Shown here piece after piece: positions 1 to 64,000 of a stretch of DNA of 64,000 nucleotides. Every line of letters begins with the position of its first letter. Positions within the stretch are counted from its first letter, which is position 1. The stretch comes from Prolixibacteraceae bacterium (GTDB lineage: Bacteria > Bacteroidota > Bacteroidia > Bacteroidales > Prolixibacteraceae), in contig JAUWAB010000013.1 of the NCBI GenBank assembly GCA_030602265.1, positions 1-64,000 on the forward strand, given 5' to 3'. A program made the translations under genes and the position numbers. The notes beneath the pieces are model-generated. The model did not search any database and had not been told where the DNA came from. It saw only the letters and a program-made list of their open reading frames with translations.

Positions 1-1
1 T

Positions 2-805
2 GTCGACGGTTATGATGTTCTTGATGAAGTCAAACTCCTGTATCCCGGTTATGAAGTGCCTTTTGTATTTCTTACTGCCCTTAATGAGTGCAAGAACCGG
101 CGTTTGGCAATGGAAAAAGGGGCATGCGATTTTCTCACAAAGCCTTTCAAGATACATGATCTGCTAAAATGCATCCGTATACAACTTGAGAAGTCGGACG
201 CTATTAATAAAAGGATGAAAAGGGAGCTTCAGAGTCAAGAATCTTCAAATGAGGAGGCTGTGGAGTACCTGAACAGGATTATACAAAAGTATGCTGCGGA
301 ATTATCCCGGGTTTCTGACAGAAACCGTATGCTTGAAGTAGCACTGGAAAAGAAGGACAGGGAGGAGATAGATGAGATGTGGAGTGTTATTGCGCTCAAA
401 CATGCTGTGAGCGATGCCAGAGAGCTTATTAAAGGCGAGATTTGCAAGTTTGAGCCTAAAAATCCCGCCTATATCCTGCTGAACAGATTACTAAACTGCC
501 TTGCTGACAAAAAGGCCTCTTACAAAAACTGGGCTTTGTTTCAGATATATTTTGATAAAGTGTATCGTGGATTTGTAAACAGGGTTGCGGTTATGTTTCC
601 GGCCCTTACTGAATCAGAACTGACCATTGTGTGTGCAATGTCAATGAACCTGAATAATAATCAAATAGCAGATATTTTGAAGGTTCAGCCAGAATCTGTC
701 AGAAAAAGCAAATACCGGATTAAGAAAAAAATGCGCCTGGATGCCGCACAGAGTCTCCGGAAATACATCAATTCAATGAAGCCCGAAAGAAACGATATGC
801 CTTAA
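2..805 (+). CDS. Response regulator, 3' part (receiver end plus HTH)
   Basis: The gene enters from the left edge in frame 2; the 267 visible residues begin inside a CheY-like receiver domain. Visible receiver hallmarks are a DGYDVL segment, FLTA (the switch Thr/Ala region) and the conserved Lys in FLTKPF; the phosphoacceptor Asp lies off the window. A central part rich in charged residues (about residues 65-140) looks helical and may be coiled coil. The C-terminal ~65 residues resemble a LuxR-type helix-turn-helix (LTESELTIVCAMSMNLNNNQ, then IADIL and SVRKSKYRIKKKM), so the protein probably binds DNA. An internal GTG at 56 is not the true start because the receiver domain continues upstream. 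The opposing histidine kinase nearby could be a partner, but this is inference. Confidence 0.85.
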   Translation, partial: VDGYDVLDEVKLLYPGYEVPFVFLTALNECKNRRLAMEKGACDFLTKPFKIHDLLKCIRIQLEKSDAINKRMKRELQSQESSNEEAVEYLNRIIQKYAAELSRVSDRNRMLEVALEKKDREEIDEMWSVIALKHAVSDARELIKGEICKFEPKNPAYILLNRLLNCLADKKASYKNWALFQIYFDKVYRGFVNRVAVMFPALTESELTIVCAMSMNLNNNQIADILKVQPESVRKSKYRIKKKMRLDAAQSLRKYINSMKPERNDMP

Positions 806-940
806 TCGGTTGGTGTTTCTGAATCATGGTAATCTCATTACTCCGTTTGAGGTAAATCAGGGATCTCCTGTAATTTCCCGCCAATGCAGAGCCGGAAAGA
901 TTATCTGGTATGAACTTTTATACCGGACGTATGAAAAAAA

Positions 941-964
941 GGGCGGCCAATCGTTTTGCCGCCC
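941..964 (-). terminator. Likely terminator of the histidine kinase transcript
   Basis: A 7-bp perfect stem (GGGCGGC at 941-947, GCCGCCC at 958-964) with a 10-nt loop. Plus-strand bases 934-940 are all A, giving a U-tract after the stem on the minus strand. It lies about 240 nt downstream of the kinase stop. It could also fold in the response-regulator transcript, but there it lacks a following U-run. Confidence 0.55.
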
Positions 965-1203
965 TGTGAAACCGGGTTTTGAGCGACACCGGTTTCAGTT
1001 CAAGCTGTGCCAATTTTTGTGTATAAAGGGGTTAATGTTTTACAGTTTCGGTCTGTCTGGTTGATCACTCGTATTGGATATTTTAAGGGTACGTAACCGT
1101 TAAGGTCATCTCCGGATTATTCATGTTCAGGGTCCTGTGAAAAATATGTTTCAAATATAATCCTTCAGCCGAAACCAAAAAATAGACAAAACGGGGACAA
1201 TCA

Positions 1204-3288
1204 TCAGGTTGACAAGGGAAGGCTGAGCATAAACACACTTCCTTTGTTGACCTTACTCTTAACCTGGATCTTTCCACCGTGGATTTCAGTTATTTCCCTC
1301 ACAAAATATAGTCCGAAGCCATTGCCTGCAGTATTTTTCAATCTTGTCGACCTGAATCCTGCTTCGAAAAGATTGTCCTTTTCCTCCATGGTAATTCCAT
1401 AACCTTGGTCAGCAATTACCAGACTCATCCATGCCTTTCTTGTCGTTAGCCTGATCCTGATCTCAGTGTTTTCGGGTGAATATTTAATACTGTTAAACAC
1501 CAGGTTCTCCACCACATTCAGAATTAACTGCCGGTCAATTTTTGCCATAACGGGCTCGGATGGTATGGAGCACCGTACGGTATGGGTATGATTTAATTTA
1601 TTGCGTTTTTTTTCATACCATGATGCAATTAATTCCGATACGTCGGTTAATCGCAAGGTTCCCGTGATCTTTCCTGATTCACCGGATGCATCATTAAGTA
1701 CCTTATTGGTCAGTTCATGCATATTCTTTACAATGTTGATAATGGTTTCCATATGCCTTTCAACGTCATCATCAGTCATTTTTTGCCTGTAGAGTAAGAT
1801 GGCTTCAGCCGACAAATGGATATTGGTAAGAGGCGTCTTTAATTCATGGGAGGCTGAGGATACCAGGGCTGTTTTCATCTCTCCAACTCTTTTTTCCAGT
1901 TCCAGCGCTATTTGCAGATTGATTTCGGCATGTTTCAGGGAGGTAATGTCCAGGGCTATGCCAACCTGTTTTGCAGGAATGCCGTCGTGTGAGCTGACCG
2001 GGTATACTTTTAACTGGTACCATCTTAATTCACCGCTGCTTTTATGAAAGCGTATCCTGATCTCCTCTGTTGCCCTAATATCGGTTTGGTTAAGGCAATT
2101 CAGGAGTATTTCAGTATCTTCATGATGAATCCTGCTGATCATTCCACTAAGATTTTCATTGCATGGACAGCCTGTTTCCCCGAAAAACATTCTGTAGGCC
2201 GGATTCTTGTATTCCACCTTACCCGAATCGAGATCCTTCAGCCAGAATATCTCTGTCACATGGTCTGCAAGCTGCCTGAATTTTTCTTCACTTGCAATCA
2301 ATTGCCATTCATTATCCCTGCTGTTTAGGGCATTGGCAATTATGCCTGCCATAAAGTCCAGTAATTTGGTTTCTGTCTCCGTATAGCGCTTAGCCGCATT
2401 CCTGTTGTCAAATCCAATGAATCCCCAAAGCTCATTTTTCTGGAATACGGGCATTGAAATATGTGAGCAGACACCCTGTAATTTCAGCATTTTCCTTACT
2501 CCGGATTCTTGCGGAAGGGTGGCAGCATCATGAATAATCACTGGTTTGTTTTGCCGGTGCCTCTCCAGAAATTCCGGCATAAGATCCAGTGAAATATCCC
2601 GGAGATTCTCCATTTCAGAAATTATTCCGGCGGAACACCATTCGAACGTTTTGCGGCAAACATTATGGGTAAAATCATATTCAAAAATAAATGCACTGTC
2701 TGTCCCGGTAAATCTTCCCGCTTCTTCGAGTGTTTTTCTAATGGCCGCATCAATCCCATTAGCCGGTATATTAATGAAATTGTTGGCTGCTGTAAGCAAA
2801 ATTTTTCTGACTGATGATTTTCTGATAATAGGATCTTTGATATTTCTCCGGTTGACTGGCTTTTTGAATATTCCTGCCGGGGTGTGATTCGAAGTTTCAT
2901 TTCGGCGATAATGCTGCTGATCGGTATCTTGAACCTGAGAAATTTCACGTGACCGGTTATTAATTATCAGGGTGATTAGGTCAGGGTTGCCATAAAAAGA
3001 GTCCCGGATCAGGATTTCCACTTCCTTGATATTCCCGTTTCTCAGGATATGACGCCATGTTCCGGGAAGGTTCGGCCGGTTATGTTTTTCTAAAAGACAA
3101 TCACTGATTTTTTCTCTTTCTTCGGTAGGGTGTAAATCAGTGAAACATAGGGCATACGGAATCTTTGCTTCAAGTCCATAGGCCATAATTCCGTTCTGGT
3201 TTACAAAACGCAACCTGAATCCGGATTTTTCAGCGATAAATATTGGTAGGGGAATTTCATTCAGAAGCGATAAATCTTCAGTTCTCAT
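1204..3288 (-). CDS. PAS/GAF-domain sensor histidine kinase
   Basis: A 694-residue sensor kinase without obvious membrane segments, so probably cytosolic. Reading order: PAS-like region (about 8-115), linker, GAF-like domain (about 175-325), second PAS (about 335-455), HisKA dimerisation helix and HATPase domain. The phosphoacceptor is His481 in the SHELKTPL H-box. The N box (NVVENLVFNSIKYSP), G1 (DQGYGI) and G2 (GNGFGLYFV) are all present, so the kinase looks catalytically competent. It phosphorylates a response regulator in reply to a signal that cannot be named from sequence. It is transcribed towards the response-regulator gene at the left edge and away from the gene at 3562. The second PAS followed by HisKA suggests redox or small-ligand input. 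Confidence 0.92.
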   Translation of the reverse strand: MRTEDLSLLNEIPLPIFIAEKSGFRLRFVNQNGIMAYGLEAKIPYALCFTDLHPTEEREKISDCLLEKHNRPNLPGTWRHILRNGNIKEVEILIRDSFYGNPDLITLIINNRSREISQVQDTDQQHYRRNETSNHTPAGIFKKPVNRRNIKDPIIRKSSVRKILLTAANNFINIPANGIDAAIRKTLEEAGRFTGTDSAFIFEYDFTHNVCRKTFEWCSAGIISEMENLRDISLDLMPEFLERHRQNKPVIIHDAATLPQESGVRKMLKLQGVCSHISMPVFQKNELWGFIGFDNRNAAKRYTETETKLLDFMAGIIANALNSRDNEWQLIASEEKFRQLADHVTEIFWLKDLDSGKVEYKNPAYRMFFGETGCPCNENLSGMISRIHHEDTEILLNCLNQTDIRATEEIRIRFHKSSGELRWYQLKVYPVSSHDGIPAKQVGIALDITSLKHAEINLQIALELEKRVGEMKTALVSSASHELKTPLTNIHLSAEAILLYRQKMTDDDVERHMETIINIVKNMHELTNKVLNDASGESGKITGTLRLTDVSELIASWYEKKRNKLNHTHTVRCSIPSEPVMAKIDRQLILNVVENLVFNSIKYSPENTEIRIRLTTRKAWMSLVIADQGYGITMEEKDNLFEAGFRSTRLKNTAGNGFGLYFVREITEIHGGKIQVKSKVNKGSVFMLSLPLST

Positions 3289-3561
3289 TTGGTCAGGATT
3301 GATTTTAAAATTTCAATATAACATAAGCGCATGAAAAACCATTCATGTACCTGTTATGGGAATTGTCTTTCAATAAGAGTATAAGGCGTCCGTGTGAAAT
3401 TCGTTGCTAATATAATTTTTTTTCGGATATATTGTTATGTTTATCCGGGCATTATGGTTTTTTCCGGAGATGATTTTATCCGTCATATAATATGGATCAA
3501 GGTTTTCCTTTTCAAACCCGATTTTTCGGGTTAAATTTACAGGGAATTGAATAAGGTTTTT

Positions 3562-6558
3562 ATGTTACCTGATCTTGAAAATATTCAGGCACAGACCCGG
3601 CAGCTGATTCAGACCGGGTTTATTCCGCCACTTCAGCAATGGTGGGAAGACCATCGCCATCTGGTTGGCAATTATCTGGAAATCGTCAGAAAATATGAAA
3701 AACGGTTGCGGGGGGATGAACCTCCGGATAATCAGGGTGTGGCGTTTATGCATGATACCGTTGCACTGCTGTCCGGGTTTGTGAGACCTGAGGCCTTGCT
3801 CCGTTTTGACGACGAATTTGAAGAGTATTTTGTCCGTTCTTCCGGATATGTGGAACTCTTCCCCTCGAAGGTTTCAGCTGTTCAGCCAGATTCAGCCTTT
3901 CATCCTTATACCTGCGATCCCTTTCTTCTCCGATTGGGCAAGACCCTTTTGCAATTCTGGTTTCAGACTACCCGGCTGCCAGTGAAAACCATGAACCGCA
4001 TCAGAAAGACATTTAACAGGCCGTTGAAGCCTGTAGCTCCAATGAAGCGAACCGTTCCGCTGAAGAATATCATACATAACCTGCTCTTTCACCTCGTACC
4101 TGAGCAAGCTCTGAGTTTCCTGGTCGTCCCTCTTCTGGAGCAGATTGAAGCAGATATCAGCAGGCTGAGGGAGATCGATAACCTGGCAAGGGAGTTGCTA
4201 TCCGGAGAGTTGCGTTCCGGTTTGCAAAATAAGCGGTACAGGGAATTGGTTTCGCTGACCGGTGAGTTGCGACGGCAGCAAAAGTATGCATTTGAAGAGG
4301 GAATCGATAAGACATTTCTGAAAGTCATACCACAGCTTTCATTACACCTCGAAAAAGGTGGATCAATAGAGCTGCCATCCCGCGATTTCAACATTTCAAA
4401 GATTTCCAGAAGGCAGAACAGGGTGGCCGCTGAATTCAGGAAAATGGCCACACATGGCACCGTAAAAATCACCGGCTTACTTGATGAATGGCAATCGGAG
4501 GCAGCCTTGCTTCTGCTGGCAGACCGGGTTAATTCCCTTTCCGGGGAAACTGGCGCATTTATTTCGGGCTACCTGGGCAGCACCGTTTACTCTCCGGTGG
4601 ATTTGATTAAGTCTGAGCTGGCAGAAATGGCCGGCAGGCTGAATGCAGAGACGGCTTTTGAAAAGCTGGTCACCTGTCTGGCCGGACTAACAGATAAGAA
4701 TCTGAAGAAGCTTATTGAAGAAATCATCCCAGATGCGGAGACATACGTTTCCAATGAGGAACCAATTATCAGGATTCAGAATTACCTGGCCCTGGTTATG
4801 GAATATGTTGCCCAGACCAATGAATCTGTTCAGCTATTGCCGGCAGCCAGGAGTGATGAAAGGCTGTATACATCAGGTGACCTTACACGGATCAGGCTAA
4901 GGCAGCTTGTTGAACATGATGCACTTCCTCTGATCATTTCCCCTGTCTCAAAACTTAAAGAAAGGGTAGAGCAGGTAAGGGTACAATTGCGTGAGCAAAT
5001 TCTGGAAACCGGAAGAATCGCTGAATATAACCTGGAGACAGCAATAAGCCTTATTGGATCGGATACGCCTGAAGCGGAAATCAGGGAGATTGCTGTTGAA
5101 GGTCTCGGGCGTGCGCTGGATCGGATCTCGGAGACTATTGAAGGCCTTCAGGAAATGTCGGCTGGGATTTCTTCCACATTCGCGGAATCGGCCGCTCAAT
5201 TCACTACCAGACTGCGTTCTTATCTGACCACGGAAAACATGTTGGATGCAAGGAGCAGAATATTAAAAGCCAGAGCTTTAAAGAAGGGGGAGAACATCAG
5301 GCTGAGAATAACCGGGTGGAGCCGCTCCATGTGGTCCAGGTTGAGCGGGATGGCCGTGATAATTTGGACTTTTCTGGTGAGGCGTCATGCGCTTGTCAGG
5401 ATGAAGTTAGGGCTTGATCAGCCTGAACCGGTGGTTTCGCCGGAGATCTCTGACTTTTTAGCTGAAACACAAAAGGCGATTGCCCGTTTACCGTATGTTT
5501 ACCAGCGGCTTTTTGTACTGTCACCCCTTGATGATGAAAAATTTTTCAGGGGCAGAAAGGCCGAATTAGACAGATTGTCCGAGGCTTTCCGTAACTGGCA
5601 GTCGGGAAGGTACGCACCTGCTGTTATCGTGGGAGAAACGGGAAGTGGCACCACAAGCCTGCTCAACCTGTTCTCTCATTACCACCTTTCAGGATTTACC
5701 GTGCACCGTATCGAGGCTACCCTGCCGGTTACGGAGGAGAAAGAATTCTTTTCACTGATATCCGGAGTTATTTCAGGGAAACAGGTGACCGGGAAAGAGG
5801 AGCTGATAAACCGGCTGAATGATCTTCCCTCCAGGCAGGTAATCATACTGGAAGGTATCCATCATCTGTTTATCAGGAATATCCATGGGTTTAAAGTGGT
5901 CAGGATGTTTGCCGAAGTGATTTCGGCGACAAACCATCATATTTTCTGGCTCACTACATCCACACTTTATGGTTGGCAATACCTTGACAAAGTCATGCAA
6001 TTATCTGACTTTTTCGGGTATATTACTGAATTGCGCGCCCTGTCTGATGAGGAGATTGTTGAAGTGATCCTCAGGCGACATATGGCCAGCGGGTACAACC
6101 TGAAGTTTGAACGGCCGGAAGGGGAGAAGCCTGGGCGTAAAGTGGCCCAGATGACCAGAGCCGAAGAGCAACAATATTTGAAAAACCGGTATTTCAATTC
6201 TCTTAATCAGTTTGCAAGGAGCAATATCGCTATTTCTATGCTGCTCTGGCTGAGGTCAGCTAAAGAAGTTAAAGGTAATGAAATTACCATTGCCTTGCCC
6301 CGGGGACTCTCCGTCTCCTTCATAAAGACCCTCTCCAGGGATAAGCTGTTCCTTTTGCAGGCTTTGCTGGTGCACGACGGACTCCCTTCAGAGGGTATCG
6401 CCGGAGTACTGAACTTTACAGTTGAAAAATCACGGTTGCTGGTTATCCAGTTGTACGACGATGGTATTATCGTCCGCAAAAATGATTTGTATGTGGTAAA
6501 TCCCTTATTGTACAGACAGGTTGTGGGAACATTAAGGGATGCGAATCTGATACATTGA
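3562..6558 (+). CDS. Large P-loop-like protein with deviant Walker A, next to MscS
   Basis: A 998-residue protein; ATG at 3562 is preferred over an in-frame TTG at 3547. Residues 1-600 are mostly helical and charged without recognisable family motifs. Around 670-850 lies an AAA/STAND-like nucleotide-binding region: hydrophobic strand, then GETGSGTTS (691-699), then VIILEGIHHLF (about 760-770) as the Walker B candidate. The invariant Walker A Lys is Thr (residue 697), and the Walker B acidic residue is Glu764, so hydrolysis may be impaired or of unusual type. The C-terminal ~100 residues look like a winged-helix. No signal peptide is evident; one weakly hydrophobic stretch near 598-608 is too short for a confident membrane helix. 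The MscS gene follows 122 nt later on the same strand, suggesting a shared role. Function unknown. Confidence 0.8.
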   Translation: MLPDLENIQAQTRQLIQTGFIPPLQQWWEDHRHLVGNYLEIVRKYEKRLRGDEPPDNQGVAFMHDTVALLSGFVRPEALLRFDDEFEEYFVRSSGYVELFPSKVSAVQPDSAFHPYTCDPFLLRLGKTLLQFWFQTTRLPVKTMNRIRKTFNRPLKPVAPMKRTVPLKNIIHNLLFHLVPEQALSFLVVPLLEQIEADISRLREIDNLARELLSGELRSGLQNKRYRELVSLTGELRRQQKYAFEEGIDKTFLKVIPQLSLHLEKGGSIELPSRDFNISKISRRQNRVAAEFRKMATHGTVKITGLLDEWQSEAALLLLADRVNSLSGETGAFISGYLGSTVYSPVDLIKSELAEMAGRLNAETAFEKLVTCLAGLTDKNLKKLIEEIIPDAETYVSNEEPIIRIQNYLALVMEYVAQTNESVQLLPAARSDERLYTSGDLTRIRLRQLVEHDALPLIISPVSKLKERVEQVRVQLREQILETGRIAEYNLETAISLIGSDTPEAEIREIAVEGLGRALDRISETIEGLQEMSAGISSTFAESAAQFTTRLRSYLTTENMLDARSRILKARALKKGENIRLRITGWSRSMWSRLSGMAVIIWTFLVRRHALVRMKLGLDQPEPVVSPEISDFLAETQKAIARLPYVYQRLFVLSPLDDEKFFRGRKAELDRLSEAFRNWQSGRYAPAVIVGETGSGTTSLLNLFSHYHLSGFTVHRIEATLPVTEEKEFFSLISGVISGKQVTGKEELINRLNDLPSRQVIILEGIHHLFIRNIHGFKVVRMFAEVISATNHHIFWLTTSTLYGWQYLDKVMQLSDFFGYITELRALSDEEIVEVILRRHMASGYNLKFERPEGEKPGRKVAQMTRAEEQQYLKNRYFNSLNQFARSNIAISMLLWLRSAKEVKGNEITIALPRGLSVSFIKTLSRDKLFLLQALLVHDGLPSEGIAGVLNFTVEKSRLLVIQLYDDGIIVRKNDLYVVNPLLYRQVVGTLRDANLIH

Positions 6559-6680
6559 CAACAATGAAAGGGGTTCTTTTTTTTTGGAGGTAAAAGCTAT
6601 TTTGAAACATAAGTTTCTGTGGAGGCACAACAAGGTTAATCAAGGTAAGCAGATTTATTAAAAATCAATTGTTGAATGGC

Positions 6681-7676
6681 ATGACAATCAAGCGTTTAGT
6701 TATACTGATTTCGGGGATGTTAATCATTTCCGCATGGTTTTCCGGAAATGTATGCGCCCTTTCCATTGTGGCAGGCGATTCTGAAAATATCGCTGGAACT
6801 ACATTAATCCAGGATTCATTATCGGTAACATCTGTTGCCGTGGATAATGCTGCTGCTGGTTCGTCAAAGGACGAATCCCTGGCGGAAAGGCTGCAGAGGC
6901 CCGATATTGCCCGTGTGATATCTTTGCAGAAAATATTCTGGGCCCTGGTAGTTGGCATCATTTCGTGGCTGGTCATCAATTTCCTGATCCGGGTGACCTC
7001 TGCGTTCGGGGAAAGGCACCCCAACCGCAGAATTGCGGTTAAAAGGCTGATCCCCATCATCCGTATTGCCGGATGGACTTTCGTAACCTACCTGATTATT
7101 GTTGGTGTTTTTCAGCCACCTGTAGAGACGGTATTTGCGTTCTTTGCTTCAGTCGGTGTGGCTATCGGTTTTGCTTCCCAGGATCTGCTTAAAAATATTT
7201 TCGGAGGATTGGTGATTCTCTTTGACCGGCCGTTTCATGTTGGCGATAAAATAGAAGTGGGAAAATATTACGGGGAAGTCCTGGAGATCGGTCTGAGGTC
7301 AACCCGCATAGTAACGGCCGACGATTCGATTGTGGCGGTTCCCAATGGTGAGATGATGAACCAGTCGATCTCCAACTCCAATTCAGGAGAATCCAATTGC
7401 CAGGTTGTTGCTGAATTCTACCTGCCCCTGGGTACGGATACGGGTAAGGCACGTTCCATAGCCACGGAGGCAGCGAAAGTTTCCAGATATGTATATCTGA
7501 ACAAACCCGTAGTCGCCGTTTTCTTCCATGAAGTGGAGGGGCCGCGTACCTATATCAAAATGAGACTGAAAGCTTATGTAAGTGATATCCGCGACGAGTT
7601 CGCCTTTAAAAGCGACATGTCGGAACTGGTCATCAGGGAGTTCCTGAAAGAGGGACTGTTGGAGGAAGGCTGGTAA
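6681..7676 (+). CDS. Small-conductance mechanosensitive channel (MscS family)
   Basis: A 331-residue MscS-type channel that would open under membrane tension to release solutes. ATG at 6681 gives a clean N-terminal hydrophobic segment (VILISGMLIISAWF) that may be a signal peptide or first helix; TTG codons at 6669 and 6672 are less likely. Two further membrane helices lie about 95-115 and 135-155, followed by the pore helix with small residues (FFASVGVAIGFASQDLLKN) and the beta-domain signature FDRPFHVGDKIEV. The C-terminal alpha/beta domain is present. It follows the deviant P-loop gene in the same orientation and probably shares its transcript. It converges with the act operon, only 9 nt from the actF stop. 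Confidence 0.92.
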   Translation: MTIKRLVILISGMLIISAWFSGNVCALSIVAGDSENIAGTTLIQDSLSVTSVAVDNAAAGSSKDESLAERLQRPDIARVISLQKIFWALVVGIISWLVINFLIRVTSAFGERHPNRRIAVKRLIPIIRIAGWTFVTYLIIVGVFQPPVETVFAFFASVGVAIGFASQDLLKNIFGGLVILFDRPFHVGDKIEVGKYYGEVLEIGLRSTRIVTADDSIVAVPNGEMMNQSISNSNSGESNCQVVAEFYLPLGTDTGKARSIATEAAKVSRYVYLNKPVVAVFFHEVEGPRTYIKMRLKAYVSDIRDEFAFKSDMSELVIREFLKEGLLEEGW

Positions 7677-7685
7677 TTTTTTACC

Positions 7686-8846
7686 CTAAAAATGATGGGC
7701 TACGCTCTCTTCAAGATAGGGATGGTTTTTGGGAACAAGGCTGGCTTTTGTCAGGGCTGTTGCCGTGACAAGTGAGAATAATCCGGTAAAACCCAGGAAA
7801 CATCCGATCTCAAGCAGTCCGAAGCTGGCCTTGTGTACCGTAGCCGGCCAAATGATGTAATAAAGTTCGGTATATTGCCCGATCATCAGAAGAATAATTA
7901 CCGGAATCAGGACCGGTTTGCTTCTCGAAGTTTTCCGGGGCATCAGTACAATGAACGGAATGCCCCAGTTGATCACGATATTGGCATAGAAGAGCACCTG
8001 CCAGACTCCATCCCACCGATGGGCAAAGAATGCCGTCTCTTCCGGAATATTGGCATACCAGATCAGCATGAATTCTGCAAAGTTGAAGTAGCCCCATACG
8101 ATACTGGCCATAAAAATATATCTGGTGAAATCGTGCAGGTGGCTGTGGTTAAGCATTTTAAAATGCCCCATCCGGTGGAGCATGAATACAATGAAGGCTA
8201 TGATGGTCGACGCGTGCAGGACAGCCGCCATGAAACTCCTGCCGGCGAACAGCGTACTAAACCAGTGGGGCTCGAGCGACATCAGTGCATCAACAGCGAA
8301 CAGGCTGAATGTGAGGGCAACTACAAAGATCAGGATGCGGGAGTACATTTCCGATTTATAGAAATATCGTGTTCCCCCTTCGATATCTTCCTTTACTGAA
8401 ATCTTTCTCATCACGGAAGTCAGGATAATCCATGCCCCAAAGAACAGGATCATACGGATAAAAAAGAAGGTTTCGTTCAGGTATGGCGATTTATGTTGCA
8501 GGAGCCGGTCGGTTTGTACGGCCTCTTCATGAGTCCAGTGATACAGCGAATGCATCCCGAAATACATCAACAGGAAAAGGACACCCCCAACGGGCAGGTA
8601 AGCGGTCATGGCTTCCGGTACCCTTTTAAAGGCTGCTGACCAGCCTGCCTGCGCCACATATTGAATGGCAATGAAAAAGGCTGCTCCGATTGCAAGGGAA
8701 ACAAAATAATAGTTGTTCAGGAGAAAGTTGGCCCATGTTCTCTGGCTGTCGATGAAAAATCCCAGTGTAAAGCTGACCACGCCAATACCTATCAGCAGAT
8801 AAGCGGCTAACCTGAATTTTTGCGGTATGGTAAATCTGTCTTCCAT
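7686..8846 (-). CDS. actF: ACIII subunit ActF (membrane quinol oxidoreductase subunit)
   Basis: A 386-residue polytopic protein with about ten hydrophobic helices and no cofactor motifs, at the last position of the act operon. ActF belongs to the NrfD/PsrC-like membrane subunit group and pairs with ActC in the quinol-oxidising membrane part of alternative complex III. Identity rests on the order ActA-B-C-D-E-F and on the helix pattern with conserved aromatic and His residues such as HSLYHWTHEEAV and HRMGHF. It starts 23 nt after actE. In many relatives cytochrome oxidase genes follow actF; here an opposing MscS gene follows instead. Confidence 0.88.
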   Translation of the reverse strand: MEDRFTIPQKFRLAAYLLIGIGVVSFTLGFFIDSQRTWANFLLNNYYFVSLAIGAAFFIAIQYVAQAGWSAAFKRVPEAMTAYLPVGGVLFLLMYFGMHSLYHWTHEEAVQTDRLLQHKSPYLNETFFFIRMILFFGAWIILTSVMRKISVKEDIEGGTRYFYKSEMYSRILIFVVALTFSLFAVDALMSLEPHWFSTLFAGRSFMAAVLHASTIIAFIVFMLHRMGHFKMLNHSHLHDFTRYIFMASIVWGYFNFAEFMLIWYANIPEETAFFAHRWDGVWQVLFYANIVINWGIPFIVLMPRKTSRSKPVLIPVIILLMIGQYTELYYIIWPATVHKASFGLLEIGCFLGFTGLFSLVTATALTKASLVPKNHPYLEESVAHHF

Positions 8847-8869
8847 GTCTCATGTAATTTTCCGGATGG

Positions 8870-9439
8870 TTATTCTGCCTGCGCTTGCAGTACATTTCTC
8901 ACATAGTGGGTAATTTTCCAGCGGTCGTCAGGCCGGATCATCGATCCATGCTCAGCCATTATACCATGTCCTGCCGTGATGACATGGTAGAAATCACCGT
9001 CGGTCGCACCCATCATCTTCTCGCTCAGCAGGCTGGCAGGCGGATAGGTATATTTTCCCGAGGTGTACAGAGACCCTTTTCCGTCGCCCTGTGGACCGTG
9101 GCAAATCATACAATAGATTTCATACATCTTTTTCCCCCGTTCCAGGTTTTCGGCAGTAATTTCGAGCGGGTTCTCCAGTGTACTGGCAGCAATCAGCCGG
9201 TCTTCATCGGTTTTTTTATACGGATAGGGGATCATTTCCCGTGGGATGGTTCCTTCCACCGGCGGTTGCATGGTTTTTCCGTCGGCAAAATTGGGATTAG
9301 GCGTATAGGTCTCATACGCCGGGGATTTCGCCATATCATCGAAATATTGCCATCCGGTGGTATTTCTCCGGTAATCACAGGAAGAAAGCAGCCCTATCAT
9401 TCCGGCTAAACTGATAATCAAATAGTATTTTCTTCTCAT
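8870..9439 (-). CDS. actE: ACIII subunit ActE (monoheme cytochrome c lipoprotein)
   Basis: A 189-residue lipoprotein. The chosen ATG gives a signal peptide ending in the lipobox LLSSC (Cys21); upstream in-frame ATG and TTG codons overlap actD and would spoil the signal. One heme c site, CMICH at about 110-114, lies in the YEIYCMICHGPQGDGKG context typical of class I cytochromes, and several downstream Met residues could serve as axial ligand. ActE is the membrane-anchored monoheme subunit of ACIII, passing electrons towards a soluble carrier or oxidase on the periplasmic face. It begins 7 nt after the actD stop and is surely co-transcribed. Confidence 0.9.
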   Translation of the reverse strand: MRRKYYLIISLAGMIGLLSSCDYRRNTTGWQYFDDMAKSPAYETYTPNPNFADGKTMQPPVEGTIPREMIPYPYKKTDEDRLIAASTLENPLEITAENLERGKKMYEIYCMICHGPQGDGKGSLYTSGKYTYPPASLLSEKMMGATDGDFYHVITAGHGIMAEHGSMIRPDDRWKITHYVRNVLQAQAE

Positions 9440-9446
9440 GGTCTTT

Positions 9447-9947
9447 TTATTTCTCGATTGCTCCATGTTCCTTAACAATTTGCACTATCATGTCTTCCTT
9501 TTCCTTACTGAATTCTGAGCTGAAAAGCATGACAAATTTGTCGTCGGTTGCCTGTGGGTGGAAAATCTCTGGTTCCTTTCCGGGGAAAATTTTTGCTCTT
9601 ACCGAGAAGGTAAACAGGGTAAGAATGGTAATTACGAGAATAGTCGCCACAATATTAACCACAATAAACGACGGAAAGGCGTTGAACGGTTTTCCCCCGA
9701 AATGCAGTGGCCAGTCAATTACCGAGACATAATACATAAAACCGATGAGGCCGATGGTTGAGAATAATCCGAAGAAAAATGCCGCATGGGAAATCCTGGT
9801 TTTATTGCCCATGCCATCCAGAATTTCGTGGACAGGGTAGGGGGTATATACCTCGTCGGGTTTTAATCCCTTCTCTTTCAGCTTTCCGAATGCAGCGACC
9901 AGGCTGTCTTCATCGCTGAACACTCCGGTGAAGTATTTTTTATTCAT
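9447..9947 (-). CDS. actD: ACIII subunit ActD (DUF3341)
   Basis: A 166-residue protein of the DUF3341 family. It has a short soluble N-terminus (FTGVFSDEDSLVAAFGKLKE) followed by PYPVHEILD, the characteristic family motif, then two hydrophobic helices (about 58-78 and 93-113) and a soluble tail. ActD carries no cofactor and is a structural membrane subunit beside ActC. Its start overlaps the actC stop by 8 nt, which implies translational coupling. Confidence 0.9.
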   Translation of the reverse strand: MNKKYFTGVFSDEDSLVAAFGKLKEKGLKPDEVYTPYPVHEILDGMGNKTRISHAAFFFGLFSTIGLIGFMYYVSVIDWPLHFGGKPFNAFPSFIVVNIVATILVITILTLFTFSVRAKIFPGKEPEIFHPQATDDKFVMLFSSEFSKEKEDMIVQIVKEHGAIEK

Positions 9948-11328
9948 GGTGTGAACTGTTTGATGCTGAGACTCTTGGTTTGTTAAATTTTGCCACGCTT
10001 TTTACCTCGCTGATGGCTATCATAGGAATAAAGCGGAAGAAGAGCAACACTCCGGATATAAATAATCCTAAGGTTCCGATGAAAATACCCACTTCGATCC
10101 ATGAAGGTGAATAGTCAGCCCAGTTTGCGGGCAGGTAGTCACGGCTCAGGGAGGTGATTACAATATTGAACCTTTCGAACCACATCCCGATATTGATGAT
10201 AATGGAAATGATGAAAACGATCCAGATTCTTTTCCGTACTGCCTTGAACCAGAACAGCTGGGGAACGACTGCATTGGCAATGAACATGGCCCAGAACTGG
10301 AAGGCAAAGTCACCGAACATCCTGCTGTTGAATATTATACTGAATTCATAAATGGATCCGGAATACCAGGCCATAAAGATCTCGGTCATATAGGCCGTTC
10401 CCATGATCAGCGAAATGAATATCAGTACCCTGCACACTGCATCTATATGACTGTCTGTGACATAGTCATGCATTCTATATAATCCCCGCATTACGGTAAC
10501 CAGAGTGAGCACCATGGCAAATCCGGAGAAAATGGCGCCGATTACGAAATACGGCGGGAAAATGGTTGTATGCCATCCGGGAATGACACTCACTGCAAAG
10601 TCGGTTGAAACGATGGAGTGTACTGATACCACCAGTACGGCTGCAATTCCGCCTAACACAAAACTGAGTCCTTCATACCTGAGCCACTCTTTGCTTGAAC
10701 CCGTCCAACCAAAGGCAAAAAAACCATAAATGGCCTTTTTGATTTTGGATTTGGCGGTATCGCGGATGGTGGCAAAATCGGGAACCATGCCAAAATACCA
10801 GAAGCTTGCCGAGATCAGGATGTAGGCCGTAATGGCCACGAAGTCCCAGAACAGGGGCGAGTTAAAATTGACCCACAGCGGACCGCGGGTGTTGGGATAG
10901 GGGAAAATATAAAAAAACAGCCAGGGCCTTCCCATGTGCAGCAGCGGAAAAAGTCCGGCGCACATTACGGCCACAACTGTCATGGCCTCCGCGGCGCGGT
11001 TGATGGCCGTTCTCCATTGTTGCCTGAGGATCAGCAGGAATATGGAGAATGCGGTTCCGGCATGACCAATCCCGATCCACCACACAAAATTCACAATCGC
11101 CCATCCCCAGCCGATGGTGTTGTTCAGTCCCCAGCCGCCGATACCATACGCCAGGGTAAGGTATATGCAGTAGAGTCCGAAGCCAAGCATTCCCAGGCTG
11201 ACAGCCATGGCAGCGAACCACCAGACCGGCGTTTTGGCATCAATGGGTGCAATGATATCCCGGCTGATCTGGGCCAGGCTCTTATCCCCGTTGATCAGGG
11301 GACCTCTGATTTCTGTCTTGTAAATCAT
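9940..11328 (-). CDS. actC: ACIII subunit ActC (NrfD/PsrC-type quinol oxidase subunit)
   Basis: A 462-residue integral membrane protein with about ten helices, of the NrfD/PsrC family. It is the membrane subunit where quinol is oxidised in alternative complex III, docked to the Fe-S part of ActB. Family-like features include the IGWGWAIVNFVWWIGIGHAG segment, RQQWRTAINRAAEAMT, and several conserved His and acidic residues within helices. Sixteen nucleotides separate it from actB, and it overlaps actD, so the operon order is fixed. Confidence 0.92.
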   Translation of the reverse strand: MIYKTEIRGPLINGDKSLAQISRDIIAPIDAKTPVWWFAAMAVSLGMLGFGLYCIYLTLAYGIGGWGLNNTIGWGWAIVNFVWWIGIGHAGTAFSIFLLILRQQWRTAINRAAEAMTVVAVMCAGLFPLLHMGRPWLFFYIFPYPNTRGPLWVNFNSPLFWDFVAITAYILISASFWYFGMVPDFATIRDTAKSKIKKAIYGFFAFGWTGSSKEWLRYEGLSFVLGGIAAVLVVSVHSIVSTDFAVSVIPGWHTTIFPPYFVIGAIFSGFAMVLTLVTVMRGLYRMHDYVTDSHIDAVCRVLIFISLIMGTAYMTEIFMAWYSGSIYEFSIIFNSRMFGDFAFQFWAMFIANAVVPQLFWFKAVRKRIWIVFIISIIINIGMWFERFNIVITSLSRDYLPANWADYSPSWIEVGIFIGTLGLFISGVLLFFRFIPMIAISEVKSVAKFNKPRVSASNSSHHE

Positions 11329-11343
11329 ATATACTTCAGTTAA

Positions 11344-14304
11344 TCAGGCGTTAGTGTTCCGGATTTTGGTCAGATAGCCTACCGATGGCAGGGTGTGCAG
11401 TTCTTCCAGTAAATGGTAGTTTCTCGGATCTCCCGGGATTCCGGGGTCTGAGCTCTTTCCGATAAGCCGGAAAACCCGGCTGTCGTGGTTGTTCATGTCG
11501 CCAAACACAAAGGCTCCCGACGGGCAGGACTGCACACAGGCCGGTTCGATTTCTCCATCGCTGATGGATCGCTGTTCCACTTTCGCCAGGTGCTTTTTCT
11601 CCTGAATCCGCTGAATGCAGAAGGTGCACTTCTCCACCACTCCTCTCGACCGGACGGTCACATCGGGATTGAGTACCATTCTGCCCAGATCACTGTTTGA
11701 AGCATAGTCAAACTTATCGTTGCCGTGGAACTGGAGCCAGTTGAAACGGCGGACCCTGTATGGGCAGTTATTCAGACAGTAACGTGTTCCCACACAACGG
11801 TTATAGGCCATCTGGTTCAGCCCCTCACTGCTGTGCGGAGTAGCGGCGACCGGACAAACATTCTCGCACGGTGCATTGTCGCAATGCTGGCACATGACCG
11901 GCTGGAAGGACACTTTCGGATTTTCGGGTGCACCACTGAAGTAACGGTCAATTCTGATCCAGTGCATGATACGGCGGGCCCTTACCTGTTCCTTGCCTAT
12001 TACCGGAATATTGTTTTCGACCTGACAGGCTATAGTACAGTTTCCGCAACCGGTGCAGGAATTCAGGTCGACTGCCAGGCCCCAGTGGTGACCGGGGAAC
12101 TCTGGTTTGTCGTATAAAGTGGTGTAATGCTTCAGATGTTCTTCCCTGATTTCATTTCCCGATGCAGGATTTCTGCTCCATTCGTCGAAAGTGGATTCCC
12201 TGACAATAGGCCTTCCTTCCATGCTGTGATGAGTCTGCGATAAGGCCAGGGGATATTTTTTACCGGTTACTTCCACGGTAAGTCCCTGAACAAAATACTC
12301 ACGTCCATGGTTTCTCTGGTTCACCAGCCGGAACATATTTTTCCCGATTCCGTTGCCGGTTTTTCCAGCGATGGTGCGACCGTAGCCAAGCGCTACCGCA
12401 ATGGTATTTTCTGCCTGTCCGGGTTGCACAAAAACGGGTAATTCAATCCCATTTATCGCGATTACTCCTTCATTGGCTATTTTTTGTTCTTCTGCCCATT
12501 TCACCGGTACAGAGGCGAAATTATCCCAGCTGATTTTTGCAATCGGATCGGGTAATTCCTGAAGCCAGGGATTGTTAGCATACTTGCCGCTTTTCAGGGC
12601 AATGCTTTCATAGAGTACCAGCTCCCAGCCATCGGATGAAGGAGTCGCCTTCTCAAGCGCTTCGGCCAGGCCTTGGTCGGAATAGTTCAGGGACGGACCG
12701 GTTACCGGTAATTCAAGAATGCCCTTTTGTAAGGTATTGTTCCAGAAATCCGTGAAATTAATGTATTCGTTCTGACGGGGATAAATTTCCGTTTGCCAGT
12801 GCTGACGAAGGTAATCATAGAAGGATATTTCATTGCCTGTCCACCGGAGGAGGGATTCTTCAGCCTGACGGCTGTCAAACAACTTTTGAATAACCGGCTG
12901 TGTCAAGCTGTATGATCCGGTTTTGGGTTCTGCATCTCCCCAGCTTTCCAGGTAGTGGGTTCCCGGACAAGTCCACTGACAAAGACTGGTAGTCTCATCA
13001 TTTCGGTCGGCAAAGGAAACAGACAGCTCAAGTTTACTGATGGCCTCTCCGATAGAGCCTCCTTCCGGATGGTCATAAACCGGGTTGACATCCATCAGAA
13101 TAATGCCTGCAACCTGACCTTTGGTAAGCCCTGCAATCCATGCCGCCGAATCTTCAGCAGTACCCTGGAGGGCAAGCAGGGACCGGTCAAAGGTAATGGT
13201 GCTGCCAATGTTTTCCAGAAGCTGGTTAATGGCATTAACGATTGTCTGGTTTTCCGGGGCATTACTGCCTGAAATTACCAGTCCCTTACCCCTCTTGTTC
13301 CAAAGGTCGGATGCAACGGCAGTAAGATCGTGACTGGTAAGCTTGCTGACTGTGCCAGGACTCCCTGATAGTTTTTTCAGTTCTTGCAGGAGATCGGCCA
13401 GAATGGCTGTCTCTTCAGAGGGTTTGCAAGGTATCCGTATATCGGCGTTCGATCCGGTAACCGAAAGTGCGGCTTCAAACTGGTAGTGGCGCGACATGCG
13501 CCTGCCATTCCGAAGGTCCCTGCCCGCCGCATATTTTGAGGTATATTCTACCGGAGAAAGCCATGTACCCAGAAAATCTGCCGCAAAGGATACGATTACC
13601 TCAGCCTTGTCGAAGTGATAATCGGGAATCACCGCCCTGCCGAATGAGGCCTCGTTGGCCTTAAGGATACCCGAGGCCGGCATGGGTTCGTATACTTGCC
13701 AGGTAATATTTGGATAGGCCGTCAGGAAGCTGCTGATAACACTCCTGCTGGTTGGGGAGATAATGGCTGGTGTAATCAGGAGGACCATTTTGCCCTCACT
13801 TCCCAGTTTATTCAGGGAAGCAACAACTGCCTCGTCTGCCACCTTCCAGCTGACGGGTTCCCCGTTTTTAAGAGGACTTTTAAAGCGTGCATCGTCATAA
13901 AGGTTCAGCAGGGAAGCCTGAACCCTTGCAGAGGTCCCTTTTCTGGAAATGGGTGACAGGTCGTTCCCCTCGATCTTGATGGGGCGTCCGTCCCGTACCT
14001 TCACCAGAACAGAACAATACTCGCCTTGATCGTAATAGGTAGTAGCATAATAGTTTGCTTTCCCCGGAGTGACTTCCTCCGGTTTTATGAGAAACGGAAT
14101 GGCCTTTTCGACCGGTTTCTTGCATGATGCCACCAGGGCCGATCCGGCAACCGTAAAACCGAAGGCTTTCAGGAAATCCCGCCGTGAGGTGCCGTTTTCC
14201 TGAGTGTGAACCGCTTTCTTATGTTCCAGTTCAGCTAAAAGTTCAGTTTTTTTAAATTCCTTCGGATTGTCTCTTTCTTCAAGGCTTCTCCAGTATTTTT
14301 CCAT
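11344..14304 (-). CDS. actB: ACIII subunit ActB (molybdopterin-like/Fe-S fusion)
   Basis: A 986-residue periplasmic protein with a Tat signal (SRRDFLKAFGF) followed by a lipobox-like LVASC. The N-terminal ~720 residues resemble a molybdopterin oxidoreductase; in characterised ACIII this domain carries no molybdenum cofactor. The C-terminal ~250 residues form an Fe-S domain of the PsrB/NrfC kind, with four cysteine groups: CTGCGNCTIAC, CQHCDNAPCENVCP, CVGTRYCLNNCP and CTFC with a later CVQSCP. These would hold several Fe-S clusters linking ActC to the hemes of ActA. Length and fusion match Bacteroidota ActB. It lies 39 nt downstream of actA. Confidence 0.93.
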   Translation of the reverse strand: MEKYWRSLEERDNPKEFKKTELLAELEHKKAVHTQENGTSRRDFLKAFGFTVAGSALVASCKKPVEKAIPFLIKPEEVTPGKANYYATTYYDQGEYCSVLVKVRDGRPIKIEGNDLSPISRKGTSARVQASLLNLYDDARFKSPLKNGEPVSWKVADEAVVASLNKLGSEGKMVLLITPAIISPTSRSVISSFLTAYPNITWQVYEPMPASGILKANEASFGRAVIPDYHFDKAEVIVSFAADFLGTWLSPVEYTSKYAAGRDLRNGRRMSRHYQFEAALSVTGSNADIRIPCKPSEETAILADLLQELKKLSGSPGTVSKLTSHDLTAVASDLWNKRGKGLVISGSNAPENQTIVNAINQLLENIGSTITFDRSLLALQGTAEDSAAWIAGLTKGQVAGIILMDVNPVYDHPEGGSIGEAISKLELSVSFADRNDETTSLCQWTCPGTHYLESWGDAEPKTGSYSLTQPVIQKLFDSRQAEESLLRWTGNEISFYDYLRQHWQTEIYPRQNEYINFTDFWNNTLQKGILELPVTGPSLNYSDQGLAEALEKATPSSDGWELVLYESIALKSGKYANNPWLQELPDPIAKISWDNFASVPVKWAEEQKIANEGVIAINGIELPVFVQPGQAENTIAVALGYGRTIAGKTGNGIGKNMFRLVNQRNHGREYFVQGLTVEVTGKKYPLALSQTHHSMEGRPIVRESTFDEWSRNPASGNEIREEHLKHYTTLYDKPEFPGHHWGLAVDLNSCTGCGNCTIACQVENNIPVIGKEQVRARRIMHWIRIDRYFSGAPENPKVSFQPVMCQHCDNAPCENVCPVAATPHSSEGLNQMAYNRCVGTRYCLNNCPYRVRRFNWLQFHGNDKFDYASNSDLGRMVLNPDVTVRSRGVVEKCTFCIQRIQEKKHLAKVEQRSISDGEIEPACVQSCPSGAFVFGDMNNHDSRVFRLIGKSSDPGIPGDPRNYHLLEELHTLPSVGYLTKIRNTNA

Positions 14305-14343
14305 CTGAAGTTGATTTATGCTGGGTAAATATTCTGGTAAAAA

Positions 14344-15489
14344 TCAATAGTGACAACTCATACAGTCGTTAGCCCCGATGTGGTCGGCACGGATGGTATC
14401 AATTTTGCCGGCCCTCAGTTGTTCATGGAGCTTTATATAGGTGTCATAATAGCCATTGTCCACAAAATCAACCCTGGTGTCGCGGTGACAGTTAACACAC
14501 CATCCCATTGAAAGGTCGGCGTGCTGCCGCATGATGTGCATCTCTTCGACAGGACCATGGCACTGGTTGCAATCCAGTCTGGCCGCACCGACATGCACGG
14601 CATGACTGAAAAATACATGCTCGGGCAGGTTGTGGATCCTGATCCATTCCAGGTTTTCCCCCTTTTCGGCAGCTTCAATAATCTTGGCAATTTCAAATCT
14701 TCCGGAATGGGTGCCTTCCCTGATCAGGACATGGCAATTCAGACAGAGGTTGGTGGGCGGTATGCCGGCCGATTTGCTGTGGTCGGCTGTGGTATGACAG
14801 TACATGCAATCAATGCCTTGTTCCCCCACATGTACGGCATGGGAAAATTTTACCGGCTGGTCGGGGGCGTAATGTTGCTGCCTTCCCAGTCTGATGGCCT
14901 CTTCGACCACCATTTTGGCCTGCCAGCCAAAAGCCCCTAAGAAAAGGATAACCGGTACAAACCGGTAACGGATCCGCCTGATAAATATCAGTTCAATGAG
15001 TGCCCAGGTAAGTACAATCCCTAAAAACAGGAAAAGCATCAGGTTGAAGAATGTGGGCCGGGCCGATGCCGGTCCTTTGGTGGCCATGCTGTCCAGGTAT
15101 GCTTTGACATGACGGAGGTCTTCATCTTCAATATTGAATTGCTGATGCACTTCGGCCATTTTGCCACCCATTGGTTCCATAACGGCATTACGGAATGATT
15201 CAAAATCCTGCCCTGCGTATTTGACAGAAATCTCCCAGGCCGACGGATTCCAGTTTAATGTATCCGTTGGGGTGAGGTTGTGGCACGAAGCACAGGCGGC
15301 ATGCTTCCGGTCAAATGGCAGCAATCCTTTAAAAAAACGTTCACCTCTCCTGATGTTGTAGTCACCGGAGCCCGACTCCGCAGATCCTTTTACCGGAAGG
15401 AATAGAGACCCCAGAACTGTAATGACCAGAAATAGTAAAAGACGGCCTTGCCTGGCAGGAGCTGGAGAAATTCTGTCACGCTTTCCCAT
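14344..15489 (-). CDS. actA: ACIII subunit ActA (multiheme cytochrome c, six CxxCH)
   Basis: First gene of the operon; 381 residues. After a signal-like hydrophobic segment (17-31) comes a separate monoheme domain with CASCH at 66-70 and Met residues near 104-111 as possible axial ligands. Two hydrophobic helices follow (about 146-170 and 178-190), then the pentaheme region with CMYCH (228), CLNCH (249), CNQCH (307), CVNCH (331) and CMSCH (376). The chain ends one residue after the last heme motif. ActA collects electrons from ActB and passes them to periplasmic acceptors. The extra N-terminal heme domain goes beyond the pentaheme ActA known from characterised complexes. Confidence 0.9.
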   Translation of the reverse strand: MGKRDRISPAPARQGRLLLFLVITVLGSLFLPVKGSAESGSGDYNIRRGERFFKGLLPFDRKHAACASCHNLTPTDTLNWNPSAWEISVKYAGQDFESFRNAVMEPMGGKMAEVHQQFNIEDEDLRHVKAYLDSMATKGPASARPTFFNLMLFLFLGIVLTWALIELIFIRRIRYRFVPVILFLGAFGWQAKMVVEEAIRLGRQQHYAPDQPVKFSHAVHVGEQGIDCMYCHTTADHSKSAGIPPTNLCLNCHVLIREGTHSGRFEIAKIIEAAEKGENLEWIRIHNLPEHVFFSHAVHVGAARLDCNQCHGPVEEMHIMRQHADLSMGWCVNCHRDTRVDFVDNGYYDTYIKLHEQLRAGKIDTIRADHIGANDCMSCHY

Positions 15490-15691
15490 TTTGTTCAGTT
15501 AAGATTTTTAACAAAAGTTCCCGCAAATTATCGAAAGTTTTCGATATGTATATATGTCCGGGTAAAGAATTATTAAAAAAAGTGAAAATAAGTAAGGCCT
15601 GTGTAAGCCTCGAAAAATCATGTTATTTAAAATAATTCTAAAGTATTGTTTCAGAATGAATTTTACAAAGGATTATTTTTTTCGAATATTA

Positions 15692-16810
15692 TTACTTGTT
15701 GTCCAGATTTTTGGTAATATGCTTGACCAGTTTCATGTTTTCGAAGAACTCGCGTGCAACCACCCGGAGTATAGTATAAACCGGAATAGCCAGGATCATA
15801 CCGGCAATTCCGGCCATACTGCCTGCAGCCAGGATTACCAGGAAGATTTCAAGCGGATGGGCCTTAACACTGCTGGAATAAATTAAAGGTTGAAAAAGAA
15901 TGTTGTCGATGAGCTGTACTACCAGAAATACCAGTACCATAAATCCCATCAGGGGCAGCGTATAATCGGTGAAGCTCATGTTAATGTTTACGGCAGCGCC
16001 TATGGTCAGGCCAATAGCTGCCCCGATCCAGGGTCCAAGGTAAGGTATGACATTAAATAATCCCGCAATCAGGCCGATTACTACAGCATGCTGAAATTCA
16101 AGCCCGACAATGGAAAGCCCAATGGTGACCAGCAGTCCGACCATAAATACTTCTAACATCAATCCCGTAAAATATCGTCTCAGCAGTGAGGAAACGGAAT
16201 TCAGGATGTTCCCTGCTTTTTCTTCAAGTTCATGGGGAACAAGCAGTAAGATACCTTCTCTGAACATACCTTCATCTTTCAGGAAGAAGAAGGTAATAAA
16301 CGAAACGGCGAAGAAAGTTATAACGGCATCCCCGAGAAGTCCGACTATAAACCCGACGATATTGGATACCTCGTTGATATTGAGTTTGTCTGATACCTGG
16401 TCTACCACTATCTCAAAAAATGTTTGGTTGTCGATGGTCAGTGCCTCGCGGTTGGTTATCCGGATGATGCGGTTAAGAGGTTCCTGAAGCTGGGCAAATA
16501 CCGAGTCGAAGTCAATCGTCGACAGTATGGTAAATTCTTTGATCAGAAGCGGGATCATAAACCTGAAGAAGCCGATGAGTACCACCCAAAGTGCAAGAAG
16601 TGCGATAAACGCTGAAAGGGCACGCGGCATTCTGAGGTTTTTGTACCTGAGCCTGTCCAGCCATTTTACAATCGGCCTTCCTATAAATGAGAGCACCAGC
16701 GCAATCAGAATATAAGTGACGATGGCACTGAAATACCATAAAAAAAAGGCAATGATCAGTCCGCCCAGAACCATGAGTATATTCCTTGTACGATTTTTCA
16801 GATTGATCAT
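15692..16810 (-). CDS. AI-2E family transporter (PerM-like permease)
   Basis: A 372-residue membrane protein of the AI-2E/PerM family, with N-terminal helices, a soluble amphipathic central part (about 95-175) and a C-terminal bundle holding the family-typical stretch GLFNVIPYLGPWIGAAIG. Members are implicated in efflux of small molecules or Na+/H+ exchange; the substrate here cannot be told. About 200 nt separate it from actA downstream, enough for an act promoter. It may share a transcript with the upstream asparagine-synthase-like gene, whose stop lies 25 nt before its ATG. Confidence 0.9.
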   Translation of the reverse strand: MINLKNRTRNILMVLGGLIIAFFLWYFSAIVTYILIALVLSFIGRPIVKWLDRLRYKNLRMPRALSAFIALLALWVVLIGFFRFMIPLLIKEFTILSTIDFDSVFAQLQEPLNRIIRITNREALTIDNQTFFEIVVDQVSDKLNINEVSNIVGFIVGLLGDAVITFFAVSFITFFFLKDEGMFREGILLLVPHELEEKAGNILNSVSSLLRRYFTGLMLEVFMVGLLVTIGLSIVGLEFQHAVVIGLIAGLFNVIPYLGPWIGAAIGLTIGAAVNINMSFTDYTLPLMGFMVLVFLVVQLIDNILFQPLIYSSSVKAHPLEIFLVILAAGSMAGIAGMILAIPVYTILRVVAREFFENMKLVKHITKNLDNK

Positions 16811-16834
16811 ATCGGTGAGTTTGATTTTTCAAAT

Positions 16835-18433
16835 TTAATACATTTTTCTTCCCGGAAGCGGATTTTGTATCGCTGACGGATATCTCTGCCTGATCCACTG
16901 AATGTACCACTGAATAAGGTATGCGTTGTAGGCATTTGGCCTTTCAGGATCTGTGAAATTCATGCCGGGGAAAGATTTGCGCAGGGTAGAGGTATATTCA
17001 TGGTAACCAACCGGATCTTCCATCGGATAGTACCATTTTTTGAGAAACCGGGGTGTATGTGAAATCAGCAGGCTTTTTACTGAAGAAGTTCCCGGATAAG
17101 CAGGGTTTATCTTTTTCAGGTCATGATCCACCCCGTGTTTGCTGAAAAAGTGTGTTTCCAGTGTGTGGTTATAGAGCCTGGCATGCAATCTTTGCCTGAA
17201 AGGCAGGCTCAGCATATAGCCAGTGATCTCCTTGTCGAAGAGTGGCATAAGGTGAGATAAACCTGCCCGGGTATATACCAGGGAGGAATTGCCGATAAAC
17301 TTGCATTGCCTTTCTTCCTGGTCCCACCGGTCAAAATTCTGCTGGCAACTGTCTGATGCCTGAAAAATTTCCCGCAGGATGGTTCCGGTAACCATTTGTT
17401 TTTCCTTTTTCCGGAATGGCAGTGTACTGCCGAATTTTTGAATAATGGTGCGCGCGGACGCTTCCGGAGTTTCTGACAGCAGTCCGGGATACAGGTGTGA
17501 ACCCCTGATGTAATCTCCCGGATGTCCCGGCAAAACAACGGTCTCTCTATCGATAAGTCCATTTCTTAAAAGATGTCTTACCGCGAAGAAATCCTGCAGG
17601 TATGGCATGGATGAAAAATGCCCGGCATATTCAGCATACGCTGAAAAATCTTCCTGCTGCGTAAATGTTTTAGTCTCCTGATCATCCAAAGGGACGAAAA
17701 TGTGCTTATAACCCAGTGTTTTTGATATTTTTTCTGCCGTTATCCCGTCAGGATTGCCGGTCCGGCCCCACGTGGCACAAACCACCTTGCCTTTACCTGA
17801 TTCTTTGAGCAGACAGGCCAACAGCCGCGAATCATAGCCGGCGGTAAGGGGCAGAAGCACCTGGCGATCTCCGATATGGGCAGCATATATGGCAAACCTG
17901 TCCCTTATCAGAGCTGCCAATTCCCCGGGATCTTTATCCCGTTCTCCCGGTTGTGGCATATCCTGCAGCCATGATTTAATCCGGCCGGTGCTGTGGTCAA
18001 TCTGCAGGATTTCTCCCGGTCTCACCTGCCGGATGCTTTTATCTAAGGTCCGACCCCCCGGCGTCACCCCGAATGCGCGAAAATAGGTTTCCGCCGCCTG
18101 GTCTGGCTCAGTCTGCAATCCGGATTCATAAATGGCTTCAGGAATATCACTTACAATCCTGATGGAGCTTGTGACCGTGCAGAAAAGCGGGTAACTCCAT
18201 GTATGCCCTGCGTATAGCCAGGTCTCGTTATCTTTTTGAACAACAATTGATAACTGCCCTCCGGTTGTCATGCAAAATCCGAGAAACCGGCTGAAATTTT
18301 CGACATGGTCTGATAAAAATTCCCACAAATCTTCCTTGTCAATCATTTTGCCTCTGGCAATACCCGTACCCGTGATGTACCGATCATCCTTTGCCGACCA
18401 GGCATAGCGCTTCAGAATAATTTCAGGTTTCAT
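16835..18433 (-). CDS. Asparagine-synthase-like protein lacking the glutaminase Cys
   Basis: A 532-residue protein of the AsnB/beta-lactam-synthetase group. The start at 18433 overlaps the flippase stop as ATGA; an ATG six bases earlier is possible. The N-terminus begins MKPEI, without the Cys2 that class II glutamine amidotransferases need, so it probably does not hydrolyse glutamine. The ATP-pyrophosphatase loop is LTAGYDSRLLA (normally SGGxDS), followed by VVCATWGRTGNPD and a helical C-terminal synthetase domain. It would adenylate a carboxylate and form an amide with ammonia or another amine. Coupling to a flippase suggests modification of an envelope glycan or a small peptide-like product, but the substrate is unknown. 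Confidence 0.8.
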   Translation of the reverse strand: MKPEIILKRYAWSAKDDRYITGTGIARGKMIDKEDLWEFLSDHVENFSRFLGFCMTTGGQLSIVVQKDNETWLYAGHTWSYPLFCTVTSSIRIVSDIPEAIYESGLQTEPDQAAETYFRAFGVTPGGRTLDKSIRQVRPGEILQIDHSTGRIKSWLQDMPQPGERDKDPGELAALIRDRFAIYAAHIGDRQVLLPLTAGYDSRLLACLLKESGKGKVVCATWGRTGNPDGITAEKISKTLGYKHIFVPLDDQETKTFTQQEDFSAYAEYAGHFSSMPYLQDFFAVRHLLRNGLIDRETVVLPGHPGDYIRGSHLYPGLLSETPEASARTIIQKFGSTLPFRKKEKQMVTGTILREIFQASDSCQQNFDRWDQEERQCKFIGNSSLVYTRAGLSHLMPLFDKEITGYMLSLPFRQRLHARLYNHTLETHFFSKHGVDHDLKKINPAYPGTSSVKSLLISHTPRFLKKWYYPMEDPVGYHEYTSTLRKSFPGMNFTDPERPNAYNAYLIQWYIQWIRQRYPSAIQNPLPGRKMY

Positions 18434-19773
18434 ATCCATAATTTCAGGATTAGTAACGGAATTACTACCAGGATGAAAGTGACCGCCGAGAACCGGAGTG
18501 CCTTGTAAAGGTTTACATGGGCCATCTGCAGGCTGAAAACGGTAAGTGCGCTGAAGAACAGAAAGCCGGTCAGGCTGTAGAGGGCTATGGTAAGGGAGAT
18601 ATCCCTGAGGATTAATCCACCGGTTATAAGCGCAGCCGCCCTGAAAATGAGCATCAGGACATTGAAAAGCAGGGAAATGTTTTGTTTTTCCATGATGATC
18701 AGGATATTCGCCAGGGGTGAGCCTATGAAAACGGCGAATAGCCATGGTGCAAGCAATTGTCCTAAGGTTCCTGAGAATTCCCAGTCAGGCCCGAAGACCA
18801 GCCCGAAAATCTCCCGGCCCCAGAGGGCTAATAAGGTAAATGGGATGATTGCAGTCAGGAATTGTTTTTTGTACAGGTCGAAGGTCAGGTCCCCCAACTC
18901 TTCGGGCGACCTTTTCAGCGACTGGGCCTTCTGAACATACACGCTCCCGATGGAAATGCTGCTAAGCTGAACCGGAATGCTCAGGTACCGGTGTGAGAAG
19001 GAATACAGTCCCAGGAGGGTTCCCCCGAAGAACGGTTTGATCATAAAAACCGGTAACTGGCTGCTCAGGTAGTTCAACAACTCACCGGGCACAGAATATT
19101 TCGGAAAATTGATGTAGCGCCTGGCCAGTCCGGTTTCTTCAGAATTGAATCTGAAGGTGCGAAAACCCGATGTTTCCGGTAATCTGAAAAAAAAGATGAA
19201 GAAAGTGACAATCTGTGCTATTGTAATTCCCAGAAAAAGACCGGCCTCCGGAATGACGAAAAAGAGGGTCTGCAGAACCCCGCTGATGAGGGCGCGAACC
19301 AGTTCAAGTAACGACAGTTTTTTGAATAATTTGTTACTGATGAGGATATTGCGGATCAGCTGGAGGCCACCGAAGAAAAATGAAAAAACCGGAACCAGGA
19401 GGTACATGGTCATTTTCTGAAGGCTCATCGGGTGAGCACTTACCAGGAATACGGTTAATCCGGTCATGACCAGACCATTCACGATAAAATTGGTTTTCAT
19501 CGAAAACCTGAAGAGATGCTTTTTCTGCTTCAGGTCTTCTGCCAGCAGTATGGCTCTTTCGTAACTTCCGGTGGAAAGTATGGACAACAGCGAGGCAAAA
19601 CTCAGGAAGAGCAGGAAAGTCCCGAATTCAGATGGTGCATACAGCCGGGCAATGGCCAGTGCGAACAGGGCAGGGATCAGTCTGGCAGCAAAAATTCCGG
19701 TAAAGAGACCGGCAATATTCCGGTAAAACTCACTTTTTACCATATCGTTGATGTAGTTCCGGATTTTTTGCAT
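18430..19773 (-). CDS. Polysaccharide flippase (Wzx/MATE-like)
   Basis: A 447-residue protein with about 12 hydrophobic helices, of the oligosaccharidyl-lipid flippase type (MOP superfamily). The N-terminal RLYAPSEFGTFLLFLSFASL matches the usual 'YLxPxxfG' helix of Wzx-like proteins. It would move a lipid-linked sugar across the inner membrane. It sits alone with the asparagine-synthase-like gene; no glycosyltransferase or polymerase is nearby, so the glycan is probably assembled by genes elsewhere. Its start lies 80 bases from the divergent AlkD-like gene. Confidence 0.87.
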   Translation of the reverse strand: MQKIRNYINDMVKSEFYRNIAGLFTGIFAARLIPALFALAIARLYAPSEFGTFLLFLSFASLLSILSTGSYERAILLAEDLKQKKHLFRFSMKTNFIVNGLVMTGLTVFLVSAHPMSLQKMTMYLLVPVFSFFFGGLQLIRNILISNKLFKKLSLLELVRALISGVLQTLFFVIPEAGLFLGITIAQIVTFFIFFFRLPETSGFRTFRFNSEETGLARRYINFPKYSVPGELLNYLSSQLPVFMIKPFFGGTLLGLYSFSHRYLSIPVQLSSISIGSVYVQKAQSLKRSPEELGDLTFDLYKKQFLTAIIPFTLLALWGREIFGLVFGPDWEFSGTLGQLLAPWLFAVFIGSPLANILIIMEKQNISLLFNVLMLIFRAAALITGGLILRDISLTIALYSLTGFLFFSALTVFSLQMAHVNLYKALRFSAVTFILVVIPLLILKLWI

Positions 19774-19853
19774 AGTTCTGAAATGAAATCAAAAGTAAAA
19801 ATAAAAAAATGTTGTTCAGCTAATTGTTAATTTTGCCCCAAACTTTAAGTCAA

Positions 19854-20525
19854 ATGGAATATCTGTTGGATAACGGGCCGGAGGAGCAGCAGTTTCAGGA
19901 AATTCTGAAGGCCATACGGCTTTACAAGAGCGGTGAAATTGCGCAGAATATGAAAATGCGCGGGATGGGTTACAAGATGAGCTGGGGCGTTTCCATAATG
20001 GACCTGCGGGATATTTCAAAGAAATATGCACCATCTCACCTTTTGGCACTTAAACTTTGGAATAAGCAGTGGCGTGAAACCATGATCCTGGCGACCCTGC
20101 TCGATGATCCTGAAATGGTGACGGAGCAGCAGATGGATTTCTGGACGAAAAGTTTTGAGAATACTGAAATTGCCGAACAGGCATCAGCCAATTTATACTG
20201 GAAAACCCCTTTTGCCTATGCGAAAGCTTTGGAGTGGTGCCGCGGCAAAAAGCATTTCATGCACTATACGGCTGTCCACCTGATGGGCAGGCTGGCTATG
20301 ATGGACAAGAAATCACCTGATGAAATGTTTGATCCTTTCTTTGAGGAGCTGGCCATCCTGGGCAAAGATCCGGCGCTTTCGACGGTTATTGAGCGGGCTG
20401 TCATCATCATGGCCCACCGGTCGGATTACCTCAGGGAACTGGCCGGAGAGCTGACCGGAATTCTTCGTGACAACGATAACCAGGTGGCCTTCAGGCTTGC
20501 AGGGGACATCGAAGCGGGTATCTGA
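19854..20525 (+). CDS. AlkD-like HEAT-repeat protein (DNA alkylation repair family)
   Basis: A 223-residue all-helical protein that resembles the AlkD family of HEAT-like DNA glycosylases. ATG at 19854 is chosen because an upstream in-frame ATG lies in promoter-like sequence. The segment GVSIMDLRDISKKY followed by LALKLWNKQWRETMILATLL is the family's usual second helical repeat. The catalytic region is not fully recognisable: FWTKSFENTEIAEQ stands where AlkD has Trp and Asp residues, so activity is uncertain. A TAATTTTG box at 19828-19835 is a possible -7 element. Divergent from the flippase. Confidence 0.72.
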   Translation: MEYLLDNGPEEQQFQEILKAIRLYKSGEIAQNMKMRGMGYKMSWGVSIMDLRDISKKYAPSHLLALKLWNKQWRETMILATLLDDPEMVTEQQMDFWTKSFENTEIAEQASANLYWKTPFAYAKALEWCRGKKHFMHYTAVHLMGRLAMMDKKSPDEMFDPFFEELAILGKDPALSTVIERAVIIMAHRSDYLRELAGELTGILRDNDNQVAFRLAGDIEAGI

Positions 20526-20596
20526 CCATGCCGGGACCTGTTAGGGCCGGTACCATGTGCTGTTTTTCCTGAAATGTTTTGATCAGGCCCGCTGGG

Positions 20597-21901
20597 TTAA
20601 ACCACAATGGTTCCCCTGACATTTCCGTTGGGTAATATGGAATTAAGTTTTACCCTGATCAGCTGGTTAATAGCATCCGGATTATACGGTGCTTCCACCC
20701 GGATATAGTTTTCGGTAAAACCTTCCATCAGACTGCCCTGTGTTTGCTCTTCGAACAATACCCTTGCTTCTGTGCCAAGGTTCCTTTCATAAAATGCCCT
20801 GAGTTTTTTCTCCGAAAGGTTTATGTATTTCTGAGTCCTGTTCTTGCGTTCCTCAACCGGGACCTTCCATGGAATCTTCAGAGCCTGTGTGCCGCTTCTT
20901 TCCGAATAGGGGAATGCATGCAGCTGGCTTACTTCCAGGGAGTTGATGAAATCGTATGACTCCTGGAAGAGCTCCTCCGTTTCTCCATTGGTTCCGGCGA
21001 TCACATCCACCCCGATAAAGGCATGAGGTGCCAGTTCCCTGATCCGGTGAATCCTCTCGGCAAACAGTCCGACTGAGTACTTTCGTTTCATCAGGGACAG
21101 AACTTCATCGGAACCTGCCTGAAGCGGAATATGGAAGTGAGGCATGATTACCTCCGATTCAGCGGCAAGCTGAATTATCTCGTCCTTCAGCAGATTGGGC
21201 TCAATCGATCCCAGTCTGAGCCGGTGCAGTCCTTCGACTTTTTCGAGTGCAAGGAGCAGATCCAGGAAATTTTCCCCCGTTGATTTACCAAAATCACCGA
21301 TGTTAACTCCTGTGAGAATGACTTCCTTGTATCCCTTGGAAACAGCTTTGGCTGCCTCAGCAATGGTATTTTCGATCGTGTCGTTCCGGCTTTTTCCCCG
21401 GGCATACGGAATGGTGCAGAACGAGCAGTAATAATCGCAGCCATCCTGTATTTTCAGGAAACTGCGTGTCCGGTCGCCCCATGAGAACGAACGGTGGTAA
21501 TCCTTGATATTGGCCAGGCGGGTCGTGTGCACCTCGGTAACCTCTCTTTTCTGAAGGTCACCCAGCCAGGCCGGAATATGGAACTTCTCCTGTGTCCCCA
21601 ATACCAGGTCAACCCCTTCAATATGCCCGATTTCACCCGGTTTAAGCTGGGCATAACAGCCTACGACCACCACCATGGCGTCCGGATTGTTGCGAACGGC
21701 CCGACGGATTATGTTGCGGCTGTTCCGGTCGCCTGAATTGGTTACCGAACAGGTATTGATCACATACAAATCAGCCTTTTCCTCGAAGTCAACCTTCTCG
21801 AAACCCACCTCCTCCAGGGTGTGCGCAATGGTAGAAGTTTCTGAAAAGTTGAGTTTACACCCCAATGTGAAAAACGCTGCTTTTTTGCCCTGATAATTCA
21901 T
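20597..21901 (-). CDS. mtaB: tRNA t6A37 methylthiotransferase, MtaB type
   Basis: A 434-residue radical-SAM methylthiotransferase. ATG at 21901 starts the UPF0004 domain (AAFFTLGCKLNFSET, VINTCSVTNSGDRNSRN, VVVVGCYAQL), whose three Cys bind an auxiliary [4Fe-4S] cluster. The radical-SAM motif is CDYYCSFCTIPYARG, and a TRAM-like C-terminal segment follows. The enzyme turns t6A into ms2t6A at position 37 of ANN-decoding tRNAs. LGCKLN and the length favour MtaB over MiaB or RimO. An in-frame extension to 21961 is unlikely. It is monocistronic, divergent from the DUF4159 gene. Confidence 0.9.
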   Translation of the reverse strand: MNYQGKKAAFFTLGCKLNFSETSTIAHTLEEVGFEKVDFEEKADLYVINTCSVTNSGDRNSRNIIRRAVRNNPDAMVVVVGCYAQLKPGEIGHIEGVDLVLGTQEKFHIPAWLGDLQKREVTEVHTTRLANIKDYHRSFSWGDRTRSFLKIQDGCDYYCSFCTIPYARGKSRNDTIENTIAEAAKAVSKGYKEVILTGVNIGDFGKSTGENFLDLLLALEKVEGLHRLRLGSIEPNLLKDEIIQLAAESEVIMPHFHIPLQAGSDEVLSLMKRKYSVGLFAERIHRIRELAPHAFIGVDVIAGTNGETEELFQESYDFINSLEVSQLHAFPYSERSGTQALKIPWKVPVEERKNRTQKYINLSEKKLRAFYERNLGTEARVLFEEQTQGSLMEGFTENYIRVEAPYNPDAINQLIRVKLNSILPNGNVRGTIVV

Positions 21902-22102
21902 AATTTGTATAAAATTCGAAAAACAGCACAAAATTAGCATTTTAGCTTTTTGTGGATGCAAAGCAGGTTTTCAATACAGACAATTTTGTCTTTTTAATAA
22001 TACACCATGTAGGTCGATAAATGTTATATTTGTATTTTGATCCGGAAGGAGCTTCCTGAAGGCGTTTTGAACTCCGGAATGTTTTTTGTTTAAGAGATTA
22101 AC

Positions 22103-22768
22103 ATGCGTCATATTGTTATTATATCATCTTACCTTATACTGTTGCTTACGGCTTCAGGTCTTACCGCACAGAATACTTCCGTAAAGATTGCGCTTGCCAA
22201 ATATGGCGGTGGCGGCGACTGGTATTCCGATCCGACTGCGCTGCCCAACCTGATCAGGTTCTGCAACCAGGAGCTCCGGGCCAATATTCATCCTGAGCCA
22301 GCCACGGTGGATGTCGGAAGCCAGGAAATATTCAACTACCCGTTCGTGCATCTTACAGGCCACGGGAACGTGGTGTTTTCCGACAGTGATGCCCGTAACC
22401 TTCGGCGTTATCTCGAAGCAGGCGGATTTCTCCATGTGGACGACAACTATGGCATTGATCCCTATATCCGGCGGGAAATGAGGAAGGTTTTTCCGGAAAA
22501 GGATTTCATTGAACTTCCGGCCTCATATCCCATTTTTAATCAGAAATTCCATTTTCCCGACGGGCTTCCCAAGATCCATGAACACGACAATAAACCGCCC
22601 CAGGCATTCGGAATTTTCCTGAATGACCGGCTGGTTTTTCTCTATACATACGAAACCGACCTGGGCGATGGCTGGGAGGACCCGGAAGTGCACAATAATC
22701 CTCCGGATGTAAGGCTTAAGGCCCTGCAGATGGGAGCCAATATAATATCCTATGTCTTTCAGCAATAA
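22103..22768 (+). CDS. DUF4159 domain secreted protein
   Basis: A 221-residue protein with an N-terminal signal peptide ending near LTAQ, followed by one DUF4159 domain: VKIALAKYGGGGDWYSDP, then LTGHGNVVFSDSD and GGFLHVDDNYG. The fold is related to glutamine-amidotransferase-like/ThuA-like domains. Function is unknown; in other Bacteroidota the domain often sits beside MoxR/BatA-type genes, which are absent here. A TATATTTG box at 22025-22032 could be its -7 element. The next gene starts 29 nt after its stop. Confidence 0.85.
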   Translation: MRHIVIISSYLILLLTASGLTAQNTSVKIALAKYGGGGDWYSDPTALPNLIRFCNQELRANIHPEPATVDVGSQEIFNYPFVHLTGHGNVVFSDSDARNLRRYLEAGGFLHVDDNYGIDPYIRREMRKVFPEKDFIELPASYPIFNQKFHFPDGLPKIHEHDNKPPQAFGIFLNDRLVFLYTYETDLGDGWEDPEVHNNPPDVRLKALQMGANIISYVFQQ

Positions 22769-22797
22769 TACCGTTTATCAATAAAATAACTCATATT

Positions 22798-23049
22798 ATG
22801 GACTGGAACGGAAACAAGGAATCGATCAACCGCGAATTTGAATTCGGCAACTTCAGGGAGGCTATTGCATTTGTCAATAAGGTGGCCGATGCCGCTGAAC
22901 TGAATGACCACCACCCCGATATTCTCATTCACGCTTACCGCAAAGTGACCATTTCCCTCACCACCCACGATCAGGGAAAAGTAACGCTAAAGGATGTCAA
23001 GTTAGCCGAGATCATAGATGAAATCTATGATCTGGGACGGGAACGCTAA
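22798..23049 (+). CDS. phhB: Pterin-4a-carbinolamine dehydratase
   Basis: An 83-residue protein, shorter than most family members but with the full signature: NDHHPDILIHAYRKVTISL and TTHDQGKVT. It dehydrates 4a-hydroxytetrahydrobiopterin during aromatic amino acid hydroxylation; in many bacteria without hydroxylase the protein may serve in pterin metabolism generally. It lies between DUF4159 and aguA on the same strand, with 17 nt to aguA, so co-transcription is likely though a metabolic link is not obvious. Confidence 0.88.
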   Translation: MDWNGNKESINREFEFGNFREAIAFVNKVADAAELNDHHPDILIHAYRKVTISLTTHDQGKVTLKDVKLAEIIDEIYDLGRER

Positions 23050-23066
23050 AAAAACGAACTGTTTTT

Positions 23067-24098
23067 ATGAAGAAAGATATCTGTTTGCCGGCTGAATGGG
23101 CCGACCAGGATGCGGTTATGCTGACCTGGCCGCATGCCGGGACCGACTGGGCTGCCATTCTGGAGGAGGCTGAAACTACTTATATATCCATTGCCAGGGA
23201 AATCCTTAAAAGGCAGGCATTACTGATCGTCTGTGACGACCCTTCACGGGTTGCCAGTCATTTCAGTGCGGCAGAGCTGCAGTCTGTGCGATTCTTTGAA
23301 CTGCCCTTCAATGATACCTGGGCACGCGACCATGGCCCCATCATCACCTTTTATGAAGGACGGACAATGGTAAACGATTTTGGTTTCAATGGCTGGGGCA
23401 ATAAGTTTGACGCCCGCCTCGACGACCGGATCACTTCAGGACTGTTCAGCAAGCAGGCATTTAAGGAGGAAGCCGGCTATCTTGATTGCCGTGACTTCAT
23501 CCTCGAAGGGGGCAGTATTGAATCCGACGGACTGGGCACCCTGATGACTACCGGTGCCTGCCTCCTGAACCCAAACCGCAATCCGGAGCTCAGCCAGGCA
23601 GATATCGAAGATAAACTGCGTAATATATTGGGGGCTGAAAGGATCCTGTGGGTAATGCACGGACATCTGGAAGGAGATGATACCGACAGCCACATCGACA
23701 CACTGGCCCGTTTCTGCGATGAATCGACCATTGCCTATGTACAGTGTATCGATCCCGCAGATTCGCATTTCGGAGAACTGCAACGGATGGAGCAAGAGCT
23801 TAAAAGTTTCAGGCAAACCTCCGGAGAACCCTACCGCTTGGTACCCCTGCCGATGGTTTCTCCATTGTACAATGAAGATGGAGAAAGAATGGGCGCTACC
23901 TATGCCAATTTCCTGATTATTAACCATGCGGTGCTGGTGCCGGTTTATGGAACCCCCGAGGACCGGAAGGCACTCGGAATATTATCCGGAATTTTCCCCG
24001 GAAGAGAGGTGGTTGGGATCAATTGCCTACCTTTGATAAAACAAAACGGGTCGCTGCATTGTATAACCATGCAGATTCCCAAAGGCGTATTGTTATGA
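23067..24098 (+). CDS. aguA: Agmatine deiminase
   Basis: A 343-residue enzyme of the agmatine deiminase/peptidyl-arginine deiminase family, hydrolysing agmatine to N-carbamoylputrescine and ammonia. Visible motifs are NDTWARDHGPI, ILEGGSIESDG, the HLEGDDTDSHID segment holding catalytic acid and His, and the catalytic Cys332 in GSLHCIT near the C-terminus. Its stop overlaps the aguB start in an ATGA, showing translational coupling of consecutive steps of the arginine-decarboxylase route to putrescine. Confidence 0.95.
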   Translation: MKKDICLPAEWADQDAVMLTWPHAGTDWAAILEEAETTYISIAREILKRQALLIVCDDPSRVASHFSAAELQSVRFFELPFNDTWARDHGPIITFYEGRTMVNDFGFNGWGNKFDARLDDRITSGLFSKQAFKEEAGYLDCRDFILEGGSIESDGLGTLMTTGACLLNPNRNPELSQADIEDKLRNILGAERILWVMHGHLEGDDTDSHIDTLARFCDESTIAYVQCIDPADSHFGELQRMEQELKSFRQTSGEPYRLVPLPMVSPLYNEDGERMGATYANFLIINHAVLVPVYGTPEDRKALGILSGIFPGREVVGINCLPLIKQNGSLHCITMQIPKGVLL

Positions 24099-24985
24099 AG
24101 AAGAAAATATTACGGGCCGGACTGGTACAGCAGTCCAATTCTGAAAACATCCCGGAAAACCGCCGGAAGCTGGAAGAGGGAATAGCACGCTGTGCAGCAG
24201 GGGGTGCCGAACTGGTGGTACTCCAGGAATTGCACGACAGTCTCTATTTCTGCCAGACAGAGGATGTGGACCTTTTTGACCTCGCTGTGGAAATTCCGGG
24301 TGAAGCCACCAACCATTATGCTGACCTGGCCCGAAGGTATCAGGTGGTACTGGTTACCTCGCTATTTGAGCGCAGGGCTCCCGGATTATACCACAATACT
24401 GCCGTAGTCTTTGAAAAAGACGGTACCATAGCAGGTAAATACCGCAAAATGCATATTCCGGATGATCCTGCCTACTATGAGAAGTTTTATTTCGCCCCAG
24501 GCGACCTGGGATTTCAGCCGGTGGAAACCTCTGTGGGTAAACTGGGTGTCCTGGTATGCTGGGACCAGTGGTATCCCGAAGCGGCCAGAATGATGGCCCT
24601 GGCGGGTGCCGATCTGCTGATTTACCCGACGGCCATAGGGTGGGAGAGCAGTGACCCGGCCGATGAAAAGGAACGCCAGCGCGAAGCGTGGGTTACCATT
24701 CAGCGCGGACATGCCATTGCCAACGGATTGCCGCTTATCTCGGTCAACCGGACTGGACATGAGCCCGATCCTTCCGGTCAGACCAATGGGATCCGGTTCT
24801 GGGGAACCAGCTTTGTCTGCGGGCCTCAGGGGGAATTTCTTGCTGAAGCTTCCACCGGTAAGGAGGAGGTTATTCTGCAGGATATCAGTCTGGAACGAAG
24901 TGAGCAGGTCCGCAGATGGTGGCCTTTCCTGCGCGACCGACGAATCGATTGTTATGGTGACCTTACCAGACGTTTCAGGGATTAA
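24095..24985 (+). CDS. aguB: N-carbamoylputrescine amidase
   Basis: A 296-residue nitrilase-superfamily enzyme that hydrolyses N-carbamoylputrescine to putrescine, CO2 and ammonia. The catalytic triad is visible as Glu in VVLQELHDSLYF, Lys in YRKMHIPDDP and Cys in GVLVCWDQWYPEAARMM. The ATG at 24095 overlaps the aguA stop by 4 nt; longer in-frame starts lie inside aguA and are rejected. Together with aguA it gives a complete two-step agmatine-to-putrescine module. Confidence 0.95.
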   Translation: MKKKILRAGLVQQSNSENIPENRRKLEEGIARCAAGGAELVVLQELHDSLYFCQTEDVDLFDLAVEIPGEATNHYADLARRYQVVLVTSLFERRAPGLYHNTAVVFEKDGTIAGKYRKMHIPDDPAYYEKFYFAPGDLGFQPVETSVGKLGVLVCWDQWYPEAARMMALAGADLLIYPTAIGWESSDPADEKERQREAWVTIQRGHAIANGLPLISVNRTGHEPDPSGQTNGIRFWGTSFVCGPQGEFLAEASTGKEEVILQDISLERSEQVRRWWPFLRDRRIDCYGDLTRRFRD

Positions 24986-25019
24986 ATATTAGCGATCATT
25001 CACTATAAATTGAGAAAAT

Positions 25020-25493
25020 ATGAAGAAAACAATTATCTCTCTTGCCTTTATCCTTGTTGTTGCATTTTCGGTGAATGCACAGGATTATCGTACCGGATTG
25101 GGAATCCGCGGTGGTTTGTCGAACGGTTTGACCGTTAAACACTTCATATCAGATGTAAGTGCTCTGGAGGGTCTGCTGACCACCCGCTGGAACGGCTTCC
25201 TGTTTACAGGACTGTATGAGGTCCATGCCCAGGCTTTTGGTGTGAAAGGCTTATACTGGTATTATGGCGGTGGAGCGCATATCGGTGCCTGGAACCACCA
25301 TTACAAATCAGACAGGGCTGATAACTATTCTGTTATCGGTATAGACGGAATCCTCGGGATGGAGTTCAATATCACCGAAATTCCTTTTAATATCAGTGTG
25401 GATTACAAGCCGGGTCTCAACGTACTGGGCAAGCCACTGGGCATGACCGACGAGGTTGCACTTTCTGTCCGGTATGTTTTCGGATACCGGTAA
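25020..25493 (+). CDS. Small outer-membrane beta-barrel-like protein
   Basis: A 157-residue protein with a clear signal peptide (cleavage near VNAQ) followed by alternating hydrophobic/aromatic strands, such as LYWYYGGGAHIGAW and VALSVRYVFGYR, the latter ending in an aromatic-rich C-terminal strand. This pattern fits an eight-strand outer-membrane barrel. No family-specific function can be stated. It follows aguB by 34 nt on the same strand and may be co-transcribed; its stop is 6 nt from the converging peptidase gene. Confidence 0.7.
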   Translation: MKKTIISLAFILVVAFSVNAQDYRTGLGIRGGLSNGLTVKHFISDVSALEGLLTTRWNGFLFTGLYEVHAQAFGVKGLYWYYGGGAHIGAWNHHYKSDRADNYSVIGIDGILGMEFNITEIPFNISVDYKPGLNVLGKPLGMTDEVALSVRYVFGYR

Positions 25494-25499
25494 TTCAGG

Positions 25500-26786
25500 C
25501 TATTGGGTATAAAGTTCAATCACCCGCTGAATGGCGCGCTGGCATACAGGGCAAAATTCATCGGGTGCATTGCTTTTCATGCGGCAGTCCATTACCGGAC
25601 TGAAGATCCCCTTGCTCATGTAACCGCCACCTTCAAACACCCCAACGCTGTTTTTAAACCTTTCTTCCCTGGGAGTAGGTACCGGTATTCCGGCCGGAAG
25701 TATATCTTTCCACTTCGATTCAAAGTTAACCATGGTGGTGATATTGGGCTCCCATGGTTCAACCTCCAGATTGTAGAAATTTTCATAAGCCACCTCCGAA
25801 TCGTAGTATTCATCACCCAATCCGGCAAACGAATGCCCGAATTCGTGCACCATGACCTTCTTTGAAAGATAGTGATCGGTGGTGGTGATTCCCAGAAAAT
25901 TATAAAATCCGCCTCCTCCATACTGGCTGCTGTTGACCAGTATGAAATTATGGTCCCAGGGCACGGCGGTTAATGCGTCGTACACCGACAACATATCACT
26001 GGTCGTCAGGTACCGGTCGATGTCAAATGTGTAGAAGGTACTGTTGAATTTCGTGTTTCGGTAAATATTTCTGCCCGGAATGTCTGTCCCGCTCTCCAGT
26101 GAAGGAGTAAAAAGGGCGCTCACATTAAAGTGGTCCCGGTTGCTGTCAAACGGCGCTACTGAAAAAAGATAATCCGTCATGGCCTTCGCGTCGGCAATGA
26201 ATTTTTCTCGTTCTCCGGCGGAATATCCTTCAGACAGGAATACCAGGTCTACTTTTACCGACGGATCTCCGCTGTTGATTATGGAAGTCAGATCCGGCTC
26301 TGATGAATTTTCTTTCCGGATAAAGTAATCTTCAGGATCAATGGTCGTTTCATAAACGATGTCAAAATTTCCCTGCCAGTTCCGGTGCTCGATCAGCAGC
26401 TGCACCGGTTTCAGCGGAAATGGGAAACGTACCGACTGGTAAAATGCCCTGTCCATTTTTTTCGCTTCAGCAGTGGTCTGCCATTCCTGAAACAGGGTGG
26501 CAAATCCCATCCTGAAAATCAGTTGTCCGGATTCCATGTCCGTTACCCTGAACCGATAGGTACCATAGTCGGGCTGGCCGGTCAGATTTACTTTTGAACC
26601 TGCCCAGAATGGTTCCTGCAATGTCTGTTGAGGATAAACCAGAGTGGTTTCATGGTTTCCGGCCAAAATGAAATCAAACCGGAGGGTTTTGTCACTGAAA
26701 TAATCTGAAAATTGAATTTCAGCATAGGTTAAGATTGGCATTAATAAAAAGCCAAGCAGAGCGGAATAAAGCAGCCGGGTCTTCAT
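25500..26786 (-). CDS. M64-family (IgA-peptidase-like) metallopeptidase, secreted
   Basis: A 428-residue exported protein; the ATG at 26786 starts a signal peptide ending near LTYAEIQF. Residues about 30-150 form an N-terminal beta-rich domain, and the catalytic part follows, with KVDLVFLSEGYSAGE and the zinc motif HEFGHSFAGLGDEYYD, where HExxH plus a downstream Asp/Glu are the M64 signature. A Cys-containing tail (FCPVCQRAI, MDCRMKS) is also typical. The family is named after a Clostridium IgA protease, but most Bacteroidota members have unknown substrates. Convergent with the barrel gene and divergent from the MscS gene. Confidence 0.88.
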   Translation of the reverse strand: MKTRLLYSALLGFLLMPILTYAEIQFSDYFSDKTLRFDFILAGNHETTLVYPQQTLQEPFWAGSKVNLTGQPDYGTYRFRVTDMESGQLIFRMGFATLFQEWQTTAEAKKMDRAFYQSVRFPFPLKPVQLLIEHRNWQGNFDIVYETTIDPEDYFIRKENSSEPDLTSIINSGDPSVKVDLVFLSEGYSAGEREKFIADAKAMTDYLFSVAPFDSNRDHFNVSALFTPSLESGTDIPGRNIYRNTKFNSTFYTFDIDRYLTTSDMLSVYDALTAVPWDHNFILVNSSQYGGGGFYNFLGITTTDHYLSKKVMVHEFGHSFAGLGDEYYDSEVAYENFYNLEVEPWEPNITTMVNFESKWKDILPAGIPVPTPREERFKNSVGVFEGGGYMSKGIFSPVMDCRMKSNAPDEFCPVCQRAIQRVIELYTQ

Positions 26787-26830
26787 TTTTTGTAATTTTG
26801 AGCCATAAATATAAGATCTAAAAAGAAAGA

Positions 26831-28168
26831 ATGACACAGCAACTCTATAAATTTCTTCTGGAATTATTCAGGAACCACCAATTTTTTGATGTAGTTGCCA
26901 AACCACTGGCTGCATTTCTGTCGGTTATGGCCTTGTTGCTGTTTGCATGGCTGGCATTGATCGTTTTCAGGTTCATCATTCTCAAGGTTGTACGCAAGAT
27001 AGCCCGGAAAACCAAAACCGAATGGGATGATATACTGATCCACAGGAAGGTTTTCCACAGTCTGGCACACCTGGTTCCCGCATTTATTTTCCACTACAGC
27101 GTGGGTTTTGCCAGTCCGGGAGAACAATTGCATTTATCCGGAATGTCGCCTGAGGTTCTTCAGCAGGTAACCGTGGATTATTACCCGGGATTAGCCGGGT
27201 TTCTGATGAAACTGGTAAATTTCTATTTCCTATTTGTGGCGATATATATCATCAATTCTGTGCTGAATGCCTTTAACGATATTTACCAGACCACTTCCTA
27301 TTCCCAGCACAGGAGTATTAAAGGTTATATCCAACTTTTAAAGATACTGATCTATTTTCTATGCGCCATACTGATCTTCTCCATCATCTTAGGGAAAGAC
27401 CCGACCGTCCTGATTGCGGGAATGGGCGCTATGGCGGCGGTATTATTGCTGGTTTTCAAGGATACGATCCTGGGTTTTGTTGCTTCTATTCAGCTTTCGG
27501 CCAACGATATGCTGAAAATTGGCGACTGGATAGAAATGCCCGGACACAAGGCCGACGGAACGGTTATCGACATCACCCTCAATACGGTAAAGGTGCAGAA
27601 CTGGGACCGCACCATCACCACCATTCCCACCTATGCTCTGGTATCCGAGTCGTTCAACAACTGGAAAGGAATGGAAGAGTCGGGAGGTCGACGGATCAAA
27701 AGGGCCGTTTATATCGATGTCAACTCCATCCGGTTTTGTGATGAGGAGATGTTGAAGCGCTTGTCGCGCTGCGAGCTGATCCGCGATTATGTACTTAGCA
27801 AGGAAGAGGAAATCCGGGATTATAATCAAAAAATGAACATTTCTGAAGAAGACCTGATCAGTAAGCGACGCCAGACCAATGTGGGGATTTTTCGCAAATA
27901 CCTTGAAAATTATCTGCGTAACAGTGTACGCATCAGGCAGGATATGACGTTTCTGGTCAGACAGCTGCAACCTACCGACAAGGGGTTACCGATAGAAATC
28001 TATGTTTTCAGCAAGGAAACAGCGTGGGCACTTTATGAGAATCTGCAGGCCGATATATTTGACCATGTCTTCGCGGTTATTCCGGAATTCGGGTTGAGGG
28101 TGTTCCAGGCACCTTCCGGTAATGATATCCGGGAGGCAACGGAAAATCTGCGAAAACAACACCAGTGA
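26831..28168 (+). CDS. Mechanosensitive channel, YbdG/MscM-like
   Basis: A 445-residue MscS-superfamily protein, longer than the one at 6.7 kb. About five hydrophobic helices precede the pore region (VLIAGMGAMAAVLLLVFKDT followed by ILGFVASIQLSANDMLKIGDWIEM). An insertion near NLNTVKVQNWDRTITTIPTYAL-type sequence and a long C-terminal domain resemble YbdG. Expected role is a miniconductance response to membrane tension. Its start lies 45 nt from the divergent peptidase gene, and a TAATTTTG box at 26793-26800 could serve as its -7 element. Confidence 0.88.
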   Translation: MTQQLYKFLLELFRNHQFFDVVAKPLAAFLSVMALLLFAWLALIVFRFIILKVVRKIARKTKTEWDDILIHRKVFHSLAHLVPAFIFHYSVGFASPGEQLHLSGMSPEVLQQVTVDYYPGLAGFLMKLVNFYFLFVAIYIINSVLNAFNDIYQTTSYSQHRSIKGYIQLLKILIYFLCAILIFSIILGKDPTVLIAGMGAMAAVLLLVFKDTILGFVASIQLSANDMLKIGDWIEMPGHKADGTVIDITLNTVKVQNWDRTITTIPTYALVSESFNNWKGMEESGGRRIKRAVYIDVNSIRFCDEEMLKRLSRCELIRDYVLSKEEEIRDYNQKMNISEEDLISKRRQTNVGIFRKYLENYLRNSVRIRQDMTFLVRQLQPTDKGLPIEIYVFSKETAWALYENLQADIFDHVFAVIPEFGLRVFQAPSGNDIREATENLRKQHQ

Positions 28169-28215
28169 TAAGATAAAATTTTACAATTTGTCACAATTGA
28201 CAGTAAGTTTTTCGG

Positions 28216-28250
28216 TTTTTCTGAAAATTTGTAATAATTTTATAGATTTG
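28216..28250 (+). promoter_or_regulatory. Putative promoter of the first Lrp/AsnC gene
   Basis: TAGATTTG at 28243-28250 matches the Bacteroidota -7 consensus TAnnTTTG. A T-rich stretch ending TTTCTG near 28217-28223 is a weak -33 match about 19 nt upstream. The start codon follows at 28287. Support is by consensus only. Confidence 0.45.
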
Positions 28251-28286
28251 CAAAACGATCTGTAAGTAAATTTTAATAATAATTTT

Positions 28287-28769
28287 ATGAATAAGGATGA
28301 TTTACAGGAGCCGATTGCAGAAATTGACGGCCTGGATGAAAAAATATTAAGACTGATCACTAAAAATGCAAGAATTCCCTTTTTAGAAGTGGCCCGTGAA
28401 TGCGGCGTTTCAGGTGCTGCAATTCATCAGCGTGTACAACGTCTGTTGAATATAGGGGTCGTTTCAGGAAGTGAGTTCATCCTGAATCCCCAGAAACTGG
28501 GGTACAACACTACGGCCTATATGGGTATCTACCTCGAAAAAGCCAACTATCACCGAAAAGTGATTGCCGAGCTGGTTAAGATCCCGGAGATCGTTGAATG
28601 TCATTATACCACCGGTCAGTATGCTATCTTTATCAAAGTCCAGACAAAAACCAACAAGCATCTTAAGAAGTTGATCGATACTCAGTTGCAGGAGATTGAG
28701 GGGATTGCCCGGACCGAGACTTTCATTTCTCTGGAGATGGAATTCAAGCGGCAGGTTGAGATTGTTTAA
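28287..28769 (+). CDS. Lrp/AsnC-family regulator 1
   Basis: A 160-residue feast/famine regulator. Residues about 15-65 form the winged HTH (DEKILRLITKNARIPFLEVA, then GVSGAAIHQRVQRL), and the C-terminal ~80 residues form the RAM ligand-binding/oligomerisation domain with IPEIVECHYTTGQYAIF. Members sense amino acids or related compounds and bind DNA as octamers. Ligand and targets are not evident. A very similar paralogue follows 250 nt later, after an intervening terminator, so the two are transcribed separately. Confidence 0.93.
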   Translation: MNKDDLQEPIAEIDGLDEKILRLITKNARIPFLEVARECGVSGAAIHQRVQRLLNIGVVSGSEFILNPQKLGYNTTAYMGIYLEKANYHRKVIAELVKIPEIVECHYTTGQYAIFIKVQTKTNKHLKKLIDTQLQEIEGIARTETFISLEMEFKRQVEIV

Positions 28770-28788
28770 CCACAAGGATATTTTAAAG

Positions 28789-28818
28789 GAAGCCGGTTTT
28801 GCCGGTTTTTTTTTTTTT
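28789..28818 (+). terminator. Terminator of the first Lrp/AsnC gene
   Basis: Stem AAGCCGG/CCGGTTT (one G-U pair) around a TTTTG loop, followed by a run of about twelve T. It sits 20 nt after the stop codon. Confidence 0.7.
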
Positions 28819-29019
28819 CGTGGAACCGGGATTCCAACCCTGATATTCTCCACTGTGCGTATGTGCCGGGAGCCTGCCATGACGACCCCGGATGACCGGG
28901 CCTGATTTGTCCATGACTAAAGGATTACGCACAAATACATAATTTTGTCAAAAAATGGGTCGCTCATTTCCTTTTTGAATACAATTTATTTACATTTGGT
29001 GGCTAAACAGGAGAAAATT

Positions 29020-29487
29020 ATGACATTAAGAAATAATCTGGATGAAGTTGACCTTAAGATCCTGGATATCATCAGCCGGAACGCCAGGATTCCTTTTAAG
29101 GATGTGGCCAATGAAGTAGGAATTTCCAGGGCAGCAGTTCATCAGAGGGTAAACCGGATGGTCGAGCTGCAGGTGATCACGGGTTCGGGTTATTATGTAA
29201 ATCCTAAAAAGGTCGAGTACCGCACCTGCACCTATATCGGCATATTTCTGGAAAAAGGAGGTATTTATGCCGATGTGGTGGCCAGGCTTAAGGATATTCC
29301 TGAAATTGTGGAATGTCATTACACCACCGGCCAGTATGCCATTTTTATCAAGGTATATGCCAAAGACAATGAGCACCTGAAGAGCATTCTCAGCGAACAC
29401 ATCCAGAAAATTCAGGGAGTTTCGAGTACAGAAACATTTATTTCCCTGGAAGAGACTTTCAAAAGATCATTGCCTATCTACCCCTGA
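29020..29487 (+). CDS. Lrp/AsnC-family regulator 2 (tandem paralogue)
   Basis: A 155-residue paralogue of the preceding regulator. ATG at 29020 follows an AGGAG-like segment (CAGGAGAAA), an unusually good Shine-Dalgarno for this phylum, and lines up with the start of the HTH (DEVDLKILDIISRNARIPFK). The RAM domain shares long identical stretches with paralogue 1, including the CHYTTGQYAIFIKV core and TETFISLE, while the recognition helix region differs slightly (GISRAAVHQRVNRM versus GVSGAAIHQRVQRL). A TACATTTG box at 28991-28998 is the likely -7 element. The pair may form mixed oligomers. It overlaps the 3' end of the converging methyltransferase gene by 10 nt. Confidence 0.93.
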   Translation: MTLRNNLDEVDLKILDIISRNARIPFKDVANEVGISRAAVHQRVNRMVELQVITGSGYYVNPKKVEYRTCTYIGIFLEKGGIYADVVARLKDIPEIVECHYTTGQYAIFIKVYAKDNEHLKSILSEHIQKIQGVSSTETFISLEETFKRSLPIYP

Positions 29488-30239
29488 GTCAGGTTTCTCT
29501 GCCTGACCGCTTCATATACCATCAGTGAGGCGGCTACGGAGACATTCAGTGACTGGATTTTTCCCAAAATGGGAATTTTAGCCAATAGGTCTGACGAACG
29601 CAGGAGTTTGTCCGAGATTCCGGTATCTTCAGAACCCATGACTATGGCTAAGGGGCCGCTCAAATCGGTATCCGTGTATATTTGGGCTGCTTTTTCTGTA
29701 GCAGCCACTACTTTGATACCCGAGTTTTTCAGAAAATCAACCGTTGTATTCAGATTGCCGGTCCGGCAAACCGGAAGAATGTTCAATGCTCCGGCCGAAG
29801 TCTTGACTGCATCCGAACCGATCCGGGCGGCTCCTTTTTCCGGGATAATCACAGCGTGCACCCCGGCACATTCTGCAGAACGGACGATTGCCCCGAAATT
29901 CCGTACATCGGTTACCTGGTCGAGAACAAGCAATAAAGGATCTTCACCCTTCTCGTAAATCTGTGGGAGGATATCCTCAATCCGGAAAAAATCAACCGGA
30001 GATATAAAGGCAAGGACACCCTGATGGTTCTTCCGGGTAACCCGGTTTATTTTTTCAACCGGAACATACTGAAACGGTATGTTGTTTTCCTTGATGAGCT
30101 GATACAGCTCTCCGAACAGTTCATTATTCAGTCCGCTCCTGAGAAGGATCTTGTCGATACTCCGCCCGGCCCTTATGGCTTCAATTACTGTCCGTGTTCC
30201 GAACAGGAAATCTTCCTTAAATCCAAATTCTTCTCTCAT
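29478..30239 (-). CDS. rlmB: SPOUT rRNA/tRNA 2'-O-methyltransferase, RlmB/TrmH family
   Basis: A 253-residue protein with an N-terminal SpoU-substrate-binding domain (FGTRTVIEAIRAGRSIDKIL) and a SPOUT catalytic domain: DQVTDVRNFGAIVRSAECAG (motif 1 with the catalytic Arg/Asn), PLAIVMGSEDTGIS (motif 2) and IPILGKIQSLNVSVAASLMVYE (motif 3). This matches RlmB, which methylates G2251 of 23S rRNA, though other TrmH-family targets cannot be excluded. ATG at 30239 overlaps the ABC-F stop as TAATG, so it is translated in a coupled manner after the ABC-F gene. Confidence 0.9.
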   Translation of the reverse strand: MREEFGFKEDFLFGTRTVIEAIRAGRSIDKILLRSGLNNELFGELYQLIKENNIPFQYVPVEKINRVTRKNHQGVLAFISPVDFFRIEDILPQIYEKGEDPLLLVLDQVTDVRNFGAIVRSAECAGVHAVIIPEKGAARIGSDAVKTSAGALNILPVCRTGNLNTTVDFLKNSGIKVVAATEKAAQIYTDTDLSGPLAIVMGSEDTGISDKLLRSSDLLAKIPILGKIQSLNVSVAASLMVYEAVRQRNLTQG

Positions 30240-32200
30240 TACCATGTTTTTTTTGAGGTCCATTCTTCCAGTTCCAAATGCTGGTTTTCCCATTCTGAAA
30301 GGGTTTCCGACAATGCTTTCTTCAGGTCTTCATATTCCCCGAAGAAATTGCCCTCACCAATTTTCTCGGGTTGTGCTAATAAGGCATCCATTTTGGCAAT
30401 ACTCGTTTCAAGTTCTGCGATTTTTTGCTCCGTAGCTTCAATCCCCTTTTCGATCCGGGAAATGGCCCTGTTGATATTTTTGCGCTCTTCAAAACTGAGC
30501 TCTGAGTCTGCTGGTTTTACGTTATGCTGCTCATTTCCGTTTCCTCCTTTGTACTCTTGTGCAATATCCTTCGCTTCCAGCTCCCGTAGTGAATCCATTC
30601 TTTTACGCTGAAGGAAATCGTAAATGCCTCCCAGGTGTTGTTTTATCTTTTTATTTCTGAATTCATAAACACAGGTAACCAGGCCATCCAGGAACTCACG
30701 GTCGTGAGAAACCAGAAGAATGGTACCATCGAATTCGGCAAGAGCCTTTTTCAGGATATCCTTTGACCGCATATCCAGGTGGTTTGTCGGCTCATCTAAT
30801 ACCAGGAAATTGACCGGTTCCAGCAGCAGCCTGATCATGGCAAGGCGTGAGCGCTCTCCTCCGGAGAGTACGCTGACTTTTTTGTCGACTTCTTCTCCCG
30901 AGAAAAGAAAAGCCCCCAGGATGTCCCTGATTTTTGTCCTGACATCACCAACAGCAATACGGTCGATGGTTTCCAGTACAGTTAGTTTTTCATCCAGGAG
31001 CTGTGCCTGGTTCTGGGCGAAATAGCCTATTCTGACATTATGTCCAAGTTTCATTTCCCCCTGGTGTTCCAGTTCACCCATGATAATCCGGGCCAGGGTG
31101 GTTTTCCCTTCACCGTTTCTGCCGACAAAAGCGATCCTTTCGCCTTTCATTACGCTCAGGTCGATGTCGTCGAGTACCCTGAGTGTCCCGTAATCTTTGG
31201 TGATATGCCTGGCTTCGATGATAACGTTACCCGACCTGGGTGACGGTGGAAAACGAAGGTTTATCCTGGAGTTGTCCTCTTCTTCAATCTCAAGCCGGTC
31301 GAGCCGGTCGAGGGCCTTTACCCGGGACTGTACCTGCACCGCTTTCGATGCTTTGTAACGGAAGCGTTCAATAAACCGTTCTGTATCGTCGATCATCTTC
31401 TGCTGGTTACGGAACGCGGCTGCCTGCTGCTCGCGCTGTTCCTTTTTCCATTCGATGAAAGCCGAATAGTTCATCTTCTGGTCTGAGATTCTTCCCAGCG
31501 AGATTTCTATGGTCCTGATGGTGATGTTATCCAGGAATGCCTTGTCGTGGGAAACCAGCACCACGGCTCCCCGGTAATTTTTCAGAAAGTCCTCGAGCCA
31601 TTGAATGGACTCGATGTCGAGGTGGTTGGTAGGTTCATCAAGCAGGAATACATCCGGTCTTTTCAGCAGTAGTTTGGCCAGTTCAATACGCATTCGCCAG
31701 CCGCCGCTGAATTCTGACGTAGGCCGCTGGAAATCACTGCGTTCAAACCCAAGTCCGGTCAGAGTCTGCTCCATTTCTGCCTCATAGTTATCGCCGCCAA
31801 GCAGGCGGTAATGGTCACTTTTTTCATGGGCCAGGTCGATCATTTGGAGATAGTCTTCACTGTGGTAATCTTCCCTCACCGCAATCTGGTGATTGAGGGA
31901 TTCAATCTCTGCCTGTAACTGGAGAAGGTGTTCAAAAGCCAGTTTGGTCTCCTCGATGACGGTCCGGTTATCAGACAACACCATCTGCTGCGGCAAGTAA
32001 CCGATCGTTACCTCTTTGGGCATCGAAATCCTGCCTGCCGAAGGGGAAAGCTTCCCGGCCATCATTTTCAGCAAGGTGGTTTTTCCTGCCCCGTTTTTGC
32101 CGGTAAGGCCAATGCGGTCACGCGGGTTGATCAGGAAACTGATTTCCTTAAAGAGTTCGAAACCTCCGAAGTTCAGCGATATTTTGTCGATCGAGATCAT
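30239..32200 (-). CDS. ABC-F family ATPase (ribosome-associated)
   Basis: A 653-residue soluble protein with two ABC domains and no membrane part. First domain: Walker A GKNGAGKTTLL, signature FSGGWRMR, Walker B FLLDEPTNHLD; second: GRNGEGKTTLA, LSGGERSR, FLVLDEPTNHLD. Between them lies the charged helical P-site tRNA-interacting linker, and the C-terminal ~90 residues are a predicted coiled coil (NRAISRIEKGIEATEQKIAE). The architecture fits the Uup/YdiF group of translation factors. ATG at 32200 begins directly at the ABC core, and upstream in-frame starts are less likely. It is followed by and overlaps rlmB, consistent with a ribosome-related operon. Confidence 0.92.
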   Translation of the reverse strand: MISIDKISLNFGGFELFKEISFLINPRDRIGLTGKNGAGKTTLLKMMAGKLSPSAGRISMPKEVTIGYLPQQMVLSDNRTVIEETKLAFEHLLQLQAEIESLNHQIAVREDYHSEDYLQMIDLAHEKSDHYRLLGGDNYEAEMEQTLTGLGFERSDFQRPTSEFSGGWRMRIELAKLLLKRPDVFLLDEPTNHLDIESIQWLEDFLKNYRGAVVLVSHDKAFLDNITIRTIEISLGRISDQKMNYSAFIEWKKEQREQQAAAFRNQQKMIDDTERFIERFRYKASKAVQVQSRVKALDRLDRLEIEEEDNSRINLRFPPSPRSGNVIIEARHITKDYGTLRVLDDIDLSVMKGERIAFVGRNGEGKTTLARIIMGELEHQGEMKLGHNVRIGYFAQNQAQLLDEKLTVLETIDRIAVGDVRTKIRDILGAFLFSGEEVDKKVSVLSGGERSRLAMIRLLLEPVNFLVLDEPTNHLDMRSKDILKKALAEFDGTILLVSHDREFLDGLVTCVYEFRNKKIKQHLGGIYDFLQRKRMDSLRELEAKDIAQEYKGGNGNEQHNVKPADSELSFEERKNINRAISRIEKGIEATEQKIAELETSIAKMDALLAQPEKIGEGNFFGEYEDLKKALSETLSEWENQHLELEEWTSKKTW

Positions 32201-32323
32201 GTTTGCAATCAAAGGGGGCAAAGATAGTGAAAAGATGGAAGGTTACGGTGCTTAATTCATATGACCATGAGCCGCCATGATTCTGCTCCTTCAGGTTTAT
32301 AATGCTTCCTGGATGGGTTGCAT

Positions 32324-34135
32324 TTAATTACCGAAAGGCCAAATATAGGGCACGAGGGTAACTGTAACAATAAATGACACCAGATTCAGGGGAATGCCTA
32401 TCACAAGATAATCCTTGAACCGGTAGTTCCCGATACCCTGAACGATCAGGTTGGTCTGGTAGCCGATGGGTGTTGAAAAACTGGCTGAAGCGGCTACAGC
32501 TATGGCAACGAACAACGGTTTTGGGTCGATACCTATCTGATTGGCAGCCGATAGTGCGATGGGAAATACCAGGGCAGCTGCCGCATTATTGGTAATGATC
32601 TCGGTAAAGATGGTGGTTATCAGGTATACCGCTGCGAGCACCCCGATGGGGCCGAATGACTGTGAAAAATTGATGGTTGTGCGGGCTAATGCATCGGCTG
32701 CTCCCGAATTTTGCATCGCCTTGCTTATGGCCAGCGACATGGCAATGGTAATCAGGATATCCCATGAAACTACCTTGGTATATTGCTGGGCCGGGAGTAT
32801 TTTCAGCCACACCATCAGAACAGCAGCCAGTGCAGCGAAGTAAAACATGTCAAAACTGATATCTCTTGGCGTATAGATGTATTTGCCAAAAGTTGCTCCG
32901 GCAATCATAATCAGCAGAATACCCAGGGAAATCCATCTTTTTGCAGCCCCGTTCGATGAACTGTGTTCCCCGATGTAGGAGGTCAGGTAAAAAATCTTGG
33001 AATCGCCCCAGTTTTTAATGAATTTGTCGTCGGTGAGCAATACCAGGTTGTCACCGGGCTTCAGGCGCAGATGTCCCAGGTTCGAGGTAAGACGTTCCCC
33101 GTTACGGTGTATAGCCAAAACGACGGCCTTATAATGTTCTACAAAGTTAAAGTCGCTGATGGTCTGGCCTATTCCCGGAAACCGCGGGGCAATAACCGTT
33201 TCGTACTGCCGGAGTTCCGACTTCGGGATAATTCCCTTCAGTTCGTCTATTCCCCTGAGTTTTACGCTGTCAAGTGTCAGGATCTGGTTCAGACTGTCGG
33301 ATTTACCTGCCATAAGCAGGATATCGTGTTCCCGGATAACAATTCCTTCGCCGTTGGGTGATAGTGTTTTTCCTTCTCTTTCTACGGAATGAAGGATCAG
33401 GTTCTTTAATTCCCTTATACGCCCTGTCTTGAGGGTTTGTCCGATGAGCGGACTGCTCTTTGTTACTTCGAGGTCATAAAAATATTCCCGGAAATCGCGT
33501 GAGGGTTTGTTGAACTTGATCTTTTTCCCGGGCAGGAGCCAGTTCCCGAAGACGGCTACATATATGGTTCCGATAACCAGAATGGGAACTCCGATTTTTC
33601 CCAGTTCAAACATGCTGAACCCGTTTTGTCCGTTATCGATCATGAGCCCGTGAACAACCAGGTTGGTGGAGGTTCCGATCAGGGTACACATTCCGCCGAA
33701 TATGGTTGCGTAAGAAAGCGGAATAAGAAACTTCTGGGAGGAAAGGTTCAGTTTTTCGGCCCATTTTTTTATCATGGGGCCAAAAATGATAACGATCGGC
33801 GTATTATTCAGGAAAGCAGATAAGAGGGAAACCGGCAGCATGATCCTTGGCAGCATGAAGGGAATCCGGCCTCGCCGGCGCGGCAGAAAAAACTGCGCAA
33901 AACGGTTGAGGGCGCCGGTTTGCCTGATGCCTTCACTTACCAGGAACAGGACAGCCACGGTGAGCATCCCGATATTGGCAAAACCGGCCACAGTTTCATA
34001 TGCTGTAATGATACCAAATGCCATCATGATCGCGGCTGCAGTGAACAGCACAAGGCCCGGACGTAGCATCTCCCTGGCCAGCGCCACGATCATCAGCAGG
34101 ATGAGGGTAACTACAATAAATCCGTCAAGAGTCAT
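32324..34135 (-). CDS. SLC13/DASS-type permease with two RCK_C domains
   Basis: A 603-residue secondary transporter. The two membrane halves (about 1-190 and 405-603) carry repeated SNT-type elements: LLSAFLNNTPIVIIFGPM with GTSTNLVVHG in the first, and TEIITNNAAAALVFPIA with FSTPIGYQTNLIVQG in the second. Between them are two TrkA_C/RCK_C domains (about 205-290 and 300-390). Related DASS proteins with this layout import sulfate or carboxylates; the nearby cysD-cysN pair favours sulfate, as inference. It is transcribed away from the tRNA gene. Confidence 0.9.
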   Translation of the reverse strand: MTLDGFIVVTLILLMIVALAREMLRPGLVLFTAAAIMMAFGIITAYETVAGFANIGMLTVAVLFLVSEGIRQTGALNRFAQFFLPRRRGRIPFMLPRIMLPVSLLSAFLNNTPIVIIFGPMIKKWAEKLNLSSQKFLIPLSYATIFGGMCTLIGTSTNLVVHGLMIDNGQNGFSMFELGKIGVPILVIGTIYVAVFGNWLLPGKKIKFNKPSRDFREYFYDLEVTKSSPLIGQTLKTGRIRELKNLILHSVEREGKTLSPNGEGIVIREHDILLMAGKSDSLNQILTLDSVKLRGIDELKGIIPKSELRQYETVIAPRFPGIGQTISDFNFVEHYKAVVLAIHRNGERLTSNLGHLRLKPGDNLVLLTDDKFIKNWGDSKIFYLTSYIGEHSSSNGAAKRWISLGILLIMIAGATFGKYIYTPRDISFDMFYFAALAAVLMVWLKILPAQQYTKVVSWDILITIAMSLAISKAMQNSGAADALARTTINFSQSFGPIGVLAAVYLITTIFTEIITNNAAAALVFPIALSAANQIGIDPKPLFVAIAVAASASFSTPIGYQTNLIVQGIGNYRFKDYLVIGIPLNLVSFIVTVTLVPYIWPFGN

Positions 34136-34290
34136 ATTTAATCAGGCTTTCCGGTTTATCAGGCTGTCAGCTGAAAAAATTTCTGGGAAGCAAAATAACC
34201 TGATATTCCTCAATTTTCCTAATACTGTGTTAACGAAACAGGGCTTAAAGCAACTTTTTTTAAGAAAATTGAAATAATTGCCTTCCGATA

Positions 34291-34321
34291 TTTGTATGAA
34301 AAAAAAAATGTTCTACTTTTG
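34291..34321 (+). promoter_or_regulatory. Promoter of tRNA-Lys
   Basis: TTTG at 34291-34294, a 19-nt spacer and TACTTTTG at 34314-34321 give a full match to the Bacteroidota housekeeping promoter TTTG-N19-TAnnTTTG. The mature tRNA begins 36 nt after the -7 element. This is the strongest promoter in the window and supports the phylum assignment. Confidence 0.8.
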
Positions 34322-34356
34322 CACCCGCGTTTGAAAAACAAACGACCATTGAGGAT

Positions 34357-34432
34357 GACTCAGTAGCTCAGCTGGTAGAGCACATCCCTTTTAAGGATGG
34401 GGTCCTGGGTTCGAATCCCAGCTGAGTCACCA
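34357..34432 (+). tRNA. tRNA-Lys (anticodon UUU)
   Basis: A 76-nt cloverleaf. Acceptor strands GACTCAG (34357-34363) and CTGAGTC (34422-34428) pair fully. The D arm GCTCAGCTGGTAGAGC, the anticodon stem CATCC/GGATG around loop CTTTTAA (anticodon TTT) and the T arm with GGTTCGAATCC are all regular. The discriminator is A and the 3' CCA is encoded in the DNA. It sits alone, with its own promoter and terminator. Confidence 0.97.
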
Positions 34433-34439
34433 AAATTTG

Positions 34440-34472
34440 AAAAGACCTGCAGAAATGCAGGTCTTTTTTTTT
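34440..34472 (+). terminator. Terminator after tRNA-Lys
   Basis: A 12-bp stem (AAAAGACCTGCA with TGCAGGTCTTTT) around a GAAA tetraloop, followed by a T-run. The tRNA 3' end is 8 nt upstream. Confidence 0.9.
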
Positions 34473-34538
34473 GTGCTCCCATCCAATTTTCTAACTTCGC
34501 AGCTGTCAAGAATCTGAACCGAAACCGGCTGTTGTCGT

Positions 34539-35981
34539 ATGCTTTTTAACTCATCTGTTTTTCTGATATTCCTCTTAATGGTCTTTGCGATCTACTGGAA
34601 AGTGGCGCCGTCAAGACCTGTCGCAGGTAAGGTTGTCCTCCTGGTCAGCAGCTATGTTTTCTACGGATGGTGGGACTGGCGCTTCCTGATCCTGATCGCT
34701 TTCAGTTCCGGCTCTGATTTCCTGATCGGAAAGTACCTGTACAAAACAGAAAACCGCCAACACCGTAAATGGTTACTCTTTCTGAGTGTCTTCCAGAATA
34801 TCGGGATCCTTTTTGTATTTAAGTACTTCAACTTTTTCATCGATTCCCTGCAGTCCATTACCGGACAGTCCTTACCGGATGGCTGGAATTCCCTTCATAT
34901 AATCCTTCCTGTAGGGATCAGTTTTTATACCTTCCAGACCCTGAGCTACACCCTCGATATATATTTCAGAAAACTGGCCCCCACGCGAAGTGCCCTCACT
35001 TTTTTTACGTTTGTCTCATTTTTTCCGCAACTGGTAGCAGGCCCCATTGAAAGGGCTGGTAACCTGCTGCCACAATTCGGACGGCAACCCCGGTTTTCAT
35101 ACGATTCGGCCACTGCGGGCCTGAAACTGATGCTCTGGGGATTTTTCAAGAAGATGGTTATCGCCGACCAATTAGCCGTTGGGGTTAATGCAGTGTACGG
35201 GCAGCCAGAAAGCTATTCGGGGCTGATGGTTCTGCTGGCCACTTTTGCTTTTGGTTATCAGATCTACTGTGATTTCTCGGGATATTCGGATATCGCCATC
35301 GGTACGGCCATGTTGTTCGGGATCAGGTTAATGACCAATTTCAGGACTCCCTATTTTGCCTTGTCCATCCGGGATTTCTGGCAACGCTGGCATATTTCAC
35401 TGTCCACCTGGTTTCGTGATTACCTATTTATTCCATTGGGAGGAAGCAGGGTCCCCAAAGTCAAATGGATCCGTAATGTACTGATTACCTTCACTGTTTC
35501 AGGGCTATGGCATGGCGCAGCCATTACGTTTGTTTTATGGGGATTGTTCCATGGTGTGATGTACGCGGTTGAGAAAGCAGTTTCGCCTTTGCTGAAGATA
35601 CCCTTGAAAATAAAAAGGTTTTCAGGATGGCTATTTACATTTTTTGCCGTAAACCTGGCCTGGTTGCTGTTCCGGGCTGAAAACAAAGAACACCTGAGCC
35701 TGTTGCTGCAGAAGATATTCCGGTGGGAATCTCCTGTTGTTTCAGAATGGCATGAGCTTTTTTTAACCGGTGGGGTCCTTAATGAAACCAGCCGGATGAT
35801 GATTTTGGCTTTTCCATTATTCCTGCTTATCGAATATTTTATACGGAGTATGTCATTTGACCGTTTATTGTCAGGTTCACCAGTAGCTGTACGTTGGGGT
35901 TTCTACTATTTATTGCTGATGATGATTCTTTTTTTAGGGGTGCTTAATTCTGCTCCCGAGTTTATCTATTTCCAATTCTGA
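34539..35981 (+). CDS. MBOAT-family O-acyltransferase (AlgI/DltB-like)
   Basis: A 480-residue polytopic protein of the membrane-bound O-acyltransferase family. Recognisable parts are ILPVGISFYTFQTLSYTLDI, FFPQLVAGPIERAGNLLPQF, YCDFSGYSDIAIGTAMLFGI, RDFWQRWHISLSTWFRDYLF, and the catalytic-His motif GLWHGAAITFVLWG. It would transfer an acyl (often acetyl) group across the inner membrane onto an extracytoplasmic glycan or similar acceptor. The next gene overlaps by one base and encodes an SGNH-like partner, the usual arrangement for the second step. A TAACTTCG near-match box lies at about 34490. Confidence 0.92.
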   Translation: MLFNSSVFLIFLLMVFAIYWKVAPSRPVAGKVVLLVSSYVFYGWWDWRFLILIAFSSGSDFLIGKYLYKTENRQHRKWLLFLSVFQNIGILFVFKYFNFFIDSLQSITGQSLPDGWNSLHIILPVGISFYTFQTLSYTLDIYFRKLAPTRSALTFFTFVSFFPQLVAGPIERAGNLLPQFGRQPRFSYDSATAGLKLMLWGFFKKMVIADQLAVGVNAVYGQPESYSGLMVLLATFAFGYQIYCDFSGYSDIAIGTAMLFGIRLMTNFRTPYFALSIRDFWQRWHISLSTWFRDYLFIPLGGSRVPKVKWIRNVLITFTVSGLWHGAAITFVLWGLFHGVMYAVEKAVSPLLKIPLKIKRFSGWLFTFFAVNLAWLLFRAENKEHLSLLLQKIFRWESPVVSEWHELFLTGGVLNETSRMMILAFPLFLLIEYFIRSMSFDRLLSGSPVAVRWGFYYLLLMMILFLGVLNSAPEFIYFQF

Positions 35982-36946
35982 TGAGAAAATTTCTGCGACA
36001 TATGGCTGTTTTCTGTTTTCCGTTACTGGCCGGAGTGGCTCTGCTGTTCAGTGTGAATCCGGATAAGCAGTTCACATACCGGTTTGTTAAGGGAGAATGC
36101 AGCAACAGGGCGTCCTGGATTTACGACCGGATTTTTTTGGCTGAGAAGGAGTTGGATATTCTCTTTTTGGGGGCATCCCAGACTGCTGCCACCGTGGATG
36201 ACGCCTTCATCGAAAAATGGCTCACGGAAAGCGCAGGAAGGCCGTTAAGTGTCGTTAATATGGGGTATTGCCGTGGAGGCAGGGATATTCAGTATGTGAT
36301 GCTGAAAGATGTTTACGTTCATAAAAAGCCCGGACTGCTGGTCATTGAAGTGACTGAAGAAGAGCCGAAGAAAAGCCATCCGGTGTTTCCGTACCTCGGT
36401 GAGGGCAGAGATCTTTTCGGATCGGCGGTATTTTTCAATCAGCGCTATCCCCAGGCCCTGTGGAAAGGCCTTGTTATACGGTTTGAATATGTGAAACGGT
36501 TGATCTTCAGGAGTCCGGCTGAAGCAGGAAGCCACAGTGCTGATCATGGTTTCTTTCCTTCTGAGGCAACCGCTGACGAAGCAGTTTTATCGCAGAACAG
36601 AAGTACCTGGACTAATCGGCTTGCACGCCGGAAATCTTTACTTTTACTTAACATGGAGACACGGTATTCGAGGCACTATCTGGAGAAAATGGTTTCCATG
36701 GCTGAAGCAAACCGGAGTAAAGTGATATTCTTATATATGCGTGAATCGGGGAGCGGGCTTCAGGAGCCGGTGATGGCAGACTATTACCGCTCCATAGCTC
36801 CGGTTCTTATCCTTCCTGATAGCGTATTTGCAAACCCGGCAAACTGGAGTGATGCCATGCATCTGAATACCAGTGGGGCAGCTCTGGCATCGGAATTTAT
36901 CGCAGAACAGTTGGCTCGTCAGATGGCTCTGTCAGGTTCCGATTAA
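35981..36946 (+). CDS. SGNH-hydrolase-like partner of the MBOAT protein
   Basis: A 321-residue protein with one N-terminal hydrophobic anchor (about 8-24), so the body should be periplasmic. Block I of the SGNH fold appears as FLGASQTAATVDD (nucleophile candidate Ser) and block V as WSDAMHLNTSGA (Asp and His). This layout recalls AlgX/AlgJ-like or DltD-like proteins that accept an acyl group from an MBOAT partner and pass it to a polymer. The start overlaps the MBOAT stop by one base (TGATG), so the two are translationally coupled. The final acceptor is unknown. Confidence 0.75.
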   Translation: MRKFLRHMAVFCFPLLAGVALLFSVNPDKQFTYRFVKGECSNRASWIYDRIFLAEKELDILFLGASQTAATVDDAFIEKWLTESAGRPLSVVNMGYCRGGRDIQYVMLKDVYVHKKPGLLVIEVTEEEPKKSHPVFPYLGEGRDLFGSAVFFNQRYPQALWKGLVIRFEYVKRLIFRSPAEAGSHSADHGFFPSEATADEAVLSQNRSTWTNRLARRKSLLLLNMETRYSRHYLEKMVSMAEANRSKVIFLYMRESGSGLQEPVMADYYRSIAPVLILPDSVFANPANWSDAMHLNTSGAALASEFIAEQLARQMALSGSD

Positions 36947-36962
36947 CCCATCGTTGTGCTGG

Positions 36963-36991
36963 TTGACCTTACCGTAAAAATTCTATCTTTG
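36963..36991 (+). promoter_or_regulatory. Putative cysD promoter
   Basis: TTG at 36963-36965, an 18-nt spacer and TATCTTTG at 36984-36991 fit the Bacteroidota promoter pattern. The cysD start lies 39 nt beyond. Confidence 0.6.
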
Positions 36992-37029
36992 CCGGCTGTA
37001 GAAAATTCTGTTATACATTTATATTACGT

Positions 37030-37938
37030 ATGAAAGATTACTCTCTCACAAACCTGCAGGAGCTTGAGGCGGAGGCTATCCATATCATTCGCGAAGTGGC
37101 GGCTGAGTTTCAGAATCCGGTGATGCTCTATTCCATAGGCAAGGACTCTTCGGTAATGGTAAGGTTGGCTGAAAAGGCTTTTTATCCGGGCAAGGTCCCT
37201 TTTCCGCTCATGCATATCGATTCCAAATGGAAATTCCGCGAAATGATCGAATTCCGGGATAACTATGCCCGTGAAAAGGGATGGGACCTGATCGTTCACT
37301 TCAACGAAGAAGGTTTCAGAAATGGCGTGGGACCCTATACCCACGGGAGCAAGGTCCATACCGATATCATGAAAACACAGGCCCTGCTGCATGGTCTGAC
37401 GAAATATGGATTCGATGCGGCCTTTGGAGGAGCCCGCCGCGATGAGGAAAAGTCTCGTGCAAAGGAAAGGATTTTTTCATTCAGGGACAGATACCACCAA
37501 TGGGATCCCAAGAACCAGCGGCCTGAATTGTGGGACATTTACAACGCCAAGGTTCACAAAGGAGAGTCTATCAGGGTGTTCCCGCTGTCCAACTGGACTG
37601 AACTCGACATCTGGCAATATATCCGGCTGGAAAATATTCCGATCGTTCCGCTCTATTTTGCCAAGGAACGCCCGATCGTTGAAGTCGACGGGAACCTGAT
37701 CATGGTGGATGACGACCGGATGCCTGAAGAACTGCGGAAAAAAGCCAAAATGCGCATGGTAAGGTTCCGGACCCTTGGCTGTTATCCTCTTACCGGTGCG
37801 GTGGATTCTGAAGCCGATACGATTGAGAAGATCGTCGAGGAGATGATGACCGTTACCAAATCGGAGCGTACCACCCGGGTAATCGACTTCGATCAGGAAG
37901 CGAGCATGGAGCAGAAAAAGAGAGAGGGGTATTTTTAA
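37030..37938 (+). CDS. cysD: Sulfate adenylyltransferase small subunit
   Basis: A 302-residue CysD of usual length. The PP-loop is [17 protein letters not shown] (about 34-50). Further family motifs are [37 protein letters not shown] and [15 protein letters not shown]. With CysN it makes adenosine 5'-phosphosulfate from sulfate and ATP, driven by GTP hydrolysis. cysN follows after 137 nt on the same strand, and the SLC13-type transporter upstream may supply sulfate. No PAPS reductase, sulfite reductase or sulfotransferase gene is present in the window, so the fate of APS is open. Confidence 0.96.
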
Positions 37939-37940
37939 CC

Positions 37941-37967
37941 ACGCGATATCTTTTCCTGATATCGTGT
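37941..37967 (+). other. Hairpin between cysD and cysN
   Basis: ACGCGATATC (37941-37950) pairs with GATATCGTGT (37958-37967) over 10 bp, with one G-U pair and a TTTTCCT loop, three bases after the cysD stop. No T-run follows, so it is more likely an mRNA-stability or processing element than a terminator. Confidence 0.5.
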
Positions 37968-38075
37968 TGGCTGATCCTTGATCCGGCCAGATTCAGCAGG
38001 AATGATTTCAGCTATAGTTAATTACATCCTCCAGTTGAAGAAATTAATAAACGGATATAAAAAACAGTTGCAAAT

Positions 38076-40013
38076 ATGTCTACTTTACCTTCCTCCCCGG
38101 CGTCATCGCTGGATATCTTTTCCTTCCTTGACCAGGACCAGAACAAGGATCTTTTACGGTTTCTGACCGCCGGATCGGTAGATGACGGAAAATCGACGCT
38201 TATCGGCAGGCTGTTGTTCGACAGCAAAAAGATTTACGAGGACCAGCTCTCAGCGTTGGAGCGGGACAGCAAGCGAGAAGGGCATGCCGGCGATGATATC
38301 GATTACGCACTGCTTACCGACGGACTGAAGGCAGAGCGCGAACAGGGTATTACCATTGATGTGGCTTACCGCTATTTTTCCACTTCAAAACGGAAGTTTA
38401 TTATTGCCGATACACCCGGACATGAACAATATACCCGGAATATGGTCACCGGTGCCTCCACCGCCAACCTGGCCATCATCCTCGTGGATGCCACAAAGGG
38501 TATCATTACCCAGACCCGGCGCCATACCTTCCTGGTTTCCCTGCTGGGTATCAAGCATGTTATATTAGCCGTTAACAAGATGGATCTTGTTGACTACAAC
38601 CAGGATATCTTTGACTCGATTTGCGAGGACTATAAGAGTTTTGTCACACAGCTTGAAATCCCGGATATCCATTTTATTCCTCTGTCGGCACTCAAAGGCG
38701 AGAACGTGGTGGAGCCATCGGCCAAAATGCCCTGGTACCATGGGAAAAGCGTACTTGAACACCTCGAGAGTGTGCATGTCAGCAGTGACCGCAACTTTAT
38801 CGACCTGAGGTTCCCGGTTCAGTATGTTTTGCGGCCGGATAAAGATTTCAGGGGCTTTTCGGCACGAATTGCTTCAGGAATCATCAGAAAGGGCGACCGG
38901 GTAACGGTGCTTCCCTCGATGAAAACATCGACTGTAAGTTCAATTATCACCTATGAAGGTGAACGTCAATATGCGTTTCCGCCTCAGTCGGTAACCCTGA
39001 CACTCGAGGATGAAATTGACATCTCGCGGGGAGACATGCTGGTTCATGCCGACAATATGCCCAGGGTGGAGCGCCATTTCGAGGCTATGCTGGTCTGGAT
39101 GGATGAGAAGGCCATGGACCGTGCCACACAGTTTTATTTAAAGCATACTTCACTTACCACCAAAGCCAGGATCGACGACATAAGGTACAGGGTGGATGTC
39201 AATACTCTTGAAAAAACTGAAATAGAGCGTTTTCACCTCAATGACATCGGCAGGGTAGTGATTACCACGACCAAACCCCTGTTTTTTGATCCCTACAGAA
39301 GAAACCGCCAGACAGGCGCCTTTGTACTGATTGACCCGGTAACCCACAATACCTGTGCGGTGGGTATGATCATAGACCGGCTGGACTCCGGCAGGTTGCC
39401 TTCCAGGATAACCGATATGGACAGGGAGCATATTGCCGCAGGAAGATCACTGGTTAAGGATGAAGAACGCAGTTTAAGATATAATCAAAGGGGAGCCACC
39501 TTCTGGATTACCGGCCTGCATGGTTCGGGGAAAAATGAGCTTGCCTTTGCCTTTGAACGTCAGTTATTTGCGAAGGGAGCCATCGTGGTGAGCCTCGATG
39601 GAAGCTCGGTACGTTCGGGTCTAAGCCGTGAGCTGGATTACTCTCCGGCCGACAGGGCCGAACACCTCCGTCGTGTAGCCCATGTTTGCCGGCTGCTTAA
39701 CGATCAGGGGATTATTACTGTATGCTCGTTTATTTCTCCTGACGAGAGTATACGGCAGCAGGTGGCTGAGATTATCGGAAAGGAAAGGTTTCATCTGGTT
39801 TTCATGAAGGCATCAATGGAATATTGCCGGAAAAACAAGCCCGATTTATATGAAAAGGCTGAACAAGGGCAAACCTCATGGTTGCCCGGAATTGATATGC
39901 CATTTGATGAACCGGACAATGCCTGCTTTGTGTTTGATCCTGTGCAAAATGCTGTTAATGTGGATGTTTTGGTTGATTATACTTCCTCTGAGCATATATT
40001 TCCCCTGAAATAA
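38076..40013 (+). CDS. cysN: CysN GTPase fused to a degenerate APS-kinase domain
   Basis: A 645-residue protein. Residues about 20-460 form the CysN GTPase: [15 protein letters not shown] (P-loop), DTPGHEQY (switch II), NKMDLV (base recognition), then two beta domains. Residues 470-645 look like CysC, APS kinase. In that domain the P-loop is [10 protein letters not shown] (480-489), with Asn487 where Ser/Thr binds Mg2+; the usual DGDNVRHGL is DGSSVRSGL, and the phosphorylated-Ser region is FISPDES rather than FISPxR. The kinase part is therefore probably weak or inactive and may be regulatory. The CysN part looks fully functional. Confidence 0.93.
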
Positions 40014-40129
40014 TGCCGGAGGTTTAACTTTACTTTAAATAATGGCCGGCAGTTCTCCCGTAGTAGATAAACCGCACATTTTAGACTAATTTAGCATTCT
40101 TGTAATTGAAAACCAAAAAAAGAAAGAAT

Positions 40130-41788
40130 ATGATCATCAGTCCATTACAACAAGAAAGGGCAAGGTACCAGCCAAAACTCCCCAAATCTCTCAGGGGTGC
40201 CGTAAAAGTGGTTGCCGGTGAAAAAACCCAGTCGGTTGCCGACCAGGATGAAATTGCCAGGTTGTTCCCCAATACCTATGGCATGCCATTGATAACCTTT
40301 GAGGAAGGCGGCGAACAAAACGCTTCAGGTCCGGTAAACGCCGGCGTAATCCTTTCGGGCGGCCAGGCCCCCGGCGGGCATAATGTAATTGCCGGGATAT
40401 TTGACGGTATTAAAAGGATTCACCCCGACAGCAAACTGTACGGTTTCCTGGGCGGGCCCGGCGGACTGGTTGACCACAAATACATGGAAATCACCGCTGA
40501 ATATCTCGATGACTTCAGGAATACCGGTGGATTTGATATTATCGGTTCGGGACGTACTAAACTTGAAGAGACCGAACAGTTTGACAAAGGTCTGGAGGTT
40601 CTGAAAGAGCTGGATATCAAAGCGCTGGTTATTATTGGCGGCGACGACAGTAATACCAATGCCTGTGTGTTAGCCGAATACTATAAGGCGAATAACGCCG
40701 GTGTTCAGGTGATTGGTTGCCCGAAAACCATAGACGGTGACCTGAAGAACGAGATGATCGAAACCTCTTTCGGTTTTGATACGGCCACAAAAGTTTATTC
40801 TGAATTGATCGGAAACATTGAAAGAGATTCAAATTCGGCTAAAAAATACTGGCATTTCATCAAACTGATGGGACGCTCAGCTTCCCACATCGGTCTTGAA
40901 TGTGCCCTGAAAACCCAGCCTAATGTATGTCTGATCTCAGAAGAAGTGGCTGAAAAGAAACAGACCCTTCATGAGATTGTTGATAATATTGCTGATGTTG
41001 TTGCCCTGCGTGCCTCCAAGGGAGATAACTTTGGTGTCGCACTGATCCCCGAGGGGCTGATAGAGTTCATTCCCGAAATGAAAGTGCTTATCGGTGAATT
41101 GAATGACCTGCTCGCTGAAGGTTCCGAAACGGAAGCCGGTTTTAAAGCATTGGCAGGGGATGAAGAACGCCGTGAATTTGTAGCCGGAAAACTTTCTGAT
41201 GCTTCAGCTGCCTTGTTCAGGTTCCTCCCGGCCGGTATTGCCAAACAGCTTACTGCCGACCGCGACCCGCACGGAAACGTCCAGGTTTCGCTTATCCAGA
41301 CCGAAACCCTTTTAGGGGATATGGTTAAGGTGCGTCTCAAAGAGATGAAAAAGGAAGGTACCTTTAAGGGAAAATTCAGTACCCAGTACCATTTCTTCGG
41401 ATATGAAGGACGATGTGCAGCACCTTCCAATTTTGACGCCGATTATTGTTATTCATTAGGCGTAACAGCATCGGTACTGATCGGGCAGGGTAAAACAGGT
41501 TACATGGCATCGGTAAGAAACCTTACTGCTCCTGCTGAAGATTGGATCGCAGGAGGTGTGCCGGTTACCATGATGATGAACATGGAACGCCGTCATGGCC
41601 ACATGAAACCGGTCATCCAGAAAGCATTGGTGGAACTCGACGGGGCCCCGTTCAGGTATTTTGCCGAAAACCGCAGGAAATGGGCTGAAGAGACCTGCTT
41701 TGTATATCCGGGACCTATTCAGTATTTCGGGCCATCTGCAGTATGTGACCAGCCAACCATGACACTTGAACTGGAAAAGAATAAGTAA
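40130..41788 (+). CDS. pfp: PPi-dependent 6-phosphofructokinase, long type
   Basis: A 552-residue enzyme, of the long form related to plant PFP beta subunits. Diagnostic motifs are [34 protein letters not shown] (Asp after GGD marks PPi use rather than ATP) and [20 protein letters not shown]. It phosphorylates fructose 6-phosphate reversibly with pyrophosphate, common in anaerobic Bacteroidota. ATG at 40130 is chosen over a TTG 24 bases upstream. A terminator follows; the gene looks monocistronic. Confidence 0.96.
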
Positions 41789-41810
41789 TAAGACCTTATT
41801 GATACAGAAA

Positions 41811-41841
41811 GGCGGCCCCGTTTCCGGGACCGCCTTTTTTT
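41811..41841 (+). terminator. Terminator after pfp
   Basis: GGCGGCCCCG (41811-41820) pairs with CGGGACCGCC over 9 of 10 positions around a short loop, followed by seven T. It lies 22 nt after the pfp stop and could also limit the opposing gene. Confidence 0.8.
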
Positions 41842-41885
41842 AATGGTAAAATTTGCGTTGCTTTTATCTATGAGGTTTTATTTAC

Positions 41886-42539
41886 TTAAAAACTAGCTGA
41901 AATATGGATGACCGGCCTGGGATTTACAAATCTCGCGGGCACTGAAACGACCTCATATCCGCGTCGGTGGTGTACAAACCAGACATTTCCGTACCTGAAG
42001 TATGGCCTGCCGCCAATGTGAACCAGTACCGAGCCGTTTGGCAACTGCGGGAAGATCATACCGTACGGGCTTTCTACCCAGATGTAACCGATCCCGTTGT
42101 GATAACGGTAGAAGTGGTCGTTGTAAAAGTAGAACCTTGATGAACTGGTGTGAAAAACTACCGGTTTCCCTTTGAAGTGCTTGACCGTGTGTCCATACTT
42201 CGGCACGTAACGGTAGTGTTTGTTACCATGGAAATGATTCGGTACCCTGGCTTTTACCGGAACCGCTTCGGCACGGTATTTACGGTTGTCTTCAACCCGG
42301 CGGACTTCCCTTTTATAAGCATCTCTCTGATTGATTTCACGGTTTACCGGGCGATATTCTCCTTTGTTGCGGGCGTATTCCCTTGAATCATTTTTCTTTT
42401 CAAAACCTTTGGTTTCTTTTTTCTCATTTTTGTTTCCGCGATTATCATTTTGATTACCGCGGCCCGGTTGACCGGCTGCTGCGAACACTGCGCCCATCAG
42501 TACGATGGTTACCAACAGTTTAATTTTTCTTGTATTCAT
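41886..42539 (-). CDS. Secreted Tyr/His-rich protein, DUF6515-like
   Basis: A 217-residue protein with a signal peptide (cleavage near AAAGQ), a strongly charged Asn/Lys/Arg-rich region (25-90) and a C-terminal part full of Tyr, His and Phe (HGNKHYRYVPKYG, RFYFYNDHFYRYHNGIGYIW). The repeated 'FYY...GxxYx' pattern is like DUF6515 envelope proteins of Bacteroidota, whose role is unknown. Isolated on the minus strand between pfp and ruvX. Confidence 0.7.
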   Translation of the reverse strand: MNTRKIKLLVTIVLMGAVFAAAGQPGRGNQNDNRGNKNEKKETKGFEKKNDSREYARNKGEYRPVNREINQRDAYKREVRRVEDNRKYRAEAVPVKARVPNHFHGNKHYRYVPKYGHTVKHFKGKPVVFHTSSSRFYFYNDHFYRYHNGIGYIWVESPYGMIFPQLPNGSVLVHIGGRPYFRYGNVWFVHHRRGYEVVSVPARFVNPRPVIHISASF

Positions 42540-42705
42540 GGCTTCAATTATTTGATGTTAATCTTCGGTGCGGATCCATTAACCTGAAGAACTTATTTGC
42601 GTTTTTGCAAAGGTTGTGCCAGAAATTATAGTCGGGAAACTGGTACTCAGATTTGACTGATTTTTAGTATTTTTGCGCCATAATTAATAATTAATACATC
42701 AACGT

Positions 42706-43128
42706 TTGAGCAGGATCCTTGCGATTGATTACGGCCAAAAGAGAACCGGTCTTGCGGTTTCAGACCCAATGCAGATAATTGCATCACGGTTGGAAACGAT
42801 TCCGACTGCTGAGATCTGGAAATTTCTGGAGGATTATTTCCGCAGGGAAACAGTGGAAAGGGTTCTGGTCGGTTACCCTGTACAAATGAACAATCAGCCG
42901 TCGGAGGCGTTAAGGTTTATTAATCCGTTTGTCAGGGCGTTTACCAGAAAATATCCCGGAGTCAGTGTTGAACTGGTGGATGAAAGATTCACCTCGAAGC
43001 TTGCACACCAGGCCATGCTGGATGGCGGTCTGAAAAAGAGCGACCGGCGGAACAAGGCTCTGGTAGATGGCATATCTGCTACGATTATCCTTCAGTCCTG
43101 GCTTGAACAAAAAAGAAATGAACGATGA
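42706..43128 (+). CDS. ruvX: Putative pre-16S rRNA nuclease / RuvX (YqgF)
   Basis: A 140-residue YqgF-family nuclease with an RNase H-like fold. LAIDYGQKRTGLAVSD supplies the first catalytic Asp; VLVGYPVQMNNQPSEA and ELVDERFTSKLAHQAM follow, and the final Asp lies in RNKALVDGISATIILQ. The start codon is TTG, since no in-frame ATG precedes the conserved N-terminus. A TATTTTTG box at 42668-42675 is the likely -7 element. The stop overlaps the def start as ATGA, giving a ruvX-def-comEC gene order. Confidence 0.9.
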   Translation: MSRILAIDYGQKRTGLAVSDPMQIIASRLETIPTAEIWKFLEDYFRRETVERVLVGYPVQMNNQPSEALRFINPFVRAFTRKYPGVSVELVDERFTSKLAHQAMLDGGLKKSDRRNKALVDGISATIILQSWLEQKRNER

Positions 43129-43682
43129 TTTACCCGGTAACAGTGTATGGTGATTCTGTACTAAGGAAAGTGGCGGAACCCATTGGCCCCGACTACCCCA
43201 ATCTGCCAGAGGTCCTTGAGAATCTCTGGGAAACCATGTATCACGCCGATGGGGTAGGATTAGCCGCTCCTCAGGTCGGACTGCCCATCAGAATATTTGT
43301 AATAGATGCCAGCACGGCGGCAGACGATGAGCCCGGACTGCAAGAGTTTAAAAAAACATTTATCAATCCGGTCATTCTTGAACGCACCGGTGAACCCTGG
43401 GCTATGGAGGAGGGGTGCCTGAGCCTTCCTGAAATCAGGGAAGATGTTGCCCGGCCCGAAATGGTAAAGATCCGTTATCAGGATGAAAATTTCAAGGAAT
43501 TCGAGGAGGTATACGGGGGATTTGTTGCCAGAGTGATTCAGCATGAATATGACCATCTGGAAGGAATCCTTTTTATTGACCATCTCTCATCCCTCCGCAG
43601 AAAACTTCTTCGCGGTAAACTGAATAATATCGCCAAAGGCAAAGTACAACCTCATTATAAAATAAAGGTTCCTTTGAGATAG
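43125..43682 (+). CDS. def: Peptide deformylase
   Basis: A 185-residue Fe/Zn enzyme that removes the formyl group from nascent proteins. All three motifs are intact: GVGLAAPQVG, EEGCLSLPEI with the metal-binding Cys, and QHEYDHLEGILF with the HExxH pair. Length is usual for the family. It overlaps ruvX by 4 nt, and comEC begins 47 nt after its stop. Confidence 0.97.
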   Translation: MIYPVTVYGDSVLRKVAEPIGPDYPNLPEVLENLWETMYHADGVGLAAPQVGLPIRIFVIDASTAADDEPGLQEFKKTFINPVILERTGEPWAMEEGCLSLPEIREDVARPEMVKIRYQDENFKEFEEVYGGFVARVIQHEYDHLEGILFIDHLSSLRRKLLRGKLNNIAKGKVQPHYKIKVPLR

Positions 43683-43729
43683 TCCGGTCAGTTTTTTTCT
43701 TATTTTAGCCTTTCTTAACCCTCAGATGT

Positions 43730-45748
43730 ATGATACAGAATTTTCTGCAGCGATCTCCCTTTGTGCGTGCAGTAATCCCTCTGGCTGCAGGGATTTCGCT
43801 TGCACATAACCTTGGACTGGAGTCAGGTGATGTGTTTTGGGCTGTCGTTCCCGCACTGTTTTTTATTGCCGCTCTAACTGCTTACCGTGGAGGATTCCTG
43901 AGAAATGCCCTTTCCGGGGCAATCTTCAACCTTTTTTTTCTGGTAAGCGGAATGGCCGTTTATTCCATCCAAAGCGCAAAGCCCGTCTTGCCTGTGGCAG
44001 ATCGCTATCTGGCCAGGATGGAGGAAAATCCCGAAAAACGGGTGTCTGGTTACCGGGCTGAAATGACTGTAATGGCTGTCATAAGGCAGGATACCGTCAT
44101 GTCACACCAAGAGCGGGTTATGGCTTATTTTAGTGCTGCCGACAGTCTTGTGATACCCGGGACAGGTCAGCTGATTACTTTTTCTGAGTCTCTTTCTGAT
44201 ATTGTAAACGATGGCAATCCCTATGGTTTCGATTACAGCGGGTATATGAAGCGCCGACGAATCTTTCGTCAGGTCAGGTTAATGCCTGGTGAATGGTCAG
44301 TCGCCGGGCAGGGTATCCACCAAACTGCCGGCATCCGGGCTGAGATGGTAAGAGCCCGACTGATATCGGTATATGAAAGGAGCGGACTTTCGGGCGACAA
44401 ACTTTCGGTTCTTTCGGCCTTAACCCTGGGCTACCGCAAAAATCTGGATCCGGAGGTCAGACAAACCTTTTCCAATTCGGGAGCTATGCATGTGCTTGCG
44501 GTTTCGGGATTGCATGTCGGAATCATTTTTTTGGCATTTAGGCTGTTGTTTTCCTTTCTGAAGAGATCTGCTGCGGGCAGGGTCGTCTTCCTGTCGGCAG
44601 CTTTGGCTGTTCTCTGGGGTTATGCCTTTATTACCGGGATGTCACCGTCGGTACAGCGTGCCGCACTGATGTTTTCGCTGGTTCAGGTGGCAGATATGTT
44701 CAGAAGGCCGGTCAATATTTACAATACCCTTGCGACGTCGGCATTTCTGCTTTTGTTTTTCAGGCCTGCACTGCTTTTTGAAGTCGGTTTTCAGCTTTCC
44801 TATTCCGCTGTTATCGGCATCGTCTACTTCCAGCCCAAAATGGCTGCACTGATCAAAACCCGATACCGTCTTGCCGGATATTTTCGCGATCTGCTAACGG
44901 TCTCGGTGGCAGCTCAGTTAGGGACCTTCGCTTTCAGCTCCTTTTACTTTAATCAGTTCCCGGTCTGGTTCTGGATAACCAACCTTATAGTCATTCCCGG
45001 CGCTTTTGTCCTGGTAATGTTGGCAGCCGGCACTCTTCTCCTTTCTTTCTGGCCGGTCTTGGCTTCATGGCTGGCCTTATTGGCAGGTGAAGCAGTCGGG
45101 TTTATGCTGAAGTTTCTGAAATGGGTCGAATCGCTGCCGGGATCTGTTTTTTCCGGGTTCTTTTTTAATGAGGTTTCCCTTTTTCTTTTTATTTCAGTTC
45201 TTTTTATGATCGTTATGCTTGTGGAATCAAAGAGAAAAGTTTATCTGTTCATGCTATACGGGTTGGTAATTATGTTTGCTCTGAACAGTGCAGGCCTGCG
45301 CTATGCCGCAAGCTCGGGTGCGGAACTGATCGTTTACCGGCATCATGAGCCTTTGGTGCACATCATAGATGGTCGGGACAATTATCTGCTGGTCAGGGAA
45401 GAGTCATTACCCGGATTTGTGGTGCCTTTCCCTGTACAAAATGTTCTGAAAGCCAAAAACCTTCACCCTCCCCATATCTTGTCATTTGATGCGAACCATA
45501 CCGGATGCTCATTCCTGTTGGAGAAAAGCATGCTGATCTTTGGCAGACGGGTGATTGCCCTTCCCGGGGCACCGGAAACCCTGCTCAGGACTATGGCCCC
45601 TGATTTTGTCATGGACCATCAGGGAAGGCGCCGGTTTTCAGACCTGCCCGGAAATTCCGTACGGATAATCTTCCGGAGCAGCAAGGTGGACGATATTTTA
45701 CCTTATTATGAACTCTCGTCCGAAGGAGCCCTCCGGATACGAATATAA
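43730..45748 (+). CDS. comEC: ComEC/Rec2-family DNA-uptake channel
   Basis: A 672-residue membrane protein. After N-terminal helices comes a soluble beta-rich DUF4131-like part (about 95-190), then the competence domain with VLAVSGLHVGIIFLAFRLLF and GMSPSVQRAALMFSL. About ten membrane helices follow. The C-terminal ~130 residues are soluble but do not show a recognisable metallo-beta-lactamase HxHxDH motif, a shortened form frequent in Bacteroidota. It would carry single-stranded DNA across the inner membrane during transformation. Confidence 0.9.
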   Translation: MIQNFLQRSPFVRAVIPLAAGISLAHNLGLESGDVFWAVVPALFFIAALTAYRGGFLRNALSGAIFNLFFLVSGMAVYSIQSAKPVLPVADRYLARMEENPEKRVSGYRAEMTVMAVIRQDTVMSHQERVMAYFSAADSLVIPGTGQLITFSESLSDIVNDGNPYGFDYSGYMKRRRIFRQVRLMPGEWSVAGQGIHQTAGIRAEMVRARLISVYERSGLSGDKLSVLSALTLGYRKNLDPEVRQTFSNSGAMHVLAVSGLHVGIIFLAFRLLFSFLKRSAAGRVVFLSAALAVLWGYAFITGMSPSVQRAALMFSLVQVADMFRRPVNIYNTLATSAFLLLFFRPALLFEVGFQLSYSAVIGIVYFQPKMAALIKTRYRLAGYFRDLLTVSVAAQLGTFAFSSFYFNQFPVWFWITNLIVIPGAFVLVMLAAGTLLLSFWPVLASWLALLAGEAVGFMLKFLKWVESLPGSVFSGFFFNEVSLFLFISVLFMIVMLVESKRKVYLFMLYGLVIMFALNSAGLRYAASSGAELIVYRHHEPLVHIIDGRDNYLLVREESLPGFVVPFPVQNVLKAKNLHPPHILSFDANHTGCSFLLEKSMLIFGRRVIALPGAPETLLRTMAPDFVMDHQGRRRFSDLPGNSVRIIFRSSKVDDILPYYELSSEGALRIRI

Positions 45749-45864
45749 AGTATTGGTGATCTGTTGTCTGCGCAGGTGCACAAATGATGGCTTCGATTGT
45801 ATACTGTTTTTTGACCAACCTATCGCTTTTATGTGTTATTTTGTCATCGATATCCTATAAGTAT

Positions 45865-47199
45865 ATGAAAGTAGTAATAGCAGGAGCAGGTGAGGTGGGA
45901 ACACACCTTGCCCGGATGCTGAGCCGGGAGAATCATGATATCGTGTTGCTGGATGATGATCCTGAGAAGCTGGCACAAATAAGCCGGGATGTTGACTTAC
46001 TTACGATCCCGGGTTCAGCCCATTCCTTCACGGATCTGAAACAGACCGGACTGAACAAGGCGGATCTTTTCATTGCCGTAACGCCTTTCGAAGAGCGGAA
46101 TGTCTGGGCCTGTGCTATGGCAAACTATCTTGGCGTAGGCCGTACTATTGCGCGGATAAACAATTCAGAATATCTCCAGGAGCGATACCGTGAGAAACTA
46201 CGCAATCTGGGTGTACATGAACTAATCTATCCGGAGAGTCTCGCCGCCAAAGAAATCGTCTCCTCGGTAAAACTGACCGGGACAAGGCAAATGATTGAGT
46301 TTTCGGGAGGCAAATTGGTATTGCTGGCCATAAAGATAAGAGGCAATGCTCCGATTGTGAACCATACGCTCGAGGAATTGTCGCACCGCATTAAGGATAT
46401 CCTTGCCGTGGCCATCAAACGGGGCAAGGAGACTATTATCCCAAGCGGAAAAGATTATATAAGGAACGGGGATATTGTCTTTTTTGTAACCAACCGCTCG
46501 GCCCAGCATATGGTTTTTGAACTGGCCGGAAAGGAACTTTATGAAATCAAGAACATCATGTTCCTGGGCGGAAGCCGGATTGCGCAGAAGACCATCGAGA
46601 AACTGGGTGACCAATACCGGATCAAGGTAATTGAGGAAAGTAAGGAACGATGTGAACAGATTGCTGATCGCTTTGAAAATGTGCTGGTTATTAACGGAGA
46701 CGGCCGGGATATGGAATTGCTCAAAGAGGAAGGCCTGGAGAAAATGGATGCCTTCATTGCCACAACGGGGAGTTCAGAAATCAACATGCTGTCGTGCCAC
46801 CTGGCCAAATCTTACGGAATAAAACGAACAGTTGCCGAAGTGGAGAATTTTGCATTCATGGGGATTGCGGAAGGTATGGATATAGGTACCCTGATCAACA
46901 AGAAACTGATAGCAGCCAGTTATATTTACCGTTTTACCTTGAATGCAGAGATCTCGACCGTGAAATGCCTTACTGCCTCAGAGGCAGAGGTTTTTGAGTT
47001 TGTCGCCAAACCGGGTGCCAGAATTACCCAAAAACAGGTAAAAGACCTGGATTTTCCAGCTGAGGCAAAAATCGGAGGCATAGTTAGGGATAACCAGGGA
47101 TATGTAGCCGATGGGAGCACTCAGGTAATGGAAGGAGACAAAGTAGTGGTGTTTACCATGCCATCGGGCATTAAGAAACTCGAAAAATTCTTCAAGTAA
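45865..47199 (+). CDS. trkA: Trk K+ uptake regulatory subunit TrkA
   Basis: A 444-residue soluble protein with two RCK units. Each has a Rossmann NAD-binding part, the first starting VVIAGAGEVGTHLARML and the second IMFLGGSRIAQKTIEKL, and each is followed by an RCK_C domain. It gates the TrkH channel in response to nucleotides. ATG at 45865 sits directly before the Rossmann strand, so an in-frame start at 45784 is rejected. trkH follows 17 nt later, forming a full uptake system. Confidence 0.95.
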   Translation: MKVVIAGAGEVGTHLARMLSRENHDIVLLDDDPEKLAQISRDVDLLTIPGSAHSFTDLKQTGLNKADLFIAVTPFEERNVWACAMANYLGVGRTIARINNSEYLQERYREKLRNLGVHELIYPESLAAKEIVSSVKLTGTRQMIEFSGGKLVLLAIKIRGNAPIVNHTLEELSHRIKDILAVAIKRGKETIIPSGKDYIRNGDIVFFVTNRSAQHMVFELAGKELYEIKNIMFLGGSRIAQKTIEKLGDQYRIKVIEESKERCEQIADRFENVLVINGDGRDMELLKEEGLEKMDAFIATTGSSEINMLSCHLAKSYGIKRTVAEVENFAFMGIAEGMDIGTLINKKLIAASYIYRFTLNAEISTVKCLTASEAEVFEFVAKPGARITQKQVKDLDFPAEAKIGGIVRDNQGYVADGSTQVMEGDKVVVFTMPSGIKKLEKFFK

Positions 47200-47216
47200 T
47201 TGTTCATCTTCAGATT

Positions 47217-48662
47217 ATGAACCTAAAGATCATTTTTCGGGTATTAGGACTTCTTCTTGTCGTGGAAGGTCTGTTTATGCTCGTTTCCATGGGGGTAGCT
47301 CTATATTTTGGTGACGGTGATGCACCTGCATTCCTGTATTCGGCTCTGATTTGTATCTTGCCAGGAGTGCTGATATCATCGTTAACAGGCAGCAATTCCA
47401 GGATTATTACCAAAAGGGAGGGATTTATGATCGTTACCCTGGTTTGGCTGGTTTTCTCCCTGGCTGGCAGTTTGCCCTACATTCTGAGCGGGGCAATTCC
47501 TGATTATACCAATGCCTTTTTTGAAACCATGTCGGGATTTACCACCACAGGTTCTTCCATTTTAGAGAATATTGAGGAAATGCCACATGGAATATTATTC
47601 TGGAGAAGCCTTACCCAGTGGTTAGGTGGTATGGGAATCATCGTGCTGACATTATCTGTGATGCCAATATTCGGAATCGGGGGAATGCAGCTTTTCACTG
47701 CCGAAGTACCAGGTCCGACCCCCGATAAGATCAGCCCCAAGATTCACCAGACTGCAAGGGTTCTGTGGGGATTATATGTGGCTTTCACCACGCTTCAGTT
47801 TATCCTGCTCTGGCTTGGGGGGATGTCCTGGTTCGACAGTATATGCCACTCTCTGACCACCCTGGCAACAGGCGGGTTTTCGACCAAACAGGCCAGTATA
47901 GCCCATTGGGATTCAGCCTACATACAATATGTGATCATTTTTTTTATGATACTCGCGGGGACAAATTTCTCCCTTACTTTTCTGGTTGTACAAGGCAGGT
48001 TTTCAAGACTTTACAAAGATGAGGAGTTCCGATATTACATCCTGTTTATTGTCGGGTTTACAGTCATGATATTCAGTGGCTTACTGATTACAACCACTCT
48101 TGGGGTTGAGCAGGCATTCAGGGATTCTCTGTTTCAGGTTGTATCCATAATTTCAACCACAGGATTTGCTACAGTGGATTATTTAACCTGGTCACCTGTT
48201 CTGATTATGCTGATATTCGCCCTGTTCTTTTTTGGTGGATCTGCCGGGTCAACCGGAGGTGGTATAAAGATCATGAGGATTGTGGTTTTGCTGAAGAACA
48301 GTTATTATGAGCTGAGGCGGATTATTCACCCAAATGCCGTGATACCTGTTAGGTTCAATAACCATTCTGTTGATTCCAAGATTGTTACCAACGTACTGGC
48401 ATTTTTTATGTTTTATATGCTGGTCTTTTTTGTCAGCACTATCATTTTTACCCTCTTCGAACCTGATATTTCCACCGCAATGGGTGCTGTTGCGACCAGT
48501 CTGGGAAATATCGGACCGGGTTTGGGCAGTGTAGGGCCCGCAGAATCTTTCCTGCATATTCATCCTGTTGGCAAATGGTTTCTGGCATTTCTGATGCTTC
48601 TGGGCAGGCTTGAACTTTTTACCGTTCTGGTAATTTTTTCACCATCCTTCTGGAAACAATAG
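47217..48662 (+). CDS. trkH: Trk K+ uptake membrane subunit TrkH
   Basis: A 481-residue K+ translocator. The four pore-loop motifs of the SKT superfamily are visible: FTTTGSSIL, LATGGFST, STTGFATVD and LGNIGPGLG, each with the filter Gly. Helices between them follow the M1-P-M2 plan, and GGSAGSTGGGIKIMR is the conserved intramembrane-loop region. With TrkA it imports K+. The stop lies 72 bases from the converging Sua5/YrdC gene. Confidence 0.96.
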   Translation: MNLKIIFRVLGLLLVVEGLFMLVSMGVALYFGDGDAPAFLYSALICILPGVLISSLTGSNSRIITKREGFMIVTLVWLVFSLAGSLPYILSGAIPDYTNAFFETMSGFTTTGSSILENIEEMPHGILFWRSLTQWLGGMGIIVLTLSVMPIFGIGGMQLFTAEVPGPTPDKISPKIHQTARVLWGLYVAFTTLQFILLWLGGMSWFDSICHSLTTLATGGFSTKQASIAHWDSAYIQYVIIFFMILAGTNFSLTFLVVQGRFSRLYKDEEFRYYILFIVGFTVMIFSGLLITTTLGVEQAFRDSLFQVVSIISTTGFATVDYLTWSPVLIMLIFALFFFGGSAGSTGGGIKIMRIVVLLKNSYYELRRIIHPNAVIPVRFNNHSVDSKIVTNVLAFFMFYMLVFFVSTIIFTLFEPDISTAMGAVATSLGNIGPGLGSVGPAESFLHIHPVGKWFLAFLMLLGRLELFTVLVIFSPSFWKQ

Positions 48663-48734
48663 ATTCTGAAATGTATTCCCTGTTCTCTGGCAGTTTACAG
48701 GATATCGGGATTAACCGGGAATTGTTAAGGGACC

Positions 48735-49352
48735 TTAGCTTTCTATCAGTTGTCCTTTGCCCTGCCTGATGATTACCGGCGATGAAGAGGTGAAATCCAC
48801 CACGGTCGATGGCACCAGTTCTCCAAAGCCGCCATCTATGACCAGGTCGGTGACTTCCTTGAATTTTTCATAGATCAGTTCGGGATCGGTGGTATATTCC
48901 AGGATTTCATCATCATCGTGTATAGAGGTGGATAGGATAGGGTTACCCAGTTCCCTTACAATTTCCCGGATGATGTTGTTGTCGGGAACCCTGATCCCTA
49001 CAGTCTTTTTCTTTCCTTTGAAATATTTGGGAACATTGCTGCTGGCTTCAAGAATGAATGTAAAGGGCCCGGGAATATTCTTCTTGATTATCTTGAAAAT
49101 ATGGTTGGAAATTGGCCGGGCGTATACAGAGAGGTGGCTCAGGTCGCTGCAGATAAAACTGAAATTGGATTTCTCAATGTTGATCCCCTTAAGCCGGGCT
49201 ACCCTTTCCACGGCTTTGGGGTGGGTTATGTCACACCCCATTCCGTATACCGTGTCGGTAGGATATATGATTATGCCGCCCTGCTGAAGGACCTCAACCA
49301 CTTTGAGGATATCGCGGGGATTCGGATTTTCGTTATACAGTTTAATAAACAT
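48735..49352 (-). CDS. Sua5/YciO/YrdC-family threonylcarbamoyl-AMP synthase-like
   Basis: A 205-residue protein. [30 protein letters not shown] is the nucleotide/threonine-binding start of the YrdC fold (given here in two parts: [11 protein letters not shown], then [10 protein letters not shown]). [18 protein letters not shown] and [11 protein letters not shown] follow. The enzyme activates threonine and bicarbonate for t6A37 synthesis, or it is a YciO-like paralogue. ATG at 49352 is chosen over a start 15 bases upstream. It is divergent from the MnmD-like gene. Confidence 0.85.
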
Positions 49353-49409
49353 ACCTGAATTACTCAATTGACCGGTAAAATTATAATTTTGTTTTTAATT
49401 CCAGAGAAA

Positions 49410-50084
49410 ATGAATATAAGTCCTGAAGTGATCATCACCGGTGACGGATCGAAAACGCTCTATTTGGTTGGAATGAACGAGCAGTTTCATTCAGTGAAGG
49501 GGGCATTGACCGAATCACGGCATGTTTTTATACAGCATGGTTTGCTGTACAGGAAACCGTTTCCGGGCATCAGGGTATTAGAAGCTGGTTTCGGGACAGG
49601 CCTGAATGCCCTGCTGACGGCCTGGTATGCCATTACTTCCCATACGGCAGTTAATTACCGCGGCCTTGAAAAATTCCCGTTGGGAAAGAATATTCTGGAC
49701 AAGCTGGATCATGGTTCTTTTGCGGGGGAGAAAGGACGGGAATTATACCGGAAGATACATGACAGTAAGTGGGATACCGAAGAGGAATTGGATATCTGGT
49801 TCAGGCTCACAAAGATGGAGTGCGACATGACCGCTTATGTACCTGATCCGGAATTTTCTCCGGATGTGGTTTACTTTGATGCATTTGGTCCCGATAAGCA
49901 ACCTGAGGTATGGGAGCTGAGGGTTTTTGAGATGCTGTATCAGTCGATGGCTCCTCAGGGAGTGCTGGTTACCTACTCGGCGAAGGGCGAGGTGAGACGT
50001 CGTCTGATCTCTGCCGGATTTGCCGTAGAAAGGCTGCCGGGGCCACCGGGAAAAAGAGAGATGCTTAGGGCAATTAAAAAATAA
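49410..50084 (+). CDS. mnmD: MnmD-like tRNA methyltransferase (DUF752)
   Basis: A 224-residue SAM-dependent methyltransferase, like the C-domain-less MnmD that methylates the wobble uridine intermediate nm5(s2)U34. The SAM site is RVLEAGFGTGLNALLTAWYA, and the DUF752 motif is VVYFDAFGPDKQPEVWELR, with a later LVTYSAKGEVRRRL. E. coli MnmC carries this domain fused to an oxidase, which is missing here. TAATTTTG at 49384-49391 gives a promoter just ahead of the ATG, implying a short leader. Confidence 0.88.
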   Translation: MNISPEVIITGDGSKTLYLVGMNEQFHSVKGALTESRHVFIQHGLLYRKPFPGIRVLEAGFGTGLNALLTAWYAITSHTAVNYRGLEKFPLGKNILDKLDHGSFAGEKGRELYRKIHDSKWDTEEELDIWFRLTKMECDMTAYVPDPEFSPDVVYFDAFGPDKQPEVWELRVFEMLYQSMAPQGVLVTYSAKGEVRRRLISAGFAVERLPGPPGKREMLRAIKK

Positions 50085-50201
50085 TTCAGGAGTGAACCAA
50101 AAAACATTTATCTTCGCACCTTCAAATAACAATAAAAATCAGTGTATTAAGCAAAAAAATATATTGTTAGCGTATAATTATTATTTTACATTTTTACCAA
50201 C

Positions 50202-50909
50202 ATGAAAATCAAATCGTTACTTTTATTCGCAACCATTGTTGCCTTTTCTGCTGCCAGTTGTCAGCAGGGTATCTCAGGTAAAAAAGTCAACCTGAAGAGT
50301 GAGCATGATTCAACAAGCTATGCTTTGGGTATTCTGATTGGACAGCAGAACAAGCAGGGACTCGAAAACTTTCCCGGTGGGTCTGATCTGGATGTTACCA
50401 TTATGGCACAGGCATTCCTGCAGTACCTGAAAGGTGAAGAGACTCAGATGGATCCTACCGAAGCCAATGAGGTCGTAGGCAAGTTCTTTGAAAGTGCCAA
50501 CAATCGTGAAGCCCAGAAGAACCTGGAAGAGGGCAATGCATTTCTCGAAAAGAATAAGTCAAGATCGGGTGTGGTTACAACTGAGAGCGGTCTTCAGTAT
50601 GAAGTGATTACCAAGGGTGAAGGGCCTCTGCCGACGGAGAATGATGTTGTGAAAGTACATTATCATGGAACACTGATCGATGGTAAGGTATTTGACAGTT
50701 CGGTCGATCGTGGCGAACCAGTTGAGTTTCAGTTAGGTCAGGTAATTCCCGGATGGGTTGAGGCATTGAAACTTATGCCTGTCGGTTCAAAATGGAAGAT
50801 CTTTATTCCCGGTAATCTCGGTTATGGTGAAAGAGGTGCTGGTGGCGATATTGGCCCGAACTCTGTCCTTATTTTCGACGTTGAACTTATTGACATCGTT
50901 ACCGAATAG
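50202..50909 (+). CDS. FKBP-type peptidyl-prolyl isomerase lipoprotein
   Basis: A 235-residue exported protein with a lipobox (SAASC, Cys20), then an FkpA/Mip-like helical dimerisation region (about 30-125) and a C-terminal FKBP domain (about 130-233: VVKVHYHGTLIDGKVFDSSV, GWVEALKLMPVGSKWKIFIP, LGYGERGAGGDIGPNSVLIF). It would assist folding of envelope proteins in the periplasm. It stands alone with an AT-rich 117-nt upstream region. Confidence 0.93.
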   Translation: MKIKSLLLFATIVAFSAASCQQGISGKKVNLKSEHDSTSYALGILIGQQNKQGLENFPGGSDLDVTIMAQAFLQYLKGEETQMDPTEANEVVGKFFESANNREAQKNLEEGNAFLEKNKSRSGVVTTESGLQYEVITKGEGPLPTENDVVKVHYHGTLIDGKVFDSSVDRGEPVEFQLGQVIPGWVEALKLMPVGSKWKIFIPGNLGYGERGAGGDIGPNSVLIFDVELIDIVTE

Positions 50910-50948
50910 TTACGCCTAAAGGTGACAGGTCAATTTTAAGCTGATATA

Positions 50949-51320
50949 ATGAGTCTTAATTTAAAAGGAAAATTAGTCAGAATCCTGCAGGTGGAATCCG
51001 GCGTATCCAGGGCAGGAAATGCCTGGAAGAAACAGGATTTCGTAATTGAAACGGATGATCAGTATCCAAAGACAGTATGTTTTACCTTATTTAATGACAA
51101 GGTAACCTTATTGGCCGGGATAAATCCGGGTGAACCTCTGGAAGTCTCCTTTGATGTTGAGTCCAGGGAATTTAACGGTAAATTTTATCATAACCTGAAC
51201 GCATGGAAGATATCCAAAGCAAGTCAGGGAGGTGTTCCGGATAACTTTCCTCCGCCCCTCACAGTTAATGATATGCCGCCGGAGCCTATGGATGATCAGC
51301 CGGGTGACCTGCCTTTCTGA
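50949..51320 (+). CDS. DUF3127 protein (OB-fold-like)
   Basis: A 123-residue DUF3127 protein with the typical GVSRAGNAWKKQDFVIETDD and YPKTVCFTLFNDKVTLL, and a C-terminal acidic/proline tail ending in PGDLPF. The tail resembles the acidic tip of single-strand DNA-binding proteins (DDxPF), which recruits partner proteins, so an OB-fold nucleic-acid role is a reasonable guess. It follows the FKBP gene by 39 nt. Confidence 0.85.
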   Translation: MSLNLKGKLVRILQVESGVSRAGNAWKKQDFVIETDDQYPKTVCFTLFNDKVTLLAGINPGEPLEVSFDVESREFNGKFYHNLNAWKISKASQGGVPDNFPPPLTVNDMPPEPMDDQPGDLPF

Positions 51321-51409
51321 TTCGCATTTCAAAGACCGGATACTGCACGCATTTCAACCGGCCGGATATAACGGCTCGGTTCAGGAAAATGCCGGTATCC
51401 GGTTTTTTA

Positions 51410-52174
51410 TTAATGATCCCGGATAAAGGTCAACTTGGTTTCACTGCTCATTCCGGGGGAAAAACGATACCCGTCCGAGTCGAAAGCCCTCAGGTCGTCA
51501 GGATTATCAATCTGGTGGTCCAGAATAAAGCGGGTCATCAGGCCTCGTGCCCGTTTAGCATAATATGAGATTATCCTGTAGTCGCCGTTACTCAGGTCTT
51601 TAAATTCTGCAGTAATCAGTTTTGCCTTTAAATGTTTAATATCCAGGCTTTTAAAATATTCGTTAGACGCCAGGTCCAGCAGGATCTTGCTGCCGCTCTG
51701 TAAAACTGCCCTGTTGATCTCCCCGGTTAATTTTCCGCCCCAGAATTCATAAAGGTTTTTAAATCCGTTCACTTCCAGCTTTGTCCCCATTTCCAGGCGG
51801 TGTGGCCTGATCAGGTCCAATGGTTTCAGGACACCATACAGTCCTGACAAAATCCTTATTTTTTTCTGAGCTGACATGGCCTGCTCTTCGGAAAGCGATC
51901 CGGCATCCAGTCCGTCGTACACGTCGCCATCGAAAGCAAATATGGCCGCTTTGGGTTTTTCTGTGGTTCTTCCCCAGCTCTGGTACCGTTCGTAGTTCAG
52001 TGATGCCAATTTCTCCGATACCGACATAAGACTGGCGATATCAGAAGTACTCATCTCTTTCAGTCTGGCGGTAAGAATGCCGGTTTCCTCCCTGAATACA
52101 GGCCGGGTACTCTTTTTCGTGATGTTTTGCGGTTCAAAATTCAGGCTCTTGGCAGGTGACAATACGATCAGCAT
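51410..52174 (-). CDS. yaaA: Peroxide-stress protein YaaA (DUF328)
   Basis: A 254-residue YaaA-family protein starting MLIVLSPAKSLNFE, with YERYQSW, AIFAFDGDVYDGLDA, ILSGLYGVLKPLDLI and RLEMGTKL, all family landmarks. In E. coli YaaA lowers intracellular free iron during peroxide stress and binds DNA. ATG at 52174 is chosen because an upstream start would precede the conserved N-terminus. Same strand as rlmD, whose stop lies 41 nt before. Confidence 0.93.
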   Translation of the reverse strand: MLIVLSPAKSLNFEPQNITKKSTRPVFREETGILTARLKEMSTSDIASLMSVSEKLASLNYERYQSWGRTTEKPKAAIFAFDGDVYDGLDAGSLSEEQAMSAQKKIRILSGLYGVLKPLDLIRPHRLEMGTKLEVNGFKNLYEFWGGKLTGEINRAVLQSGSKILLDLASNEYFKSLDIKHLKAKLITAEFKDLSNGDYRIISYYAKRARGLMTRFILDHQIDNPDDLRAFDSDGYRFSPGMSSETKLTFIRDH

Positions 52175-52215
52175 AACATTGTTTATTAAAATTAACAACT
52201 TTAGGGTTGGCATGT

Positions 52216-53640
52216 TCAGCTGCCTGTTCCGGAAACCTTTTTCCTGAGCAGAACCACATTTTCGACATGGTGGGTATGCGGGAACATATCTACCGGTTGA
52301 ATCTTTTCGACGTTATAATGTTCAGCCATCCAGGATATGTCACGTGCCTGTGTTGCAGGATTACAGCTTACATAGACAATTCTTTCCGGGCCTGCTTCCA
52401 CGATGGCCTTTACCACATCTTCATGCATTCCGGCTCTCGGGGGATCGGTGATGATCACGTCGGGCTGTCCGTGAATGCTGAAAAAACCGGCATTCAGGAT
52501 GTTTTTTATATCGCCGGAAAAAAAGGTGGTGTTGCCGAGGTGGTTGACTTCTGCGTTTAACCTGGCATCGTCAATGGCTTCAGGTACATACTCAATACCA
52601 ACTACCTTTTTGCAGCTCCTTGAAACAAAATTAGCTATGGTTCCGGTGCCTGTATACAGATCATAAACCGTTTCGTCTCCTTTGAGCCCGGCAAAATCGC
52701 GTGCAATTTTGTACAATACCCAGGCTTGTTCAGAATTGGTCTGATAAAAACTTTTCGGACCGATTTTAAAGCGAAGACCTTCCATCTCCTCCCAAATATG
52801 GTCTTCCCCGGAATATAAGATGATTTCCTGGTCGGTTATGGTGTCGTTACCCTTACTGTTGATTACATACATCAACGATGAAATTTCAGGAAATTTTCCT
52901 TGAATCGCTTCAAGCAGCCGTTCTCTTTTTTCCCGGTCATCGTGGTAGAAAGTAAGGATAACCATAAGACCTCCTGCTGAACTGCTGCGGATGATCAGCG
53001 TCCGCAGAAAGCCTTCCTGATTTCTGATGTCAAAAAAAGAAAGGTTATGTTCTCCGGCGTAATTAAAAATGAAGTTGCGGATCTGGTTCGACGGATCTGG
53101 CTGCAGCCAGCACTCTTCAATTGGGAGTACCTTGTCGAACAAACCGGGTATGTGAAATCCGAGGGCATTGCGTTGGTTAATGATCTCTCCGGAACTGAGT
53201 TCCTGCTCTGTCAACCATCTGTTGTTAGAAAAGGTAAATTCCAGTTTGTTCCTGTAAAAGGTGGTTTTTTCTGATCCCATAATGGGACTGACGGGGGGAA
53301 GTTCGGTTTTTCCTATCCTGAGAAGTTGATCTTCAACCTGTTTTTGTTTGAACCGCAACTGGTCTTTGTATGGCAGGTTTTGCCATTTACAGCCGCCACA
53401 CACTCCGAAATGTTTGCAGAAAGGTTCGGCCCTGAGCGACGAAAGCTGGTGGTACTTCAGGATCCTTGCTTCAAGGTACCGTTTCTTTTTTCTTGTTACC
53501 TGTAAATCAACTATATCACCAGGGATAGCGTATGTGGTAAATACCACCATGTCGTTTATCCTGGCTATCGATTTGCCTTCAGCTCCAATATCTGTAATGG
53601 TTACATGGGTATAGACCGGCTGGATTTTGTTTTTTCTCAC
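52216..53640 (-). CDS. rlmD: 23S rRNA (uracil-5-)-methyltransferase RlmD family
   Basis: A 474-residue enzyme with a TRAM domain (about 10-65), a [4Fe-4S] cluster motif (CKHFGVCGGCKWQNLPY) and a SAM methyltransferase domain with TVYDLYTGTGTIANF, IITDPPRAGMHEDV and the catalytic Cys in IVYVSCNPATQARD. It methylates U1939 or an analogous uridine of 23S rRNA; the related RlmC/TrmA sites cannot be ruled out. The start codon appears to be GTG at 53640. A purine-poor, T-rich leader precedes it. Confidence 0.93.
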   Translation of the reverse strand: MRKNKIQPVYTHVTITDIGAEGKSIARINDMVVFTTYAIPGDIVDLQVTRKKKRYLEARILKYHQLSSLRAEPFCKHFGVCGGCKWQNLPYKDQLRFKQKQVEDQLLRIGKTELPPVSPIMGSEKTTFYRNKLEFTFSNNRWLTEQELSSGEIINQRNALGFHIPGLFDKVLPIEECWLQPDPSNQIRNFIFNYAGEHNLSFFDIRNQEGFLRTLIIRSSSAGGLMVILTFYHDDREKRERLLEAIQGKFPEISSLMYVINSKGNDTITDQEIILYSGEDHIWEEMEGLRFKIGPKSFYQTNSEQAWVLYKIARDFAGLKGDETVYDLYTGTGTIANFVSRSCKKVVGIEYVPEAIDDARLNAEVNHLGNTTFFSGDIKNILNAGFFSIHGQPDVIITDPPRAGMHEDVVKAIVEAGPERIVYVSCNPATQARDISWMAEHYNVEKIQPVDMFPHTHHVENVVLLRKKVSGTGS

Positions 53641-53855
53641 GTTATTTTTTTTTGCAAATATAATGTATTGAATTAATCCCGGTAATCAGTAAATTTGGTT
53701 CTAAAATGAAACATATGTTCCCAAAATGAGACGGGGATTAGAATGTGTAAAAGTGTAAATGCCAGATAATCAGATTAAATATTTTGTGGCATGATATTGG
53801 TTTCATCTGGTATACGTTCATATTTTGAAAATAAGAAATTCAAAATACTCACAGA

Positions 53856-53993
53856 GGGGAAAGCAACTTCAATTATATGATTGGTTTTGTGTTTAGGGGT
53901 TTGTAAATCATCAATCATCTTCAAAGAAAAGCGTCCATACTGCTTTCCCCTTTTTTTAAGAAATTGAGGCCTGAGTAACATCAGGCCTTTTTT
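53856..53993 (+). ncRNA. Candidate small RNA: nested stem-loop with own terminator
   Basis: GGGGAAAGCA (53856-53865) pairs perfectly with TGCTTTCCCC (53941-53950), closing a 95-nt element that ends in a run of seven T. Inside, ATGATTG (53877-53883) pairs with CAATCAT (53912-53918). A second hairpin, AGGCCTGA/TCAGGCCT around a 6-nt loop (53967-53988), is followed by five T and is a classical plus-strand terminator. No plus-strand gene lies upstream for this terminator to serve, since rlmD reads away. A free-standing RNA is therefore plausible; no promoter box of full consensus was found. Confidence 0.4.
53967..53993 (+). terminator. Rho-independent terminator without an upstream gene
   Basis: An 8-bp perfect stem AGGCCTGA/TCAGGCCT with loop GTAACA, then TTTTT. 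The direction of the T-run is plus strand. Confidence 0.75.
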
Positions 53994-54132
53994 ATTGAAT
54001 GGCACTAATATGTACAAAAGGATGTAAATATCTTTATATCAGGGGTGAAATCCGAAGGTTAATAAATTATTTACAATTCCGGTTGCCTTGACGTTATCCC
54101 TTTTAACAAAGCATGCAGGCAATTTATATTCC

Positions 54133-54140
54133 TATCTTTG
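54133..54140 (+). promoter_or_regulatory. -7 box of the CoA-transferase gene
   Basis: TATCTTTG matches TAnnTTTG exactly, 30 nt before the ATG. No convincing -33 TTG at the usual distance was found. Confidence 0.45.
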
Positions 54141-54170
54141 CGGTGGAAATCAAGAAATAATTCTTTAGAT

Positions 54171-55478
54171 ATGAAGCAGATTAAATTTGTGACCGCAGAA
54201 GAGGCCGTAAAGGTTGTCAAAACGAACGACCGCATCCACATGCACAGTGTTGCTGTTACGCCCCACCCGCTGATCAATGCCCTGGTGGAGAGAGGCCGTA
54301 ACAAGGAACTCAGGAACGTCAGAATCCAGCATATTCATACCGAAGGCCCTGCTCCTTATGCAGATATGGAGTTTGAGGGAATTTTCCAGTTGGAATCTTT
54401 CTTCGTGGGTGGAAACGTCAGAAAGCAGACCCAGGCAGGTTACGCCGATTATATCCCCGTTTTTCTTCATGAAACGCAGAGGTTAATCCGTGAAGGATAT
54501 CTGAAGGTGGATGTTGCCTTTATCCAGGTTTCAACACCCGACAGTCATGGTTACTGCTCATTGGGTACTTCAGTTGATGCCACACTTGCAGCCGTTGAAA
54601 CGGCAAAATGTGTGATTGCCATTGTAAACCGGAATGTTCCCCGTGCATTTGGTGATGCCATGATCAAGGTGGACGATATCGATATTTTTGTACAGGACGA
54701 TTCACCGCTTTATGCACCCGCCATGCCTCCGATCAGTGAAACTGAATACCAGATCGGTAAATATGTGGCTGAATTGGTGGAAGACGGAGCGACGCTGCAG
54801 ATGGGTATCGGGGCCATCCCTAATGCTGTGTTGTCAATGTTGGGTAACCACAAGGACCTTGGTGTTCACTCCGAAATGTTTTCAGACGGTATCCTGCCGC
54901 TTGTGGAAACCGGTGTGGTGAACGGCCGCAACAAGGCCATCGACAAAGGCAAAATGGTAGCGACCTTCCTTATGGGATCAACCAAGCTGTATGAATTTAT
55001 TCACGATAATCCCGGAGTGGCCATGATGGATGTTGCTTATACCAACCGGGTAGCGGTTATCGCAACCAATCCCAAGGTTACTGCCATCAATTCGGCCCTG
55101 CAGGTGGATATCACCGGTCAGGTTTGTGCCGACTCCATCGGAACAAAATTCTATTCCGGAGTCGGTGGCCAGATTGACTTCCTCAGGGGAGCGTCTCTCA
55201 GCCAGGGTGGTAAACCGATTATTGCCATGCCTTCAATTACCCCGAAAGGGATCAGCAAGATTGCACCTATCCTGACACCCGGAGCCGGTGTGGTTAGTAC
55301 CAGGGCCAATATCCACTGGCTGGTAACCGAGTTCGGTGCCGTAAACCTTTATGGACGAACCTTACAGGACCGTGCCAAACTCATTACTTCAATCGCTCAT
55401 CCAAGTGTAAGGGAAGAGCTTGAAAAGGCTGCATTTGAACGGTTCGGGCCGCATTTCCATTTTGTTTGGGATGAATAA
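54171..55478 (+). CDS. Acetyl-CoA hydrolase/transferase family CoA-transferase
   Basis: A 435-residue class I CoA-transferase related to 4-hydroxybutyrate, propionate or succinyl-CoA:acetate CoA-transferases. It has QMGIGAIPNAVLSML, then the catalytic Glu in GVHSEMFSDGILPLVETG, and later FYSGVGGQIDFLRGA (oxyanion Gly-rich loop). It would move CoA between acyl-CoA and a free acid. Its position just before the methylmalonyl-CoA genes suggests succinate/propionate exchange, but sequence alone does not set the substrate. ATG at 54171 is preferred over an in-frame upstream start. A terminator separates it from the next gene. Confidence 0.9.
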   Translation: MKQIKFVTAEEAVKVVKTNDRIHMHSVAVTPHPLINALVERGRNKELRNVRIQHIHTEGPAPYADMEFEGIFQLESFFVGGNVRKQTQAGYADYIPVFLHETQRLIREGYLKVDVAFIQVSTPDSHGYCSLGTSVDATLAAVETAKCVIAIVNRNVPRAFGDAMIKVDDIDIFVQDDSPLYAPAMPPISETEYQIGKYVAELVEDGATLQMGIGAIPNAVLSMLGNHKDLGVHSEMFSDGILPLVETGVVNGRNKAIDKGKMVATFLMGSTKLYEFIHDNPGVAMMDVAYTNRVAVIATNPKVTAINSALQVDITGQVCADSIGTKFYSGVGGQIDFLRGASLSQGGKPIIAMPSITPKGISKIAPILTPGAGVVSTRANIHWLVTEFGAVNLYGRTLQDRAKLITSIAHPSVREELEKAAFERFGPHFHFVWDE

Positions 55479-55496
55479 CAAAAGATAACAGATGAA

Positions 55497-55525
55497 AAGG
55501 CGGGCCTTAAAATCTGCCTTTTTTT
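55497..55525 (+). terminator. Terminator after the CoA-transferase gene
   Basis: AAGGCGG pairs with CTGCCTT (one G-U) around a 10-nt loop, followed by a T-run, 18 nt after the stop. Confidence 0.65.
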
Positions 55526-55624
55526 ATTTAAAAGGACATTACTGACATATGACAGGATATATCATCCACAGAAATCATAAATTTAGAATTTTCAAATATC
55601 ATTTTCATTCAAAATAACTTTATC

Positions 55625-56026
55625 ATGAAAATCTCGCATATTGAACACATCGGTATAGCCGTTGAAAACCTGGAACAAGCCATACCATTTTATGAAAAGG
55701 CTTTTGGCCTGACCTGTTATGCTGTTGAAGAGGTGACCGACCAGAAAGTAAGGACTGCCTTTTTTCAGGTAGGCCAGACCAAGATCGAACTGCTGGAATC
55801 CACCGACCCTGAAGGGCCGATCGGTAAGTTTATCGCCAAAAAAGGACAAGGTATTCATCACCTGGCTTTTGCGGTAGACGATGTTGCAGGTGCATTAAAG
55901 CACGCCGAAGAACAGGGCGTTACCCTGATCGACAAAGGTCCGAGGAAAGGAGCCGAAGGATTGAATATCGCATTTCTGCATCCCAAATCCACTTTTGGCG
56001 TGCTGACTGAGTTTTGTGCAGAATAA
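55625..56026 (+). CDS. mce: Methylmalonyl-CoA epimerase
   Basis: A 133-residue vicinal-oxygen-chelate (glyoxalase-fold) protein: [20 protein letters not shown], with a metal-binding His, and [14 protein letters not shown]. It interconverts (R)- and (S)-methylmalonyl-CoA between the mutase and the decarboxylase. The mutase genes are not in the window. The alpha-subunit gene follows 28 nt later, so it heads the decarboxylase operon. Confidence 0.95.
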
Positions 56027-56054
56027 AGAAATAATAACTTATTACCCAAGATAT

Positions 56055-57614
56055 ATGAACAATCAGGATAAAATCAGACAACTCATTGATTTGCGGTCAG
56101 AAGCCAAACTTGGCGGTGGCCAGAAAAGAATTGACGCTCAGCACGAAAAGGGGAAAATGACTGCCCGTGAGCGTATCGAGATGCTGCTCGATGAAGGTAG
56201 TTTCGAAGAGTTTGATATGTTTGTCACCCATCGCTGTACTAACTTCGGACTGGATAAAACCAAGTTTTTAGGTGACGGTGTGGTTACCGGCTACGGAACC
56301 ATAGACGGTCGTCTCGTGTATGTATATGCACAGGATTTCACCGTTTTCGGCGGTTCACTCTCCGAAACTTTTGCCCAGAAAATCTGCAAGGTGATGGATA
56401 TGGCCATGAAAGTCGGTGCACCTGTGATCGGTATCAATGACTCGGGTGGTGCACGTATTCAGGAAGGGGTAACCTCTCTGGCTGGTTATGCAGAAATTTT
56501 TCAGCGTAATATTCTTGCATCCGGACTGATTCCGCAGATCTCGGCCATATTCGGACCATGTGCAGGTGGTGCTGTATATTCACCGGCACTTACCGATTTT
56601 ATCGTCATGAGCAAATCTTCATCCTATATGTTCCTTACCGGTCCTAAGGTGGTTAAAACGGTCACCGGAGAAGATGTAACCGACGACCAGTTAGGCGGTG
56701 CCATGGTACATGGTTCAAAATCGGGTGTTACCCATTTTGTGGCTGATGACGAGCAGGAAGGTCTGTCTCTGATCAGGAAGATGTTGTCCTATATGCCGCA
56801 AAACAACCTGGAAGATCCGCCGCTTGCCGCTTGCGACGACCCGATCGACCGTCTGGAGGACTCCCTGAATGATATTATTCCCGACAATCCTAATAAGCCA
56901 TATGATGTTAAGGATGTAATCCATTCGATTGTTGACTATGGTGAATTTATGGAAGTTCACCGCTACTATGCACCCAACATTGTAGTGGGATTTGCCCGTT
57001 TCAACGGGATTTCCGTAGGTATCGTTGCCAACCAGCCTGCCTATCTGGCCGGTGTGCTCGATATCAACGCCTCCCGTAAGGCAGCCCGTTTCGTGCGGTT
57101 CTGTGATGCCTTCAACATTCCCCTTGTTACCCTCGAGGATGTTCCCGGTTTCCTTCCCGGAACAGCTCAGGAATATGGCGGAATCATCATTCACGGGGCC
57201 AAATTGTTGTTTGCCTATGGCGAGGCCACCGTACCGAAAATTACCATCATCCTTCGTAAGGCCTATGGTGGGGCTTATTGCGTAATGAGCTCGAAACACC
57301 TGCGCGGCGATATCAATTATGCCTGGCCTACTGCCGAAATTGCTGTTATGGGTCCCAAAGGTGCCATCGAGGTACTTAAAAGCAAGGAAATCAAGAAAAT
57401 TGAAGATCCGGCCGAAAGGCAGGCGTTTGTAACTCAGGCAGAAGAAGAATACAAAGATACTTTCGCTAACCCGTACAACGCTGCCCGGTATGGTTATATC
57501 GACGACGTTATTGAGCCCAGGAATACCCGTTTCCGGATCATCCGTGCATTGCAGTCCCTGGCTACCAAGAAGGATGTCAATCCGGCGAAAAAACATTCCA
57601 ACCTTCCATTGTAA
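56055..57614 (+). CDS. mmdA: Methylmalonyl-CoA decarboxylase alpha (carboxyltransferase)
   Basis: A 519-residue acyl-CoA carboxyltransferase of the PccB/MmdA type. The N-terminal half carries [19 protein letters not shown] and [18 protein letters not shown] with [16 protein letters not shown], and the C-terminal half has [20 protein letters not shown] with [15 protein letters not shown]. It moves the carboxyl group from (S)-methylmalonyl-CoA to biotin. No biotin carboxylase gene lies nearby, so the set is a decarboxylase rather than a carboxylase. ATG at 56055 follows a leader that an upstream frame would invade. Confidence 0.95.
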
Positions 57615-57626
57615 AAAAAGGATGTC

Positions 57627-58553
57627 ATGTCGATTAATTCATTAAAAATTACCATTGTAGTACTGCTGGTTTCTTTTGCAGGGCTGAGAATGGTTTCCGG
57701 TCAGAGCGCCCTTGATCTCCGGATCAATGAGGTTCTGGTGGAAAACAATTCCAACTATGTGGATGACTTCGGTGAACATAGTCCCTGGATTGAAATTTTC
57801 AACAGTGCTTACAATTCGGTGGATATAGGCGGACTGTATCTTACCGACGATTTATCCAACCCGACGAAGTACCGGATCGCACGTGGTCAGCAGATTACCC
57901 TGATACCACCGAGGAGTTATCTGGTGTTCTGGGCGAATAATCAGCCTTCACATGGGATCCGCCACCTGAATTTTGTTCTTCAGGAAGGCAAAACCATTGC
58001 CCTGTACGATGCCAATGGCCGTACCCTGATTGATTCGGTAACCATTCCTTATTCCATGCAGCCCGACATTACCTACGGAAGAAAGGTCGACGGCGGAGAT
58101 GTTTGGGTCAATCTGGCGAAATCAACCCCCGGAGCCAATAACGATACAGAATTTCATCCCCTGGCCGCTGATAAGTTTCTTGAAGTGGATCCTTCAGGTT
58201 CAGGGATGGCTTTTGTAGCCATGACCGTTGTTTTTACAGCACTGGCCATCCTGTTCGTATTCTTTAAGAACCTGAGCCGTGTCCTGAAAATGGATATGAG
58301 TAAGCAGAGAATTGCCAGGACGCTTGCGAAAGCACGGTTGGGACGTGATACGGAAGGGGCTGTTGACAAGCCGGAGACTGAGGAAGAATTCAATGTTTCC
58401 GGTGAGGTTAATGCGGCTATTGCCATGACTCTCTATCTTTATTCCGCCGAACTGCATGACGCAGAAAATACCGTACTGACGATCAACAAAGTCTCCCGGA
58501 CCTATTCCCCCTGGAGTTCAAAAATTTATGGTTTAAGGAAATCACCTAATTAA
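57627..58553 (+). CDS. Decarboxylase gamma subunit (OadG-like) with N-terminal lamin-tail domain
   Basis: A 308-residue protein of three parts: signal peptide (1-26), lamin-tail domain (about 28-170; LRINEVLVENNSNYVDDFGE, WIEIFNSAYNSVDIGGLYLT, STPGANN), then a membrane helix (193-214; MAFVAMTVVFTALAILFVFF) and a cytosolic tail with NAAIAMTLYLYSAELHDAE, which is the OadG-type C-terminus seen in Bacteroidota. It lies between mmdA and the biotin carrier gene, where the gamma subunit belongs. Gamma subunits assemble the Na+ pump. The lamin-tail part should face the periplasm; its function there is unknown. Confidence 0.85.
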   Translation: MSINSLKITIVVLLVSFAGLRMVSGQSALDLRINEVLVENNSNYVDDFGEHSPWIEIFNSAYNSVDIGGLYLTDDLSNPTKYRIARGQQITLIPPRSYLVFWANNQPSHGIRHLNFVLQEGKTIALYDANGRTLIDSVTIPYSMQPDITYGRKVDGGDVWVNLAKSTPGANNDTEFHPLAADKFLEVDPSGSGMAFVAMTVVFTALAILFVFFKNLSRVLKMDMSKQRIARTLAKARLGRDTEGAVDKPETEEEFNVSGEVNAAIAMTLYLYSAELHDAENTVLTINKVSRTYSPWSSKIYGLRKSPN

Positions 58554-58562
58554 TATACAAAA

Positions 58563-59006
58563 ATGAAACGTTTTAAATTTACCATAAACGGTAACAAATA
58601 TGAAACAGAAGTTATTCATATTGAGGATAATGTTGCCGAAATTGAAGTCAACGGGACCAAGTATTACGTTGAGGTAAACCGTGACATCAAACCGACCAAA
58701 ACCCCCAAGCTGGTCCGTGCCAATGCCGTACCTTCTACAGATGCCCATCCGTCGGTTGCCAAAACCAGCAACCCCAGCGCTCCCAAAGGAGCAGGTGCCG
58801 TTAAGTCGCCGCTGCCTGGTGTGATTCTGGAAATGCTTGTCAGGGAAGGTGACCAGGTAAAGATGGGTCAGCGCCTGCTAGTACTTGAAGCGATGAAAAT
58901 GGAAAATAACATTGAGGCCGACAAAGCCGGAACCGTTACATCCATTCTGAAGCACAAAGGGGACTCTGTGATGGAAGGTGATGTCCTAATCATGATAGGA
59001 GATTAA
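58563..59006 (+). CDS. mmdC: Biotin carrier subunit of methylmalonyl-CoA decarboxylase
   Basis: A 147-residue biotinyl protein. A short N-terminal beta part (1-45) is followed by a Pro/Ala linker (about 55-78) and the biotinyl domain, with the lysine for biotin at 112 in LVLEAMKMENNIEAD. It shuttles carboxybiotin from MmdA to the membrane beta subunit. Nine bases separate it from the gamma gene and four from the beta gene. Confidence 0.96.
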   Translation: MKRFKFTINGNKYETEVIHIEDNVAEIEVNGTKYYVEVNRDIKPTKTPKLVRANAVPSTDAHPSVAKTSNPSAPKGAGAVKSPLPGVILEMLVREGDQVKMGQRLLVLEAMKMENNIEADKAGTVTSILKHKGDSVMEGDVLIMIGD

Positions 59007-59010
59007 TGCA

Positions 59011-60174
59011 ATGGGTGGATCCGGAAGTTTCTTTAGTTTTGTTGTCGAACAGATCACTCAGTTCCTGTCTTATACGGCTTTTGCCAACCTGACATCGGGG
59101 CACCTGATCATGATTGTGATCGGGTTGATCTTTATTTATCTGGCCATTGCCAAGGAATATGAGCCTATGTTGCTCGTACCCATCGGTTTTGGTATCCTGA
59201 TCGGGAATATTGCATTTACCCCGGGCTTAAAACTGGGTATTTATGAAACAGGCAGTGTTCTCAATTACCTCTATTTCGGTGTGATGCAGGGGCTATATCC
59301 CCCGCTGATCTTTTTGGGTATCGGAGCGATGACCGATTTCTCGGCTTTGATCTCCAATCCTAAGCTGATCCTTATCGGTGCTGCTGCCCAGTTTGGGATC
59401 TTTGGCGCCTACGCCATTGCCCTTGCATTGGGTTTCTCTCCTGCCGAAGCCGGTGCTATCGGTATTATCGGTGGTGCCGACGGCCCAACCGCAATCTTCC
59501 TATCATCGAAACTGGCTCCCGACCTGATGGGCGCCATTGCCATATCGGCCTATTCCTACATGGCACTGGTACCGGTGATTCAGCCTCCTATCATGAAGCT
59601 GCTTACTTCAAAGAAGGAAAGGGTTATCCGTATGAAACCCCCGCGTGCGGTTTCCAAACAGGAGAAAATTTTCTTCCCGATCGCCGGACTGCTTCTTACC
59701 ACTTTTCTGGTTCCCAGTGGTTTGCCGTTATTAGGTATGCTCTTCTTCGGGAACCTTCTGAAAGAGAGTGGTGTTACCAAACGTCTGGCCGATACTGCCA
59801 AGGGATCACTCATTGATATTGTGACCATCCTGCTTGGTCTTACCGTCGGTGCTTCAACCCAGGCTACCACTTTCCTGACTCCGCAGTCGGTGAAGATTTT
59901 CCTTCTGGGAGCATTTTCGTTTGTCATTGCCACCACGGCAGGGGTACTTTTCGTGAAATTCTTTAACCTCTTCCTGAAAGAAGGAAACAAGATCAATCCA
60001 TTGATCGGGAACTCCGGAGTTTCGGCAGTGCCCGACAGTGCCAGGGTTTCACAGGTTGTGGGCTTGCAGTATGACAGGACCAACTACCTGCTGATGCATG
60101 CCATGGGGCCCAATGTGGCCGGTGTTATCGGAAGTGCCGTAGCTGCCGGTATTTTGCTCAGCTTCCTTTCATAG
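59011..60174 (+). CDS. mmdB: Na+-translocating decarboxylase beta subunit
   Basis: A 387-residue membrane protein of the OadB/MmdB/GcdB family. The conserved GAIGIIGGADGPTAIFLSSKL, containing the Asp required for Na+ binding, and SAYSYMALVPVIQPPIMKLL are intact, as is the C-terminal HAMGPNVAGVIGSAVAAG. It decarboxylates carboxybiotin and exports Na+, so propionyl-CoA formation conserves energy. Length fits bacterial decarboxylases. The operon ends at a long-loop terminator. Confidence 0.96.
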   Translation: MGGSGSFFSFVVEQITQFLSYTAFANLTSGHLIMIVIGLIFIYLAIAKEYEPMLLVPIGFGILIGNIAFTPGLKLGIYETGSVLNYLYFGVMQGLYPPLIFLGIGAMTDFSALISNPKLILIGAAAQFGIFGAYAIALALGFSPAEAGAIGIIGGADGPTAIFLSSKLAPDLMGAIAISAYSYMALVPVIQPPIMKLLTSKKERVIRMKPPRAVSKQEKIFFPIAGLLLTTFLVPSGLPLLGMLFFGNLLKESGVTKRLADTAKGSLIDIVTILLGLTVGASTQATTFLTPQSVKIFLLGAFSFVIATTAGVLFVKFFNLFLKEGNKINPLIGNSGVSAVPDSARVSQVVGLQYDRTNYLLMHAMGPNVAGVIGSAVAAGILLSFLS

Positions 60175-60196
60175 GCGGCTGGTAGTTCATATACAG

Positions 60197-60260
60197 ATTA
60201 TCCGGAATCTGATCCGGGCATTCTTAACAGATGCTCTGGTTGGTTCCGGATAATTTTTTT
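60197..60260 (+). terminator. Long-loop terminator of the decarboxylase operon
   Basis: ATTATCCGGA (60197-60206) and TCCGGATAAT (60245-60254) form a perfect 10-bp stem over a 38-nt loop, followed by seven T. A smaller GCAT/ATGC stem can form within the loop. The T-run touches the stop codon of the opposing gene. Confidence 0.65.
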
Positions 60261-63200
60261 ATTTCTCCACCTGATTAATTTTGAATACATCGGCATAAAT
60301 AAGCCGGTCGGTTTCTTCTCCCTGCTGCAACCGGTCATTGTAGGCATTGTCAATCTGGTCGCCCTGCGTCTTTACCGGACCTCGTTCAAATTCTTCTATG
60401 ATTACATTAAACGGGGCGGTTTTATATTCCCTCGGGAGCCTGAATTCCATGGAGATCAGGTATCTGTTGTTGGTGATATTCCTTTGGGTAATATAGGTCT
60501 CAACACCTTCGTCGGCCAGCTTTTTCTCCGTATTCCCGTCATCCACCACCCCATAAATAGGCTGCACCTTACGACTGTCGATAAACGAGATGCGCAGCAT
60601 CGACCGGTTGCCGTACCTGGCAATCCGTTCGTTATAGACGGTTCCTTCAACGGTAACGGTAAATCTTGAATTGACATCCTCCCGGTTGAAAACCAGGGTA
60701 GCCTGTCTTTCCGGGACCAACTGTATAAAGGTCGAATGAACTACTGACGACAGGCAGACATCCTCTTTCTCTTTTTTGACTGAATAGGGCTGGTACCTTG
60801 CCAATGCCAGCCTGACAAACGGAAAATACATCGATCGGGGATCTATGGCCAGATCACAGAACCATTGCTGCCTCTTTTCATCAAAATAAACGGGGTAGGC
60901 GGCGATATTGGCCCGTGCATTGCTAACTCCCGGATACTGCAGGTTTTCATCGAATACCGGATTCATCCTGAAATCACTGAATCCCGGAGAAGGATTATCC
61001 GGCGGGACGGAATAGAGAATGGGATCCATGGCCCAATGGGTGTAATGGTCAGTGTATGAGGGAGATTGCCCTATCATGGTTATCATTCCCTTCGCCGGTG
61101 GAGGTGGCAGAATGACCGCTAACATCTCATCCTGGCCCGAAGAAAACCACGGGCGTTTCAGATACACACGCAGTCCTCCGCCCATTCTGCGGTGGCGTGC
61201 GGCATCTGCCGTGTTGGTTTTTCTCCATTCAAAAGTGGGAATGACATAGTCAATTTCGGGCAGTGCCGGTCGGGCAGAACTCAGAATATTCACCTTTTCC
61301 CACCAGACACTCTCCCGAACCGTTGATAAACCTGCATTTTTCTTCAGGATTTTTTCAAAATATTCACGGTAGCGTGAGGATGCTATCAACTGATAGTCTA
61401 CCCACCGGTGTCTGGTATCCCCGAATTTATGTATCAGGGGTTTCTGACGAAGGTTAATCACCTTGAGAAAACTGAATTTGTTTTCCTCGAGGTCGAACCT
61501 GACCCGGTTTACCAGCGTTTTGGGCGCTGTGTTCCTGGATTGGACCATTCTGGCATATCCGGAACTCTGAGACTGATAGAGTCCGTTAACTTTACGGGCT
61601 TCGGGTTGAGGTTCACGTTCAAACTCTGTTTGCGTGCGCAGTTGAAACCGCTGTACCGGAATGGCTTCAATTTTTAAAGGCCCCTTAAGCTGGGTATGCG
61701 CCGGAATCAGCTTGGGTTCAGGTATGGTCCCGAAAGTAAGGATTTCGTCGTTGTAGCTGACATCGACATCGGGAACGGTATTCCTTCCCTGGCGAGTATA
61801 ATCGATTTCCACGGAAATGCCATCATCCAGCGGTTCCGTCCATTTGGCCTGAAATTCTGCCTTGATGGTGCTTTCCCCATGTACCTTAAATCGGGTATGC
61901 AGATTGACGAATGTCTCGTTAAAATCTCTTTCGGGTATAATATTCCTGATTTCCGGAATTTCTACCGGTTGCTGGACCGCATGGACCAGTTCGAATTCCC
62001 TGGGCGGAGAGATCATCCAGTGTTGCCCCGATTTAACAGTCCTTTCCAATTCAGACTGATTGGCATTTTTCAGTTCAGTAATCATTTGCCAGATGGCTGA
62101 AAGCTTTTTAAAGTCTTCTTCCCTCCAGAAGGTGCTGTATTTTATCCTGGTCCGGAACCCTTTCGGCAGATAAACCGTCAGGATCCGGTCGCTGCCGTTC
62201 CAGCGCATGTCTGGTTCTCCTTCTTCTAACCTGAGTCGAAGGGGCTGAGCCTTATACCATTCGGCAGGAATGGGATCATTGGTCTGATCGGGAGTAACTT
62301 CCCGGTTATGGAAGAAACTGAACATCTTAGGTTTGAAATCCTGTGTGTGGCTGTGGTTGTATCCTTCGGAAACAAAGAAGGCCACTCCGGCTGCCATGGG
62401 ATCCGGCAGGTATATGATTTCTACCTCCGAAGGCTGATAGATTTTTTCTTCCGTCTTTTCCGGACGTTTGTACAGTCCTTCATGACTGGTAATCAGATTA
62501 TAAATGGTCTGGGCTGCTTCCGGGTTACTGGTGAATGCGTTTTCAAACATGCCGTGCGTTTCAGCCATTTGCTGGCTGTTTTTCGGGGGCAGCAGAAAAC
62601 GCTGGGCATAATCCGGATAGGTTTTATCGGTCGGATAGGCTTGCTCATAATCTTTGGCAGAGCGGTCGAAGTTGCTGCGAATCACCAGGCTCTCCAGAAA
62701 TTCACCATCGCGGAGGGGATTTCCGGCCAATACGATGGGAGATGCCAGGGGTTCATAGCGCATGTAACGGATGTTGGTTCGTACAGTATCTCCGGAAGAT
62801 TCAGGCTGATGGGAGAGGGGAACACTGTTTCCCGCCAGGTCCACAGTGCGCACCCTGATCCGGTAGTTTCTTCCGAAACGGAGCCTGGGCAAAGTTCCGG
62901 GTACAATTTTCGACTGCACATTCAGTTTAAAATCGAGTGTCGGATCGAAGGCGTATTTCTTCAATTCAGCTGTTTTCGACTTGTTGACAAAATCGCGCTT
63001 CTGACCTGCAGGCGCAGGATCATCATCTGCCTCATTAATCGCATATCCGGGTCTTCTCACCGACAGGCTCCATCCCTCCCAGCGGGCCAGGGTTTCAGGA
63101 ATAAATACCTCATCACCGCCATCGGCACTTTCTGTAACGGCCAGTTCGATGTAACCTTCATCCGTTTCATTTTCATTCACCTCATTCGGGGTGTTCTTCT

Positions 63201-64000
63201 CGTCATACCAGGTATACCGGTTAGCCCGCTGGTGCAGCGAGTACCATTTCTCCGGAGCATCCTCGTAGGCAATGTCCATGCGGTAACCCTGGACAATATC
63301 ATCCGAATAGAGCGTCTCCTTTGGAACTATCAGTTGGATGGGCACCGCAACCGGCCTGATGTTCAGGTTACGGACCGGGGTCGCCGTTCTGAGTACCGCT
63401 CCTGAGCGTAAGGTAGCCTGTTGTTCAGTAGTTTTTATTTCAGGTGTTCTTATGGATGCCTGTGACAGGTCTAACAGGCGTGGCTGTAGTTTTACGGCAG
63501 CATCAAATCGGTTAAACAGATGCTCAGCCATTCCGTTTCTGACAATCCCGATACCGGCGGAACGCATGGCAGGGAGTCCTTCTTCCTCGGGTGGTTCCGG
63601 TTCTGCTGTTGGCTTCAGCTGCAGGTTCCGGCTTACCATCACTTCTGACCGTACCTGGTAGAACCTCGCAATTTCACGCGTCTTGGCTTCGGCCATATTA
63701 TTGGCTTTGATGGCGGTACCGTCGGCATCCACCTGAATGACCGTAAATCCGGGTGTGTTGATTTTTACAAATCCCTGCCTGAACAGCGATTCATTCCTGT
63801 CGGCGACGTAAAATCCACGGCTGGTCAGCTGGTATGCCGTTGGAGGTGTGGAGACTTTGGTTTGGTTTTCTCCGAAAGTAAGGTTTTCATAAGCAAAAGT
63901 GATAATGCTGTTGACAGGTACATTCTCCGGTACAGGAACCATGAAATCCAGAATAAAACCAAACCTTCGCATAATCTGAGGATATCCGGATGCCACTGCC
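60259..64000 (-). CDS. Very large protein of unknown function, 5' part off the window
   Basis: At least 1246 residues in one open frame that still reads through the right edge; a GTG at 63996 is not accepted as start. No family is recognised with confidence. Composition is beta-rich with many Tyr/Arg/Pro, and one stretch (YRIRVRTVDLAGNSVPLSHQ) looks like the end of an Ig/fibronectin-type or similar beta sandwich. No transmembrane helix or cofactor motif is visible, and signal status cannot be judged. Hydrophilic linkers (PTAEPEPPEEEG) separate several parts. It is convergent with the decarboxylase operon. Confidence 0.75.
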   Translation of the reverse strand, partial: AVASGYPQIMRRFGFILDFMVPVPENVPVNSIITFAYENLTFGENQTKVSTPPTAYQLTSRGFYVADRNESLFRQGFVKINTPGFTVIQVDADGTAIKANNMAEAKTREIARFYQVRSEVMVSRNLQLKPTAEPEPPEEEGLPAMRSAGIGIVRNGMAEHLFNRFDAAVKLQPRLLDLSQASIRTPEIKTTEQQATLRSGAVLRTATPVRNLNIRPVAVPIQLIVPKETLYSDDIVQGYRMDIAYEDAPEKWYSLHQRANRYTWYDEKNTPNEVNENETDEGYIELAVTESADGGDEVFIPETLARWEGWSLSVRRPGYAINEADDDPAPAGQKRDFVNKSKTAELKKYAFDPTLDFKLNVQSKIVPGTLPRLRFGRNYRIRVRTVDLAGNSVPLSHQPESSGDTVRTNIRYMRYEPLASPIVLAGNPLRDGEFLESLVIRSNFDRSAKDYEQAYPTDKTYPDYAQRFLLPPKNSQQMAETHGMFENAFTSNPEAAQTIYNLITSHEGLYKRPEKTEEKIYQPSEVEIIYLPDPMAAGVAFFVSEGYNHSHTQDFKPKMFSFFHNREVTPDQTNDPIPAEWYKAQPLRLRLEEGEPDMRWNGSDRILTVYLPKGFRTRIKYSTFWREEDFKKLSAIWQMITELKNANQSELERTVKSGQHWMISPPREFELVHAVQQPVEIPEIRNIIPERDFNETFVNLHTRFKVHGESTIKAEFQAKWTEPLDDGISVEIDYTRQGRNTVPDVDVSYNDEILTFGTIPEPKLIPAHTQLKGPLKIEAIPVQRFQLRTQTEFEREPQPEARKVNGLYQSQSSGYARMVQSRNTAPKTLVNRVRFDLEENKFSFLKVINLRQKPLIHKFGDTRHRWVDYQLIASSRYREYFEKILKKNAGLSTVRESVWWEKVNILSSARPALPEIDYVIPTFEWRKTNTADAARHRRMGGGLRVYLKRPWFSSGQDEMLAVILPPPPAKGMITMIGQSPSYTDHYTHWAMDPILYSVPPDNPSPGFSDFRMNPVFDENLQYPGVSNARANIAAYPVYFDEKRQQWFCDLAIDPRSMYFPFVRLALARYQPYSVKKEKEDVCLSSVVHSTFIQLVPERQATLVFNREDVNSRFTVTVEGTVYNERIARYGNRSMLRISFIDSRKVQPIYGVVDDGNTEKKLADEGVETYITQRNITNNRYLISMEFRLPREYKTAPFNVIIEEFERGPVKTQGDQIDNAYNDRLQQGEETDRLIYADVFKINQVEK

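Follow-up and report, generated by a model that had tools for sequence, protein, structure and literature searches.

In the window, the whole stretch of 64,000 nucleotides analysed here (positions 1 to 64,000 of contig JAUWAB010000013.1 from a Prolixibacteraceae bacterium), two neighbouring genes on the forward strand are, by a modest balance of probability, a dedicated pair, in which a soluble nucleotide-binding regulator would bring its own MscS-type channel, and with it the release of ions or osmolytes, under cytosolic control. The observations behind this model are that the two genes stay paired, that in the window's clade the Walker A lysine and the acids normally seen in Walker B have been lost, that the gene is under purifying selection, and that relatives carry this module fused to transporters; from these we infer that the module protein regulates the channel. 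The pair occurs in many Bacteroidota and relatives. Its parts in the window are the following:

3562..6558, + strand: module protein gene, 998 aa, whose ATG 3562 matches the starts of homologues
3562..5406, + strand: N-terminal domain, residues 1-615, with long helices
5443..6315, + strand: AAA+-like core and lid, residues 628-918, predicted ORC/Cdc6-like fold from structural matches
5632..5658, + strand: degenerate Walker A, GETGSGTTS, residues 691-699, with Thr697 (ACC, 5650-5652) at the lysine place
5839..5871, + strand: degenerate Walker B, VIILEGIHHLF, with Glu764 (5851-5853), then Gly765, and His at +3
6073..6096, + strand: RRHMASGY motif closing the first lid helix, with Arg839 as the second of its Arg residues
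6316..6555, + strand: C-terminal winged-helix-like domain, residues 919-998, from predicted secondary structure
6559..6680, + strand: intergenic gap, 122 bp to ATG 6681 or 110 bp to TTG 6669
6681..7676, + strand: MscS channel gene (PF00924, E 4e-21), whose ATG 6681 fits homologues, in a reading frame that opens at TTG 6669

The reading frame of the module gene (3547/3562-6558) offers an alternative start, TTG 3547, that would yield 1003 aa; the 998-aa form beginning at ATG 3562, as given in the preliminary description, agrees with the homologues, and the numbering of Thr697 counts from that ATG. The module protein is the sole match in its own genome. The next gene on the same strand had been called an MscS channel, and this holds: PF00924 scores 75 bits against a cut-off of 20, and the protein has four hydrophobic segments, thus combining the MS_channel beta-domain with transmembrane helices as expected of the family. 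On the + strand, the gap between the genes matches neither a terminator-like nor a promoter-like consensus. It is the third-longest of the 125 paired gaps in the first gene set, a length that speaks against the dedicated pair.

Conservation of this neighbourhood, which the preliminary description had left to be checked, is borne out by genes that were collected via the large protein and not via MscS. A same-strand MscS gene lies within 400 bp in 125 of 131 genes of the first set and in 166 of the 183 testable distinct genes of the full set, with a median gap of 3 bp, and 153 of the 166 have it within 50 bp either way. The full set adds 45 weaker order-sample matches, three phylum-sample genomes and class-sample hits; L210-L213 (20-38 bits, too weak for the family), L214 (no module reading frame) and two duplicate genes were dropped from the count, and seven genes with too little flank were left out of the testable 183. 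The lower rate in the full set is due to 13 testable genes without an adjoining MscS, all in a branch of SLC12-type relatives (assigned by script from either the motif at the N-terminus or a Trp that follows Walker B), where 52 of 65 are paired. These 13 include the solo gene L092 and L228, L230 and L231 (~1120-aa or cut type), so that at this distance the module can evidently do without MscS. Outside that branch the pairing reaches 114 of 118, and the four exceptions come down to one over-called start and three fragments at contig ends.

The two proteins also occur and diverge together. Among 61 relatives, a partner-type MscS (E<=1e-40) is found in six, exactly those six that have a full ~1000-aa module; if the genes were independent, identical sets would arise with a probability of 1 in 55.5 million, and this co-occurrence follows partly from two genes moving as one unit. 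Over 103 pairs, tree distances of module and MscS correlate with r 0.49, where 2000 shuffles reached at most 0.217, rising to 0.825 within the window's clade (40) and 0.637 in another clade (40), all uncorrected for the shared species tree. Pairing counts, co-occurrence and joint divergence together rule out a chance neighbourhood. The distribution of the family is patchy: it is present in 12/61 relatives, 76/393 genomes of the order sample, 15/295 of the class sample and 72/395 of the phylum sample; the contig scan found 27 family matches with an alignment and none with a single protein.

The Walker A motif with Thr instead of Lys and the Glu at the head of the Walker B candidate were both read correctly in the preliminary description, and the window protein accordingly has neither the Walker A lysine nor the Walker B lead Asp with catalytic acid of an active P-loop NTPase. 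Read from the window protein through its first five homologues, the residues at the lysine place are T, I, I, T, I and A, while the G, E, G, S, G and T of the motif are invariant. The lysine is missing from 36 of the 41 genes in the window's clade, with eight different replacements from Ile to Asn, and all 36 keep the inner glycines and the Ser/Thr; the loss therefore reaches well beyond this gene, although the threonine itself is not constant. A normal lysine in homologues had been regarded as the mark of a local mutation. Such homologues do exist (72/132, mostly in other branches, five within the 41-row clade), yet the loss is clade-wide. Two unsaturated lysine-less pairs gave dN/dS values of 0.09 and 0.07 (five other pairs were saturated), by which the module gene is under purifying selection. 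The variable lysine place, its invariant neighbours and the low dN/dS show that the gene has not decayed, and the clade-wide loss together with these ratios rules out a local mutation or sequencing slip. The second Arg of the RRHMASGY motif, Arg839, is invariant in 132/132 family members.

At Walker B, the 41 clade members have Glu (36) or Asp (5) in the lead, followed by Asn (25), Gly (9), Asp (4), His (2) or Lys (1). Within the clade, Lys goes with lead Asp in 4/5 genes and lysine loss with a non-Asp lead in 35/36, a coupling that provides no test because supported branches of the tree supply only three independent pairs. In a further clade of 40 rows, Lys is kept in 37 despite lead Glu in 39; the lead Asp can thus go without lysine loss, and strict coupling of the two changes is rejected. 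Parsimony counts seven lysine changes, or eight with a gapped row scored as non-Lys, compared to 34-49 in 30 label shuffles; 'several changes' is the safer wording, since this is a quick tree with long branches. Walker columns and tree cover the first 134 genes. Among the genes of the full set that could be read, 65/115 outside the SLC12-type branch have no Lys, compared to 1/71 inside it. The 125 paired genes of the first set comprise 67 that keep the lysine, 56 that lack it and two unread, and since lysine-keeping members also pair, the loss is secondary. This rules out lysine loss as a mark of MscS pairing and overturns the suggestion that the missing lysine is tied to the channel.

No Pfam family matches the window protein above its cut-off. 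For the ORC/Cdc6 family, the sole match by sequence is AAA_16 at residues 662-710 (25.4 bits against a cut-off of 32.6), which is not significant; the STAND family nSTAND1 likewise stays below threshold (14.2 bits against 27.1), and PF24389 (ORC-CDC6-like) matches 1/22 homologues, with E 1.2e-4. In the structural model, the AAA+ part (model 642-973) aligns with 2qby_A at Z 16.1 over 281 residues (rmsd 6.3), and matches to Orc2 and TnsC extend to residues 996-998, so that the prediction includes an ORC/Cdc6-like AAA+ core, lid and winged helix. For the N-terminal domain, AlphaFold2 returned pLDDT 89.8 and pTM 0.76 on residues 1-618 alone, with long helices at 278-362 and 557-615, and the hydropathy of 25 proteins revealed no conserved transmembrane segment. 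For this domain the PDB yields nothing at E<=0.001, the top match being a designed bundle with 0.046; the VIA-align Z scores are 15.8 for a designed bundle, 12.4 for a rice protein and 10.7 for a bacterial dynamin (5oxf_C, 284 aligned, rmsd 8.4), values that lie within the chance range for helical bundles and do not imply a new fold. A profile search of PDB sequences matched apolipoprotein A-IV at positions 196-432 (E 6.6e-6), which we take for amphipathic-helix likeness, followed by weak coiled-coil, P-loop and winged-helix matches.

A wider setting, absent from the preliminary description, appears in relatives in which the module is fused to a transporter: AA_permease (SLC12-type) in 4/4 tested ~1700-aa members and Na_H_Exchanger in 2/2 tested ~1500-aa members. 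In one transporter-fused relative, genes for TrkH and TrkA adjoin the module gene; the TrkA of L079 is a separate neighbouring gene.

For the pair in the window, we envisage an AAA+ core that takes up a cytoplasmic nucleotide, which in the window's clade would not be hydrolysed, making the core a switch that is either ligand-occupied or empty. The glycines and Ser/Thr kept by the lysine-less clade members favour a retained pocket, although such a loop may also be preserved for structural reasons. The helical domain or the winged helix would touch the channel's cytoplasmic portion and set its opening, and the release of ions or osmolytes would then track the internal state of the cell as well as membrane tension. 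The module would thereby act much as KtrA or KefF do as soluble gating subunits, but from an unrelated fold.

Other readings of the same data deserve consideration. The long-helix domain could be a channel scaffold rather than part of a ligand sensor, so that the protein would assist in assembly, targeting or membrane shaping; the two long helices and the bacterial dynamin among the structural matches fit this idea. We regard it as unlikely, because the dynamin Z score is common for helical bundles, the domain lacks a significant PDB match, and a scaffold leaves the conserved P-loop glycines unexplained. Similarly improbable is a defence or cell-suicide pair, with an AAA+/STAND-like protein sensing an invader and the MscS pore as effector. 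The weak AAA_16 and nSTAND1 matches and the patchy distribution would suit it, but neither window protein has a PADLOC match at E<=1, PADLOC matches in 22 homologues are scattered, each in one or two of them (best E 6e-5), and the module protein of the window has no plasmid match; the transporter fusions and the TrkH/TrkA neighbour in relatives also count against it.

A winged helix could mean DNA binding, and ORC/Cdc6 and TnsC in their DNA-bound state make up many of the top structural matches, to which a weak C-terminal profile match to the winged-helix transcriptional regulator 2d1h_A (E 0.01) may be added. That the protein controls osmotic genes, including the channel gene, as a DNA-binding regulator is nevertheless quite improbable, as its fusion to membrane transporters in relatives is awkward for such a role and the pairing with MscS is kept over large distances. 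Least probable of all, in our view, is a still working ATPase in which another residue replaces the lysine. Purifying selection speaks for it, as does the Arg at the lysine place in 10/16 members of the clade containing the Gemmatimonadota locus; in the window's clade, however, the eight non-lysine residues include no constant substitute, and the 36 lysine-less rows have Glu in the Walker B lead in 35 and Asn or Gly next to it in 29.

A widespread soluble partner whose nucleotide site is conserved yet often dead would mean that metabolism or a ligand controls some members of the MscS family, and the module family offers a natural series for asking what a pseudo-ATPase does after lysine loss. 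The transporter fusions suggest one module coordinating uptake and release and, together with the pair, an undescribed bacterial control of salt and water balance. More tentatively, and with the odds somewhat against it, a single control module on an initiator-type AAA+ fold, repeatedly lysine-less, might govern ion uptake and release in Bacteroidota and relatives: the separate form would gate its own MscS, the SLC12-type and Na+/H+-exchanger fusions would also govern transport, and one nucleotide-sensing part would link pressure release to ion transport. No description of the pair or module appeared among the literature matches listed, a coverage outside which most subscription journals fall; in the accessible part of PMC4301019, prokaryotic terms occur in its references only.

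The module can be set against several known systems. With ORC/Cdc6-type AAA+ proteins, and TnsC and RuvB near by, it shares in the predicted structure the AAA+ core, lid and C-terminal winged helix, but it differs from ORC/Cdc6 in its helical N-terminal domain of ~600 residues, the absence of the Walker lysine and of the acid in Walker B, its ion channel neighbour and its fusion to transporters. STAND NTPases resemble it in combining a P-loop core with a winged helix and in the weak nSTAND1 and AAA_16 matches, whereas the module lost the lysine in the window's clade, falls below the Pfam cut-offs and shows no repeat sensor domain. The likeness to SLC12 cation-chloride cotransporters is confined to the fused N-terminal part of ~1700-aa relatives, which the window protein lacks; eukaryotic SLC12 proteins, to our knowledge, have no AAA+ module. 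The second gene encodes an ordinary small-conductance mechanosensitive channel by PF00924. MscS is the textbook channel opened by membrane tension alone, and we know of no dedicated soluble partner, such as accompanies it here. In its mode of action the module would most resemble KtrA/TrkA (RCK) and KefF, soluble nucleotide-binding subunits that gate K+ transporters, being a cytosolic protein that would bind nucleotide and serve an ion-conducting partner. Its Pfam matches listed at E<=10 include neither a TrkA/RCK nor a flavodoxin-like family, and the model consists of long helices and AAA+; the module would thus do comparable work with an unrelated fold and on a different channel.

The module gene and its partner follow one another on the forward strand of the window:

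3562-6558, + strand: module gene, 998 aa (1003 aa if TTG 3547 is the start)
6669-7676, + strand: ORF of the MscS channel gene, likely start ATG 6681
Walker A stretch of the module protein (ATG numbering): G691-E-T-G-S-G-T697-T-S699
Walker B stretch of the module protein (ATG numbering): VIILE764-G-I-H-H-L-F

The preliminary description had read a Lys-to-Thr exchange in Walker A, a Glu at the head of Walker B and a same-strand MscS channel as the next gene, and all three readings hold: T697 takes the lysine place in GETGSGTTS, E764 leads VIILEGIHHLF, and the protein of ORF 6669-7676 (+) clearly matches MS_channel_2nd (Pfam, 75.2 bits). AAA_16, the sole Pfam match of the module protein, is sub-threshold (25.4 bits versus 32.6). 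The module gene is the single match in its own assembly (4.41 Mb, 168 contigs), and by protein its closest named relatives are 'Prolixibacteraceae bacterium UBA5740' (43%) and 'Bacteroidales bacterium 6E' (42%). The intergenic gap of 110 bp is long for the family, and a search of its + strand found no terminator-like or promoter-like match.

On the upstream side a GAF/PAS histidine kinase gene (1204-3288, - strand) points away from the module gene, and further up lies a partial response-regulator/LuxR-type ORF (56-805, + strand); neither was seen beside the pair at loci L010 and L011, where flanks are short. The stretch 7686-14304 (- strand) holds genes for an NrfD-like and a large Fe-S protein and an ORF that looks like a c-type cytochrome (CxxCH by eye), a group resembling alternative complex III; since L008:1-396 is by eye a homologue of the 7686-8846 gene, this neighbour is common to the genus. 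A second, different MscS-type gene (26831-28168, + strand, 445 aa; PF00924 at 27461-27667) stands without a large-protein homologue next to it; PF00924 matches number six in the whole genome.

Homologues were drawn from 61 relatives (matches in 12), from order and phylum samples of 393 and 395 genomes (matches in 76 and 72) and from named genomes, whose scan gave 27 loci. Once copies above 98.5% identity had been merged, the set came to 134 distinct genes, 132 of them spanning the motif columns. This first set, together with the remaining order-sample and phylum-sample matches and those of a class sample, gave a full set of 190 distinct family genes. MscS genes were called with an iterated HMM built from six partner proteins; among ten partner genes checked against Pfam, PF00924 was above cut-off in nine and below it in L087 (17.4 bits versus 20.2). 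Because the homologues were collected via the large protein, the adjacency count is not circular. The gene does stay beside MscS across genomes, a point that the preliminary description had put up for checking: a same-strand MscS ORF lies within 400 bp in 125 of the 131 first-set genes (out of 134) with enough flank by the rule used, 112 downstream and 13 upstream, and MscS adjoins 166 of the 183 testable genes among the 190, with a median gap of 3 bp and 153/166 within 50 bp either way. Outside the SLC12-type branch, assigned from the N-terminal motif or a Trp after Walker B, the count is 114/118, the four misses being L136 (over-called start, MscS upstream) and the fragments L163, L165 and L218, which start at a contig end. 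Inside it, MscS adjoins 52/65 and is missing at L080, L084, L092, L172, L173, L176, L189, L191, L193, L202, L228, L230 and L231; as these 13 true misses fall in a branch far from the window's, the full-set count leaves the odds of the readings unchanged.

Arrangements vary locally. At L130, L138, L141 and L164, MscS lies upstream of the module on the same strand, and beyond it another MscS-like gene runs on the opposite strand. In the L145-L150 clade just a 298-433-aa open stretch with the AAA+ part adjoins MscS, and two matches (G493, G524) carry an internal stop, which may mean that the large gene has split or decayed there. At L092 (6127-9111), L228 and L230-L232, SLC12-type-branch modules stop at or close to ~1000-1120 aa, unless a contig end cuts them short, and no MscS was found beside them; by eye, the ORFs that precede L092 resemble signalling proteins.

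Among the 61 relatives, module and channel are mutually dedicated: partner-type MscS (E<=1e-40) occurs in six, exactly those with the full ~1000-aa module, while of the other six with a module match five carry a 1654-1777-aa protein and G045 just a 135-aa fragment where a contig ends. Tree distances of module and MscS correlate with r 0.49 over 103 pairs (best of 2000 shuffles, 0.217) and 0.825 inside the window's clade, both values uncorrected for the shared species tree.

The P-loop is degenerate yet selected. At the lysine place the window protein and five homologues, which share 23-43% identity with it, read T, I, I, T, I, A, with G, E, G, S, G and T of Walker A invariant throughout. Over 132 genes the lysine is kept in 72 and absent in 60, replaced by I (14), R (14), T (8), A (8), V (6), N (3), L (3), M (3) or S (1). 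On a tree made by a quick method without the Walker columns (133 rows), the window protein sits in a 41-row clade (support 97), and on the question of Thr697 put in the preliminary description, what recurs there is the absence of lysine: 36/41 rows lack it, and eight different residues fill its place. All 36 retain both inner glycines and the following Ser/Thr, and Glu leads Walker B in 35. Another clade (40 read rows) keeps lysine in 37 but has Glu at the head of Walker B in 39, with Asn, Gly or Ser as the next residue in 35; in the SLC12-type branch all 23/23 rows retain the lysine. Since lysine state changes at least seven times on the tree versus 34-49 times in 30 label shuffles, its loss was clade-wise and repeated. 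The dN/dS of two lysine-less gene pairs (0.09 and 0.07; five other pairs saturated) shows strong purifying selection.

The full-length structural model (27-row alignment) has a mean pLDDT of 85.8 and a pTM of 0.58, which leaves the relative placing of its two halves unsure; residues 1-618 modelled alone reach 89.8 and 0.76. From residue 641, the predicted C-terminal part resembles ORC/Cdc6, TnsC and RuvB (Foldseek E from 6e-7; 2qby_A, Z 16.1, rmsd 6.3, 281 aligned), and in the lid motif RRHxxSGY the second Arg never varies (132/132). The N-terminal part is modelled as long helices, with no confident structural match found and no conserved transmembrane segment by 19-residue hydropathy in 25 proteins (best value 1.71 in the window protein, <=1.46 in the other 24).

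The module also occurs fused to transporters. Relatives of ~1700 aa join an N-terminal amino-acid-permease/SLC12-type transporter to a C-terminal module (PF00324 in 4/4 tested, E 7e-48 to 2e-50; PF03522 SLC12 in one of the four, E 6e-9) and are mostly followed by a small MscS-like gene (~240 aa); those of ~1500 aa begin with a Na+/H+ exchanger (2/2 tested, E 2e-15 and 7e-19), again followed by MscS, and at L079 also by TrkH and TrkA. These fusions and neighbours associate the module with ion transport in several arrangements. The L079 genes form a single same-strand run (4484-12469), and at L083 (3015-3869) MscS-like genes flank an SLC12-type fusion on both sides, same strand. The N-terminal part of a 1465-aa fusion, L135:4062-8459, has no Pfam match and is perhaps another transporter type.

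We propose that in the window's clade the module would bind nucleotide without hydrolysing it, contact the MscS channel and control its opening. Among 22 homologues, the window protein included, no dedicated Pfam or NCBIfam family was found, the commonest matches being the generic AAA_16 (16/22) and AAA_22 (13/22). Judged by title and abstract opening, the literature matches listed contain no description of the module or of an AAA+/MscS pair, and those on bacterial SLC12 proteins, including passages of PMC4301019, none of the module. Ion-transport proteins that have a soluble nucleotide-binding partner are a known kind; the AAA+/MscS pairing is apparently undescribed in the searched literature. 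KtrA and KefF are soluble nucleotide-binding partners able to gate ion transport; since such partners can do so, the module may, by analogy, work like them; its fold sets it apart from them.
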